In this document: piece after piece, positions 1 to 64,000 of the stretch
Layout of the letters: the number at the start of each line of letters is the position of its first letter
How positions within the stretch are numbered: position 1 is the first letter of the stretch
NCBI GenBank assembly: GCA_949751835.1
Contig: CATKHK010000081.1
Coordinates: 62,001-126,000, forward strand
DNA length: 64,000 nt
DNA from: Blepharisma japonicum
Lineage: Eukaryota > Ciliophora > Heterotrichea > Heterotrichida > Blepharismidae
Direction: 5' to 3'
Made by a program: the position numbers and the translations under genes
The notes under the pieces: generated by a model
Seen by the model: the letters and a program-made list of their open reading frames with translations, nothing else
Told to the model about the DNA's origin: nothing
Databases searched by the model: none

Positions 1-1493
1 GCTAATGAATTTAGCTCTTCGGCCATAGTTTTTAATTTTCTATCATTTATTCCAATTCCTGTGTCTTCTACATAACATTTTAGTGTATTTTGCAAAGTTA
101 GAACGCATGAAATTTCTACTTTTCCTTTAAGTGTATATCTAATTGCGTTCAAAGCCAAGTTCAGTAAGATTTGACCAAATCGAATTGGGTCGGTATATAT
201 ATGTGTAGGTAATAAAGGATCTAACCTATAAATAATTGATAATTCTTTCTTTTCAGCTTGAAGTTGTATCAAATCACATATATTTGCTATGATTTCTTTT
301 ACATTACAATTTTTTTTTGCAATTTTTAATCCGCCTGCTAAAATTTGGGAGTAATCAAGTAAATCATTTATTAATGAAAGCATAAGCTTCCCAGAAACTA
401 AGACTGTTTTTAGTTTTTTCTTTGTACTCTCATCAAATATCAAAGCACTATCTTCTAATACGTTATTAGTGAAATAAATAATAGAATTGAGAGGAGTTTT
501 TAATTCATGTGAGGCTGATCTTAATATTAAGTGCTTTATATTTTGTTTCGCAATATTGTTTTCAAGTTCAATAATTTGATTTGCATTTCTGATAGACATA
601 AAAAGTGATGGTTCGCCTTCCCAAATTATATTATTTGCTTTTCACTCAATATTTGTGCCTTCTGTTCAAGAAATTCCAAGAACTATTTCTTCGTTTGCTG
701 GATTGTTTAATAAGTAAGTAATATCATCAATTAATTGCTTTGAACTATTTAAAACTGAAATTTTTTTCCCTTCAATATAATTTATCGTGCTTAGAATATT
801 TTTTAAATTTTCTGAATTTGTATTGAGTAGCTCAAAGAATTTTTCATTATTAAATGCAATATCACCGTTTCTAGTAAGAATAATTATTCCTTCTGTCAGA
901 GATTGAGTTATTATATGCAATCTATTTTTTTGATTTTCTAGCTCTTTCTGATAAAAAAATTTTTTATAAGAGTGCTTGATAAAATGAAATCTGCATGCAT
1001 TGCAGAGAAGTATGGCAGTTATAATGTCTAAAAGAGGTGATATAGGGTTTTTAATATCTGAATACAAAATATCAAAATGAATGTGCCATAAATATACATG
1101 TGCAAAAAGTATAAGATTAAATAATCATGTGTTTTGAATTATTGTAAATTGAAGTTTCATTCTTAGAATAAATCCAAAAACTTCAAATATGGTTCCATTG
1201 ATTTGTGTTTTTGATAATATATAAAACATTATATTGTGATATTCATTTGCAATTATCAAAGCAATGAGTTTTACGAAGGCACTTCTTTTAGATAATGACA
1301 TTATGATAACCAAAGAAAACATATTCAGTAATAGAAGTGGAATATAAAACTTTCAGGTTAATTGAGTTGGATCTAAAATTTCGTTGATAAGCTTAGGTAT
1401 TGGAGCTAAACATGAAAGTTTAGAAACTTTTATTAAAAATTTAAAAATCTCTTCAACTTCTTCTTTAAGTCAGAGCTTTTTAATCGAATTCAT
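1..1493 (-). CDS. Hybrid histidine kinase (copy 1), 3' end outside window
   Basis: Membrane-anchored sensor kinase, read with TGA as Trp. The start at 1491-1493 gives MNSIKKLWLKEEVEEIF, which matches the N-termini of the copies at 8485 and 11147. In order there is an N-terminal hydrophobic region (about residues 20-170), a PAS-like segment (TEGIIILTRNGDIAF and following), the phospho-acceptor His motif SASHELKTPLNS, the N box (LLNLALNAIRYT), and the start of the ATP-binding G1 box (VEDTGIGIND). The window edge cuts the gene after G1, so the G2 box and any receiver domain are not visible. By analogy with the three complete copies it should continue into a response-regulator receiver. All interruptions of the standard-code frame are TGA, and they fall at the same places in the paralogues, so this is not a pseudogene. 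The identity of the sensed signal cannot be inferred. Confidence 0.88.
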
Positions 1494-2353
1494 ATTATTT
1501 ATACCTGATTTTTTTTTATTAACAAATATCAAGGGTGTTTTATAGGGTAATCAAAAAATTATTCGATTATAAGGCAAAGTGTTTTTAAATAGGAAAGTAA
1601 TAATATAATAATGATAATTATACTAAATATTTAAAATTAGCACATATAAACAATTGACAAAAATTATAAATTAATTTTTTTCTAAAGTCAGCAGCATTAT
1701 ATCTTTCAATTGGTTCAAGAAATATAAAGAATATACTTTATTCCATCTATGTATACTTAAATTAAGTTCTCAGAGTAGTAATATAAATCCAACAATAGCA
1801 GAACCTAAAGCTCAATTTTATATCATGAATCCCAAAATTCAGTTAGAAGGCTCTCACTTATTGAATTTAGAATTTTGCTGATAAGATTTGGCATTTGAGA
1901 TATATGAAAACTTGAATACGCTAATTAAAATTTGTAATTGATTTGAATTAGGGTATAGTTTAATTAGTTTAAATGATCATCATTATGCAATATATCTGAA
2001 ACTTATACTTCAAGATTCACTTAATTACTAATTTTTCATTTTGATAATTTAAAAATTCGCTTCAAAATGCGCCCTAATCATTAAATATTATGCGAGTAAA
2101 TAGATATGATACACAGATAGCCATTACAGCAAATTTTCGAATTAATGTTGAAAGGATAAGGATTAAATCATGCATGATTTGGAGAAAAAAAATTAATTTT
2201 TTAGAAGCAGTGAGTTAAAAGAGAATCTATCAATGCTTGCTAGTTTGAATTAAAGCTCGACCTATTCGATAATATAGAAGACCATAATAAAAAAATAGCA
2301 TAAATCAGAATAAAAAATTAGAAGCTTTTTTAATATTTAAAATTAATTTGATA
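1494..2353. other. AT-rich intergenic region
   Basis: This region lies between the start of kinase copy 1 and the stop of the PAS membrane protein. Apart from the probable kinase remnant near 1.83-1.93 kb I see no open frame, RNA gene or repeat. It should contain the promoter of kinase copy 1 at its left end. Confidence 0.5.
1825..1935 (-). pseudogene. Degraded N-terminal fragment of a histidine kinase copy
   Basis: On the minus strand this stretch aligns at the nucleotide level with the N-terminal coding part of the neighbouring kinase (around 1360-1440). For example CTTATCAGCAAAATTCTAA here matches CTTATCAACGAAATTTTAG there. The reading frame is full of TAA and TAG stops, so it cannot be coding. 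It looks like the leftover of an extra tandem kinase copy between the intact kinase and the PAS protein gene. The limits are approximate. The alternative is chance similarity in AT-rich DNA, but the co-linear match over roughly 70-100 bases argues against it. Confidence 0.4.
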
Positions 2354-5300
2354 CTATTTTAAGGGTGTTTCAAGCAAGTGAATCAAATCTTGAAGTTCTC
2401 TTAGTTTTTTAATTTCATTTCTAAGATAAGGGATATAATATGCAAAACAAGCCACAAAAGAAAAAATCATATAGATCAAGGATAAAGAAAAAATGAAATT
2501 GACTTGAGATTCAACCTTATCTTTTGAGTCTTTGTTGATTTTGGTTATGATAGCATTTTCATTATTTACTGTAAAAGTTGTGAAATTGTATACATATCGC
2601 GTATTTAAACCATTAAATGCAGATTGATAGACATCTTGAAGAGCTAAGTTATAAGCAGCATAAGTTCCATAATCTAACCATGGAAAGCCAGGATAAGAAG
2701 AATTAGAATATATATCATTTGCTGTGCTATCTGTTATAAGATCCATAAACTCAGATGCATGATATCGATTATTGACGTATTTTATCTTGCTAGTTAATGA
2801 GTAAAGTTCACTGTGCCAGTCCTTAAATAGATAATTTTTAGGATAAAATTGGTAAAATGTTAAATTTCTTGCGACAGCATTAGCTTCTCTGAATCACATA
2901 TTAATCTCAACCAAGTAATTTCTTCTAAGAGTAGCAATTTTTAAGAAATCTGACCGTTTCATAAGCAATTTTTGGCAATTTTCATATAGTACAAATGTTC
3001 TAACAGATTCAAAAATTAAAGCACAGATGAAAATGATTGATATTCTTCATAATACAGATCAAATATAGTTAGCCTTTATACAAATCCCATTTTTAAATAC
3101 TATCTCTGGCTTTATTTGCATTGCATCACATCCGTGAACTTCATATAATCTATTGATACAATTTTCTCTAATATTTTGCATAACTATTTGGGAAATTTTA
3201 ATTAAAAATGCTCATAGCTTATCTTGCATTTTATTTAGCCTTATGCCAAAGAACGCCAGGACTACTAATCCACCAATTAGCACAGTTACATCAAAAGCAT
3301 ACAAAATATAAATATTCTGACTTAAATCATTTACTTTTTGAATTTCACAATCTACAAGAGAATCAAAAGTCTGATTGAGATAATCATAAAAATTTCCAAT
3401 TCCATTATTAACCAAAAAATACAAATCTCCGAAATGAGCATCTAAATCATAAGGAACTGTTAAGTAATGGACTGCCTATATTAAAATTACGTGCTTGACA
3501 AATTCTTGAATTCCATCAATAAGGTTGACTTTCGAAAGAACCATTGTATTGTTATTAATATAACTTCATGTAGGAATAACTTGGAAATTTATCAAGTTTG
3601 TGCTTGAGCAGTATGCTCAGTCACCACTATTTTCAAGTAAGCTAGCTTCTGCATCCATAAGCTCATTCAAACTATTATTAAGAATCTCCAAATTATATTT
3701 AGCAAATGTTGACCTAACTCTGAATGACCAATCACTTAGACGTGCATTTATGCCAATATTTGCAAGAGTGTAAAGTACTTGCCCTAGATCACTGATAGTA
3801 TTTATTGAAGAAGCTGCATAAATTTCTTGAGACGAGTATATAAGTTGGACTGTACTTGCAACTATAATTGCTATTAACTAAATATAAATTACAGTTCAGA
3901 ATACTACCCACCCAAAAATTTTTATTGACAAAATCGATCGGTTAATAAGATTGTGCTGAGTATCAGATTTTAAATTTCTATAAAATTTGGAAAGTGTGCT
4001 GCTAGCTCCAGCTGATCTATCTTCAATATCTGATATTTTATCCTTATGCTTAATATATTCATTTGATAGGTGCTCTGATGCAATTTTTAATATTTCTTCA
4101 GTTTCTTTTTTCCCATATATTTCCATTGATTGTGCTTCAGCTAATTTGCTGTTAGTTTTTTCTCCGCCATATTGATAAACTGTTTGGTCCTCATGAACGC
4201 CTTGTGTTCACGCTATAATTTCTTCAGGATCTGAAACTATCAGAGCAATATTCATATTTATAGTTGAAAAATGCCGAACTTCATGGACAATAGCTACTTT
4301 TTTTCCATTAAGTGTTGTCAAATGTGGTGTAAACGGATTTTTTGCAAATTTTTCATATTCAGGAATATATTTTATGATATTTCTATCTTTGATGCTTTCA
4401 TTGGGAGTATTAAGCCACGATACGAAATTGCTCGTATAATTATAAATAGTATAATCTTCTGCCAAAAGCGCGCATTCTCTTGAAGTATCGATTTGATTTA
4501 CAGATGTTAAAAAAAAGCGAAAGTGGTTTAATGCTATAAAGCGGCTTCTAATTGCGCATTCAACAAGAAGGCCTGCTTGATTCTGTATAAATAGTGTAGT
4601 AGGAACTTTTGCTTCTAAATCTGTGCAAGATTCAATATATTTCTTAATCACTTTATTATGGAATTCATAAAATGGATAAGGTATTAATGCTTTAAGTGAA
4701 GACTCTAAAAGATCACTAACTTGATAGCCTAGCATTAGTGAAAAAATTTCATTCACATAAAGTATATCCCCAAAACTATTCTTCTCCGCAGATGTTCACA
4801 AAATTCCATGGGCTTCATCAAATGTGTTTATTTTGCCCAGCTCATTAAGTTTTACAGGGACTTGCTTGGCAAATTCATTGTTAGTGAGCATCATATAATT
4901 ATTATCTTTCTCATTTAAAATATCTCTTAAAAATGATCCATAAAGCTTCTTCGATGAAATCATATTGGGAAATCTTAAAACAATCTTTGAATATTTTTTT
5001 TTCAAAAAATTTACTTTAAAAGAAATTGCTCTTGAATATTTTTGGATTCTTTCGGTACTTGGCCTTCTCAGGCTGATTTCATCAGAAAAATTTAAAATAT
5101 CAAAGAGCAGTCCTTTATCATCGTTTTTTACTTTGTTCATATTTTTCAAATATTTCAAAAATGCAGTGTCTTCATACATAATGTATCCTTCACGCTTCAG
5201 ATTTTTGTTGCATATAAATTCTTGATAGCATTCTTCAATATTTGAATTTATGGCATGGACTTGTGCAAGCTTCACCGTTGCAAGTCTTACATCTTTGAGT

Positions 5301-6490
5301 CCATCAACACAAAAATAAGCTTCTCACACCCCAAGAAGCTTACCAAGCGTAAAATTCCTATCAGAAAAACAATCAGAAAATTTATTTAAAATTTCCTCCT
5401 TATTTTCAATTTTGGATGCTATTAGCTGGCTTCTCATATTTAATTCAAAAGAAAATTGGTTTCTTGGAGCTTTTATTAAATTTTTGCTAATACTTCAATT
5501 TAGAGAATAGAGGCATATGAGAGTAAGCAGGGGGTTTATCACAAGCACCATAAGAAAAATAATTTGGGCATTGTTCATATACATTCCAATGATAAAAGAA
5601 CACGCTGTAAATGAGCAAATAAAATGCCTTCCAGCTTTTATATAGTTTGGAAGTGAATTGTAATACGGAATTTCTATATAATAAATTAGTCCAATTATAA
5701 AATATATGATGGAAAATGCGTAAAGTCCATAAATCCAAAATTTTTTTTCAACGAATGTAAAGATACAAGCAAAAATGCTGTTCGAAACACATCCTAAAAC
5801 ATCAGGAAATGATTTGGTTCTTGCTAAGATATTTTTTTCAAAATAGCTATGTCTTGTTTCTGTAGAAAATATTTCTGCTACAATTAAAATAATATTAAAA
5901 AGTATAATAAATGTAATTCCTAAGCCTTGGAGAGAACTGTTAAATTTCAGGGATCCTGAATACTCTGCAGAATAAGGATAGTTATCAGAGACTTTATCTC
6001 GATCACCTGAAAATTTTACCCAAAGCATTAAAACCATCATTATAGGTACATGACCTATGCTTTTTGAAAAAAGTAATATTTTCCTTAAAATGAAAACAAA
6101 AATTGGATGGATTTTTTTCTTAATAAAACAGAAAAATGTCAAGATAATTATACCCATAGCCATAAAGAAGATAAAAGCAATGCCACTGTAAAAACAAAAG
6201 GATAAACCATTGTTGATACTTGCACAAATAAAGTCTATACTAGAAAAACTAATTATATTTCATAAGGGCGAATAAGCGTCTCAGTTTGAAATGTCAATCT
6301 CTGGATATCATAGTTGAGTCATCATTTGAAGAGTAATAAGAGTATTTACAATTCCAATTAAAGGCTTTTTTAATTTTGAGATTTGTGTTTGACCTTCATC
6401 ATTGTAAATATCATAAAATGCTTGAAAAATTGCAACTTTTAGTCTTGATCAGAGAGTTTCAGATGAAATCAAGCATTTTCTGAAATTCAT
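2354..6490 (-). CDS. Large multi-membrane PAS-domain protein (TmcB-like ciliate family)
   Basis: Protein of about 1368 aa after reading TGA as Trp and removing two 15-nt introns (3878-3892 and 3476-3490). The N-terminal ~330 residues are mostly transmembrane helices, followed by the segment IEIPYYNSLPNYIKAG. A cytosolic part follows, then a PAS-like segment around 'GDILYVNEIFSLMLGYQ'. A second membrane block begins at 'ILSIKIFGWVVF', and several further helices lead to the C-terminus. This layout (membrane block, PAS, membrane block) resembles the large PAS/'tiny macrocysts B-like' proteins that are abundant in ciliates, whose role is poorly known but probably sensory. The start is ATG at 6488-6490; an in-frame ATG 15 bases upstream (6505) is equally possible. 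The stop is TAG. It lies among histidine kinases, which suggests but does not prove a shared signalling theme. The TmcB-like label is by general resemblance only. Confidence 0.75.
3476..3490 (-). other. 15-nt intron
   Basis: The sense sequence is GTAATTTTAATATAG. It sits in phase 0 between '...EFVKH' and 'AVHYLTVPYD' of the PAS protein. If retained, its terminal TAG is an in-frame stop; removal leaves an open frame across the junction. Confidence 0.85.
3878..3892 (-). other. 15-nt intron
   Basis: The sense sequence is GTAATTTATATTTAG, phase 0, between '...GWVVFWT' and 'LIAIIVASTV' of the PAS protein. Its last codon TAG is a stop if the intron is retained. Removal joins the two halves of a hydrophobic helix. 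Confidence 0.87.
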
Positions 6491-6505
6491 GTTTGGTGTA
6501 TGCAT

Positions 6506-8484
6506 CAATATAAATTATGTATATGCAAATAATGGCTGAACTATAATTTAAAGCTAGTTGACAGATTTTGCATTTTATTTTGAATTAGAGAGAAAGTAGG
6601 CTTTTAATAATAATTTTAAAGTTGCAGATAATATGTATTATAAAATCTTTGATTTAGTTAACAATAAAAATTATTGAATTCCAATCTATGCACCTATTGA
6701 AAATTAATACTGATTAAATACTTTGCCTGTTAATATACTTATTGGTATAATATTGAGAAGTCTTTCTTATTATAGCAAATTAACTATAGTTAATAAACAA
6801 ACAAATAACGATAATGTGATTATATCGCTTCAGGAAGTGAATTTAAAATATAAGTAGCTATACAAAGTTATTAAAATCCATAAATTTAAGCCAAAAATTT
6901 TAAGCTTTGACAATAGCTATATAATTTATTATTATTTTCAGCGTTTTATCTTTAAATTTCTATTTATTTTACAATTTCTAAAACAAACTCCTTTATTAAT
7001 TCACCAGCTTCCTTATTTTATCTCTATTATCTTTAAAGCTCAATTTTTATCTTTCTCCAATAAACTCTATCAGCTTGTGCACCTACTTAGTAATTATAGA
7101 TTAAGCATTATTATTTTAATATAGATAAGCCCTACATTCTCTAGTAACCCAAATATTAAATAATTAAAGAAATAGCTTATAAAATAATTTCTGATCAGTA
7201 TTAATATTTTACTTATGATCTTCATAAGCAATATGTCTATTTAATTAGCTTGAAACTCTTGAGAGGCTATAGCCGTAAGTTAGATGACATAAATTAAAAG
7301 TAAAAAATAAATTGGCAATATTATCATTTATTCGAAATGATAATCAAGGTTTTGAATATTTTATATTTAAATTTAGAAAATTAAAATATCAGGAAGATTT
7401 GATTTATCTAAATATTATAATTCTGATAATATTAAATTTTGATAAAACATTTTGAAAATTTATCATCAAAATTAAAGAGGAATATATTTATATTGACTGT
7501 TGCAAATAATTTTTTAAACCTTTTTAAAAATTTCTTTCTATTATATTTTCCTCCTAGTAGATATCATTATGTGGAGAAATTTTTATTGAATTAAAGCCTT
7601 AAATCATATCAGGGAGCAATTCTCGGCGTCAGAAAAGAGAGCCTGTCACTTTTAGCTCAAAAACTTAAAATATAATTATTTTATCCTGTATTTTGGTTAA
7701 CATCAAGCAAATAAGTTATAGCAGATACAAAATAATTGTTTTTGCTAGTTTCAATTTAATATTTCCTCATGAACTTAGATTGTGATCTAAACACATCTGG
7801 ACAGAACTTACATGAACATTTTTCAAAATATAGTCAGACATAATTAATCATGTGCTAGCAAACAGCTGACTACCTGAAATGTCGATTCTTTGGCTTAGGA
7901 GTTATATTTATTACCTATTAGATTATCTAGGATTTCTATTTTTATATTGTTATTCTATCATTAAGAAATAATTTCAATGGAAATCAGATATTTGATATAT
8001 TAATTAATCAAATTTGATTTCAAAAATCTATGAATCACTATTATTTGAAAGTTTTAGTATGATTTTTTGAAAACTGCAATTGAGCTAGACTCTTTGACTT
8101 TTCTTTATTTATTCTTATTCACAAAATTCTAAACTTTCCAATATATTTTAAACTTTCCGAGTCAATTAATCTATCTACTTATTTCTTCTTAAAATAAAGC
8201 TCTTATAAAAATTAACGCTTTTAACTTTTTTTTGATATTTTACATTTTTAAGTTAAATTTTATTCTGGAATTCCATTATATTTGTTTTCTTTAATAGTTA
8301 TAAGTAAAAGAATGTATTTCTTATTTGAAATCTTTACTTCATATATATTATAAAACTATTTTTATTAAGTTTATTTGTATGATGAATACCCATTCTGCTT
8401 CTAGGCTACTTATTTAATTATATAAGACAGTCTAATCATTTTATATAAAAATATCTAGACTTCTTTTTATAAAGAAATAAATAT
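6506..8484. other. Long AT-rich intergenic region
   Basis: Nearly 2 kb between divergently transcribed genes (PAS protein on minus, kinase copy 2 on plus), the longest non-coding stretch in the window. Even with TGA read as Trp I find no sustained reading frame. A slightly less AT-rich island at about 7610-7680 stands out, but it is not part of any recognisable gene or RNA. The region may carry both promoters and eroded gene remnants. Confidence 0.5.
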
Positions 8485-10602
8485 ATGAAGTCTAATGGAG
8501 AACTTTGGTGAGAAGAAGAAGTTGAGAGCGTATATAAATTCTTTATAAAGTTAGCCATACTCTCATGCACTGCTCCATCCATAAACCTTATTAAAGAATT
8601 TATTATCCCAAGCGATTATACCTGAAAATTTTTTGCTCCAATTATCACAATAAATATCATATGCTTATTAGTAGTATATTCTGTATCCAAAAAGACTCCT
8701 TATTATAAAATCATTGTTCTAATTATTTGCAATGAGTTTCACAATTTTCAACTTTTGCAAATATCTAAAACTCAGTTAAACAGTAAAATTTTCGAGGTTT
8801 TGGCTTTTATCACAAGGGCTGAGCTTGAATTTACAATTATAAGAGATAAGTGGGTTTTTAATTTTCTTATATTAATTCACATGTGAGTATGACATGTTGA
8901 GCTTGATACCTTGGATCCTTTCTCTCCGCTTACTGATATTATTATTTTAGTGATCCTTTGCAATGTAAGTAGAGTTCACATGATGAAAATTTCATTTGAA
9001 AGATTTATCTATAGAAAAGAGTTGGAAAATACAACAAATCGATTAAACACGATAGCACAAGCTTTATTTGAAGGAATAATTATTTTAACAGAAAACGCTG
9101 GAGTAGCATTTTATAATGAAGAGTGTTTGGAATTGCTTAGAACGACAGCAGAAAATTTGAAAGGCGATTTAAATTCTATAAAATATATTGAAGGTAAAAA
9201 AATAGCAAGATTTAGCGACTCGACAAACCTAATTGATGATATTATCTATTTACTGAATAACCCTCGACATGAAGAAACTCTACTTGGTATTTCATTTATT
9301 GGAAGCACAAATATTGAATGAAAAGCAAAAAATATAGTCTGAGAAAGCAAGCCTTCGCTATTCATTTCAATCAGAAATGCAAATCAGATTATTGAACTTG
9401 AAAAAAATATATCAAAAGAAAATTTAAAAAATGTAATATTAAGGTCAGCTTCACATGAACTAAAAACACCTTTAAACTCAATTATTTATTTTACTAGTGA
9501 ACTTTTAGAAGACAAAACTTTATTAAAAGACGAGATTTCAAAGAAAAAACTTAAAACTGTCTTGGTTTCAGGAAAGCTCATGCTTTCATTAGTTAATGAT
9601 TTACTTGACTATTCAAAAATCTTAACTGGAGGGCTAAGCATACAAAAAAAAATTTGCAATATCGAAGAAATTATAATTAATACATGCGATTTGATACAAC
9701 TTCAAGCAGAAAAAAAGAAACTGTCTGTTATTTATAGATTTGATTCTTTATTGCCTAGACAGGTATATACAGATCCTCTTCGATTTGGTCAAATTTTACT
9801 CAATTTAGCTACAAATGCCATCAGGCACACTTTGAAAGGTAAAGTTGAAATTTCTTGTATCTTAACATCAAAAAATATGTTAAAATGCTATGTAGAAGAT
9901 ACAGGGATTGGAATAAATGACTTGAAACTTAAAAGAATGACCCAAGAGCTGAATTCTTTGGCAATACCTTCGGTTGACTCTAAAGGAAAAGGATTAGGAC
10001 TTCATATATCAAATCTCCTCTCTAAGCAATTAGGTGGAAGAGTTCTAAAAGGAAAATCAATTCTAGGAAAAGGATCAGTTTTTTCTTTTAAAATTGATAT
10101 AAATAATCCAAATAGTTTTCAGCCAATAGACCAAGTAATAAGCATTGAAGAATGCAATGAAAATGTTATGCCAGTAACTTCACTGTCAATTAATTGTCTT
10201 GAACAGTATTCATTAAATCAAAACGTTTTAATTGTAGATGATATGGAATTTAACTTAGAAATCCTCGGCTCTATTTTCAAAAATTATGGAGTTGTGTTTT
10301 GTGAAGCTGTAAATGGAAAAATTGCAATTGAAAAAGTAATTGAGCATGATAAAAAACAAAAACCTTTTAAAGTAATTATAATGGACTCAAGTATGCCCGA
10401 AATGGATGGATGAGAAGCCTCAAAAATTATAAATAAACTTTACAGAGAAGGTAATATTCGTTTTTTACCTACTATTATTGGGCACTCTGCGTATAACTCA
10501 GAAGAAGATGTCAAACTTTGCTACGAAAGTGGAATGGCAGAGTTTTTACCTAAGCCATGCTCACCAGAAGAAATAATTCAAACTGTAATTAAATACTTAT
10601 AA
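8485..10602 (+). CDS. Hybrid histidine kinase (copy 2)
   Basis: 705 aa with TGA as Trp. The start MKSNGELWWEEEVESVY is conserved with the other copies. Several hydrophobic helices fill the N-terminal ~165 residues, followed by a PAS-like region (ELENTTNRLNTIAQALFEG and following). The HisKA motif SASHELKTPLNS has its phospho-acceptor His at about residue 324. The ATP-binding domain has an N box (LLNLATNAIRHT), G1 (DTGIGI) and G2 (GKGLGLHIS). The receiver domain starts at VLIVDDMEF, with the acceptor Asp in IIMDSSMPEMDGWEAS and the Lys in FLPKPCSPEE. All phosphorelay residues are present, so it should be able to autophosphorylate and pass phosphate from His to Asp within one chain. It is a tandem duplicate of the gene at 11147 and ends TAA. 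The ligand or stimulus is unknown. Confidence 0.93.
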
Positions 10603-11146
10603 ATAGAAATTAAAATATATCGAATTTTTTAGGAAAAGCTATAGATGCTTTAAAAATTTAATAAAATGTAGAAGTGTTGCAGAAAATTATAAAATGGATG
10701 AAATAGTAAGTAAAATTTATTAAATTCCTGTAAAAAAGTCTATATTCTGCTTCCACTAAATTAAAACTTCTAATTGCTTTGTTTGAAGAAAAATTGAATT
10801 TTGTAAAACAAAGATGTGCTACTCTTGCTTCATATAAAGAATGCAGAGCAGAGCCTATCTTGCATCTATTATATAATTAATGTTAATTTATAAAAAAAGC
10901 CAATTCTTTTCTCCAAAACTATTTAAAATTTGCTTCGATTATTTTTTTCTTTATATATTTTTAAGAGCTAAAATTGCAATAAATTCAGATTTTTGTACAT
11001 AAATATTTACTTTTTAATTTATTATTAATCATATACCATTAGGCACACATAACTTTCATTGCTATTAAAATGAAGAATCTCATTCATAAAAAAATAAATA
11101 ATCCTTCACTTTATAAAAGCTGAAATCGTGCAATAAAATAAAAAAT
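10603..11146. other. Intergenic region between tandem kinases
   Basis: 544 bp of AT-rich DNA separating the stop of kinase copy 2 from the start of copy 3. No reading frame or RNA gene is visible. It presumably holds the 3' end of copy 2 and the promoter of copy 3. Confidence 0.5.
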
Positions 11147-13264
11147 ATGAAATCTACTGAAGATCTCTGGTGAAGGGAAGAATTTGAAAGCGTTTATAAT
11201 TTCTTGATTAAGGCATGTGTACTTTCATGCATTGCTCCGTCATTAAGACTCATCAAAGAAATTTTTATCCCTGGTGAGTTTACCTGAATATACTTTGCTC
11301 CACTGATCATAATGAATCTCATATGCTTATTTATTGTAAAATCCGCTTCTAAAAACGGTTCTTTTTGCAAAGTCATCGTTCTGATTCTTGCCAATGAATT
11401 TCACAACTTTCAGCTTTTTTTCTTATCAGCAGCTCAGCTAAACAGTAAAATTTTTGAAGTTTTAGCTTGGGTAGCGAGAGCTGAGCTTGAATTTACAATT
11501 ATAAGAAGCAAATGAGTTTTTAATTCTCTTGTGTTCTTTCATCTATGTGTGTGATATGTAAAATTAGATACACCAGATCCTTTGACTCTGATTATTGATA
11601 TAAACATTATAGTTTGATTATGCAATATAAGTAGATCTCATATGATGAAAAAGTCTTATGAGAGATTTGCTTATAGAAAGGAGTTGGAAAATACAACAAA
11701 TAGATTAAATACAATAACGCAAGCATTATTTGAAGGAATAATCATATTATCAGAAAATAGAGAAGTGGCATTTTATAATGAAGAGTCTTTAGAATTGCTG
11801 GGTACAACAGCTGAAAATTTAAAGACTGATTTAAATTCAATAAAATATATTGATGGGAAAAAAATAGCAAGGTTTAGCAGTTCAACAAACTTAATTGATG
11901 ATTTATCCTATTTACTGAGCAATCCTCGGCATGAAGAAACTCTACTTGGTATTTCATTTATTGGAAGCACAAATATTGAGTGAAAAGCAAAAAATATAGT
12001 CTGAGAAAGTAAGCCTTCACTATTTATTTCAATAAGAAATGCAAATCAGATTATTGAGCTTGAAAAAAATATTTCAAAAGAAAATTTAAGAAACTTAATA
12101 TTAAGGTCAGCTTCACATGAATTGAAAACACCTTTGAATTCTATTATTTATTTTACTAGTGAGCTTTTAAAAGATGAAGCTTTATTGACTAATGAAAAAT
12201 CGAAGAAAAAATTGAGGACTGTCTTGGTTTCAGGAAAACTGATGCTTTCATTAGTTAATGATTTACTTGATTATTCAAAAATTTTGGCTGGTGGGCTGAA
12301 TATTCAGAAAAGTGTTTGCAATATAGAAGAAATCATAATAAACGCATGCGATTTAATACAACTTCAAGCAGAAAAAAAGAAATTGTCAATTATTTATAGA
12401 TTGGACCCTTTGCTGCCTACACATATATATACAGATCCTCTTCGATTTGGTCAAATTTTACTAAATTTAGTAACTAATGCAATTAGACATACACTTAAAG
12501 GAAAAATTGATATATCTTGCGTTCTGACCTCTGAAAATATACTAAAATGCTATGTTGAAGATACAGGAATTGGCATTGATGAAAAAAAATTGAAAAGTAT
12601 GACTAAAGAATTGAACTCGCTAGCAGTCCCTAGCATTGATTCTACAGGAAAAGGTCTTGGGCTGCATATATCAAATCTCTTATCGAAACAATTAGGCGGA
12701 AAAGTGCTAAAAGTGAAATCAAGTTTAGGAAAGGGGTCAATTTTTTCTTTTAAAATTGATATAAATAATTCAAATAATCATCAGCGGATAGACGATAAGC
12801 TAAATACCAAAGAATGCAATGAAAATGTCATGCCGGAATTTTCCATTTTAAAACAATACTTTGAACCACAAGCTTTAAACGATAGCGTTTTAATCGTAGA
12901 CGATATGGAATTTAATTTAGAAATCCTAGGCTCTATTTTCAAAAATTATGGAATCGCGTTTTGTGAAGCTATAAATGGAAAAATTGCGATTGAAAAAATA
13001 ATTGAGTATGACAAAAAACAAAAACCTTTTAAAGTAATCATGATGGACTCAAGTATGCCCGAAATGGATGGATGAGAAGCCTCAAAAATTATAAATAAAC
13101 TTTACAGAGAAGGTAATATTCGTTTTTTGCCTGTTATTATTGGACACTCTGCGTATAACTCAGACGAAGATATTAAACTTTGTTACGAAAGTGGGATGGC
13201 AGAGTTTTTACCTAAGCCATGCTCACCAGAAGAAATAATTCAAACTGTAATTAAATACTTATAA
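11147..13264 (+). CDS. Hybrid histidine kinase (copy 3)
   Basis: 705 aa with TGA as Trp, the same length as copy 2. The start MKSTEDLWWREEFESVYNF is followed by hydrophobic helices, a PAS-like region and HisKA (SHELKTPLNS, His about 324). The ATPase domain has G1 VEDTGIGI and G2 GKGLGLHIS. The receiver has the VLIVDDMEF acidic pair, phospho-Asp about residue 634 in MMDSSMPEMDG, and Lys in LPKP. In the aligned receiver stretch 56 of 63 residues match copy 2. Blocks of identical DNA, including the last ~70 bases of the coding region, alternate with clearly diverged blocks, which suggests gene conversion between the two copies. Whether both respond to the same signal is unknown. Confidence 0.93.
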
Positions 13265-13353
13265 ACAAAATAAAAAAATTAGTAAATTTTTAAAATATTA
13301 GAATTAGATATAATAAAAATATATCAGGCTATAGTGCATCTTTGAAAAATTGC

Positions 13354-13854
13354 CTAAAATGGTTGAAAAATTGGGTTACCAGTCATATTGGAAGTAAAAG
13401 AACAAAATGGCTGAAATAACGAACAAAAGAGATTAAATTGCTGATAAAAAGCATTATAATCGTCTGCAAGAGTTTCTTCCGAGTTGGCTTTACTGCTTAA
13501 TAGTTTCCCCGATTTTTGGTCTTCTTCTTTGCTCTTTTTCCCACGATTGATCGCAATCGTTTTGAATTTTCCCATTTCCACAAAATTTTCGTTCTTAAAC
13601 CATGCCTTTATTGCATCTTCAGTAAATCCTGAGCATTTTCTGAAAGTGGCATTCAATTTTCGAGCCAGTTTAATATATCTAGTCTGCTGCTTAAATTGAA
13701 TGCAACCAAGCATATAAGGAACTGGAATATACTTAATTGTAATAATTAAATATGAGATTTTTCCTTCCTCAAATTCATTCTTCAGAAGCTCGATGGTTCC
13801 CTCAGTGAAATTATTTATTGTAAACCAGCAATGTCTGGATCTACCTTTAGTCAT
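13354..13854 (-). CDS. Rep-like fossil of CRESS-DNA virus type (endogenous viral element)
   Basis: Open frame of 166 aa whose first ~100 residues resemble the HUH endonuclease domain of the replication initiator (Rep) of circular single-stranded DNA viruses. The opening RSRHCWFTINNFTEG matches Rep motif I in context, followed by a 'GCIQFKQQTRYIKLARKL' stretch like the motif II neighbourhood and a segment like motif III ending in 'EMGKF'. There is no superfamily 3 helicase domain; the rest is a basic linker and an Asn/Gln/Phe-rich tail. Only the N-terminal part of a Rep is therefore represented, and its conserved motifs look eroded, so activity is unlikely. I treat it as an old endogenised copy. 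The frame has stayed open, so later use by the host cannot be excluded. The similarity is by eye only. Confidence 0.6.
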   Translation of the reverse strand: MTKGRSRHCWFTINNFTEGTIELLKNEFEEGKISYLIITIKYIPVPYMLGCIQFKQQTRYIKLARKLNATFRKCSGFTEDAIKAWFKNENFVEMGKFKTIAINRGKKSKEEDQKSGKLLSSKANSEETLADDYNAFYQQFNLFCSLFQPFCSFTSNMTGNPIFQPF

Positions 13855-14208
13855 GTATGGTATTAAATATCTAATAAATCATAGCAATAAATTGTCGACT
13901 ATTTATTTAATTGAATTATCTATTAAAAATTGAATGATAAAATTTAAAAGAATTGACTCAATGCAAAATATTTGAAAATAATCTTTTTTTCAATTATCAG
14001 TATTAACATTTTACCATATTATAAAAACATAATTTTTGATCAAATTCAATTAATGTATCAATTTGTAACAAAGACCTGCAATTTTAAGAAAAGCTATGAA
14101 ATACTTAAATTGTTTTAAATTGTAAAGTTTAACTTGTTGAAGCTGATTATTTGCTTATAAAACTGCCTAATGATTCATAATCTATGCTATTTATGATATA
14201 TTTATATA
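13855..14208. other. AT-rich intergenic region
   Basis: 354 bp between the Rep-like fossil and the first zinc-ribbon gene. It is very AT-rich with several oligo-T runs. I see no gene, RNA or repeat. Confidence 0.5.
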
Positions 14209-14706
14209 TTATTGAGTTCCGAGAATATATTTTTCTATATAATGATCATAAAAATATTGAAACATATCAGCTAATTCTTCAAATGCTGATCCCAGAGGCC
14301 TTAAATAATTACTAATCTGCTCCAAAGTATAATCTCGATTATAGCAAAACTTTAAGGCTTTTCCAAGTCCCATTTTTTGTTCCATTGGAGCATTTTTAAA
14401 TATAGCTTGCAGCTTAGAAAGCAGTTTATACTGGGACCTTGCAGCTCTTAAGCTAATTTCATGAATTCTATGCCCTATTTGTGTTGTAAGAAGGATTCCA
14501 TATTTTCTCAAATTGTTTAAAGAACTTTTAATTGGTGTTTTTTCACCTCTTAAATCTATATTCTCAATAGCAGTTCTAGGGAATTTAACTGGTAATTCTT
14601 CAGCACATATTTTTTGGCATTTATTACACAGAAAAACCTCATTTTTAGAATAAAAATATGACCGCTTAATTGGATTCTTGCAACCTACACAATCATCGTT
14701 AAACAT
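14209..14706 (-). CDS. Zinc-ribbon protein, tandem family member A
   Basis: 165 aa, family not recognised. An N-terminal zinc ribbon is made of C6-x2-C9 and C27-x2-C30 type pairs (DCVGCKNPIKR, then LCNKCQ). A variable acidic to basic linker follows, then a helical C-terminal region. That region contains RDYTLEQISNYLRPLGSAFE and DMFQYFYDHYI, conserved in members B and C. Two ribbon cysteine pairs plus a basic middle region suggest nucleic-acid or protein binding, but no function can be assigned. Just upstream of the ATG lies GGGGCTTAAAA, nearly the same as in member C, perhaps a shared promoter or leader element. The frame contains no TGA and no visible intron. Confidence 0.75.
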   Translation of the reverse strand: MFNDDCVGCKNPIKRSYFYSKNEVFLCNKCQKICAEELPVKFPRTAIENIDLRGEKTPIKSSLNNLRKYGILLTTQIGHRIHEISLRAARSQYKLLSKLQAIFKNAPMEQKMGLGKALKFCYNRDYTLEQISNYLRPLGSAFEELADMFQYFYDHYIEKYILGTQ

Positions 14707-14851
14707 TTTTAAGCCCCAAATATATTATATTTATTATAAAACCAAAATAAAAGCATTAAATATTTATATTTATTATATTAAATATCTAAATTTTACTTTA
14801 TTAAAATTTAATATTAATTTTTAATGTCCCCCTTTATTTATCAATTATTTA

Positions 14852-15397
14852 TTAGTCAATAGTTTTAGCTAAATGGTTTTTATAAAAGCTTTCAATAATG
14901 TCGACAAAAGCTGAATAAGGAAATCCTTTCGGCCTTAAGAAATTATTAATTTGTTCTAAATTATAATCTCTTTTCGAACACAATCTCACAGCTTTTGCGA
15001 GTAGTAGTCGTTTCTCTTTTGGTGTTGTATTGTTCAAGCTTATAATTTTTTTCTGCAATTTTCCTTCTGTCTTTGCTTTTCTCTGAGCTTGATCAGTAAA
15101 TCTGCAACCAATCTGCCTTACCAAATGTGTTGTGTATTTTCGCAGCATTGTACATCCAGCCCATTGGCTCGCAGTTTTAGAAGCTTTTTTTTCTTTTTTC
15201 TCTTCTGAATAATTGACTTCAATGTCATTTTCGGTCTTTGCTTCAGGCTCTTCTTCTAAATACTCAACATAATTAGAATAATCTGGAGGAATATTAGGTT
15301 TCTCAAAGGATCTTTTGCAATTCAAGCACAAGGCTGAAGATTTTTTGCGAAACAAAATAGTCCTTTTTATTAAATCACTGCACCCCTCACACTCCAT
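14852..15397 (-). CDS. Zinc-ribbon protein, tandem family member B
   Basis: 181 aa when started at ATG 15395-15397 (MECEGCSDLIKR). An upstream in-frame ATG at 15475 would overlap member C's 3' end and adds residues absent from the paralogues, so the inner start is preferred. It has a zinc ribbon of CEGC and CLNC pairs, then a long acidic, Lys-rich linker and the conserved C-terminal block (RDYNLEQINNFLRPKG, then DIIESFYKNHL). Its start lies only 7 nt after the stop of member C. It lacks the GGGGC leader seen before members A and C. Either it is co-transcribed with C, or its promoter sits inside the C coding region. Function unknown. Confidence 0.68.
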   Translation of the reverse strand: MECEGCSDLIKRTILFRKKSSALCLNCKRSFEKPNIPPDYSNYVEYLEEEPEAKTENDIEVNYSEEKKEKKASKTASQWAGCTMLRKYTTHLVRQIGCRFTDQAQRKAKTEGKLQKKIISLNNTTPKEKRLLLAKAVRLCSKRDYNLEQINNFLRPKGFPYSAFVDIIESFYKNHLAKTID

Positions 15398-15404
15398 ATT
15401 TTTA

Positions 15405-15911
15405 TTAATCTCTATTAATATAATTATCATAAAGGTCTTGGAATAAATCAGCGAGGTTCTCAAACGGAGGGCCATTCTGTCTTAAATATGTATTAATTTG
15501 CTCTAAATTATAGTCGCGGACATAGCAGGTCCTTATCGCTTTCACCAAATTTTCTCTAGTTTTCTGGCTTGCTTTATCATGTAAATCTGCTAGTTTTTCA
15601 GCCAATTTATATTCTTGTCTGGCTTTTCGAACAGCTGCAGCTGTGAATCTATTTCCGATTTGCTTTGATAAATGATGGGCATATTTTTTCATTTTGGTAA
15701 AAGTGTTGAAGAATCTCTTCTTTTTCTGCTTTCTGAAGTGTGGATACTTTAGGTCTTCTGTTTCAAAGAAAGAATCTTTTGATATTGTTTCAGTGGACTC
15801 TTGGATAGAAATGACACTTTTGCAATTAGAACAAAGGGAATTAGGATTTTTCGAGTATAAAATCGCACGCTTCACTGGATCACTGCATCCTGCACAATCA
15901 GAACTTAACAT
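15405..15911 (-). CDS. Zinc-ribbon protein, tandem family member C
   Basis: 168 aa. The N-terminal ribbon has pairs in DCAGCSDPVKR and LCSNCK. A linker with acidic and then basic clusters follows, then a helical region TKMKKYAHHLSKQIGNRFT and the conserved end YNLEQINTYLRQNGPPFENL with LFQDLYDNYI. It is the most regular member of the triplet and probably closest to the ancestral form. The GGGGCATTAAAA leader directly precedes the ATG. It ends with TAA, 7 nt before member B. No homologue is recognised outside this cluster. Confidence 0.75.
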   Translation of the reverse strand: MLSSDCAGCSDPVKRAILYSKNPNSLCSNCKSVISIQESTETISKDSFFETEDLKYPHFRKQKKKRFFNTFTKMKKYAHHLSKQIGNRFTAAAVRKARQEYKLAEKLADLHDKASQKTRENLVKAIRTCYVRDYNLEQINTYLRQNGPPFENLADLFQDLYDNYINRD

Positions 15912-16008
15912 TTTTAATGCCCCTAAATAATATTTTTAATCGGTGGTTAATGAATAAGGATTTAGTGAAGCTGAGACAATTTAATAAAGAAATTTGTAAA
16001 AAATGCTC

Positions 16009-16135
16009 AGCAAACTTTTTTGAGAATTAAAAAGCTGATAAAGTAAATTAGTCTTTTTCCCTTTATTTCAATTGAATTATAGTGCATTGGCAAGCCCCTG
16101 AAATAATTCAACTTAATAATGCTACGTAATGGCTT
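16009..16135. repeat. 127-bp direct repeat, left flank of gap
   Basis: Identical base for base to 16236-16362, beginning AGCAAACTTTTTTGAG and ending at GGCTT directly against the N run. This is most simply the same locus present at both contig ends. Confidence 0.95.
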
Positions 16136-16235
16136 NNNNNNNNNNNNNNNNNNNNNNNNNNNNNNNNNNNNNNNNNNNNNNNNNNNNNNNNNNNNNNNNN
16201 NNNNNNNNNNNNNNNNNNNNNNNNNNNNNNNNNNN
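16136..16235. other. Assembly gap (100 N)
   Basis: Exactly 100 undetermined bases, a conventional scaffold placeholder rather than a measured distance. Confidence 0.99.
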
Positions 16236-16362
16236 AGCAAACTTTTTTGAGAATTAAAAAGCTGATAAAGTAAATTAGTCTTTTTCCCTTTATTTCAATT
16301 GAATTATAGTGCATTGGCAAGCCCCTGAAATAATTCAACTTAATAATGCTACGTAATGGCTT
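16236..16362. repeat. 127-bp direct repeat, right flank of gap
   Basis: Perfect copy of 16009-16135, starting at the first base after the N run. After it the sequence continues into unique DNA (TTACAAATTTATAAG). Confidence 0.95.
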
Positions 16363-16705
16363 TACAAATTTATAAGTTCAATTTCTTTTAAAATGTGGGT
16401 TTGGATTCAAAATATGCAGAGTGAATAAAAATTGCTTATTTCCATAAATTTTTGAAAAATTCTTGATGCAAGCTGAATAAAAATATTCTTTATGATTAAT
16501 GAGGAATAGAAAATCTATTATATTCTATTGATACACTTATATTAAGTGTTAATTGTTGAATACGATAACAAGCATATATGATGGTGTGGCTAAATTTAAG
16601 TAAATTAAGGAGAGAATAACAATTAAAAAAATTAAAAATGAAACTTATAATTTTCGAATTTTAATTTCCCTAAGCAAATAAAAACTAATCTAAGTTATTT
16701 ATATT

Positions 16706-18847
16706 TTATGATAAATACCTCAAAACTGTGAACATTATTTTTTCTGGAGTGCTTGGCTTCGTTAAAAAATCTGTCATTCCACAGTTGAAGCCATTTTTTA
16801 TGTCTTCATCAGAGCTATAAGCAGAGTACCCAATTATATAAGGCAAGCTTTCGATTTCTCCTTCCATGAAGAGTTTGTTAATTTTCCTTGTTGCATCCCA
16901 TCCACTGATTCTAGGCATTTCACAATCCATTAAAATTACTTTAAACGGTTGCTTCCTACTATCACTTAATTTGACTAATTCAATAGCAGCTTCTCCATTG
17001 AGAGCTTCAGCATAGCTAATTCCAAATTTTTTCATTATAGAGGCAAGTATTTCTAAATCAAACTCCATATCATCGACAATCAATACGTTTGGAGAAGGAT
17101 TTTTTATATAAAATGCAGAAGGATGGAATCATTCAAAATGATTTACGCTTATTTCGCTTTGGATTGATTCATATTGCTCACTTCGAGATGGGTGATCGAA
17201 AAGATCGATTAAAAACCAAAACCTGGTGCCTTTGCCTAATATTGATTTAAATTGATATGGCTCACCTCCAAGTTGCTTTACTAATAAATTTGAAATACAC
17301 ATACCAAGGCCACACCCTGGGCAGTTAAGATGAGGAATATCAAAAGATTTGAAATTGGTAGTCATCATTTGAACTATAGCATCATTCATGCCAACACCTG
17401 TGTCTTCTACGCAGCATTTTAACCTATTTTCAGCAGATTTTATTAGGCAAAGCTCGATTTTTCCAGCAATTGTGAATTTCAAAGAGTTACTCAGCAAATT
17501 CAGAATGATTTGGCTAAATCTTAAAGGGTCAGTAAAAACCACTTCTGGGAGCTCTGGATCAATTCTATAACAAATTGATAAATTTTTTTTTGAGGCTTGA
17601 ATCTGTATTAAATCGAACACATTTTCTATGATTTCTCTGATATTGCAATAAGATTTGTGTAAAGAAAAATAACCAGCAATGATTTTAGAGTAATCTAATA
17701 AATCGTTTACCATTGAAAGCATCAATTTTGCAGAAACTGATATAATCTTCAGTTTATGCTTAGCTTCATTTTCTAAGTTCACTTGGCTGTCTAGTATTTC
17801 ATTGGTAAAATGGATAATGGAATTCATTGGGGTTCTCAGTTCATGAGAAACAGTTCTTAATAAAAGAGTCTTCATTTTATCATTTGCTATGTTCCTTTCA
17901 AGCTCTATTATTTGGCTTGCATCCCTAATCAACACGAAAAGTGCTGGCTTCTTTTCCCATTTAATATATGTTGCTTTTCATTCTAAATTTATGTTTCCAC
18001 TTAGTGAGATTCCAAGAGTAACATCTTGGCTCTGAGGGTGTTCAATTAAATAGCAGATGTCTTCAATAAGATTATTAGACTCACTTAAATTTGACATTTT
18101 CTTGCCTTTTATGTATTCAATTCTAGACAAAAATGAATATAAACTGCTTGAATTTACGTTAAGTAGTTCCAGTGAGCGAGGATTATAAAATTTAATTTCA
18201 TAATCTTCAGAAATAATTATTATTCCATCAGGAAACGACTCAGTGATTGCATTGAGCCGATCCTTCGAAACTTCTAGCTCCTTTCTATACACAAAGTGCT
18301 CATATGATATTTTTGTCAAGTGCTGATAGCCTACGTTGACAAGTCCCATTATCAGCCAAACTGAGGCATACGGTATAAATTCAGTGGACTCTGTAGAGCT
18401 ATTATGTTCAAAAATCACATTGTGGAAATGCCACAGATAAAGCTGCTTTAAAACCAAAAAATTGAAAACTCATTTATTCTTGATTATAAAAAACTCAAAA
18501 AAGAAAGAAACTAAGGTAGCAGTTAACTCCAAAATTCCAGTCTGAGGCTTAAGATCAATTCTTGAGTGATAGATCAAAAATGCGTTGATATACTCTGCAA
18601 CGAAAAATGAAACCATAACCTTCATTGCAGGTGACTTACTTTGCGTGAGCTTGATGATATAGTAAACAACCATATGCAGTAATGTTTGAGGAATTGCAAC
18701 TGTCAGAAAAAACTCTGCTGGCGAAAATAAGCTCAAAACAACTTTTAGTAAAGTTGATAATAAAAGGGCAAAGTCACAAAATTTTACTAGAAGCTTATAG
18801 ACATCTTCAATTTGTTCTTCGGCCCATAGTGATCTTGTGTCTTTCAT
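16706..18847 (-). CDS. Hybrid histidine kinase (copy 4, divergent)
   Basis: 713 aa from ATG 18845-18847 (MKDTRSLWAEEQIEDVYKLL), chosen because it aligns with the starts of copies 1-3; an in-frame ATG at 18883 adds 12 residues. The N-terminal helices are followed by a PAS-like region (ITESFPDGIIIISEDYEI and following). The HisKA motif TVSHELRTPMNS, N box LLNLLSNSLKFT, G1 VEDTGVGMND and G2 GCGLGMCIS are all present. A linker leads to a receiver with VLIVDDMEFD, acceptor Asp in ILMDCEMPRISGWDA and Lys in LTKPSTPEK. All catalytic residues are present. It is clearly more diverged than copies 1-3 and lies on the opposite strand to copies 2 and 3. Internal TGA codons are Trp. It ends TAA. Confidence 0.92.
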
Positions 18848-19471
18848 TGACAATTTAATATTTATATTATTAACTATTACCAATAGCTCGGATTCTATTA
18901 CAAATATTTAATAGATAAATTATTATTGAGAAAAGAATAATTATGGAAAAATTATAAGAAGCTATTGGAAAAACTTCTTCATGATAAACAGCTATTTATA
19001 GCAATATGATAACTTTTTGATCGTTAATTAATTTGCGATATTTTTGAGACTATGAAGCGGGTTGTGATGAAATTTTGCATTAGTAGCTCTTAATTTATTT
19101 TTTTAAATCAGAAGATCAAGGAGCATTGCGTTTATTTTGCATATATATGTTTATGCTCCCACACATTTTACGAAGGAATAATTCAATTTAAGAATAATGA
19201 CTTTGTTGCAAGATTAAATTTTATTATTTATCATTTAGTGTACATTAAAACCATTTAAGAATTAAAATATCTTCATAGTTTTACGCCATTTTGTCCAGTT
19301 CTTTTTTAATTTCGCCTTTTCTTATAATCTTATTAATTTCTCAAAAGCACATTTGCTGTCCAAGAATTTACAGTCATTTTATGTTTGCATAATGATTTTA
19401 AATTATTATAAAAAAATTCTTTTAAAATTTGCTGCAAAAATTAACTGCTATGTGGATTTTAATAAATTAAA
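18848..19471. other. Divergent intergenic region
   Basis: 624 bp between kinase copy 4 (minus) and the CK1-like kinase (plus). It is AT-rich with no frame or RNA gene seen, and should hold both promoters. Confidence 0.5.
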
Positions 19472-20737
19472 ATGACATCCGATCTAATAGGAAATCGATT
19501 TCAAGTTATATCAAAAGCTGGAGAAGGACAATTTGGGAGGGTCTTTCTATGTACGGACTTAAAGACCCAAAACCAATGTGCAGTAAAAATCCCATCAGTT
19601 TCAAATAAAAATAGCTTTCCTCAGCTACTGAACGAAGGCAAAATTTTAAAGGCAATACAAGGAGGAATTGGAATTCCAAAATTTATTAAATTTAGTAATA
19701 ATGAAGACGAACTATTCTTAGCGATGCAATATTTAGGCTCAAATTTAGAAGAAAAGTTCACAAGATGTAACAAAAAGTTTTCACTAGCGACGGTGCTCAC
19801 CATAGGGGAGCAGCTATTAGATAGGCTTGAATATATCCATCGCAAAGGATACATTCATAGAGACCTCAAGCCACGCCAACTCTTATTAGGCAATGGATCT
19901 GATTCTTCTACTCTCTATGTGATTGATTATGGCCTCTCAAAACAGTATATCCAAAAATCAATGAACTTGCATATCCCTTATACAGAAGGCAGACCCTTTG
20001 AAGGCACCGCATATTTTGCGTCACTGAATACTCATATGGGAATTCAGCAAAGCCGACGAGATGATCTCGAAGCCTACATATATATGCTTGCATATTTTTT
20101 GAATGGTACTTTACCATGAATTGCTGCAGAAAAAACAAATAAAATAACTGAAAGGCAAATCAAGCTTATGAAAAGCAGACTTTCTTCAACTGGTCTGTTT
20201 TTAGACAAGCCAGAAGAGTTTAACAATATCTTTAAATACATCAGAAACTTAGAATTTGATGCAGAGCCTGACTATGATTATATCAGAACTCTTTTAAATT
20301 CCATAAGGATGAAAAATAAATTAGTAGGGGTGGGCTTTGAATTCAAACCACATCGCAAGAAAAGAGTCCTAAAAACTTCAAGTGTAAAGCTTCCGAAATC
20401 CCATAAAGTTCTGGCTGAGGTATCAAAAAGCTTTATTGTTGCTGAAGAGGACAAAGAAAGCTCAAAGAGCAATGGAAAAGGAAACTCTTCTTATGAAACC
20501 TATCCTCTGACTCCTAAAAAGAATTTTGAAGGAAAATGCATGTGGATTGACGATGACTCAACACTATGCTTGCTTTCCCATCCCGAAATCAAAGATAGAA
20601 GCATTTTAGTCAGCAACAAAGAAAAAAGCCCAGAACTCAATAAAGAAAATTTAGTTGATGCTGAAACAGTCCCAGTTTATCGAGAAGAAATTGTGGTGGA
20701 CTCAGAAAGAGATAAAGCAAGCTGCAAAATTTTTTAA
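19472..20737 (+). CDS. Casein kinase 1-like Ser/Thr kinase with CAAX-like tail
   Basis: 421 aa with one TGA read as Trp (GTLPW, a conserved CK1 position). The kinase domain covers about residues 6-290. It has glycine loop AGEGQFGRV, ATP Lys39 (CAVKIP), helix C Glu about 55, catalytic HRDLKP (Asp131), DYG at about 152, and the CK1 hallmark block EGTAYFASLNTHMG followed by QQSRRDDLEAY. The residue normally Asn after HRD (HRDxKPxN) is Gln136, which is unusual for an active kinase and may alter metal binding. The C-terminal ~120 residues are a low-complexity, Ser/Lys/Glu-rich tail. The tail ends ...DKASCKIF, i.e. Cys plus three residues, a possible prenylation box that would place the kinase on a membrane. 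Ciliates have many CK1 paralogues, so the exact substrate is unknown. Confidence 0.88.
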
Positions 20738-20825
20738 AACTAATTGAGACAATAATACACAAGAAATTGTTTAAATTAAATGATTATTAATTTAACCCAT
20801 TTATAGCAGCAATTTTCATATTTAA

Positions 20826-21722
20826 ATGAAGCTGGTAGTTTTATTGCTATTTTTGGGGGTTGCATCTGCATTGAGCTGCAATCCTTATGGAGTTGCTGCA
20901 ACAGTAGACGCTAGTGTGTATTCCTGCAACAATATCACAGTATCTCGTGCAAATTATCAAATTCTTAAAAATATTACTAAATGTGAAACACATGTGACAC
21001 CTTATAATTTATGCATATGTCCAGCTGATTATCAAGGAAAAACTTGTCAAGGTAAAAGACAGACTTCTTGTATTCTTTCAATGATTTCGCCTACCAGTGG
21101 AGATTGCGATACAGGCGGAAATTATAACAGCAAATTAAAAGGGTTCCCTGTATGCATGAAGGTTGCTATGGATTCAGTCGCTTCAATTGTAATCCAATCC
21201 AATTGTACAACACAAACAAATGGGCCGTCAATTGATTCTTATTACTTGTCAATGACTGATATAAATGAAACGCAAGTTGTAAAAAACTACACCTTTAAAT
21301 ATGAAGTCAATGATGGCAAAGTTTACTCCTCTGGGCCATTAAGTGCATCCGTTTCTACTAAATTTATAGACTATAACCGCCCCACAAGTTATAACGGAAC
21401 TTTACAGGAAATAGTTGGCGCTTCCGCAGTTTTAGGCTCGCAGACTTCAATCAGCTATAATTTAAATAGGGTTCCAAAAAACTGCTTAAATAGTGGAAGA
21501 CTTTATTATCAAGTCTGATATGATGGGAGCTTAAATTTTGTTACAAGTAATATTCTTAGAAGTACAATGGATGATCAGAACTGATCACCTCCTAATTGAA
21601 ATTCCAAATTCCCAACTGGACTAGTTATTGGGCTAACAGTTGGGCTATCAGCTGCTCTCATTATTGCTGTCCTTATAGGCCGATACTATTATATTCAGTA
21701 TAAGTTGAAGAAAGAAAACTAA
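20826..21722 (+). CDS. Type I membrane protein with EGF-like Cys motif
   Basis: 298 aa with TGA as Trp. A clear signal peptide (MKLVVLLLFLGVASALS) is followed by an extracellular region with about ten cysteines. It includes an EGF-like CICPADYQGKTC and many N-glycosylation sites (NIT, NCT, NET, NYT, NGT). A single transmembrane helix (GLVIGLTVGLSAALIIAVLI) and a short basic cytosolic tail (YKLKKEN) end the protein. It is probably a cell-surface or pellicle glycoprotein; the ligand is unknown. It belongs to no family I can name. The gene follows CK1 by 88 bp on the same strand and ends TAA. Confidence 0.75.
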
Positions 21723-21768
21723 GGTATAATTAAGTATAAATAAATGATAATTGACATATAATTCCAAG

Positions 21769-22222
21769 ATGGTTGATGAGCCTCGCAAGAAAAAGCAAGC
21801 TGAAGAGCAACCTTTTAGGTCACCAATTGCTGATCCATTTGCAGAGAGCTCTCTTTCTAAAAAAATAGTGAAGGTTACGTCAAAGTGTAAGGGTTATTGT
21901 AGTTTCTGAAGGAGGATTGGCAAAGAGAGGAGTCAAAGAAGTGGTAAAAGCGCTGAAGAAAAAGAAGAGAGGGATCGTAATTTTGGCAGGAGACATTACA
22001 CCTATTGAACTGGTGGCTCACATTCCTGTCATTTGTGAGAATAATGGGAATCCTTATATTTATGTGAAAACCAAGGATTACTTGGGAACTGCTTCACTGA
22101 GTAAAAGGCCGACCACAGTTTTCATGCTTTCGAGACCTCCAAAGGCTCATGATCTGAAGGATGCCTATGATGAACTTTATGAGGAAATTTCAAACATAAA
22201 CCCATATTTACAAGACAAATAA
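21769..22222 (+). CDS. NHP2: H/ACA snoRNP protein NHP2 (L7Ae family)
   Basis: 145 aa after removal of a 16-nt intron (21887-21902) that changes the frame. The basic N-terminal arm is followed by KKIVKVTSKF, then the L7Ae core: AKRGVKEVVKAL, IVILAGDITPIELVAHIPV, CENNGNPYIYV and SKRPTTVFML. The last two motifs are the kink-turn RNA-binding and specificity loops of NHP2/SNU13. The length and the C-terminal AYDELYEEISN extension fit NHP2 better than SNU13 (about 128 aa). NHP2 is a core subunit of the box H/ACA particles that guide pseudouridylation of rRNA, and of telomerase RNPs. The start at 21769 lies 46 bp after the preceding stop. Confidence 0.85.
21887..21902 (+). other. 16-nt intron
   Basis: GTAAGGGTTATTGTAG in NHP2. 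Removal joins 'KVTSK' to 'SEGGLAKRG' through a split Phe codon and shifts the frame by one, as the conserved L7Ae core requires. Confidence 0.9.
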
Positions 22223-22420
22223 GTTAATTATGTTTGATCGTTGAATTAGTAAGTCTCATAATCTTTTATTATTTTACTTATTTAGTGCATTTATTTTATG
22301 TTTTTAGATAAAATTCATTAGCATTTCAAAATTTTTATGTGACAAATAAGAAAAAGATATGAACTGGCTACTTAAAACTTATGGTTATGATATTTAAATG
22401 ATAGAAGTAAATAATTGAAT

Positions 22421-23050
22421 ATGAACAAAAAAATCAAGCAAAGCCATGCTAAAGGCTTAAATCTTGCCAGAGCCCTTTCAAATCCAGAGATTTATACAAA
22501 TGTTCAGCCATCTGCTTCAAAACGCAGCCCTTCTACATGAAGCATTGATACAATTACCCCAGATACAACCCCCACATCTAAAGGCCCAACCAAGCCAGTT
22601 CATATCTTGAATTTGCAAATCCCAGTCAATATTTCGCCTACTTCAAAGTGCAAAAGCACTAGAACCCCAAAAGTTTGCGAGCTGAACTTCCATAAATCAA
22701 ACAGGATTTTGCAAAAAGAAACCACGACAACCCGAAATAAAGTAACTTCTGACTACTCAAAAACTGAAGAAATTCTGAGGGTAAAAGAACAAAATTCCAT
22801 ACTGCAAAAAACAATTCTAGAGCTGATGGGAGAAATTGAAAAAACTAAAAACGAAAGCGAAAAAATGAAAGATGATGAAAAAAGAATGAAGGAATTAACC
22901 TCACTGATTAAAAAAATTGCAAAAGAAAATGAAGAATTGAAAAAGAAAGGGAAAATAGTTGGGAAAACTAAAAGACATATTGAAGAGATGATGGATGGGT
23001 TTAAAGAGCAGTTTTCAAAATATTTGTCAGCAAGGGAAAGCGAAGGATAA
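22421..23050 (+). CDS. Short coiled-coil protein of unknown function
   Basis: 209 aa with one TGA as Trp (SPSTWSIDTITPDT). The N-terminal ~110 residues are Ser/Thr/Pro/Lys-rich and probably disordered. Residues ~110-190 form a Glu/Lys-rich coiled coil (EEILRVKEQNSILQKTILEL and following). The start is ATG at 22421. No family is recognised. It could be a scaffold or cytoskeletal linker, but nothing specific supports a role. Confidence 0.65.
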
Positions 23051-23348
23051 ATTAATAGTGTAGATTTGAAAATAGTTCTGTTTATCCATATAATAAATGC
23101 ATTATGGCTAGGAAACTCCGCAATCTGACTTTTCCCAAAAGACTTCAAACTTTTGTAGCTAGGTCTTTCTCCATCACTTAGAGTTTTAGCAGATCTATTT
23201 ACTATAGGATCAGGAACTCAGTCATTCTTAGGCACTATTTATAGAAAATGGCAAAGATATTATATAGCAGCATAATACATTATTATGCCTCTGCTTGGAA
23301 AAGATATATTATTTAAGTAATAATATATTAATAAATACTTTATTAACA

Positions 23349-25268
23349 TTAACTCATTTTTGCTTTTTTCCTCAGTCGATTTTCCAAGTGATATCGAGGG
23401 TCAGAATCCCCTTTAATTTGATAATGTGATTTCAAAGTAAAAAATCATATGTATAGAAATCCCATAAAAGAATACACAGCAATAATAGTGTCAAATAAAT
23501 ACGGATATTGCTGTGGCGGCTCCATAAACTCCATCAGGTGAATTAGGATTATTCCTATATACCACAGCGTCAAATTGTGTCCTTTACGGTCTTGAAAATA
23601 ATTCAGTGTTTTAATTACGTCTCCAGCCATAACATAAAAAACAATTGATAAGCAAAAGTATGCAAATCTCAGTCCATCCTTAATCATAAGTGGGTACATA
23701 CTAAATGTTCCCATTAAAACGTAAAATCTAAATAATTCAGGTGTGTCTATTACTGATAATAAAGAAAATGGCAGCAGAGGAATCAAGATCGTTTTCTCAT
23801 GCACATGATAAGAGAACAAGAAAAACGATAAAGAAACCCCTGAAAGTGCATGCAAAAAGCTCAAATTAATTGGTTTCCTTTTGAATAAAAGCACCAAAAA
23901 TGGAAGTGATGCAGAAAGCGTAAGTAGTGCTGAGAGCAGTGCAAGCAAATTTGCAGGGAATAGTTCTTTGTATTTAATAAAAATAGATGAGACGCACCAA
24001 AAAGTGGCCACTTTATCTTCAAATATTCCTCTTTGTAATGGGAATATTCTTGAAATAACTTGTGTAATATCGCTAATTGAGCTTATCCAAGGTATCCAGA
24101 TAATAATCGTTGTAATAATTCCACAGCCAATAATATTGGATAAAGTCAAAACAATTTCTGCTGCCATAATTCCCCATCTAATATTTGGTTGAAATCTCAT
24201 ACTCTGATGCCTCGCCCGTTTCCACGCTTTTGCCATCCAAATGCAGCCAAAAGGAAGCACATAATAAAGCGCCATTTGTTTAAAATTCAAAGCAAGAGCA
24301 AGCACTACCGCGGAAAGTCCTAAATAATCATAATAAACCAATACAACAGCCCAAAGCGAAAACCCTAACATAATGCTGTTATATTGAAAGTGTCCATTGT
24401 CAATCAATAATAATGGAGGTGATAAAAATATAAGTATGATTGCTGAGTACTTTATTCCTCCTGATAGGTATCGATAATACATTTTAAAGAACATAAATAC
24501 TGCAGGAATAAATACAAATAAATCACCTAATATCACACTTAGCCTCATAAAGAGTTTATGGCTTGATGTTAAATATCCTCTAGATTCTCCTAAAACCATA
24601 GACTCAGGCTCTATCATGGAACTGACAGATCCCAAAAACCATGAATGCCAAGCAGTTAAAGGAGGATAATCAAGTCCCCAGTACTCCAAATCATTCTCCG
24701 TTGAATCTTTATACCACTTATCAGGAGACAAATTCGTCGTTATTTCCATTCAATGCCTTTGAGCTTCATAATCTCCATATTTAGGATGATTATCATATCC
24801 AGAATGGGGCTGTGCGATCATTGCAACTCTTACCAATAAAGCTAGCAAAACCACAATAATAATGCTTCATTTTCAGTACATTGAAAATATTTCAGCCAAA
24901 AGCGATCTTCCACGAGCTTTATATGAGTGATGGGCGTAATGGACAAGCTTTTCTATGACTGAAGACAAATTTATGACCGGAATTCAGGATTCTCCTAGGA
25001 CATGCTCAAGGATGTTTTCATCGTCGTAAAATTCAGTGAGGGAGGTTAGTTTGTCGGAGACTGAAAGAGATACTTTGGGGGATTGGAATGGGTAGCGCTC
25101 TGGCAGATGAATGAAAAATTTTACTGGAAAGGTTTGGACTTCAGTAATTATTTCTAAGCTTCTGCTGCAGTCAGGGAAATCGAGGGTATAGTTTGTAGGT
25201 TCCAGCTTTTTTAAGAGCTCTCTTTCTTTTTGAAGCCTTGTTTCGCGGATGTCATTCTTATCTTCCAT
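23349..25268 (-). CDS. ALG6: ALG6 glucosyltransferase fused to an N-terminal E2/UEV-like domain
   Basis: One open frame of 639 aa with TGA as Trp. Residues ~170-600 are ALG6, the ER enzyme that adds the first glucose from dolichyl-phosphate-glucose to the lipid-linked oligosaccharide. Visible motifs are YGDYEAQRHWMEIT (catalytic-loop Asp166), DLEYWGLDYPPLTAWHSW, HKLFMR and DNGHFQYNSIMLGF, plus many membrane helices and a basic C-terminus. Residues 1-~120 look like a ubiquitin-conjugating (E2) fold. They have an N-terminal helix RLQKERELLKKLEP, the PERYPFQSPKV turn, and the conserved E2 Trp in ESWIPVINLSSVI, itself encoded by TGA. The position of the E2 catalytic Cys reads ENILEHVLG, so it would be an inactive UEV-like variant. 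With a standard stop the two parts would look like separate genes, but they are in one frame with no stop between them. Confidence 0.82.
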
Positions 25269-25511
25269 TTTATATTTCTAATATAACACTCTTATGCTTT
25301 AGACTAATTAAAGAAGCAGAGATTAGTAAAAAGGTTAAAAAGTGTTAATCAACTAAAAGAAACTGATTAGAACGCCATAGACAGATATTTGATATTATAT
25401 TTGAAAATATACACATATGATATAAAATTTGATAGCCTTTAATAGTTTTACATCATCTGAAAATCATAGCGTGATATTTATATTCAATACACAATTTTAA
25501 TTTAAAATTAA

Positions 25512-27392
25512 ATGGGTGGTTGTTGTGGCTGTTGCGCTCATCAAGATTATTATGATGAAATCAAAGAACTCGATGAAGATCTTGTGGACCTTAAATCAAT
25601 CTCAAAGCCAACTACTTCAAGCATTCTCACATCCCCAAGCCCTTCTAATGATGAAATAATTAGAGATTTTCTTTCAGGATTTTATCAATTGATGCACAAT
25701 GAACAAAAATCCTTTTCTGCCTTTATCCATTCTTTTATAGAATACCTAGGAAACGCAGGACAATATATTCATGAAATTGGAATAAATACAAAAATCAACC
25801 AAATGAGGGATTCTCAAGGCACAGATAAGATGAAGAAATATATGGAGTTAAGAATGGAAGAAACTGATATGGAAAAAAGGTTAATTGAACAGCTTGTACA
25901 GGTTGCTGAAAGATTGCATGAAATTGATAATGAAAAGGCAGAACAATTAAAAGACGAGTTTAATTTACTTTTTACTCTTGTGGAAGAGACTAATCCATTA
26001 AAATCTCAAATCGAGCTATTAAAAAACAAAGAAGATGAATATTTGTCACAAAAAGGAATGAATTTAGCCCAGACTGCTCTGAGGTTTGTAAATCGAATTA
26101 AATTAGAAAGAGAATTGACTTCAATCAAAATCCAACTTATGGATAAGAGTCAAGGGACTGGTGATGATGTCAAAAAATTAAGGGAAATTGAAGAAGTTGT
26201 GGAAAAAGCTTATAAATTGAGTGCCAATAATCTTCAAAAGGTATCTGAAGAAATGACAGGAAAAGAATATGGAAAATTTGAGGAGATTAGAAAAGAAATT
26301 TCAGAAACATATGAATTTAGTGCTGAAGGTATCATGGATTCAATTAAGCATAAAACTGAAGCTATTTTTAAAATTCAATCAGAAGTCAGCAGTTTTTTGA
26401 ATGAAAATTTAGTTGAAAATGAAATTAAATCCCTAGAAAGAAAAGTGAAAGAGTTAGTTGAAAATTTGGAAAATACAAGAAGAGTGCACTTGCCTGTTGT
26501 ACAAAAAGCTTTTGGAATTAATGAAAAATACAGCCCTTTAAGTTTTAATGAAGAAGAGCTCAAGCATAATAGAGGCGGATATAAATCTGTTTCTGATCTA
26601 CATATAAAAATAACTGATTTATTGGTAGCAATCTCTGCCCAAGATAATTATTTGCCTAAAACAGTCGAAGGAATCAATGAAATCCATGATAAATTTTCTA
26701 ATATAGATACTCAGCTCCAAGATTTAATAAAAAAAGAAATAAGGGACTTATCCAATACAGTTTCACTAGAGAATTCTGAGCTAAGAGAAAATTTAGAAAA
26801 AATTAAAACACTCTCAAGTGGGCTAGAAATCGACCCTTTCATGAGTATCATTCAATACACATTACAAATATCTGAAAGAATGAAAATCATGGATGATATT
26901 GATTCATTAAGAAAATCCGCCAGGGATATCTACAACAGAGATAGTATTAAATTAAAGAGTTCATACAATGAAATGCTCAGCGAAATGGAATCCAAAAAAT
27001 CATTAGCCGAGTCAGAGTTAGAGCAGCTTCAAACTAAGCTAAAATCGTTAGAACACAGTGCGGAAAAAGATAAAGAATTAATAAATAAATTCACCCAGCT
27101 GAGCTCTGAGCAAGAGCTAGAAATCACAAAACTGAAAAATTCTTTATCCTCTCTCACAGTTGAAAGTCAAGAATTCACTGATAAAATATCCAGTCTAGAA
27201 GAAGAAAATGAGTCTTTAGAAAAAAATGAAAAAAAAATCAAGAAAAATCTGAGAGAAAAAGAAAACGAAGTAAGAGAAGCTAATGAAAAAATAGTAGTTT
27301 TGGAAGAAGATATTGAAAAATTAAAGGTAGAATTACACAATCTGAAAGAAGCTTTGGAAAAAAAAGAAAGCGAAGTTGAGGTTATAGAATAA
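25512..27392 (+). CDS. N-terminally lipidated long coiled-coil protein (predicted)
   Basis: 626 aa, no TGA and no visible intron. The N-terminus MGGCCGCCAHQDYYDE has Gly2 suited to N-myristoylation and four nearby cysteines suited to palmitoylation, so stable membrane attachment is predicted. Residues ~50-480 are largely helical, with a conserved-looking segment 'VVQKAFGINEKYSPLSFNEE'. Residues ~480-626 are a long heptad-type Glu/Lys coiled coil. No known family is recognised. A membrane-to-cytoskeleton tether at the cortex or ciliary membrane is a reasonable guess from architecture only. It shares a 243-bp divergent promoter region with the ALG6 fusion gene. Confidence 0.8.
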   Translation: MGGCCGCCAHQDYYDEIKELDEDLVDLKSISKPTTSSILTSPSPSNDEIIRDFLSGFYQLMHNEQKSFSAFIHSFIEYLGNAGQYIHEIGINTKINQMRDSQGTDKMKKYMELRMEETDMEKRLIEQLVQVAERLHEIDNEKAEQLKDEFNLLFTLVEETNPLKSQIELLKNKEDEYLSQKGMNLAQTALRFVNRIKLERELTSIKIQLMDKSQGTGDDVKKLREIEEVVEKAYKLSANNLQKVSEEMTGKEYGKFEEIRKEISETYEFSAEGIMDSIKHKTEAIFKIQSEVSSFLNENLVENEIKSLERKVKELVENLENTRRVHLPVVQKAFGINEKYSPLSFNEEELKHNRGGYKSVSDLHIKITDLLVAISAQDNYLPKTVEGINEIHDKFSNIDTQLQDLIKKEIRDLSNTVSLENSELRENLEKIKTLSSGLEIDPFMSIIQYTLQISERMKIMDDIDSLRKSARDIYNRDSIKLKSSYNEMLSEMESKKSLAESELEQLQTKLKSLEHSAEKDKELINKFTQLSSEQELEITKLKNSLSSLTVESQEFTDKISSLEEENESLEKNEKKIKKNLREKENEVREANEKIVVLEEDIEKLKVELHNLKEALEKKESEVEVIE

Positions 27393-27515
27393 ACTTTAAT
27401 GATTTTTTCATTTTATCAAGTATTTATTATATTAATTCAATATACCAGATTTAACATTATACTTTTTGCTATATTATAAAACAATCCAGTTTGCATATAC
27501 CTGAAAATTAATATA

Positions 27516-29279
27516 ATGGAACAAAAAAGTCACAAATGGATTTTCAAAGTACTTGCCAAAAATAATGCCCACGTTTCTCTTCTTGATACTTTCTTTTTGA
27601 AATCTGGAACCCTTGAGTTTCTAATTTACACAGATAACGACGGCTACGTTCGCCAAAAGCTCCCACGAGATCTCCAATATCGAAATCTTGGCGACCTCTT
27701 AATTAGCCTTAAAAAAGAGTTCAAGGCTTTCCAAAAAGTCTCAAACTTCGGAAAATACGCTTGCATTATTGTTGGCCGAAACTTAAAAGTAAAATTAGAT
27801 CTTGCAGGTCTAAAAGAATACCGAAACCGAGTACAAACTTTCCCACTGTTACAGTATCTCCAAAAAATAAAACCACACAATCGAAGCGACGAAGGCTGAT
27901 ACACACTGACTTTGACTTATACAGAAAAGACCTACAAAAGTGAATTTTTATGAAAGGAAATAGATAAAGAAATACCTAGCACCCAAAGACTTGTCTTTGA
28001 GATCGCTAAAAATATTGCCACAGTTATTATAAGCCTTGTTGAAAAAGAAGAAGGAGATAGAAAAAGGGTAGTAAAATTGGAGATGAATTTGACCCTTGAT
28101 GACTTAGGAGTGCTATGGCTCATGAGTTGTAACTGCACGTTAAACCTAAAAGAAGAAATGATAAAAAATGAAACAACTGGGAACGAAATTGTGCAAATTT
28201 TTGATATCAGATCGAGGACTAGAAAAAAGACACTGTATAAGGATAGAAATGAAGACTCAGATAAACCAAAAATTATAAGGAGTGATTCACCTATTAGAAT
28301 TAAGAGTCCAAATAATTCTAATAATGGGCCTACTCCACGGCCTAGCGAAGAAGGACCTCCTAATCACCCTCCTAGTCATCCTCCTTTAAACAGAACTTTA
28401 TCAATAACCGCACAACGACTTTCATTTGGCATAGACCAAAAATCTATAAATGGCGGAATGTCTCCAGAGCATCGTAGAGTCAATAGGTCCAAAACCACCC
28501 AGTATGCTCCATTTTCGTTCCATGCTTTCAATTACAAATTTTTCCGTGACCCAGACCCATGTAAAAATAGCAACGCATCTTTAACAGAAGAAAGCTCGAT
28601 GGAAGAGGATGAAGACTCTTTATCAGATGGCAGCATAAATGTCCATTTTTTGGAAATTTTGGGACGTGAAAGATGCAAAATCAAATGCAGAGTGGGGAAT
28701 CCTTTAAGAAATCCAACACCAGGGGTTGAAGAACTGAAACAAGAAATGAGACATATAAGGGAAAGAATAAAAAGCTATGAAGAAGAAAGTGCTGCAAGGA
28801 GGAATATGAATAGACGAAATTCGAGGTGCATAAGGAAAAATTCATGAATCGCGAGTAAAAAAATCAAGCCAAACCAATTTTATGATAATATTTTGAGGTC
28901 TGATACAAAAACTAATTTACAAACAATGAAAGTGGAAAATGGGCTGCTATCGCCTTTATCAAGTATAGATTCTCCAGCTTCGCCTTTGAAATTAAAAAAG
29001 ATTGCATCAAAAAGTATTGAAAATGGCAAGTCGAGGACACCTAAAACGCTGCCAAGTCATAATGCTCAGCCTTTATTAAATACATTACATTGAAAAGCAA
29101 ACACAGCTACTCATAGTCCTTCAAATTTCAAAGATTCTAAAAAAATTGGAAGCCCAAATCCTTCCCTTCCAGCATTAAGTAGAATAACTTCGCATCTTTT
29201 GCAAGTTCCGAAGAATAGAAAGCTTGAGTTTAATCCACTATCAACCTACCACTCCAGATTCCGTTCTCTTCAAACATAA
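27516..29279 (+). CDS. Uncharacterised protein with N-terminal beta-rich domain and disordered tail
   Basis: 587 aa with several TGA read as Trp; without that the frame would break into four pieces. Residues 1-~210 alternate hydrophobic strands (HKWIFKVLAKNNAHVS, WYTLTLTYTEKTYKS, GVLWLMSCNCTLNLK) and could be a C2-like or other beta-sandwich domain, perhaps the NT-C2 type. This is a weak guess. The remainder is low complexity: Pro-rich (PSEEGPPNHPPSHPPLN), acidic (EESSMEEDEDSLSDG), a short coiled coil near residues 405-430, and Ser/Lys-rich to the end. It may be a cytosolic scaffold with phosphorylation sites. It ends TAA at 29277-29279. Confidence 0.72.
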
Positions 29280-29501
29280 CAAATAGCATGTATAGAGACC
29301 CAATTAATTTTAACTGATAATTTAGAAAATAAAAGCAGATTATTTATAGATCCAAGAATTTATTGGATAATTTAAATTAATGCAAGATATGATTTATCCA
29401 GTAATATTAATTACTTATTTTTTCCCAAATTTTCTTCTCATTATGATTATGTATAGATTTATATCTAATTGATACCTTAAAAATCCTAGTTTCTTTATTT
29501 T

Positions 29502-29960
29502 TTAATTAGGAACTTTTAATAGCTTAGGAACAAGGTGATCATCACAGTGTAGCTTCAATTTCAATGAATCCACAAACTCAGCCCCACTTTTTTCATCAAA
29601 CAGCTCTGGATAATATTTTCGAAATAGAATTTCTAGCATCTCTAGTTCTTGATCTGATCCAATATCATCAATCTGATTCTTGCTTTTAAACTCAGAGATG
29701 TTTACATTAAGATCCCCTATCAGCTGCACAACTCTGTAACTTGCTCCATTTTGTTCCATTAAAGCTCTAAAAGTGTTTCTTCTTTCTTCTAAACTTTTAT
29801 CATAAGGTGATGGAATTGAAAGATAGTCAAATTCTCTTCCATTATTCAAGCGAAAGACTTCTTTTAAGTATCATAGATTGTATTTATCAAGATTCCATGT
29901 TGTCGCTAACCCTATAGCAGCTCCAGTTGAGAAGAGTAAAGCCTGCCTAAAAATTTGCAT
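29502..29960 (-). CDS. Small protein with N-terminal membrane anchor or targeting signal
   Basis: 152 aa with one TGA as Trp. It starts MQIFRQALLFSTGAAIGLAT, a signal-anchor or mitochondrial-type leader; a membrane anchor followed by 'TWNLDKYNLWYLKEVFRL' is also possible. The soluble remainder is acidic and helical (ELEMLEILFRKYYPELFDEK). The family is not recognised. The start is only 51 bp from the divergent ATG at 30012, so the two genes share a very short bidirectional promoter. Confidence 0.65.
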
Positions 29961-30011
29961 CTTTTATAATAAAGATTGTTGGAATATTTTATTTGCTAGG
30001 AATAATGAAAA

Positions 30012-30542
30012 ATGAAGGCTAAACGGAATATGACACCTGATATAAAAAGGGAAAAAAGCTTAAGGTTTACACCAATTTTCCATAAGCATTTCAATGAGAG
30101 GTCTGAAAGCGTAAAAGAAGTGAAGCAAAGAAGCATTGTCTATGAAAGATTTGCAAATAGGTCGCCTTCACCAACTGGAGGGTCAGAAGAGATTTTGCAT
30201 TTAAAAGCTGAAAGATTGGAAGCGTTCAGAGATTTGTTTTCTTATGAAGAACTTTATGATCATAAGTTGTCAATGAGGGTGAGGATTAAAAAAACATTAG
30301 ATCAGTATAGAGAAATTTCGATAAGAATGAAAGAAATGAGTAGCCAAATTGAAGAGGAGAAAGAACTGTTGGGGTTAATTGAGAATGAGCTTAGTATACC
30401 TTTGGAAAGCTTTCAAGTTGAACCAACAAAATTTAATGAAATTCAAAGAGATTTAAATGAAGAAAATAAGCGAAACGTAGAGGATTCAATGAGAGAAAGC
30501 AAAAATATATGGGATCTTGAAGAGTCGAATGAGGATTATTAG
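30012..30542 (+). CDS. Small helical protein of unknown function
   Basis: 176 aa. A basic N-terminus (MKAKRNMTPDIKREKSLRFT) is followed by a possible SPSPTGG phosphosite cluster and two helical segments. Residues ~60-95 contain 'ERLEAFRDLFSYEELYDHKL', then a coiled coil to ~125. The C-terminus is acidic and Asn-rich. There is no TGA, intron or known domain. It is divergent from the gene ending upstream at 29960 with a 51-bp spacer. Confidence 0.65.
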   Translation: MKAKRNMTPDIKREKSLRFTPIFHKHFNERSESVKEVKQRSIVYERFANRSPSPTGGSEEILHLKAERLEAFRDLFSYEELYDHKLSMRVRIKKTLDQYREISIRMKEMSSQIEEEKELLGLIENELSIPLESFQVEPTKFNEIQRDLNEENKRNVEDSMRESKNIWDLEESNEDY

Positions 30543-30644
30543 GAGCCAAACTGAGAATGTGGCGGTGAACTGTTGTAGATGTATATAGTTAAAGAATAGC
30601 AAGATTAGCATAAGGTAATAATTAGCAAGATATTTTATAGTAAG

Positions 30645-31040
30645 TTATGTAAGTAGAGGATGCGATACAGGTTTAAAGTCATAAAATACGTTGACGTCTC
30701 CGCTTTGAATCAGTCCAAGCTCCATAAGGCTTGCAGTCAGTGGTGCTGGATCATCGGGCCTATATTTATGGAGAGAAATAGAAATATCCCTTGCAGCACC
30801 TCCATATAGCTCAGCAATTTTATCATGAATTGTCATGACTTTTGTATTTATGGGAACTTCAAGCTGAAAATCCATGGGATAGCCAAGTGGATTCACCAGT
30901 TTCATATTCAGTCTTACAACAGGAAGTGCATTTCGGGGTATTTCTGGCACATCTGGTACGTCATAAAGATTCGGTAACAACTCTCGCTTTTTCTTTCCTA
31001 GCTTTTTCTTTTTCCCTTTTTTTAACTTCTTGCCTGCCAT
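30645..31040 (-). CDS. Ubiquitin-like fold small protein
   Basis: 131 aa. An extremely basic N-terminal ~25 residues (MAGKKLKKGKKKKLGKKKRE) is followed by PNLYDVPDVPEIPRN and a beta-grasp-like domain. That domain runs NMKLVNPLGYPMDFQLEVP, TKVMTIHDKIAELYGG, DISISLHKY and LMELGLIQSGDVNVFYDF. The order of strands, helix and closing 'G-D-V' strand resembles ubiquitin-like domains, but there is no terminal Gly-Gly, so it is not a conjugated modifier. Similar small ubiquitin-like proteins occur in cilia, but I cannot name an orthologue. It is convergent with the gene ending at 30542 (102 bp apart). Confidence 0.7.
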   Translation of the reverse strand: MAGKKLKKGKKKKLGKKKRELLPNLYDVPDVPEIPRNALPVVRLNMKLVNPLGYPMDFQLEVPINTKVMTIHDKIAELYGGAARDISISLHKYRPDDPAPLTASLMELGLIQSGDVNVFYDFKPVSHPLLT

Positions 31041-31402
31041 TTTAAATTATCTAAATTACCTTTTAGAATATTTTTTATTGCAGAAAGCACTCTATTTATA
31101 CCTGAAAATTTTCATACTGGATAGAAAATGGTTTTTAAATGTTATTGAATTGTAAAATTTTTCTATTGACTGCCTTATAAGTAATAATTATAGGCCTTTT
31201 TAAGCATATAAAATTTGTTTTTCCTTGGAAAGCTAATTAATTTCATAATTTATAAAATTTGCGCATTTATGCAACAGTACTCTTAGATGTTATTAATTTA
31301 TTTGATTAAAATTTTAATTTTTGTATTTGGTATTTATTATCATTCAGATAACGCAAAGAGCATCAGCGTGTTGACGAAATCTTTTCATGCTTCTTCTATA
31401 AT
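31041..31402. other. Divergent intergenic region
   Basis: 362 bp of AT-rich DNA between the ubiquitin-like gene and the first SHIPPO-like gene. Its last ~60 bp (TTCAGATAACGCA, CTTTTCATGCTTCTTCTATA) recur before the second SHIPPO-like gene and probably form the duplicated promoter. Nothing else is seen. Confidence 0.6.
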
Positions 31403-33094
31403 ATGTCTAACAATTGTTTGGATCTAGAACATACATTTCCGTATGCAGAATCAAATATAGATCGTTACTTATCTCCCTATTCATCTCGCTCTCGCTCACC
31501 AAATTCTGGCACCTCTAACTTAAATTCGAGAAGAATAAGAGCTAATTCTTTATTAGGAGAATTTGAAGAACTTGAATTAAAGTTTTCCCAATATGATATG
31601 ATTAAAGTTCCTGAATTTCGATTTAAGAAAGAAGATTTAATTAAAGAAATAAAAAACCTCACTAATTTTTCGGCAACACCATCTCCAGAGTCTGGAAATA
31701 AAGATCTTAGTCTTAGAATAAAAAGGGATTTACTGTCATCACCATTTACAAAAACTAGGTTCAAAAGTCCTACTTTTAGCATTAATTGCGTTAACTTAGG
31801 GCCTGGTAATTATTCACCAAATCAAAAGAAAATAATTTCAGGGGGATATTTCCCAATTCAACCCAGATTTGATGAAACTTTTGAAGATAAAGTTGAATGG
31901 TTTTTAAGCAAAAGAAGAAAAAAGAATTTAAGCTTTTCTAATAAAATAAGTGCTAGAAATCAAGACATGACACAGTATTTGCCTGACAAAAAATCACAAA
32001 TACATTGTGAAAAGGTGCATAAGCACAATATTACTCTTAAAACTGTACAAGAGACTAAGAGGAGGATAGATAAGATGAATAAAGAAACAAAAGAGGACAA
32101 ATGGAAATATAAATTGCAGAGATTCATGTTTAATGAAAAAAGGGCAGAATTTAAACAGATTTTAACATCATGGATTGTTCTAGCATCCATCGTTGGGCTA
32201 CATACTATTTTCTATTATAAAACGGAAGGAAAAAAGGTAAACAATATTTAGAAAAGACGATCTAAAGTACGAAAACTAATCTCATTTCTTTGTTCAATGT
32301 CAATAATTTTAGGAAAACTAAAGTTATCTTTAGTGAAGATTAGAAGAATGAATCTTATAATAATATTAAACAAGAATGTTAAGAGGATAAAAAAATGAGT
32401 AAACAAAAGAAGGTGTTTGCATTTAAAAATTTTGAATACTGAAATCTTTAAAAGAACAAATAATAAAAATACCCTTTTACAACTTATGACTCAATATTGA
32501 AAATATAAAAGGACACTGCAAGTCGGCCTGAAAAGGATAATCGAAATTAAGAAAGCAAGATTTTATGCATTAGGTTTGCTATGGATAAAAATTCAATCAA
32601 ATCTAATAAAAAGATACCGAAAAAGCGGGAAAATAAAAGTTGATAAGCCTGAAAAATTGATACCACAAAAAGTAATTGAAGAAAATCTTCAAAAACACTT
32701 TCAAACTCAAGCAAAATTATACATAGAAAAATTAAATAAATATAAAGTTGAGTGTAGGGAAGCAGATGAATACAAAGAAAGGGAATTAAAGGAAATCGAA
32801 TTTGATGCTTTACTTTCAGAAAAGATTATTTATGAGATAACCGAATGTGCCTACCCTCAAGCTCCTACTTTTATTTTGTACTCAAATGAAAATTTGTTAA
32901 AAAAGCGCGTAATGCAAGTTATTCATTTTTATGCAATAAGTAAAATCCAAGAAGATTACCCCGCTCCAAAAGTCAAAAATCGATTCCAAAGGAGATCAGT
33001 TCAAATATTCCCTGAAGAGTATCTCAGATTTCAAAATAAAATAAAGCATAAAGATGAATCTGAAAGAAGACGCCCTTCTAATTTTGCATTTTAA
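31403..33094 (+). CDS. SHIPPO-like / basic coiled-coil protein, tandem copy A
   Basis: 558 aa after removing a 15-nt intron (32237-32251) and reading TGA as Trp. Without this it looks like two unrelated frames. The N-terminus MSNNCLDLEHTFPYAESN is followed by a Ser-rich stretch, then LNSRRIRANSLLGEFEELEL. An isolated SHIPPO/STPGR-type motif, NLGPGNYSPNQ, comes next, and then IISGGYFPIQPRF. The second half is strongly basic and helical (KRRKKNLSFSNKI; LMTQYWKYKRTLQ). It ends in a conserved domain with FILYSNENLLKKRVMQVIHF, RRSVQIFPEEYLRF and RRRPSNFAF. SHIPPO motifs are typical of microtubule inner or surface proteins of cilia, so an axonemal role is possible. Copy B at 33514 is a whole-gene tandem duplicate including intron and promoter. 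Confidence 0.75.
32237..32251 (+). other. 15-nt intron
   Basis: GTAAACAATATTTAG, phase 0, ending in an in-frame TAG. The same position in the paralogue (34330-34344) carries a matching 15-nt intron, and coding similarity between the two genes continues on both sides. Confidence 0.92.
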
Positions 33095-33513
33095 TAAATT
33101 TTGAATATTTAAATTTAATAATGAGCTATATTTTTCGCCAGCACTCCACATATCAAATAAAGATTTGAAGCAACCAGAACTTAATTTATAAAATGAATAT
33201 AGGACTGATCCTAGTAAACAATTAAATGGATGTTTATAAATATTTTTTACACTTTTTAAGATCATCTAAAAAAGGTGCATTTAAGGTCTTAGTATAGTAA
33301 TATAAAAAGAATTTATTGATTTAAAAAGCGATCTAAAGAATAGTTTAAGGAATCAATTAATGGCTGGTATAATAAAAAATTACTTATTATTTCTTTGCGG
33401 AGAATTAATCTTACTTTATTAAAAATGTATTGATCCTTGCATTTCAATAAGGTTCAGATAACGCATCAAATTATTAGAAATTTGACTACATCTTTTCATT
33501 ACTTCTTCTATAA
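33095..33513. other. Spacer between SHIPPO-like tandem genes
   Basis: 419 bp. The start resembles the 3' flank of copy B (AATAATGAGCT). The end carries the duplicated upstream motif TTCAGATAACGCA and CTTTTCATTACTTCTTCTATA just before the ATG. No separate gene is seen. Confidence 0.6.
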
Positions 33514-35184
33514 ATGTCCAAAAATCGCTTGGACCTGGAACATTTATATGTATATACAGAGTCTGATAAGGATCAATACTTATCCGCCTACTTATCTTGC
33601 TGTCGTTCATCGAATTCTGGGACTTCTAACTTAAATTCGAAACGTATAAGAAATAATTCATTATTAGGAGAATTTGAAGAGCTTGAATTAAAGTTTTCCC
33701 AGTATGATATGCTGAAAGTTCCTGAATTTAGACTTGAAAAAGAAGATTTAAAAACACAAATCACAAATCTTCTAGCAACACCATCTCCAAGATCTAGAAA
33801 TAAAGAAATTAATTTTAGATTCCAAAGGGAATTATTTCCAATACCATATAAAAAAGCTAAATTCAGAAGTCCTGCTTTTAGCATTAACTTGGGACCTGGA
33901 GATTATACACCAAATCAAAAGAAAATAATTTCAGGAGGATATTTCCCTATTGAGCCAAGGTTTGATGAATCTTTTGAAGATAAAGTTGAATGGTTTTTAA
34001 GTAAACGAAGAAGGAGGAATTTAAGTTTTTCGAATAAAATAAGTGAGAGAAACCAAGACATGACTCAATATTTACCCGACAAAAAATCAAAAATACATTA
34101 CGAAAAAGCAAATAAGCATAATATTACAATTGAAACTGTGAAAGAAGCAAAGAAGAGGATAGATAAGATAAATAGAGAAAAAAAAGAAAACAGATTGAAA
34201 TATAAAATGCAAAGATTCATATTTAACGAAAAAAGGGTGGAATTTAAACAGATTTATAAATCATGGATTATTCTAGCAGCTATTATCGGGTTGAATACTA
34301 TTATATACTATAAAGCAGAAGGAAAAAAGGTAACCGATATTTAGAGAAGGTGAGTTAGAGTGAGAAAACAAATCTCATTTCTTTATTTAATGTCAAGAAT
34401 TTTGGGTAAATTAAAGCTACATTTAGTGAAAAATAGAAGACTTAATCTTATGTGGAAATTAAGCAAGAATGTTATGAGGATAAAAAAATGAATTAACAAT
34501 AGAAGGTCTTTACTCTTGAAAATTTTGAATATTGAAATCTTTAAAAGGAAAAAGAACCAAAATACCTTTCTTACGCTTATGACTCAATATTGAAAATATA
34601 AAAAAGCATTGCAAATAGGCCTGAAAAGTATTATAGAAATTAAGAAGGCAAGATTTACTGCACTGAATTTATTATGAGGAAAAATTCAATCAAATCTAAT
34701 AAAAAAATACCGAAAAAACGGAAAAATAAAAGTTGATAAGCCGGAGAAATTAATACCGCAAAATATAATTGAAGAAAATCTTCAAAAATACTTTCGTAAT
34801 CAAGCAAAATCATATTTTGAAAAATTTAATAAATATAAAGCTGACTGCCGAGAAATTGATGAGTGTAAAGAAAGGGAATTAAAGGAAATCGAATTTGATA
34901 CCTTACTTTCAGAGAAGATTATTGATGAATCAACTGAATGACTCTACCCTAAAGCCCCAACTTTTATTTTATACTCGAATGAAAATATGTTAAAAAAACG
35001 TGTCGTACAAGTTATTCATTTCTATGCGATAAGCAAAATCCAAGACGATTGCCCGTCTCCGAAAAACATAAACCGATTGCAAAGAAGATCAATTCAAATA
35101 TTCCCTGAAGAATATGCCAGATTTCAAAATAAAATAAAGCATAAAGATGAGTATGAAAGAAGACGCCCTTCTAATAACGGATAA
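33514..35184 (+). CDS. SHIPPO-like / basic coiled-coil protein, tandem copy B
   Basis: 551 aa after removal of a 15-nt intron (34330-34344), with four TGA read as Trp. It is co-linear with copy A: MSKNRLDLEHLYVYTESDK, LNSKRIRNNSLLGEFEELE, SHIPPO-type NLGPGDYTPNQ, IISGGYFPIEPRF, a basic helical second half, and the end RRSIQIFPEEYARFQ with RRRPSNNG. Because the two genes stay aligned throughout, including in-frame TGA codons and the intron site, both look functional. Copy B is slightly shorter in the N-terminal linker. The role is unknown; ciliary microtubule association is a guess from the SHIPPO motif. Confidence 0.75.
34330..34344 (+). other. 15-nt intron
   Basis: GTAACCGATATTTAG, phase 0, at the same codon boundary as the intron in copy A. 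The internal sequence has diverged, but the ends and the A at position 10 are kept. Confidence 0.92.
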
Positions 35185-35311
35185 ATAAATGTTAAATGAT
35201 TTATATTATAATGAGCTGCGTAAATCTACACAAGTAGCAGCAAAAAATCATAAAATATTTCTTAATTGTTTATTTTTGACCTGGGATAAAATATAAAATT
35301 AATTTATCATT

Positions 35312-36607
35312 CTAATCAAGGGTAGGCACAGGCCAATCATCACATTCAACGACCATTTTTTTATGCTCGTTGATTTGAAACTCATGAAGAGAAGTCTGCA
35401 TCAACCTAAATTCATAAATTTCTTGTCTATGTATCAACCTTTTCAGGAAGAGATACTGATAACTAACCATAAATTTTGGATAAAAATACGTTTTTAATTT
35501 TTCTAACACAGCACTTTCTGCTTTATTAAATAAATTTACATCAGTAAAATCACCATCTTCTATTTCAAGGTAAGTCTCAGTAGGGATATTAACAACTTTA
35601 TTTTCCAAATACTCAGAAAATATGTTCTCAGCTAACTGTGAGCTTCCATTATTTGCAAACAGCCTACACTTTAAATAAAATTCAAGCATGCTTAACCCTG
35701 AGCCTGCATTTATTGACCCGAAGCTTTTGGTTGTGGTGAGTTCTTCAAGCTTGAGAAACTCTTCAAAAGCTTCCAAAGTCGCTGCATTTTGTAAAGTTAG
35801 TTCTAATGAATTCAGCATTTCTATAGTAAGAGGCTCAAATAAAGGCTTATTGAAATACGAACAAACAATTGGGACTAATGATGATCTTAGCATAAGTAAA
35901 ATATTTCTTAAAATATAAGGAATTCCCCAAACTATTTGATAAGACCTAATATAGATAGAAAATGCCGGTGTCAAAAATCATATGAAGCCAACATAAATAA
36001 GCTCATTACTCATGTTAAAGTCATCGCTTACATCTTTTATTAAATAAATCCCAATGATCAAAACAAGTTGTTCTGTGAAGCATGCCATGATATAAACGCA
36101 ATCTGGTATATCTATACCATTGTGAGAAGGTCTACTTAAGTTTAACGGGAAAATTTCACTTGCGTTTGGCCAAAATAAAAATACAACAGATATAAGTATT
36201 ATAGGAATCATGCAAAAGCAGAGCATTTTGACAAGTCATCTTTGTCGAGTTCTATGAATATTCTCTTTAAATATGTTGTTTTGGATTTCTCAGTCTTTAT
36301 CTAAATGAAATACAAAATATAATCTGTAACATCGTAAGATATAAGGAAAAAATACAAGATAATGAGAAATAAGCGCTGAATCTTGATAGAGACGATTTTC
36401 ATAATAGTCAAGATCATATAAATTGAAATCCTTTGGGGTTAGAATAGGTATTGCAAGTAATGTTTCTATTAGGTTTGATCAGTGTGTAATGTATATGAGT
36501 ACTGGAGATCTTGATTTTATATTTCTTTCGGTCCTTCTTTTATAGAGCATTACTCCTATTGCAAAATAGACTGCGAAAAGAAATGCTATGATGATATATA
36601 ATAGCAT
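35312..36607 (-). CDS. Seven-transmembrane receptor fused to an RGS domain
   Basis: 431 aa with TGA as Trp; start ATG 36605-36607, stop TAG. Seven hydrophobic helices can be counted: MLLYIIIAFLFAVYFAIG, SPVLIYITHWSNLIETLLAI, HYLVFFPYILRCYRLYFVF, CFCMIPIILISVVFLFW, VYIMACFTEQLVLIIGIYL, LIYVGFIWFLTPAFSIYI and ILRNILLMLRSSLVPIVC. The C-terminal ~120 residues (from about 265) fit an RGS domain: TLEAFEEFLKLE, LEFYLKCRLFA, AENIFSEYLENK, LFNKAESAVLEKL, FMVSYQYLFL. RGS domains speed GTP hydrolysis by G-alpha subunits. The 7TM-RGS layout is like plant RGS1 and similar protist proteins, suggesting a receptor that itself switches G-protein signalling off. The ligand is unknown. Confidence 0.85.
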
Positions 36608-36933
36608 TTATAAACAATCAGGTCTTAAGAATCTTTATAATATAGAGGATAAAATGTGAAAGAGAATAAATAAAGAAATGAAATTGTGATCATTTTAAGA
36701 AAAATAAGAAATTATAAAAAGAGTTTAACAAAAGGAGAGAATTATAATGATTTCTGAATTTGGTTTGATTTGCAAGCCTTCATAATTAAAATTATAAGTA
36801 AATTAGTTTTAGTCTAAAATAATAAATATTATGAATTTCGATTTCAAAGATTAAACATTTGAGATGAAATCCATAAATAAAATAAGTAAGGAAGCCTTTA
36901 ATGTTATTTTAAAAGATTAGGAGGTTTTTGTGT
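36608..36933. other. Intergenic region
   Basis: 326 bp of AT-rich DNA between the start of the 7TM-RGS gene and the 3' end of RRP15, both on the minus strand. No gene or RNA is seen. Confidence 0.5.
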
Positions 36934-37523
36934 TTATTTAGTTTCGTTCATGAAATCATCTTTCAAGACATTCCATTTTGGTGGCTCAACTGCGTATTTA
37001 ATAATCTTCCTTGTATGCTCATTTTCAGACAAACCTTTAATTCTTCTTTTAAATCTCTCAGCTAAATAACTCATTACATTGTTTTCTTGAAGTCTCTTTT
37101 TCTTTCTTCACAGCATGGCCAATTTTTCTGGAGGTAATTTCATTGAATAGCTTGACAACTAAATTATTTTTTACCTCCAGCAAGTGCAACTTGCTTTAAT
37201 TGTTTTTCTTTTACAACATCTGTGATTTTATTATAGTTAAGTTTTTCTTCTTTTTCTTTTTCAGCTTTCTGTGCCTGCTTTTGTTTGTATTCACGGTTTT
37301 GTTCAGCGATTTTATTTTCTGGAGTTTTGTATTTATAGAGAATCGCTGGCTGATTTTCTGGGATTTTTGCATTTAAGATCTTTGAAAAACTGTGGAAAAA
37401 TGAAGCAGGCTCTTTGCTTTCTTCTGGCTGCTCATTTTCATCTTCTTTTAGCAGCTCACTTTGGTCTTCTTCTGGCTTTCCGCTCTCATCTTCTTCTGGG
37501 TACTTGTCCACTTGTTTTACCAT
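36934..37523 (-). CDS. RRP15: Ribosome biogenesis protein RRP15
   Basis: 185 aa from three exons separated by two 16-nt introns (37159-37174 and 37062-37077). An acidic N-terminus is followed by FSKILNAKIPENQPAILYKY, a Lys/Glu-rich helix, and the family hallmark LKQVALAGVVKLFNEI. It ends EPPKWNVLKDDFMNE, which matches the W-x-x-L-x-DDFM end of RRP15 in animals and yeast. Both splices are required: the first restores GVVKLFN, and the second restores the DDFM end. RRP15 is a nucleolar factor for pre-60S maturation. Without splicing, the 3' part would be misread as a separate 69-aa frame beginning at 37143. Confidence 0.88.
37062..37077 (-). other. 16-nt intron
   Basis: Sense GTAATGAGTTATTTAG in RRP15. 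It splits a Ser codon and shifts the frame by one, connecting the GVVKLFN exon to the DDFM exon. Confidence 0.88.
37159..37174 (-). other. 16-nt intron
   Basis: Sense GTAAAAAATAATTTAG in RRP15. Removal creates the conserved GVVKLFN motif across the junction. Retention would end the protein at '...AGGKK'. Confidence 0.9.
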
Positions 37524-37641
37524 AATTTAATAATAAAATAAGCAGCCGAAAACTTCTATTATTTTATTACCTAAGCCAAAAACAGTATGAGAATGTATTG
37601 TTAAAGAAACATTATTTACTAACAAAAGGCTGATAGGTTAA

Positions 37642-39663
37642 TTAAGAGGAAGGAATATCCAAATCTTCATCAACATTGTTGGGAAGAGTTACTTTGAGTT
37701 TCGTGTCTTCATCCATAAGCCTTTGTATAGTCATTCTTGCATATGGATGCCCACTCCAGCATCTTCTTGCCAATCCATTTGCTACATCCCAATTCAGCAT
37801 CAATTTAGCTCTTCTGTCAGCATCTTCGCTTCCATCAAGCACCATTCCAAATCCACAGTTCATGACTTCTCCCCATCCAACACCTCCTCCATTATGTAAA
37901 GCAACCCAAGTAGCTCCTCTAAAAGAATTTCCAATAACAGTCTGGATGGCCATATCAGCTGTAAACTTCGACCCATCAGTGATATTTGAGGTTTCCCTAT
38001 AAGGGGAATCTGCTCCTGATACATCATGGTGATCTCTTGACAACACAACAGGGCCTGAAATTCTCCCTTCTCTAATAGCTTGATTGAATTTTAGTGCAAT
38101 TTCAACTCTTCCCAAGGCATCTGAATATAAAATTCTTGCTTGTGAGCCTACTACCAGCTTATTTTCTTCAGCTCTCTGAATCCATTTTAAGTTGTCTTCA
38201 TATTGCTGCTTAGATTCTTCAGGACAATCAGGTAAATTCATTAAGGTTGTAATAACTTCAGCTGCAATGGTATCAGTAGTTCTAAGATCGACTGGGTCAC
38301 AGCTGCTGCAGATCCATCTAAATGGGCCAAATCCTAATGAAAAAATATTTCCCATGATATCTTCAACATATGATGGATATTTAAATTTTGTGTTGTCAGA
38401 TGGATTCCAAACATCAGCTTGTGCTCTACTGGCTTCTAATAAAAACGAATTCCCATAATCCCAGAATTTCATTCCTCTTGCAGTTAATTTATTGATGGCA
38501 AACACTTGTCTCCTTAAACTTTCTTGAACTAGCTCTTTGAACCTTTCTGGGTCATTCGCAATCATTTCTTTGCCTTCATTATAAGAAACTTGTACAGGGT
38601 AGTATCCTCCACAGTAAGGATTGTGTAAGCTAGTTTGATCAGAGCCAAGCTCTACAATCATTTCTTCTTCATTAGCTAAGCCTTCCCATAGGTCAACAAC
38701 ATTTCCTAGAAAAGCAATGCTTGTGACTTCTCTATTGGCTCTAGCAGCTTTGATTCTGGCAATGGTTGCAGGAACTGTTCGTGTCATTTCTTTAACCCAG
38801 CCTTGATTTAATCTTTTAAGCAAAGCAGTTTCATCAACTTCAGCTACAACTGTGATACACCCACAAATTGTCCCAGCTTTAGGCTGAGCGCCACTCATTC
38901 CTCCCAATCCAGAAGTAACAAAAACTTTTCCAGTCAAGTCATTGCTTTGCAAATAAAGTCTTGAAGCATTTAATACAGTTAAAGCTGTGCCATGAACGAT
39001 CCCTTGTGGGCCAATATAGCAGTAGCTGCCAGCTGTCATTTGTCCATACATGGTGAATCCCATTGCATAAAATTTTTCATATAGTTCTTTTGAGGAATAA
39101 TTAAAAACAACTTGACCATTTGTGATCACAATGCGTGGGGCATCCTTATGGCTAGGGAATAACCCCATTGGATGGCCACTATACATGACTAGGGTTTGGT
39201 CTTCTTCCATTTCGGAGAGATATTTCATGACTAAATGGAATTGAGCCCAGTTGGAAAAGACTGAGCCATTTCCACCATATGTGATAAGCTCATGAGGAAA
39301 TTGGGCGACTTTGGGGTCGAGATTGTTCATAATCATCATTTGGATTGCACGAGCTTGGGGAATTTTGGCTGGGTAATAGTGAATCGGATAGGCTTGCATT
39401 GGATAGTCAGTAGGACGAAGTTTTGGCATCCAAATATGCCCACGAATGCGGAGTTCTTCTGCAAATTCTTGTGCGAGTTGCTGATGGAGAGATTTTGGGA
39501 AATAGCGTAAAGCATTTTTTATGGCTTGCTTGAACTCAGCAGGAGTCAGATTTGGCCTGCGATTTGGAGCGTGAGGGACTGAGGTATCAATAATGAAAGG
39601 CTGAGATAAAGAGTCTAAAGGAATCCCATTAGATAATTTACTGAGATTAGGAACTTCAGACAT
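37642..39663 (-). CDS. UROC1: Urocanate hydratase
   Basis: 673 aa, complete, with no TGA or visible intron. It is a full-length urocanase of the longer eukaryotic type, with an N-terminal region (RPNLTPAEFKQAIKNALRYF), VMYSGHPMGLFPSHKDAPR, VTSGLGGMSGAQPKAG, and the NAD+-binding and active region FGPFRWICSSCDPVDLRTTD. It ends HNGGGVGWGEVMNCGFGMVL and NGLARRCWSGHPYARM. It converts urocanate to imidazolone propionate, the second step of histidine degradation, in the cytosol. No other histidine-degradation gene is visible in the window. The start at 39663 fits the family length (about 676 aa in mammals). Confidence 0.96.
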   Translation of the reverse strand: MSEVPNLSKLSNGIPLDSLSQPFIIDTSVPHAPNRRPNLTPAEFKQAIKNALRYFPKSLHQQLAQEFAEELRIRGHIWMPKLRPTDYPMQAYPIHYYPAKIPQARAIQMMIMNNLDPKVAQFPHELITYGGNGSVFSNWAQFHLVMKYLSEMEEDQTLVMYSGHPMGLFPSHKDAPRIVITNGQVVFNYSSKELYEKFYAMGFTMYGQMTAGSYCYIGPQGIVHGTALTVLNASRLYLQSNDLTGKVFVTSGLGGMSGAQPKAGTICGCITVVAEVDETALLKRLNQGWVKEMTRTVPATIARIKAARANREVTSIAFLGNVVDLWEGLANEEEMIVELGSDQTSLHNPYCGGYYPVQVSYNEGKEMIANDPERFKELVQESLRRQVFAINKLTARGMKFWDYGNSFLLEASRAQADVWNPSDNTKFKYPSYVEDIMGNIFSLGFGPFRWICSSCDPVDLRTTDTIAAEVITTLMNLPDCPEESKQQYEDNLKWIQRAEENKLVVGSQARILYSDALGRVEIALKFNQAIREGRISGPVVLSRDHHDVSGADSPYRETSNITDGSKFTADMAIQTVIGNSFRGATWVALHNGGGVGWGEVMNCGFGMVLDGSEDADRRAKLMLNWDVANGLARRCWSGHPYARMTIQRLMDEDTKLKVTLPNNVDEDLDIPSS

Positions 39664-39915
39664 TTATTATTCACAAGAATGATTATATATTATTAAAAAA
39701 CACTTTAATATAAGAGCTAAGAGATGTGCAAGGCTAATGTCTCAATAACTTTATATAATTAGCTTAAATTTAAATAAATTAATCGTATACTAAAGAATTG
39801 AAGATTTTCATACAAGTTTCTGATTTTTAAAAAAATTGTATGTTATCAACACATTATTTCAGATTTTCCAGCGCGAGTATAGATATTTTTCATTTATATT
39901 AATGCTCTAAGAAAG

Positions 39916-40716
39916 TTATTTAGCAGTTATTGTAATTTTAGCACATGCTGGCACATTTGCCACTACTGTAGAATTTACTACCAGATTATTCCTTAAAAAT
40001 ATAAGCGCTTCTTTCATAGTGCATCTTTGCACATGATCGTAAGCTAGCATTTTCATTAAAACAGTTTTGATTGAAAGGCTAAGAAAGCGCGTCTTGCTTT
40101 TTACAAACTGTTCCAATTCTTCGCTATTAAAAAAGCTTACTCTTGAAATGTCACAATCTGGATCATAGCACATCAAGAATGTGAGTCCAAGAGCATACAC
40201 ATCTTCTTTCTTGAAGTTTATGTGGATATTTTGGTCATTAAACCAGGCTCTTTTTTGAGGGCTGATCATATAATTCGAACCTTTAAAAAAATTTACATTA
40301 TTCTCATAGGTAGTCCCTCTCTCAAAATATGCGATCTTGAATTTGTTGTCTTTAAAAAAAATTTTGCTTGGGCTTAGATTTCCATGGGTGATGCCTGCTT
40401 CATGCAGTGAGCTCATTGATGATAGTGATTGAATCATAAATGACTCATACAATTTAATATTATTTTGAAACTCCTCAGACAAATTTGCCACATTCACATT
40501 TCACAAGTTGAAATAAATTGTATCTTTGTTGTCATTAACTTTAGGCTTAATAACTCCCTCTGGGTATTTCCTATATGCTTTAAAGTTAATAGTGTCATCA
40601 CAATGCTTGTCAACTGTCATAGTCCTTGAAATCAATTTTTTATCTTTATAATTCCAAACTGTCCATTCCTGGTTCTTATTGTTCTCATCTACATAAATAT
40701 AATTGAATCTGAGCAT
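39916..40716 (-). CDS. Pseudokinase, tandem copy 1
   Basis: 266 aa, with one TGA read as Trp joining 'TIYFNL' to 'NVNVANLSEEF'. The C-terminal two thirds follow a protein kinase C-lobe: SLHEAGITHGNLSPSKIFF where HRDLKPxN is expected, KFKIAYFERG where DFG is expected, KEDVYALGLTFLMC, and a final helix region with MLAYDHVQRCTMKEAL. Both the catalytic Asp and the DFG Asp are replaced, and the N-lobe is short (about 70 aa) and has no clear glycine loop, so it should be catalytically dead. It probably acts as a binding or regulatory domain. The paralogue is the next gene to the right. Confidence 0.75.
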
Positions 40717-41155
40717 TCAGTGCACCTTCTTTAAGGTGGAAATATAAATTTATTATTCCTGTTTAGATGCTATTTATCGCTGAACATTATTGATTTTATT
40801 CAAATTTTTCAATACAAATTATTTAATTTTATTAATTCATGAAATTTTCGCTTCTGAGTTATTCTTAATTGATATTCGTTTAATCTGCAAAATATTTATA
40901 AAGCTAGAAATATGGAATATAATCATAATTCAAATTATAGTAGTAAATTGGCTCACCAAAAAACATTTTTTTAAAAATTAGTAAATCCTTAAAGTAGTTA
41001 TTAAAATTAATTATTTATTAAGTTTTTAATCATCTTTCACATACAATTTGTGTTTTATTGTTATACATTGTATTATCTATTTTTCTAAAATCAGCTTTAC
41101 AGTTATAGTTAATATATGTTGTTATTCTTATCATTAGATAATATAATTTAGCACC
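40717..41155. other. Intergenic region between pseudokinases
   Basis: 439 bp of AT-rich DNA. A short open frame at 40790-40981 is very rich in Ile, Phe and Asn, as expected by chance in AT-rich DNA. No gene is called. Confidence 0.5.
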
Positions 41156-41893
41156 TTAAGCTGTTCTCTGATTTAAGCTCTTATCCACTTGAACAGCTAT
41201 CATAGTTGATTGTCAGTCTCTTAATGCTTTTTCCATAGAGCATCTATCCAAAGGATTATCCCTTAGCATTTCCCCAAAAATATTTCTGATTTGTTCATCA
41301 AGATGCTGAAAGTGTTCATTGAAATTGCTCAATCATGAATTTTGAAAATTAGGATTTTTGCATTCCAATAATATAAGCCCAAGTTTTCATACATCTTCTT
41401 TCTTATCCTCGGTTAATTTATTTTGGTCTATCTCAGATATAAGGTTTTGTGAACTATTTGATACAGCAGGATCAATGGATTTAATCCTTGAACCTTTCTC
41501 AAAATATGCAATCTTAAATTTCGATTCGAAGTAAAAGATATTCTCTTTTCTTAGATTTCTATGAGTAATGCCTTGTCTATGCAATTCAGCCATACATTTA
41601 AGAGTATCATCCATAAGATGATCAAATAAAGCTGGTCTTTCTTGAAAGTCTCTACCAAAATTTGCTAAACTTCTTCCCCATCATTGAAAATGAATATATG
41701 AGGGATTCAAATCTCTATAAGGTTTTACAACACCTTCTGGATAACATGAATATGCAGCAAAATTAATTGAATCATCATATTTCTTTACCCTGGAAAAAAC
41801 TTTACCGAAAACTGTCATCAAGACCCACCATTTAAGGCCACTATTTGCATCTCTGATAGTATACAATAATTCTATCTTTTCTGTGTCACTCAT
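41156..41893 (-). CDS. Pseudokinase, tandem copy 2
   Basis: 245 aa with five TGA codons read as Trp. It starts MSDTEKIELLYTIRDANSG, and its N-lobe segment KYDDSINFAAYSCYPEGVVK matches DTINFKAYRKYPEGVIK in copy 1. In the C-lobe, LHRQGITHRNLRKENIFYF has His-Arg-Asn instead of His-Arg-Asp, and FKIAYFEKG replaces DFG. The end, MLRDNPLDRCSMEKALRDW, corresponds to the final kinase helix. It lacks both key aspartates, so it is predicted inactive. It is smaller than copy 1, and the two are clear duplicates that have diverged. Confidence 0.72.
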
Positions 41894-42098
41894 TTCTGAG
41901 ACAGACGAATTTTATTATTTTACTGAAAGGCAGCCTTTTACCATTAATAATTATCTATATAAATTATGCATTATTCTTAAAAATGGATTGATTTATTGAA
42001 GTTTTTATAATTTATTTCATATAAAATAAATTCATCAATTTAAAAGCTTTATAGAATAATAAAAAATCAAAATAAATGCGATATATAAACTATTTAAA

Positions 42099-43634
42099 TT
42101 ATCTTCGATTAGCTATCTCTGAAAAGAAATCTTCAAATTCATCTCTTTGCTGGGACGCTGAAACAGGTTGAGCATAATTCTGAGGATAAGGTTGTGGAGG
42201 ATAACCTTGGTTTAATTGAGGATTAAACCCTTGTTGCATAGTTGACTGATTAGGATAATTTTGAGGATATCCAATCGGTGCCTGAGCTTGCATCTGAGGA
42301 TTATACCCAGGAGTCTGGTATGTGGGCTGACCTTGAGGTGGCTGAGCGAAAATAGAATTCAAATCATACACATTCCCTTGATCTCTATTAGGTGTAGGTG
42401 TATAGTCTTCAGGCTCATCAAGCAATAAATCTGGTAAAGGTGCGAGTTTTCTTCCATGCTGGGGTGGCTCTTCAATTCTTGGGATTTCTGGAGGAGATAT
42501 CCTAGCTTCTTCATTTGCTTCAACTTTTCTTTCTTCAGGCTGTCTTCCCCACACATATTTTTCTAGCTTGTCCAAAGGATTTTTTTCTTGGATTTCCAAG
42601 AAATCCTCTCCAAGGTCTAGCAAGTTATCCTCATCTTTTGCTTTTCCTTTTAGTGTATCAATGACTTCTTTATTTGTTCCTCCTCTTTTTAATACTCCTA
42701 CAGCGTTTTTAAAAGTATCCATTTTAGAATTGATATAGTCCATAATCCCTAGCAGCTCAATTGTGTCTCTTTCATCTGTGCTATTTGAAGCTTTATATGA
42801 AATAACCCAAATTAACTTTTTTTGGGCTGACCTACAGTTCCTTACTACTTCTTTTACGTTTGGCTCTTGAAGATCTCTGACATCTCTTGCTCTTGCAATC
42901 ATGTCTTCTAGTAAAGGTAAATTCCTATTCAGCGAATCAATGTCGGTTTGCATTAATTTTGGCTCCTCGTCTTCGTCAAGGCCTCGAGCTGGGGCTCTTG
43001 ACCTTGGCGGCGATCTTCGAGGTATCACGTCTCTTTCTGACGATCCTTTAATTTGCTGCTCCATATCAGCCAGTTCAAATGCAGGGGAAGGATCTCCTTC
43101 GAATTTTATCATGAACCTTTCATTAGGATCCCTTGTTGGGAACTTTAAGCCTTCTTTTCGTAGCTCTCTATAGATTTTCATAAATGCGGGATATGTGTCT
43201 TCATGCATCATAAAGGTATCAGCCCATAGCTGAATCAAACATAAAACACGGTCTTCAATTTTGCGTCAGCCAGGGTTTTTGTAAAGCCCAGCCATTTTCT
43301 CAACTAAATTGAGCTTTCTTCGGCGCCTTTTGAGAAGTTGGCTGAAGCTTGGAATGAATTCACGATTGCTTAGATATCGATGAAAGTGGCTATTGCAGTT
43401 TTTTACACAAGTTTCAAGTAGAGATAAAGTGAGCTCTATGGTTTTGAGGTCTGATGATCTGAAGAGCTGTTTAAAATACTCAATTCCTTCTAAACAACTA
43501 AGTAAAAGTTACTAGCGGCGGCGAGAATTCATCCGGTCTGCGATTTCAATATTCAAACCATAGTCTGGCTCTTTTAAGTCATCAGAGGTGGCTTTTTCAA
43601 AGAGATCAATTAGTTTAGGTCCGTGCTGTGACAT
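42099..43634 (-). CDS. VHS-GAT domain trafficking adaptor (TOM1/TOL-like)
   Basis: 506 aa after removing a 15-nt intron (43498-43512) and reading TGA as Trp. The N-terminal VHS domain (residues 1-~145) includes KLIDLFEKATSDDL, LFRSSDLKTIELTLSLLETC and RVLCLIQLWADTFMMHEDTY. It ends in the typical 'YRELRKEGLKFP'. A GAT-like three-helix region follows (LLEDMIARARDVRDL, VRNCRSAQKKLIWVI). Further on is DNLLDLGED, close to a clathrin-box motif, then a Pro/Gln/Tyr-rich tail with 'YPPQPYPQNYAQ'. Such proteins bind ubiquitinated cargo and clathrin at endosomes and act upstream of ESCRT. Organisms without ESCRT-0 (Hrs/STAM) often use this class. Confidence 0.87.
43498..43512 (-). other. 15-nt intron
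   Basis: Sense GTAACTTTTACTTAG. It splits a Tyr codon in the VHS domain. Retention would create stops at once; removal gives the continuous 'SRRRYCLEGIEYFKQLF'. Confidence 0.9.
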
Positions 43635-43993
43635 ATATATAATCCCTGTTTTAATTGAATTAACAAATTGTAAGTGAAATGGTAAATGCTTTGCATAAAT
43701 AAGTGAATTAATAAGAAAGGACTACATATTAACTACCAGGAAAAGGTTATTTGAGTTAATTGTGCAAAGATAATAGCTTTATTAATAAAGGAGATTTTGA
43801 AGTGCATAAATAAGTTTAAAAAGGTATCATTGAATTTTGAATAATCAGAATTCCTTCTGTGTGCTTTTCAAATAGGTAAAATAGCAAGTTAAATTTATAA
43901 AGAAATTATAATTCAAATTTTAATAAATAAAACAATTATTGATCATATTATAAGCTGATTTTGATTATGAAATTTTGATTTAATTATTACTGT
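43635..43993. other. Intergenic region
   Basis: 359 bp between the start of the VHS gene and the stop of homogentisate dioxygenase, both on the minus strand. It is AT-rich and no feature is seen. Confidence 0.5.
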
Positions 43994-45289
43994 TTAAGGT
44001 GTAAAGTGCTTTTCAAGACCTTTCCAGCACTCCAAATAGTTTGTATCAAGTCTTTCTCTTTCTAGTGCCCAGCTTGGGATTCTCAGCATAAACATAGTCT
44101 CAAACATAAACTGCAAGTTGTTATCAGGATACCTGACAGGTTCCAATTTTGTGGTTGATCCTTTTTCAAACACTTTTGCTTCTGGGCCATGGCCAGACAT
44201 ACAGCTATGAAGTGAAGCTCCTCCCGGTACAAATCCAGCAGTTTTTGCATCATAAGTCCCCACAATATTTCCCATGAACTCAGTCATCGTATTACGATGA
44301 TAATAAGGCGGCCTAAACGTGTGCTCAGCCACCATCCATCTAGGTGGGAAAATTACAAAGTCCAAAACAGCTGTGCCTGGGTCAAGACTTTGACAAGTTA
44401 AAACAGTAAAAATGCATGGGTCAGCATGATCATAAGAAACTGTATTCATTGTGTTGTAATTTCTCAAATCATACTTATAAGGAGTATAATTTCCATGCCA
44501 TGCAACCACGTCAAAAGGTGAATGGGGTAAGGTGTATTGGAATAATTCGCCACCGAACTTTCCTACAACGGTAAACTCGGAATCGATGTCTTCATACCAT
44601 GCAACTGGAGCATAAAAATCTCTAGGATTAGCTAAACCATTTGCACCGATTGGGCCAAGGTCTGGGATTTTGAAGTGTCCTTGAAAGACTTCTGAGATGT
44701 AGCCTCTCGAATCACCTTGGACATAGACTGCAAATTTTATTCCTCTAGGAATAACAGCGATCTCTTGCGGCTCAATGCTTAATCTACCCATTTCAGTCTT
44801 AATGAGCAAGCTTCCGAGTTGGGGAACAATTAGAAAATCGCCATCAGCGCTATAAAATGCTTTATTGTCCATGCTGGTATTGCAGCTATACATATAGATC
44901 GCAAGTCCTGTTTTTACAGTTGGGTCGCCAATGCCACCCATAGTGCTGATTCCTTGCACAAAATCAATTCGGGTGCCATCAGCTGGCAATGGAAGTTCTC
45001 TCCATCTGAGTTGGTTTGGAGTAATTTCAAAAGTTGAAAAAGCATTGGAAAATTGGCCAGCTTCAATTTTTTGATATGGAGTTTGGCCTGATACACTTGG
45101 CCTCAGCTTGTACATCCAAGATCTTTGGTTTAGGGCACGTGGTGCTGTAAATGCAGTCCCATTTAATTGTTCAGCGTATAAGTTGAAGGGACACACTTGA
45201 GGAGCACATTGACCACGGGGAAGGGCACCTGAAATTGCTTCGGACTCAAACATGTTCCCATATCCGGATTGATATGTGAGATCAGCCAT
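43994..45289 (-). CDS. HGD: Homogentisate 1,2-dioxygenase
   Basis: 431 aa, complete, no TGA or intron visible. It opens with YQSGYGNMFESEAISGALPRG, as in animal and plant HGD. The iron ligands are His331 and Glu337 (PPYYHRNTMTEFMG) and His367 (SLHSCMSGHGPEAKVF), four residues earlier than their human counterparts 335, 341 and 371. It cleaves the homogentisate ring to maleylacetoacetate in tyrosine and phenylalanine breakdown, using Fe(II) and O2 in the cytosol. The length is close to the family norm (about 445 aa). The other genes of the pathway are not in this window. Confidence 0.97.
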   Translation of the reverse strand: MADLTYQSGYGNMFESEAISGALPRGQCAPQVCPFNLYAEQLNGTAFTAPRALNQRSWMYKLRPSVSGQTPYQKIEAGQFSNAFSTFEITPNQLRWRELPLPADGTRIDFVQGISTMGGIGDPTVKTGLAIYMYSCNTSMDNKAFYSADGDFLIVPQLGSLLIKTEMGRLSIEPQEIAVIPRGIKFAVYVQGDSRGYISEVFQGHFKIPDLGPIGANGLANPRDFYAPVAWYEDIDSEFTVVGKFGGELFQYTLPHSPFDVVAWHGNYTPYKYDLRNYNTMNTVSYDHADPCIFTVLTCQSLDPGTAVLDFVIFPPRWMVAEHTFRPPYYHRNTMTEFMGNIVGTYDAKTAGFVPGGASLHSCMSGHGPEAKVFEKGSTTKLEPVRYPDNNLQFMFETMFMLRIPSWALERERLDTNYLECWKGLEKHFTP

Positions 45290-45879
45290 TGATTAATTAT
45301 TAAGAATTATGTGGATCTATTTTCGGCTTTAAGTATAATGGATATGTGTGGAGCAAAACATCGTTAAAATTGAATTTTGAGAGGAGGAGACGGCAAATAT
45401 AAAGATAGATAATTTCAAACTACATTGGAAAGATAATACTAGCTAAGTCTCTTTTCTTATTTTAATTTGAGTCACTAAGTTTTAGATTAAAATTAAAGAT
45501 ATTAAGACAGATGAAGATGATTTCAGCATAAATTAGAAGCCAAAATTCATAATAATTTGTAATTGAAGTTTTAAGTTTTCCAAAAGAAAAAGTTTTACCA
45601 TAAGAAATGCAAGCTAAATTGATATCTATGAAGGATATCTCATTGAAAATAAAATTAGGACACATGAAAATACTCAGCGAAATATATAATAAAATCTACT
45701 GATATAGAATTTGGTAACTCATCTAATTAAGATATATTAATTGGCCATTTATTTTGAGTAGAAATATCCAAACTAAACGATTGCTGATTATAATTAATTA
45801 ATTATTTAAATGAACTTAAAGAAACTCTTTTAATATTTTTAACTTTAATTTATCAATTTCAAATAAATAATGTAATTAT
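45290..45879. other. Intergenic region
   Basis: 590 bp, AT-rich. A 67-codon open frame at 45462-45665 is hydrophobic and Ile/Asn/Phe-rich and I regard it as random. There is no RNA gene or repeat. Confidence 0.5.
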
Positions 45880-47310
45880 TTAAACTTTGGTAATTGAAGA
45901 GCCAACATGAAGCAAAGAAAGTCCTTTTCCTCTTTGGAAACTTGCCCCGAAATTTGGCCTTGGAATACTTGCCCCAAGTGGATTTACAATTGGGTCATGC
46001 TTTTGAGGATCAAAAAAGAATTCATTTTTACTACTCCTTTTAACAGAAAACAAATCACTTGTAGGACTCCCAGCATAGCTTTTATCATCTCCAAAGTTAC
46101 TAGGGTTTCTTTGAAACCCAGATGGACTTGGATCACGAGAATTTGGCAGGCTTACATTTGGCAGTTGAGAAAAGCTTCTGTGAGCCCTTAAAAATGCTTT
46201 TTGCAACGGCGATTCCCTTGGGTGAATTCCTGGGACAGCTTTAAAAGCAATGTCTTCTTTTGATGTCAGAATTGGTGAAAAGATTTGTTTTTCTTTTTCA
46301 TCCATCTTCAGTTCGTTATATTGCTGCATCATTCTGTTCTGGGACTGGTCTTCAAGAACTTGCTTATACTCTTCTCTTTCCCTTGCTCTCAATGCCTTCA
46401 TTTGAGCTTCATAGTTTCTTGTATTTTCTACTTGTTTTTGCATATTTTGCTTTTCTCTTTCAAATTGCATCCTTTCCATCTCTCGTTTGGCATTTTTTTC
46501 TTGCAGTTGCATTTCAAGTGTCTGTATTGTATCTTGCTTGCTGGCCATCTTTTTCTCTCTTTCTTGGTTAGCCTTTTCTTCAGCTCTTCTTCTTGCTTCA
46601 TTTTCCCACTGATTAACAACTTCGACTTTTTTAATTTCTTTTTCTAAATTAAATCTAGCAACTGGCTCATATACTACAGTTTTATTCGTTCTGATCTCAT
46701 CTAAGTTTCTATTAAAATCCGCCAGATTTTGATCTCTTAGGTTGACCTTTTCTATATTTTGCCTTATTAATTCTTGGTCTCTTAGTTTTTCATTTTCCCT
46801 TTGCTTGCGTTCGGTTTCTTTTTGCCACTCTTTGAGCCTTAGGACTTCTAATTCTGTTTTTATTTTTTCTTCTTTTAGCTGCATTTTAGTTCTGTTGTCA
46901 CGTTCTATTTGGTTACTTATTGAATTAAGCCACGATTTGTCGGATGATTTTTCTTGTTGGTTCATTTGGGCTCTTAACTGGGCTTTATAGCTGGACATGT
47001 CTTGGTATTCTTGGCCAAGTTGCTGTTGCATGTATTTGTATTCTTGCTTTGCTCTTTGGTCGTAGTCTTTTATGGCTTTGCCTTTCTGAAGCATTACGTT
47101 TGCTTCGATATCTTTGAGCATTTGCTCATCTCGACGCTGCTGCTGTTTTTCTTGTAACTGCCTGTCGAGTTCATCGCGGAGTAATTTTTTATTTAGATTT
47201 GCGAGCTCAGATTCAGCTCTTTCCTGCATGAGGTTAGCCTTTGATTGAGCTTCTACAAGTGCTGCCCAGTCATTTGGCCTTTGGTATGGTTTTATTCCTT
47301 GAATTGCCAT
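45880..47310 (-). CDS. Long coiled-coil protein, trichohyalin/plectin-like (TPH-type)
   Basis: 476 aa, no TGA or intron seen. Residues ~15-345 are nearly continuous charged helix (ELANLNKKLLRDELDRQLQE; ENEARRRAEEKANQEREKK), resembling the TPH-type helices of ciliary and basal-body proteins. The C-terminal ~120 residues are Ser/Pro/Phe-rich. They end in short conserved-looking motifs, KHDPIVNPLGASIPRPNFG and SLLHVGSSITKV. Similar 'DPI-NP' tails occur in ciliate cytoskeletal proteins, so a ciliary or cortical filament role is plausible. It lies directly downstream (3') of the axonemal dynein gene, with the same orientation. Confidence 0.72.
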   Translation of the reverse strand: MAIQGIKPYQRPNDWAALVEAQSKANLMQERAESELANLNKKLLRDELDRQLQEKQQQRRDEQMLKDIEANVMLQKGKAIKDYDQRAKQEYKYMQQQLGQEYQDMSSYKAQLRAQMNQQEKSSDKSWLNSISNQIERDNRTKMQLKEEKIKTELEVLRLKEWQKETERKQRENEKLRDQELIRQNIEKVNLRDQNLADFNRNLDEIRTNKTVVYEPVARFNLEKEIKKVEVVNQWENEARRRAEEKANQEREKKMASKQDTIQTLEMQLQEKNAKREMERMQFEREKQNMQKQVENTRNYEAQMKALRAREREEYKQVLEDQSQNRMMQQYNELKMDEKEKQIFSPILTSKEDIAFKAVPGIHPRESPLQKAFLRAHRSFSQLPNVSLPNSRDPSPSGFQRNPSNFGDDKSYAGSPTSDLFSVKRSSKNEFFFDPQKHDPIVNPLGASIPRPNFGASFQRGKGLSLLHVGSSITKV

Positions 47311-47564
47311 TAAGTTACTATATATAAAAAACTATTAAAATTATAATTTTATAATGAAATTAGTCGGTTTCATGCTCTTTATTTTCTCATAGATTTTATT
47401 TGCGTTATCTAATTACTTTATATGTTTAAGCATTATTTTAGCCATAAAAACGTCTTACATAAGTTGAATTAAATTAGCACAGAATATTACTAAATTTTTT
47501 ATAGTTAAAGTTTAAGATAAAATTAATACACTTATTACAACTAAATTTCATTATTATAATAGTT

Positions 47565-50500
47565 TTAATCATTAAGCTGGCATAAAAATGCTGCACCTCT
47601 TTGAACCCAATGTTGAGGTTTCTTATGAGTTGGAACTTCTATCGAGATTATATAATTCGTTGAATGCCCAGTTGTGGACAACTGCCCAGCCCTCACAGAC
47701 GTTTTATATACAGGCATCAAATAATACTCTTCCTCTTCATCCACATTATCTTGTACTTCACTCGGAATAAATGAAATCAAAGGTGCCAAAGTCCACATAA
47801 CTCCAGGATTAGAATCTTCAAGTACATTGGTTTCAGCTTCCCATCTGCATCCTTCCATAAATAGCCCATGTACATATACCCCATCCTCTATTTTTTCTTC
47901 AATTCTTTCAATTTCTGTAAACGACTGCATTTCAAAAGTAAAAACTAAATTATCAATTGGAACTCGGAATTTCCTAGAACGGCTTTGCATAACTGAAGTC
48001 AAGAAACCTTGTGGGAAGAAAAAGGCACTTAGCCAATAAGACTCAGGTTTTCCATGAATAAGCCATCTGCGAATAAAGGAGACCCTTTCTTTTAAGTCGC
48101 TAAACCACGATGCAAGAGGTTTAAGAGAAGGATAAGCTACTCTATTTCAGAGCTCAGGAATAGAGTTATTATTCATTGCATTGTACATTTTATCCAAGTC
48201 ATCCGACATCAATACTAGCCCTTGGATAGCTTTTCTCAAGTCTTCTAAGCTTGTTTTGCATCGAACCAATAGTCTATTAAATCTTTCCATTTCTTGGCCT
48301 AGAAAAGTTGCCATAGCTTCCATAAGCCCATTTTCTACCACAAAAGTATGATTACCTGCTTCAGATTTCATCAAAACCTTTGGCAATTCTTCTAAAAATT
48401 TAGCTGCAAGCTCATCAATCATTTCATCTGGAGTTTTTCCCATTGAGGATTTTCCTTTTTCTTTTGGCTGAATCAATAAAGCTGCATTTAATATACTTGC
48501 ACTTTCTTGCTGCTGAAAAGTGATGTTTGCATTTTCATGCATCCCAAAGATCTCAGGCTCATCTGTATTCGGCAAATTCATGACGAAATCTTTATAAGCC
48601 TGAATTGAAGTTTCAGAAGGCATAGCGTATATTCCACTTTCAGAAAATTTAAAGGCATCATCTAATATTTCTGGTTTCATGAAATAGGAGAGGGTGCTCA
48701 TTAGGCATCTTCTATCTAAATCATCGGTGACCCTGCCTCCATAATTAATCTCTCCTGTAACGAATTTGATGGCTTCCCATGGGACTATTTCTTGTTCATT
48801 TAAAAAATTTTCAATAACTCTTATGGAAGTTTCTAAGTCACTTTCGTTAAATTCATAGCGAATATTTCAGCCTAAGGGACCGAATTTTCGACGCTCTTGT
48901 ATGACTGCATGGAATAAACATAAGGAAAATATTAATTTCTGCCATATTTCAGGCTTTGATGATTCAGATAATTTTTCGTCAGTCATTAGAGCCATTGATC
49001 GAAGGAGATTTGACTTGATTCCTTTCGGAGGTTCGATTGTAACTTTTACTCCATTCTGCAAGACAGGAATTGGGAAATAATTACAAGGCATTGATGTCAA
49101 AAAGATTCGAAATTCTTCATGAATCGCTGACTTTGGGTCATCAAAATTTTCTATTTGTTTTTCCAAGTCAGGCATTCATGATTTTGCGAGATGGCAGTTT
49201 TGCAAGATCACCCACTTTCCTTCTCTTAGGCCTTTTTCAATTGCTTTTTTAGCTTTTTCATCTTGGCCTTTACCCAGTGAAATTGGGTCAATTCTGTCAA
49301 GGAATTTTCTCTCTCTTGCCAGTCTAGTAATCATTGACATAGGATCAGCACCTTGACTTAAAATAAAAATAATTGGTGTCCTTTTTGTAGTTTCAGCATA
49401 AACTTCTTCCATTGATGTTGGGGCGACCTGCACAAATTTAGGACCTAAGACTTCATTAATAAAATCTGAAACCATATAAATAATTTTTTCTTCTCTAAAA
49501 GCTTTTATTAGAAGCATTTTTTGGAAGGTTGAAAGATTATTGTACTTTCCTGGAAGTGGCTCTTTGTGTGGCTCTTTAGAGCTAATCCAAGCTTGCCATT
49601 CTTTTTTATTGTTTCTCATATCTTCACCTATAGAAGGATTCATAAAAGCTTCGCTTATATTTTGCAAGAAAATAACAAAATTCCACGACTTTTCTGTAAT
49701 TCCAGCTATATCAGGTCTTGCACTTCTTCTGAAATCTGCTGGAAGCATAGTAACTCCTCTCAAAAGAATTGCCCACTCTGCTTCTTTGATAAATCCTGCA
49801 TCCCTTTGTATCTGTGCTGCCAATAAAAAGCTAAAAATAAGCTTATGAGCGTTAAAAAGCCCTCTGCAAATATTAGAGTAAATCACCTCAGTAATTGCTT
49901 TTATCAAGATTTCAATCCTAACTTGAGGATCTGCAGAAGCAGGTGCTTGGTCAATGATTGCGTTAAAGAATTTAGAAAAATAGCTTAATGAGTACTGGTA
50001 CATAGGATCAATATTTGCGAGGTCAGCAATTACAAAATATAAAATGGACCCTCTTCTGGCGACTTTTTGGTATTTAGCTCTTGCAGCTTCATTTTCCTTT
50101 TTCGTGGTTTCTGCAGTTATCATTCTTTTATTTATCAAATCTGATGATTTTTTGGCTGTTTCAAGTCTCGCTATTAGCTTGGCATCATCAAGGATATTCC
50201 CTTCAGTTGCAGAAAGTGACTGTAAAATAAGCTGTTCGAAATTTTTAAGCTCCCTTTGGCCATCTCCTATATCTTTTATCAGCTTATTTTGCTCGATCTC
50301 GATTTTTGGCTCTTCCTTCCTAACGACATCTCCTAAAAGCTGCTCTTCTAGTCCTTGCATTGTGACTGTAAAATTGATTAAACTAACTCTAATGCTGATT
50401 TCTGGAAGATAGTGAGGGTTTGAAAGCTTAGTAATGATATACAGTTTGAAATTAAGATCATAGTCAATATCAGCTTCTCCCATTCTTAAGGTAAATCGTC

Positions 50501-53500
50501 CTGGAGACTGCTCAACTAAATGCTTATTTAAAACAGGGTCTAATAAAGGATTAAGTGTTTCTCCTATATCTTCAATTAGAACGGGAAGCCCATCTCTTAA
50601 ACAATTTTTCAAACTTCTTTCAAAATCTTTGTCAGTTTGTTTAATAATTTTTAAGCTTTTGGATTCTTCCATTTTTCGGATTCACCTATTTGCTTGCTCT
50701 TGTGGATCAATCATAAGTGGCCATCTTTCTGATCTTGTAACTAAAATTGCATTGCAAACACTAACTGAATCTGTAGGAAGAGTGGCAATATTCCATTCTC
50801 TAATTACCAATGGATCACCCATTACATCTTGCAAATCAAAATTACTGCTAAATGGGATCCCAAGCTCTGCACACTTGCTCATCCAAAAACTCACAAGCTT
50901 ATTTCTATATAGCCCTGAAAATGGTCCATAGTAATTAATACAAGCAGCTGATAAAAAAATGTCACCTAAAATATTTCTCAATTTTTCTGTTAATCTGTCA
51001 ACAGAAACCTTCCACCTTTGGTGTTCATCTTTGAGCCCTTCTGTTAGCACAGAAGCTCTTGAAAGTCTTAAATTTGTGGTTTGAATTTCATTGTCAAGCT
51101 TACTTTGCTGATCTAAAACTGCTTTAAATTTGGCCTCTAATTCTGCGACTTTGTCTTGCTCAACTTTTAGCCTATTCTGAGTATCAGTTAATTTTGCAAT
51201 TGCGTCAGCTAAAACTTTATTTCACTCTTCAAGGCGTTTTCTTTTAGGTTCTACTTCTTTAGACACTTGAGCATAATTTACTATTGCGTAGACTCACTCA
51301 CATAAGGACTTTGAAGCCACATTTTGACCTCCAACTTTGTCAGGAGTAAAATCAGGCAGGCTGGCAATTTTATTTTTCAGTTTTTTAAGCGTGACTGGCT
51401 TTATGCTGTCTTTAGGGAATTTCATAAGGGTATCTAAAAAGTTATTTTGGAGGATTTTTCTAATGGATTCTAAGGATGTAGGAGCTTCTAATAGTATTGC
51501 AATAGTCTCTAATGTAAAAACAACTAATTTTGGCGGGCTAGCAAAAGTCCTGATTTCTGCTATATCTTTTGAGTTTATATTCCCTAGAGCTCTTATAGCT
51601 TCTTCTAATATAGGCATAGCTTGGTTTAAATCAGCTTCTGCATCTTCCTGTAGTACTTTAATTTCTTGCGTTTTCATATTTACTTCTTTTTCTTCTTCCT
51701 CCACGATTTCTCTAACTTTATTTGCTTGGACTGTATCAATTTCAAGTTTTTTGCCAAGTTCCTCACATTCTGTTTTATTTTGTTCTAACACTGGCGCTAA
51801 GTTCACAAGAGTTTTTTGCATTTCTTGTACATCTATGTTTGTTTTAATTAACTGGTCTACACCGTTTCTATACCTCTGCCGAGCTGAGCTTAGTTCATTT
51901 TGTTTTTCTTCTAATAGTTTAAAATATCCTGCTATTAAATCTATATAGCTTTTTGGGGTGATATACACTTTTCGGTTCAAAATTTGATAAAATTCATCAG
52001 TCATTTCTATAACGCTTTGATGGACATCTACACATAGCCTTGCTAAAGCCTTTTTAAGCTTCAACGATTCTTCTTTGGGCAAGAAATCAAGAGTCAAATC
52101 TTGTAGCTTGCTTTCAGATACACTTAAAAGGGCATCATTTGGCCATGGATCGACCCAGTCAATGGTGCAGCAGTTTACTAGAGATGGGAACATTCTCATG
52201 CGGACTCTTAAAGAGTCTCCGACAGGACTCATACAAAGAACAATATGTAGGTTTTCCCTTACCCTTTGTATAAAATAGTTGTAGATATTTTCAAACACTT
52301 TTTCTTTCTCTGCAACTGCCCTTAAGTCTTGTTCAATAGGATCAAGTTCCTCTTTTGTGAAAAGATTTGGGACTTCTCCAGAGTTTAAAATATTATTGAT
52401 ATCTTCAAGGAAGGATTCGTTAATGATCTGAGTATCAGTCAGCAAAAAGACTGAAGGCTTTGGATCTACTCCTCCAGCAACTATAAACAGCTTTTTCAAG
52501 TCATCTCTAAATGATGACAGCTTATAATCTTTTGTTACTTGAATTTGGAAGAATTCACAGTGACACATGAAAGCTGCCAATTTTGTTAGGGATTGTTTTC
52601 CACATCCGCCGACTCCAATAAGCATTGCATTTCCTCTTTGCTGCCTTAAAATTCTGCAGAGCCTTGATAAATGCTCTATTGCGTCGTTAAAAAATACCAG
52701 CTTCATCTCGTGAGTCCCTTTCGAGTTGTACTCATCAAGAAACTCTCCAATTCTTCTATTAAGTGTCGTTGAACTTGTCACCATATCATATTCTCTATCT
52801 TCCATAGCTAAATCTCCTCTCAGAAAGTCGGCAAACATGATTGTTTTCTCTTCGAACATTTGGTCATGAGTGATTGAAAGACGGAAATGCTGACCCAGCA
52901 TCTTTGTAACCATTTCAGTAAACCACCGCTTATCTTGTTTATTTATAAGTCTGTCATGGAAAACTCTCATTGTCTCGTGGATCCACAGATTAATCAACAT
53001 ATCAGGATTGTTTAAAGTCCTTGGTTTACCCATCAATAATCCTTGAAATACTTTAGAAACATCACGAAGATTAAACAAATAATGTGATTTAGCTGGGGTT
53101 GGTAATAGCTCAGCACTGATTTGCTGATAAATGTGAATAGTAGCTGACACAATTTGTGGAACTGAAGCAATCACTTCAGTTTTCCAGCCTCTGCTGAAAA
53201 ACCCATCACAAATAGTTTTGAAAATGGCGTTCATATTTTCTTCACTTGTATGAGGAATGCACAACATATGAAAATGCCGAGTAAATCTCTGGGTCAGCTT
53301 GTTTCTACCACCTTCAGGTGGCGCTGCACAACAAATAAGTGTTGTATCAATAATTTTCAATGGAAACTTTTTCTCACGATCATAGATAAAGCCTTGATCA
53401 CAAAATTGCCTCAATAGCTCAATTGGTGGCTGAGCCCCAAATTTTTCAACAGCTGGCATATTTACATCATCAATCAATAATGCTACTTTTTTTGTCCCAG

Positions 53501-56500
53501 GGCCTCCAAGCAAATCTTTTCTTTTCGCGTCTAGTTTATTTACAATAGAATTTTGTGTATACAGAGATGAAGTTTGAGCTGAAAAAGTAATGAAAATTGG
53601 GTACAAGTTGTCAGTCTCTTTCATACTAATCAAAGTATTCGTAATAATCACTGATTTCCCTACTCCTGTATAGCCAGTAATAAATACAGGATGTTGGATA
53701 CTTATATTATATTTCAGAAGGTACTCAAAGCGTATTGTATCTTTTGTAGGGACGAGCAATTGAAAATAGCTAACTTCAGGGTTATACACAAAATCAGTCT
53801 TCATATTGTCCCATGATTTATAATCACCTGCAACTTTTGCTGAGACTACGCATGAATCATATAGTGAGCCTTTTGGCAAGTCTACATTTAGTTCAGAAGA
53901 AATTGCTGAGTCAAACTTTATCATACCATTAGTGTCTAGCGCCCCTCCAATTGACCAAGTTAAGCAGAACACAAATATTTTGTCTAAATATTTCTTGAAT
54001 TGCTCAATATTATCATTGAATCTTGGGTTTCTATCAAATTGAGCCACAGCGTTTAGCAGCTTGCAAAATGAAGCTATCAATGAATTAGTCATAGTAGGGA
54101 TTGGCTCTGTAAGTCTTTGCATAATGGATAGAGCTTTTCCCATATAAGTATTAATCAGTAATACTAAGTAGTCTTTTTGTTCAGGCTGCCATTCAACTAA
54201 TTCTTTAGCAATTCAGGTTTGAATAAGGGCTTTTCAGCCGACAGCTTCAATGTTCATGTAAACCATTCCACAGCGAGAAACAGTAGCAGGAGATGCTGAT
54301 GCAAGGTCAGCAACTTCAAATAACATTCTCATTTCTGGCTTTAATTTAATTCTCTCCTGGTTTGCCAAACACAAAATCATATTGTCATCAAGTACAGTGT
54401 TCATATTTTCAATCCACAATGAATCAACTGGCCCATCAAAAACAACCCATCTCCTTGTAAGCTCTTCTTTTTTACTAAACTCTCTCATAATTGAGCTTGC
54501 TAAGCCATCTTTTCAATCCAGTGTAACTTCATTGTACTCTCCATATAGCTCACCCATAGAGATTGCTTTAGGATTGAGGATTTGGAATTGTACTTTTTGA
54601 TAGCTCTGATTTCGTGAGTTTTTACTCCGTAATAAAGATAACGCATGAGCTAAAATTTTATAGCAAGTTGTTTTCCCTGCTGTAGCAGGACCAACTATCA
54701 TAACTCCAAATCTGACCTCAAAAGTTTCATATAGCTGTATCACTTTATTTACAAACGTGTCAATAGGCTGTAAGTGATCTTTTCCAATACACTCTCTAAT
54801 AGCTAGTTCTAAATCTCCATAATCAACACTTGGAATCTCTGCTTCAGGAAATAGATCTTGCACAATTGCATTAAAAAGCACCAGATCTTCTTTTAAGAAC
54901 TTTGGGACATTTGAATCCTTCATAGCTCTTATCAAAATAATTTCTTCTTTAATAAGATGTGGCTCTTTTCTCTTCAGAGCTCCAGCCATATTTAAAACAC
55001 TTTTCACAGCTCTCATACCAAAATCATAATGATCTTGCTGTGAAAGTTGTTCAGAAGCAAGCTTATAAAGTTTTGTCATTTTCCCTGACAAAAGTTTGGC
55101 TTCTTTGAAGCCTTCAGCATATAGCATAATTTCAGCAATTAAAGTATAATCAGGAACCATCATAGAGACAGGCCTGAAAAGGACTTTTAAGTTATCAGGC
55201 AGCTCAGTTCTTCCAGCATAGCTTGGGTTCATAGTGATAAATACACCAGTTTCAGCTTTCAAAGCCACTTTTTTGTCTTCAAAGAAAAACTCTTGCTTAT
55301 TGTCATCTTTTGACTGCTTTATTACTCTAAGTTGTTGTGCGATAACTGAAAGAACTTCGATATCAATTCTATTAAATTCATCTAAACAGCTCCATGAGCC
55401 TGTATAGCAAAGCCCCATAAACAGTTTCTCCATCATTTGGTAAGTAATTTGTTCAGAGCAGTTAAAAACAATGCAATATTTCCCCATAGCTTTAGCAAGG
55501 TCTTTCACTGACTCAGTTTTGCCTGTGCCTGCAGGGCCTGCAGGAGCGGCGCCTAGGTTGATTTTCATAGCTCCAGTAATCGTCATTCAGCATCTATCAG
55601 TAAGTGGGGTGATCACAAGCCTAGTTGTAGCTCCCATAAATTCAAACCCATATTCCAAATCTGCATTGAGCTGAGAAATTTTGAATTTTTCTTCAAAATC
55701 AGCCCAATAATAGCGTAAATGTCTTTGCCACCTGAAGTCTCCCGCTGAGGTGACCTCCTCATCTTTAAGCATTTCTATAGTATCTCTATTATGCACATCT
55801 TGAGTGACGAGTGCTACAATTCTTCTCCTCATAGCCAGCGTTAATTCTTCTTTAACAAGATTAGTAAGTTCATCTAAATACCCATTAATCACATCATGCC
55901 AGTCATTTAAAGACTCATTTACATCACTTTTGCCTGACAAATTTTCTTCAGTTGACCAAGTCCACATAATCATTGCAGTGCACAGTATAACTTGGCTTGC
56001 TAGATCTGGGCTTAAAATAAACTCCTTTCTAGAAAGATCTCCATATTTTTTAATGGCTTCTCTTATATATCTTCTTAAGGACTCGCTCATTTGCATTTCA
56101 AGAACTTTAAGCCACTCATCTGGGTTTCCTTTAGATTTGATTTTTGAATGTAAAGTTAATGTTTCTCGTTCAGCAGAAATCAAGCCCGTAAAAGACTCAG
56201 TCTTTTCTTCTTCAAATTCTAGTTCATAAATGTTTTCGAACATATTCTTTAAATGAGTCTGAATTTCACGGGCATTTTGAGAATTTGAAAGAATTATGAG
56301 AAGCTCATCATTTGAAAGGAAGAAAAATCTTGGGAAATTGACCCTTTGTTTGTCCAGATGCTCTTCTATTTTCTTTTGAAGCTTTTCAAGGTTTCTATTT
56401 GTGTCTTGGAAACTTTTGAGCAGCCCCTCTTCTGTGGCAGCTTTTAAAGCATTAGGAGAGTCCCACACTTTTTTCATTCGTTCTTTGAAAAAAGAGTCGA

Positions 56501-59500
56501 TAGTCTGGAAAGCTTTGTAGCTTTTGTTTAACTTTTTTGCAATATCGCCACTTTTGAAGATTTTATCTAGTTCTGCCCATTGCTTTTGGCATAGTAACCA
56601 CTCATCAAGAGTTGCTGCAAAAATTTTGAAAATTTTATTCCAGTAGTCAACCTTCTCAAACATGGGGCCGATAAATCTATTTGAAATCAGTGTTGAGAGC
56701 CCAGCTTGAGAGTCTTCCAACTTCACCATAATATCATCAACTTCTTTAAAGATATAGCTTTCATCAACTTTTTCAACATGGAATTCAATATTATCCCACC
56801 CTGACACAATTTCGCTTAGCTGATTTTGTATTTCTTCTTCTTTTCTTGCTCTCAAAGCAATTTCTGCAATTTCTTCTTTCACATTATTTACTTTGATATC
56901 TAAAAGCTTTTTTAATGTAAATGACTCATCCCTTATATCAATGTCGATTCCAATAACTTTTCTTATCTGCTCCCAATGCCTTTCTTCAAGTCCTTTGAAC
57001 CTTAAATCGCTCACAATTGGCATCGTATCTTTTAAGACATCTACATACGATTTAAGAACTTGTGGGACATAATTTCCTTGGTCTTCCAATGATTTACACC
57101 TTTTTGCAATTTTATTATACCCATCAACTTCTCTCGTGATTTGTTCAACATCAATCTTATTAAATGAGGTGGAGCTTCATATAATAATTTTCTTTTCCCA
57201 TTCATCTAGAGCTTTCCACATTTCATTCTTATTTTTCCAATCTTTAAAAGTATCTTCTACTTCTGGATACTCCTTCGGCTCCATTTCGAGCTCCAAATAA
57301 TAATTCCTGAAATCTTTGGTATCCTGCACCAATTTTGTAACTTTTTCTCCAAGATCCGTCAAAATTTCTATGACAGTTTCTTTATTTGCATCTTTATTCG
57401 CGAACATTTCATCCTTAAGTAGTTCTTTTATATCGTTATTTCTTTTATCAACTGAATGAGCACTATCTCTCAGCATTCTTGTGAATTTTGTTTTATCATT
57501 TTCTCCACGCTCATAAAATGCTTGCATTTTGGTCCTCAAAGCATCTAGAGAAGTCAAAGTCTCATTGTATTTTCTTTTATTAAGATCTGTAAATTTGATA
57601 CTGTAAGCTTCCATAAGCTGCATTAAATCTTTTAAATCATTAGTACGGTTTGTGATATCCTGCAAATTATTCTCTATTTCTTTCATATGCTTTACAATGT
57701 AGATATACTCTTCAACTGTTTTAGGGACCCCTTTAATGTTATTGTTGTATTCTGCCAGGATTTTTGTCAGCTTCATTGCTGAATCTAATGCGATTTCTGG
57801 GAGAAGCCCTTCTATTTTTTCCATGCACTGCTTTGGGGATGGTATCAATTTTCTCTTAATATTATGAACATGCAATTGAAAAATCCCTACATCTTCTTCC
57901 TCTTTCATTGTTTTAAATTCTTGCATTTGTCGTAAATATTCTTCAATTGCCCTCTTAATTTCTTCAATTTCTGCATCTCTATACCTTTCTACATCCGTTT
58001 CATAATTTTGCATATAAATGTCAAGCTTAGGGATTAAATGCAAAGAGAACTTAATCAGAGCCCTAAAGGATTGATCAATACCATCCTTGATTTCATTGCC
58101 AATTCGCTTTATTACTTCATCATTAACAATCATTTGCAATAAATCAAAGTCTTCATCAACTGGCTTTTCTTCAAATTCTTCTAATGCTTTTGTGTATCTT
58201 TCAAACTCTGGAACGCTAACTAGCATATAGTTATTTAAAAGCATAGTAAGTCCTCTTAATATGGCATCATCAATTGCCACTTTTACAGCTTCATTATCAG
58301 GCTCATAGAAGATATCTCTTAATTCAAAGTCTGCATTGATGACCAATAATGGATTCTGCTGCCTCCTCTGCATATTAGGTCTTTTATCTTTTTGATCATA
58401 ATCAAAAGTAATTACTTTCAGCACCTTTTGTGCAGAATTGACTGATAAACTCATTTTTGCATCAATAATTTGATAGTCACAAAGTCGTATAAATTTTGCA
58501 AGTCTTTTATAATGGGTTCTAATAATCGCTTCTTGCGTGTATGGCATTTGTTTATTAGAAATATCGCCTACTAGAAATGGGTCTGCATCTTCATTAACTC
58601 CTTTTCTGCCTTCTTCATCATTAACAGTGGTCTTATTTTCTCTCCTAAAAGCTTCCAATGATTCCTTGCAAGAAATTGATACTAAATTTTTGATATTTGT
58701 CTCCAAGTCTTCAAGTTCATCTCCTACAGCAATTCTTTTCGTATCTTGTGCAGCATTAAACTGTTCAATAGTCCTCACATTATCAAAATTCAAATCTAAT
58801 AAATCAAACCTTAAAATTTTTCAGCTCTGGTGTCTTACATTAAGTAAAGGATCCCTCAGCTTATTATCAAGAATAAACAGTTCATGCTCTAAAAACTGAG
58901 ACCTTTCAGTCATCATATTTCTCCTTCGCAAGTTTTTTCATAATGAGAAATTCTTCCACTTTTTGTACTGCTTGAAAAATCTGATTTCTTTGAGCCTCTG
59001 GTAGAGCTTGTATTCTCTTTCTCATTCTTCTAAGGATAAAAAATAAGCTTCACCTGTAATAAAATGAGTGACACCTCGTGAGCTGATTGTTAAGTATTCG
59101 TTAGGATTTTTCTTCTTAAATGGGACGAGCTCAAAATCATAGGAATCACCTTTGCGGTTGCAGTACCAGAAGTCTTCCATTAGTTCTGGATCTGATTTAA
59201 TGACTTGAATAAAATCATAAGGTGTAGGGTTTTGAGGAATGCTTACATTTGGCATTTCGTCTTCAATTAGTGATCTAGATTCTCCATGAATATGCTTTCT
59301 TTTAGGCTGAGCTTTAATTGGAGGCAGATTTTTAGCTTTGAAACCTTTGGTTGATGAAAAAATTGGCTCGAATTTAACTTCGTCTGGAAGTTTCGGAAGT
59401 TTTTTGGTGTCTTCTCCAAATATCATTGATCCTGATTTTGCCATAACCGTCATCGCAGGAGAAAAGACTGTGCTTTTAAAGAAAGGAGAAATAGGCTCTA

Positions 59501-59684
59501 AGGTCTTTGGCTTTTTAATATTGGTAGTTGACTGATTAAGAGATTGAAGTCTTGGCATCAAAGTTTGTTTGGGCTTAGAAACAGTGAGAGTACTACTACT
59601 GCTATTTCGTGATAAGCCTTTATTTGTAAATCTATCCCCAGGCCTCAGCCTACTTGCAAGTGTTTTTCTTAATTCTTCTGACAT
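47565..59684 (-). CDS. Axonemal inner-arm dynein heavy chain (DNAH3/7/12 type)
   Basis: A single 12,120-bp open frame of 4039 aa with TGA as Trp; no frame-changing intron is needed. The N-terminal tail includes KQYKKWKNFSLWKKN-like and HELFILDNKLRDPLLNVR segments typical of single-headed inner-arm dyneins. Linker and motor follow: AAA1 P-loop GPAGTGKT (Lys ~1389), AAA2 GPATAGKT (Lys ~1671), AAA3 GYTGVGKS (Lys ~2010) and AAA4 GVGGCGKQ (Lys ~2363). Then come the stalk coiled coil (about 2590-2960), AAA5-6 and a C-terminus ending TTGHSTNYIISIEVPTHK, HWVQRGAAFLCQLND. TGA falls on conserved Trp, for example 'LDWKDG' after AAA1. It drives ciliary bending by sliding doublet microtubules. The gene begins only 55 bp after the MSH6 stop. 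In-frame 15-nt introns without a stop could be hidden. Confidence 0.93.
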
Positions 59685-59739
59685 TTATTTTCTTTTTTCA
59701 ATAACGTTTACGCAAAATTATAACTCCATAAGAAATTAA

Positions 59740-62661
59740 TTATAAATTTAATTGTTTTAGTCTTTCAAGTATATCCTCAGGACTTATCCCTTGCCTCTTC
59801 AATTTCTTGATTTCTCCAATAATCTTGATCTGCTTAAAATTCTTTTCAATTTCATTTGCTTTCAGCTGGGCAACAACCATTTTCTGACCGAAAATCCCAG
59901 CACTTCTAGCAACATTAAGTCCGTAGCTTTTTGGGCAGATTCCTTGCTTCAATTTGTATAAAAATGTGACATTTTGGGTGACTTCATTGATAAACGAATC
60001 CATGAAAACTAAAACTACCCCAGGAAGCTCAGCTATGTCAGAAATTATCATATGATAATGAGTTGTAAAAAGGGTTCTTGGCTTTATCATGCTGGTAATG
60101 TATTTTAGGAAGCCTAAAGCTATAGAAGCTCCATCACTTGTAGAAGTGCCTCTTCCTAGCTCATCAATAATTACCAAAGAACTAGGTGTCCCATGATACA
60201 GGACTTTTGAGGCCTCTTCGATCTCCATAAAAAATGTGCTTTTTCCTTCAATAAGTGAGTCAGCAGCACCTAAACGAGTAAAAATGTAGTCGACAGGGTA
60301 AAATTTCATAAATTCGCAGGGGACAAAACTACCAATTTGAGCCATTATAACTGCAATTCCTACTTGTCGTAGAACTGTTGATTTTCCACCCATATTAGGT
60401 CCAGTTAAAACATAGCATGGGTTTTCTGAAGTAAATAAAACATCATTTGGGACAAATAATGGATTTTTCGTAGCTAAAATAGGGTGGACAAGTCCTTTTA
60501 TTTCTAAATAAGATTGATCTCCTGTCACAAACTCTGGCCTTGTCAGCTGGACAAGCGATTTACTAGCTAACTTAGCTAGCGAGCACAAGCAATCTATTTC
60601 TGCTACTATACTGATTGCTCGACTTCACCTATCTTTTTCATCATAAAAATGCTTAAGTACTGAGGCTAAATAAGGTCCCAAAGCCCATCTCATTTGCTCT
60701 TCTAAAATTTCTATTTGATCAACCAACCTTTTTATCGTTTTTGTATAATATCTCTGATATCCTTGTCTTGCACTAGTTTCTTCATATTCATTAGGCTTTT
60801 CATCTTTAACCAAATGTAAAGGAATTTCAAGTTCATATCTAAATTTGCTGTCAACAAAAGTTACTTCAGAATGATTATTAAATCTAGCTTTTTCTTGTGT
60901 CAAAATTTCTGATAATTGGTCTTTTACTAGCTCGACTTCTAATTTCAGCCTCTCAAATGTCTCATCTTTACCTGGTGCTGGCTCTGGCTGGTCTGGGGTT
61001 AGCCAGAAAAATGCATTTTCGTATTCCTTGCATAAACTTTTAATTTCTGGGAAAAATCCTTCTGGTTGGAATTTTGTTAATTTTTGGATTTTTGAGGATT
61101 CTAAATCTAGCATATCTAATTGGATCATTAAATCTTGGATATCGCTTAAATGGGTAAGCAAGCCATTGAATTCTTTTATTTTTTGAGCGGAAACATCTTC
61201 AAAATAGACTGCTTTTGAATTTGTTTTGATGCTGTATGTTGAAATCTTACTCAGAAGCCTTTCCATGTCTGGGTATTTTTTTACTGCTTTCTCAAATTTT
61301 TCAATAAATTGAGGAGCTTTTGAGAGCTCTTCAACAGCATCTAACCTTTCGTTAATGGCATTAATATCTAATAGCGGACTAATCAGCCATGATTTCAGCT
61401 TTCTTTTCCCCCAAGAAGTTGAGCATTTATCCATAAATTCATAAAGGCTCCCTTCTTTCGAAATTTTAACTCCATTGTTTGCTTCTATTATTTGCAAGTG
61501 GTGTAACGCTTGGCTGTCCAAAACTAATGAAGCTCTTAGAAGCACAGAGTCTTCATATTTAAAATAATTTGCATTTGGGAGAATCTTTTCACTGAGAAAA
61601 ACTTCATTTAAATAAGAGCAGCATCCTACAAGAGCTTTGAGTGCTGTATTTTCTGGCAAATCTCTGAATACTTCTGGAAGGCCCGCTGGGAAAAAATTAT
61701 TTAAATTGTAATGATTCCACCTCTCATTGGACCTCAATTTGCTTAACTGAGGAGGCATGTGGGAGCTTTTGAGCTGTCTAATTGTAGATGGCAAAATAAA
61801 TTGAGGATGATAAATAACTTCTGAAGGCCGAGATTGAGCTAGAATTGTTTTGAAGGTCTGAAAATCGACATCTCCTACTACGAATACAGAAGTTGAACAA
61901 TCCACAAAACAAACCCCAAACCTATTATCAACTTCAATTAGCGATAATAAATAAGTCGGCTCATAATTTTCGCAGTTAAATTTTGCTGTATAAGTAGCTT
62001 TTGTTAAAATGTCTGTCACTTCTCTTCCAACAGCTTTTCCTGTTTTTGGCTTTCTATTTTTTAATGTTGTTTCTGTCTGTTCGACGACAACTACTTTGTG
62101 CCCTCGCTCTACAAGTATTTTTGCATTTTTTTCGAGAACTTTCTCAGGGAACCCTACATGTGCCTTTTTGCGGTCATTTCCCATTCATTTTAATTCAAGA
62201 ATTTGCTGAGCTATGATTGCGTCTTGATAGAAAAGCTCGTAAAATTTACCTAATTTGAATAGGACAATTTTATCATAATGCTGAGATTTAATTTCCCAAT
62301 ATTGTTCCATCGCTGGTGTAAATTTTTGATTTGGCGGGATAAAGAGACTGGAGGGATCATATTCAGGATCATCGGGTCTTCGACGCGATTTATCTTGGAT
62401 TTTTTCAGGCCTGCAAAAGTCAGGCATTTCATACTCGTCATCATTGCTAGATTGAGAAGGTGGGGACATTGGAGTTGGTTTTGGCTTAGAATTAGACTTA
62501 AATTCAAGTTTTGCAAGACTACCTTCAATATTTTCTGAGTTTTCAGAAGTATAGGATGGATGCTTTCTTTTTAAACTTAAATCTTGCTCGCTTGTTTGGC
62601 TTTTTTCTTGAGGTTTTGATCTATTCGTAGGAGTGAAAAATGAGCTAATTGGTCTCTGCAT
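59740..62661 (-). CDS. MSH6: DNA mismatch repair protein MSH6
   Basis: 973 aa with TGA as Trp. The start at 62659-62661 gives MQRPISSFF, so the PCNA-binding PIP box QRPISSFF is at the very N-terminus as in other MSH6 proteins; an in-frame ATG at 62685 would add eight residues. A disordered acidic region, then MutS domain I with the mismatch-binding Phe-x-Glu (HVGFPE, Phe171 and Glu173) and KVVVVEQTET follow. Lever and clamp domains lead to the ATPase: Walker A GPNMGGKST (Lys ~760), Walker B IIDELGRGTSTSDGAS, and the TTHYH switch. The F-x-E motif separates it from MSH2, MSH4 and MSH5, and the PIP box plus length favour MSH6 over MSH3. It pairs with MSH2 to recognise base mismatches. Confidence 0.93.
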
Positions 62662-62831
62662 ATTTAGTATTTTAAAGAGTATCACCTAAATCTAAATTGT
62701 ATATATTAATTATTGGAAATTATAATAAAAGATCAAATTAAAATCTTAACAATATTAGCATAATCTGATTTTATTTCTAAAAGTTTCTTTACATAATTTA
62801 GCAATCAAAATAAAGGGGGATTTATATTGAT

Positions 62832-63560
62832 ATGAAACAGATTTTATATGTAGACCCATCTCTAAGTGAAATAGTGAACTATATCCCAGAAGAAGGAATC
62901 ACAACCGAAATCACAGATAGAATGTACCCATTTCCCACTCTAATTTTATGAGTCCGAGAAACTACTAGCTTCAATAATCTAGTTTGGATCATCATCTCTG
63001 TTTCCTCATACCAAAGATTCTTAACCAGCTCCAGGATAGAAGAAGGTTTTTCAGATCTAAAATCTTCTTTGGACAACTCGAAAATCTCATTTATTTATCA
63101 ATACTCAGTGCGAGAGAAGGCAAATTGAAAAGAAAATATTCAACCTCAGCTTCAACCTTTGATCGCCAAATGAATATTTAATTTTGGCTTTGATTTGCTC
63201 GAAATGGAAAATCTGAATGAAATTAGCCAATATATAATTCAAGCTTCTTCAGTTCTAATAAACTCTAAAACATCAGATGACTTACAAATGATCCAAAAGC
63301 AGCCTGAACGATTCCATCCTCACGAGACTTGAATAAAATTCCTTACCGCAATTCCTCAAATGTCCTTAGCTAAAGCCCAAGCAATAATATCAAAATATCC
63401 GTCCCTCACATCTCTTCTTGAAGCTTATGAAATAGCAGAAGCTTCTAAGCGTGAAACTTTGCTTATGTCTTTGACAGCTGGAAGTTTGCCAATCGGGAAA
63501 GCGTTATCAACAAAAATTTATACATATTTGACCTCACTTGACCCATTTACAATTTTATAA
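62832..63560 (+). CDS. EME1-like XPF-family protein (non-catalytic partner)
   Basis: 242 aa with TGA as Trp. The start MKQILYVDPSLSEIVNYIP opens an ERCC4-type fold without an obvious catalytic ERKxxxD motif. The C-terminal part carries helix-hairpin-helix-like sequence: FLTAIPQMSLAKAQAIISKY, PSLTSLLEAYEIAEASKRE and IGKALSTKIYTYLTSLDP. These resemble the end of EME1/Mms4, the inactive partner of the MUS81 structure-specific nuclease ('SVYP..LL.AY' followed by a terminal HhH). It is short compared with animal EME1 (about 570 aa) but lacks only the disordered N-terminus. Other XPF-like partners, such as FAAP24, remain possible. It shares a divergent promoter region of 170 bp with MSH6. Confidence 0.6.
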
Positions 63561-63578
63561 TAACTAACTCTGCTTATT

Positions 63579-64000
63579 TTAAGTCGCAATTTCATACTCA
63601 ACGTCAGAAATATTGTTGGTCTTGTTTGCTTGAAATTCAAAATCAGTATCTGAGACTTCAACCTTCCCCCAATGAGTCACTAATAAAACCATGAATTTCT
63701 GATCCCTCATAATTATAATGCCATTTCTTGCGTAAATTGAAGAATTGACCTTGATGGCTTTGGCGATTTCTTCATTAGGAAGCTGTAACTTTATGCATCC
63801 AGTTTCATCACCGACTAGAACTTCCCATGCTGAAAATGATTTGCCTCTGAAAGAAGCTTTGATTTGATATGGCTGATTTATTGCTTTGCACTTTACGTTG
63901 AAACCTCTGAGTTCAGGCTCGAGTCCATTTATTAAAGTAAAGGTAGGGGCTGCTTTTTTGGTTTCTGGCTCGTGTTTTGGCTTATAATGAGGTTGTGGAT
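63579..64000 (-). CDS. OB-fold ssDNA-binding protein (SOSSB/hSSB-like), 5' end outside window
   Basis: Partial frame of at least 139 codons entering from the right edge and ending TAA at 63579-63581. The visible part begins with a Pro/Lys/Glu-rich linker (PQPHYKPKHEPETKKAA). An OB-fold follows: FTLINGLEPELRGFNVKCKA, SAWEVLVGDETGCIKLQLP, KVNSSIYARNGIIIMRDQKF and LVTHWGKVEVSD. The order of strands and the 'GDETGCIKL' turn resemble the single OB domain of human SSB1/2 (SOSS-B), which bind single-stranded DNA at breaks. Here the OB is at the C-terminus, so other domains may lie upstream outside the window. It converges with the EME1-like gene with only 18 bp between stops. Confidence 0.7.
   Translation of the reverse strand, partial: PQPHYKPKHEPETKKAAPTFTLINGLEPELRGFNVKCKAINQPYQIKASFRGKSFSAWEVLVGDETGCIKLQLPNEEIAKAIKVNSSIYARNGIIIMRDQKFMVLLVTHWGKVEVSDTDFEFQANKTNNISDVEYEIAT

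Follow-up and report, generated by a model that had tools for sequence, protein, structure and literature searches.

A predicted ALG6 glucosyltransferase in the 64-kb window (the whole stretch of DNA that was analyzed) carries at its N-terminus a domain that resembles E2 enzymes in sequence and lacks their catalytic cysteine, and a second copy of the gene, fused in the same way, lies on another contig of the genome. The favored reading, to which a probability of roughly 0.65 is assigned, is that ALG6 and a Cys-less E2-fold domain were joined before a duplication of the surrounding block of genes and that the domain acts as a cytosolic binding module that holds a partner. ALG6 is a conserved and much studied ER enzyme whose cytosolic regulation is poorly known, and a natural, conserved and duplicated fusion provides a direct clue that something cytosolic is kept beside ALG6 in this organism.

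Organization of the Fused Gene

The initial annotation had described a single frame that joins an E2-like domain to ALG6, and this description holds: with TGA read as Trp the frame is open from end to end, the enzyme part is recognized by the Pfam Alg6_Alg8 profile, and the E2-like domain lies entirely ahead of the first membrane helix (table 1). The Kyte–Doolittle 19-mer value of this helix is 2.69 in the window copy (copy A) and 2.71 in the second copy (copy B), and the maximum within residues 1–115 is 0.97 and 0.93, respectively. The frame of copy B opens just three codons before its own ATG. The whole fused protein had no match in NCBIfam at E ≤ 1, and neither a tRNA nor a Blepharisma-type telomere repeat pair was found in the 64-kb window.

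Table 1. Features of the fused gene of the window (copy A), in window positions
Feature	Position	Strand	Basis
Fused CDS, 639 aa, ATG to TAA	23349..25268	-	Translation table 4 (TGA = Trp); no intron needed
In-frame TAG four codons 5' of the ATG, fixes the frame start	25278..25280	-	Sequence reading
E2/UEV-like domain, residues ~5-118	24915..25256	-	Pfam RWD and UQ_con, hhalign
YPFQSPKV motif, residues 59-66	25071..25094	-	Aligned to E2 YPF..P
Leu87 codon, column of the E2 catalytic cysteine	25008..25010	-	Alignments, NIL vs xIC
Trp95 (TGA), column of the conserved Trp that follows the E2 active site	24984..24986	-	Alignment
Short basic linker, residues 119-133, preceding the first membrane helix	24870..24914	-	
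Predicted first transmembrane helix (TM1), residues 134-152	24813..24869	-	Kyte-Doolittle
ALG6-type glucosyltransferase domain, Pfam Alg6_Alg8, residues 145-609	23442..24836	-	E 5.2e-115
Asp166 in YGDYEAQRHWMEIT, putative catalytic Asp	24771..24773	-	Aligned to YGDFEAQRHWMEIT of 6snh ALG6

The Glucosyltransferase Half

The Alg6_Alg8 match of the enzyme half scores 385.6 bits against a cut-off of 25. The yeast ALG6 chain 6snh_X is matched with E 1.5e-76 in an alignment that runs from residue 136 onward, and two loops, YGD(F/Y)EAQRHWMEIT and YWGLDYPPLTA, match those of 6snh ALG6. The assignment to ALG6 over ALG8 is based on the presence of the QRHWMEIT loop and on 6snh being the sole glycosyltransferase among the nine PDB sequences matched, a contrast limited by there being no ALG8 structure among these matches. 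These likenesses indicate that the fused protein is probably a genuine ALG6, the Dol-P-Glc-dependent alpha-1,3-glucosyltransferase of the lipid-linked oligosaccharide. The assignment of Asp166 follows the Asp that we take to be catalytic in yeast ALG6; a section of PMC12041525 describes the ALG6 catalytic Asp as equivalent to that of PimE.

No further ALG6 was found in the window's own genome besides the two fused copies. The only other family member is an ALG8-like gene on contig C5 that carries a different loop, STDFEVHRNWMAIT, which we take as the mark of ALG8, and whose readable frame begins right at its own first membrane helix. In yeast ALG6 the active site points toward the ER lumen and the N-terminus toward the cytosol. 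From this topology the N-terminal domain is inferred to lie on the cytosolic side, and a basic linker before TM1 fits a cytosolic N-terminus. The ALG6 motifs are retained in the glucosyltransferase half, which presumably carries out its normal reaction at the lumenal face of the ER.

No ALG6 with such an extra domain was found in searches of the full-text literature, a result that applies to papers and tells little about sequence databases. Alg6 homologues of several other ciliates are listed in PMC4973528, the consulted sections of which say nothing on an extra domain and carry a referee's note on the exclusion of over-long sequences.

The N-Terminal Domain Is E2-Like and Lacks the Catalytic Cysteine

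When residues 1–129 alone were compared with Pfam, RWD scored 23.1 bits against a cut-off of 22.8 and UQ_con scored 22.6 bits against one of 27, each with E 8.6e-5; the RWD scores of the domain alone were 23.1 and 23.7 bits. Within the whole protein both profiles fall below their cut-offs (19.2 and 18.8 bits), and the UEV profile (PF05743, Tsg101 type) is not reached (13.5, 12.8, and 13.3 bits against 27, E 0.07–0.11). Among PDB sequences the domain is matched best by UBE2W and Ubc4/UBE2D-type E2s (E ~0.004–0.04).

Profile comparisons were made with hhalign using the domain of both copies as the query and 100 column shuffles per comparison as controls. Against 26 in-genome E2 loci the domain scored 47.1 (probability 94.7, E 6.1e-8, best shuffle 21.4), which places the similarity to the E2 superfamily (E2/UEV/RWD) above chance. 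The alignment included 26 of 30 loci, since L007, L020, L022, and L024 were dropped because stops other than TGA interrupt their match or its frame; of the loci retained, L029 contributes only a 37-residue piece. Against five in-genome RWD matches the score was 22.9 (probability 12, best shuffle 18.2). A plain RWD domain was considered and appears less likely: the Pfam cut-off is reached for the domain alone, but the profile comparison to the in-genome RWDs is weak. By profile comparison, the domain appears to be E2-like rather than RWD-like. The genome contains very numerous E2 matches, many of them close together on single contigs (C21, C68, C79, C107, and C170, among others); 126 of 133 UQ_con matches exceed the Pfam cut-off, a count in which exon pieces may be scored separately. 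A weak RWD match below the cut-off (E 0.005) was also seen in L055 (G000:C17:443898-444158), further on in the same frame, a locus that reads by eye like a WD-repeat protein.

E2 enzymes have a catalytic Cys, an HPN motif, and further C-terminal helices. The motif, the TGA-encoded conserved Trp and the missing catalytic Cys that had been noticed at the outset were all recovered: YPFQSPKV aligns to the E2 motif, the codon of Trp95 is TGA in both copies, and residues 1–134 hold C34 alone in copy A and no cysteine in copy B. Thus no Cys is conserved in this stretch, C34 being Ser in copy B. HPN is replaced by LTS (residues 74–76), which is followed by a three-residue insertion. With Leu87 at the active-site column, no HPN and no conserved Cys, the domain cannot be a normal E2, and a catalytic E2 was rejected on these grounds. 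In the wide sense of the term, an E2-like sequence without the catalytic Cys, the domain is a UEV (E2 variant).

The fold check proposed in the initial annotation was run with a weak outcome: the single-sequence model was too poor to interpret and no E2-titled entry was present among the 50 listed of 78 fold matches. A multi-sequence prediction used 7 of 11 loci (L067, L071, L073, and L074 were dropped by eye as shortened or not E2-like). In the weak structure model a helix at residues 101–119 is followed by the linker and TM1, which may leave little room for the C-terminal helices of an E2.

A Family of Six Cys-Less E2-Like Genes in the Same Genome

The fusion also leads to a family of Cys-less E2-like genes in this genome that Pfam recognizes only weakly. 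Members are found on contigs C3, C8, C40, C50, C59, and C84 of the genome (G000, L041–L046), the family being defined as six matches at E ≤ 0.01 with the query counted in. They share 33–42% identity with the first member and an N-terminal domain with the pattern DGRDLL...W. The family matches PDB E2s with E 4.1e-7, and all six members match UQ_con at E ≤ 1 (best 3.3e-8). The ALG6 domain aligned to the family with an hhalign score of 61.9 (probability 96.9, E 1.8e-10, best shuffle 19.2), and a second run gave a probability of 96.3 and E 1.6e-9.

A tree was constructed from 38 sequences (the two ALG6 domains, the six family members, 25 E2s of >100 residues, and five RWDs). The two ALG6 domains and the six-gene family form one clade (support 100), and the six by themselves form another (99), with the tree rooted on RWD, support values taken after re-rooting, long branches and a short alignment. 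Together they stand apart from the 25 E2s used, a set without UBE2V or Tsg101 sequences. The nearest in-genome relatives of the ALG6 domain thus appear to be the Cys-less family. Both carry Leu where E2s have the catalytic Cys (D[IL]L of the family aligned to NIL) as well as the conserved Trp, and the domains are 22–31% identical. In the family, however, the domain leads not into ALG6 but into a conserved region that has no convincing match in Pfam, and most members have a charged tail.

The Two Fused Copies Lie in a Duplicated Block

The genome searched was that of the window (45.2 Mb in 224 contigs). Copy B is located at G000:C25:334792-336708, and the two proteins are identical at 561 of 639 residues (88%) without a gap. 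The flanks of the two copies align no better than shuffled sequence: the observed alignment score was reached by 414 of 500 shuffles for the 240 bases 5' of the frames and by 166 of 500 for the 300 bases 3', where the first nine bases past the stop are the same in both copies. A chance frame was rejected on the basis of the second fused copy, the codon pattern and the flanks. No relatives were found in the collections of viral contigs and genome contigs.

The surroundings were compared using the 182 open frames of the window of at least 80 residues, counted from stop to stop on both strands; frames antisense to these genes match too and are left out of the block count. The frames at 19466–20734, 25512–27389, and 27480–29276 have matches on C25 with 64%, 66%, and 67% identity, their order and orientation being preserved, and none of the matched genes of the block is as conserved as ALG6. 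Overall, window positions 19466–35181 are colinear with G000:C25:331000-358400, a pattern such as a segmental or genome duplication would leave. Since both fused copies sit in this colinear duplicated block, the fusion is most likely older than the block duplication.

The tandem genes of the window at 31352–35181 have matches further along C25 with 30–40% identity. The adjoining frame pairs 31352–33091 and 33514–35181 both match the same two C25 units and probably represent a family of genes in tandem.

Both Halves and the Linker Are under Purifying Selection

A comparison of the two copies by the Nei–Gojobori method gave dS 1.35 and dN 0.072 overall, with dN/dS 0.043 for residues 1–112 and 0.056 for residues 135–639. 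The differences at the three codon positions are 6/6/40 in residues 1–112 and 1/1/12 in the linker (residues 113–134), of which 19 of 22 residues are identical. The dN/dS values, the linker identity and the codon-position pattern indicate coding sequence under purifying selection in all three parts, the E2-like domain, linker and glucosyltransferase. The E2-like domain contains a run in which 54 of 54 residues are identical although 20 codons differ synonymously; the length of this run is borderline by permutation, and third positions are somewhat slower in this domain (17/49 versus 82/157). An exceptional conservation of the E2-like domain over the enzyme was dropped as not significant (p ~0.05 by permutation, 0.34 by Fisher).

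Five conserved Trp residues (132, 197, 391, 569, and 608) are encoded by TGA in one copy and by TGG in the other, an exchange that supports the reading of TGA as Trp from within the gene itself. Between codons 1 and 150 copy B offers no in-frame ATG, and the predicted TM1 already includes codon 150, so that an ALG6 with a complete TM1 can be made only together with the extra domain; copy A has one extra in-frame ATG, at codon 130. The prevailing intron lengths in Blepharisma stoltei are 15 and 16 bp, and UGA is read as Trp in this species, as stated in a portion of PMC9942806; the code used by the fused gene agrees with a Blepharisma as its source. Stretches of the form GTR..YAG of 15–18 nt occur once in copy A (16 nt) and twice in copy B (17 nt each), none of them common to both copies, and hidden short introns were rejected for this reason.

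Proposed Role and Alternative Explanations

The favored reading would work as follows. A Cys-less E2-fold (UEV-like) domain would have been joined to the cytosolic N-terminus of ALG6 and the block then duplicated. The glucosyltransferase half would act on the lumenal side of the ER and the extra domain would hang on its cytosolic face where, lacking the Cys, it would form no ubiquitin thioester in the normal way. The domain would instead most likely be a docking module that keeps a partner protein beside ALG6, and this partner could set the position, turnover or activity of ALG6. The docking reading is drawn from Cys-less E2 folds being known as binders and from UEVLD as a precedent of fusion to a metabolic enzyme. 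For example, Tsg101 is able to bind P(T/S)AP peptides as well as ubiquitin, according to an excerpt of PMC12513931. A wider reading, which is unlikely, is that this ciliate lineage wired the glucosylation of the N-glycan precursor to the cytosolic ubiquitin system through an ER-anchored pseudo-E2 in ALG6, such that a cytosolic partner (ubiquitin, an ER E2/E3, or a product of the six-gene family) would read or set the glucosylation capacity of the ER.

Four other explanations were weighed. Mms2/UBE2V, for instance, pairs with Ubc13, and by analogy the domain might be a true ubiquitin-system module that binds ubiquitin or pairs with a Cys-bearing ER E2, tying ALG6 or the supply of lipid-linked oligosaccharide to ER-associated degradation. 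An E2-like sequence without Cys recalls the UEVs active in ubiquitin pathways (PMC12513931, in part), the predicted site on the cytosolic ER face is suitable and the genome is rich in E2 matches. The UEV profile is nevertheless not reached, and the nearest in-genome relatives are an uncharacterized family (in a tree without UBE2V and Tsg101), so that this explanation is rather doubtful. Of the initial annotation, the single ORF, the ALG6 identity and the Cys-less E2-like domain stand, and no evidence emerged here for ubiquitin binding or for the suggested link to ER quality control or degradation. It is quite improbable that the domain is a neutral passenger, captured by fusion and folding as a spacer that does not disturb ALG6 insertion: ALG6 could tolerate a folded unit placed before TM1, but the dN/dS of residues 1–112 and the 54-residue identical run with its synonymous changes argue against it, the run being borderline by permutation and third positions somewhat slower.

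The similarity to E2s could also be a chance likeness of a lineage-specific domain, as the Pfam matches near the cut-offs and the outcome of the single-sequence fold model might suggest. This is very improbable given that both hhalign scores, to the E2s and to the six-gene family, exceed the best shuffles and that the family itself matches PDB E2s and UQ_con in all six members. A misjoining of two neighboring genes, with a small E2-like gene read into ALG6, would be in keeping with the gene-dense B. stoltei genome and its short intergenic regions, as described in part of PMC9942806. It has, however, scarcely any probability left, being already largely refuted by the coding-type conservation across the junction in both copies, the absence of a stop, a frame shift or a shared intron candidate, and the missing ATG in copy B until codon 150.

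Comparison with Known Systems

The fused protein shares the whole glucosyltransferase domain and both loops with ALG6 (PDB 6SNH/6SNI, presumably family GT57), and differs in residues 1–134, which lie outside the ALG6 alignment and match E2s instead. UBE2W and Ubc4/UBE2D-type E2s are the closest PDB sequence matches of these residues, whereas here the Cys and HPN are replaced and the chain runs straight into TM1. In the human protein UEVLD (UEV3), an E2-fold domain without the Cys, which shares 56% identity with the Tsg101 domain, stands at the N-terminus and is fused to a lactate/malate dehydrogenase, as reported in a part of PMC12513931. The two proteins are alike in that a Cys-less E2-like domain at the N-terminus is joined to an enzyme of another pathway; in contrast to UEVLD, the Pfam UEV profile is not reached here and the partner is a glucosyltransferase of the ER membrane. 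UBE2J/Ubc6 are tail-anchored, catalytic E2s of the ER with the E2 fold facing the cytosol. As far as this general description goes, they resemble the fused protein, whose E2-like domain would likewise be tied to the ER membrane and face the cytosol, but the domain described here is N-terminal, lacks the Cys and is joined to a glucosyltransferase.
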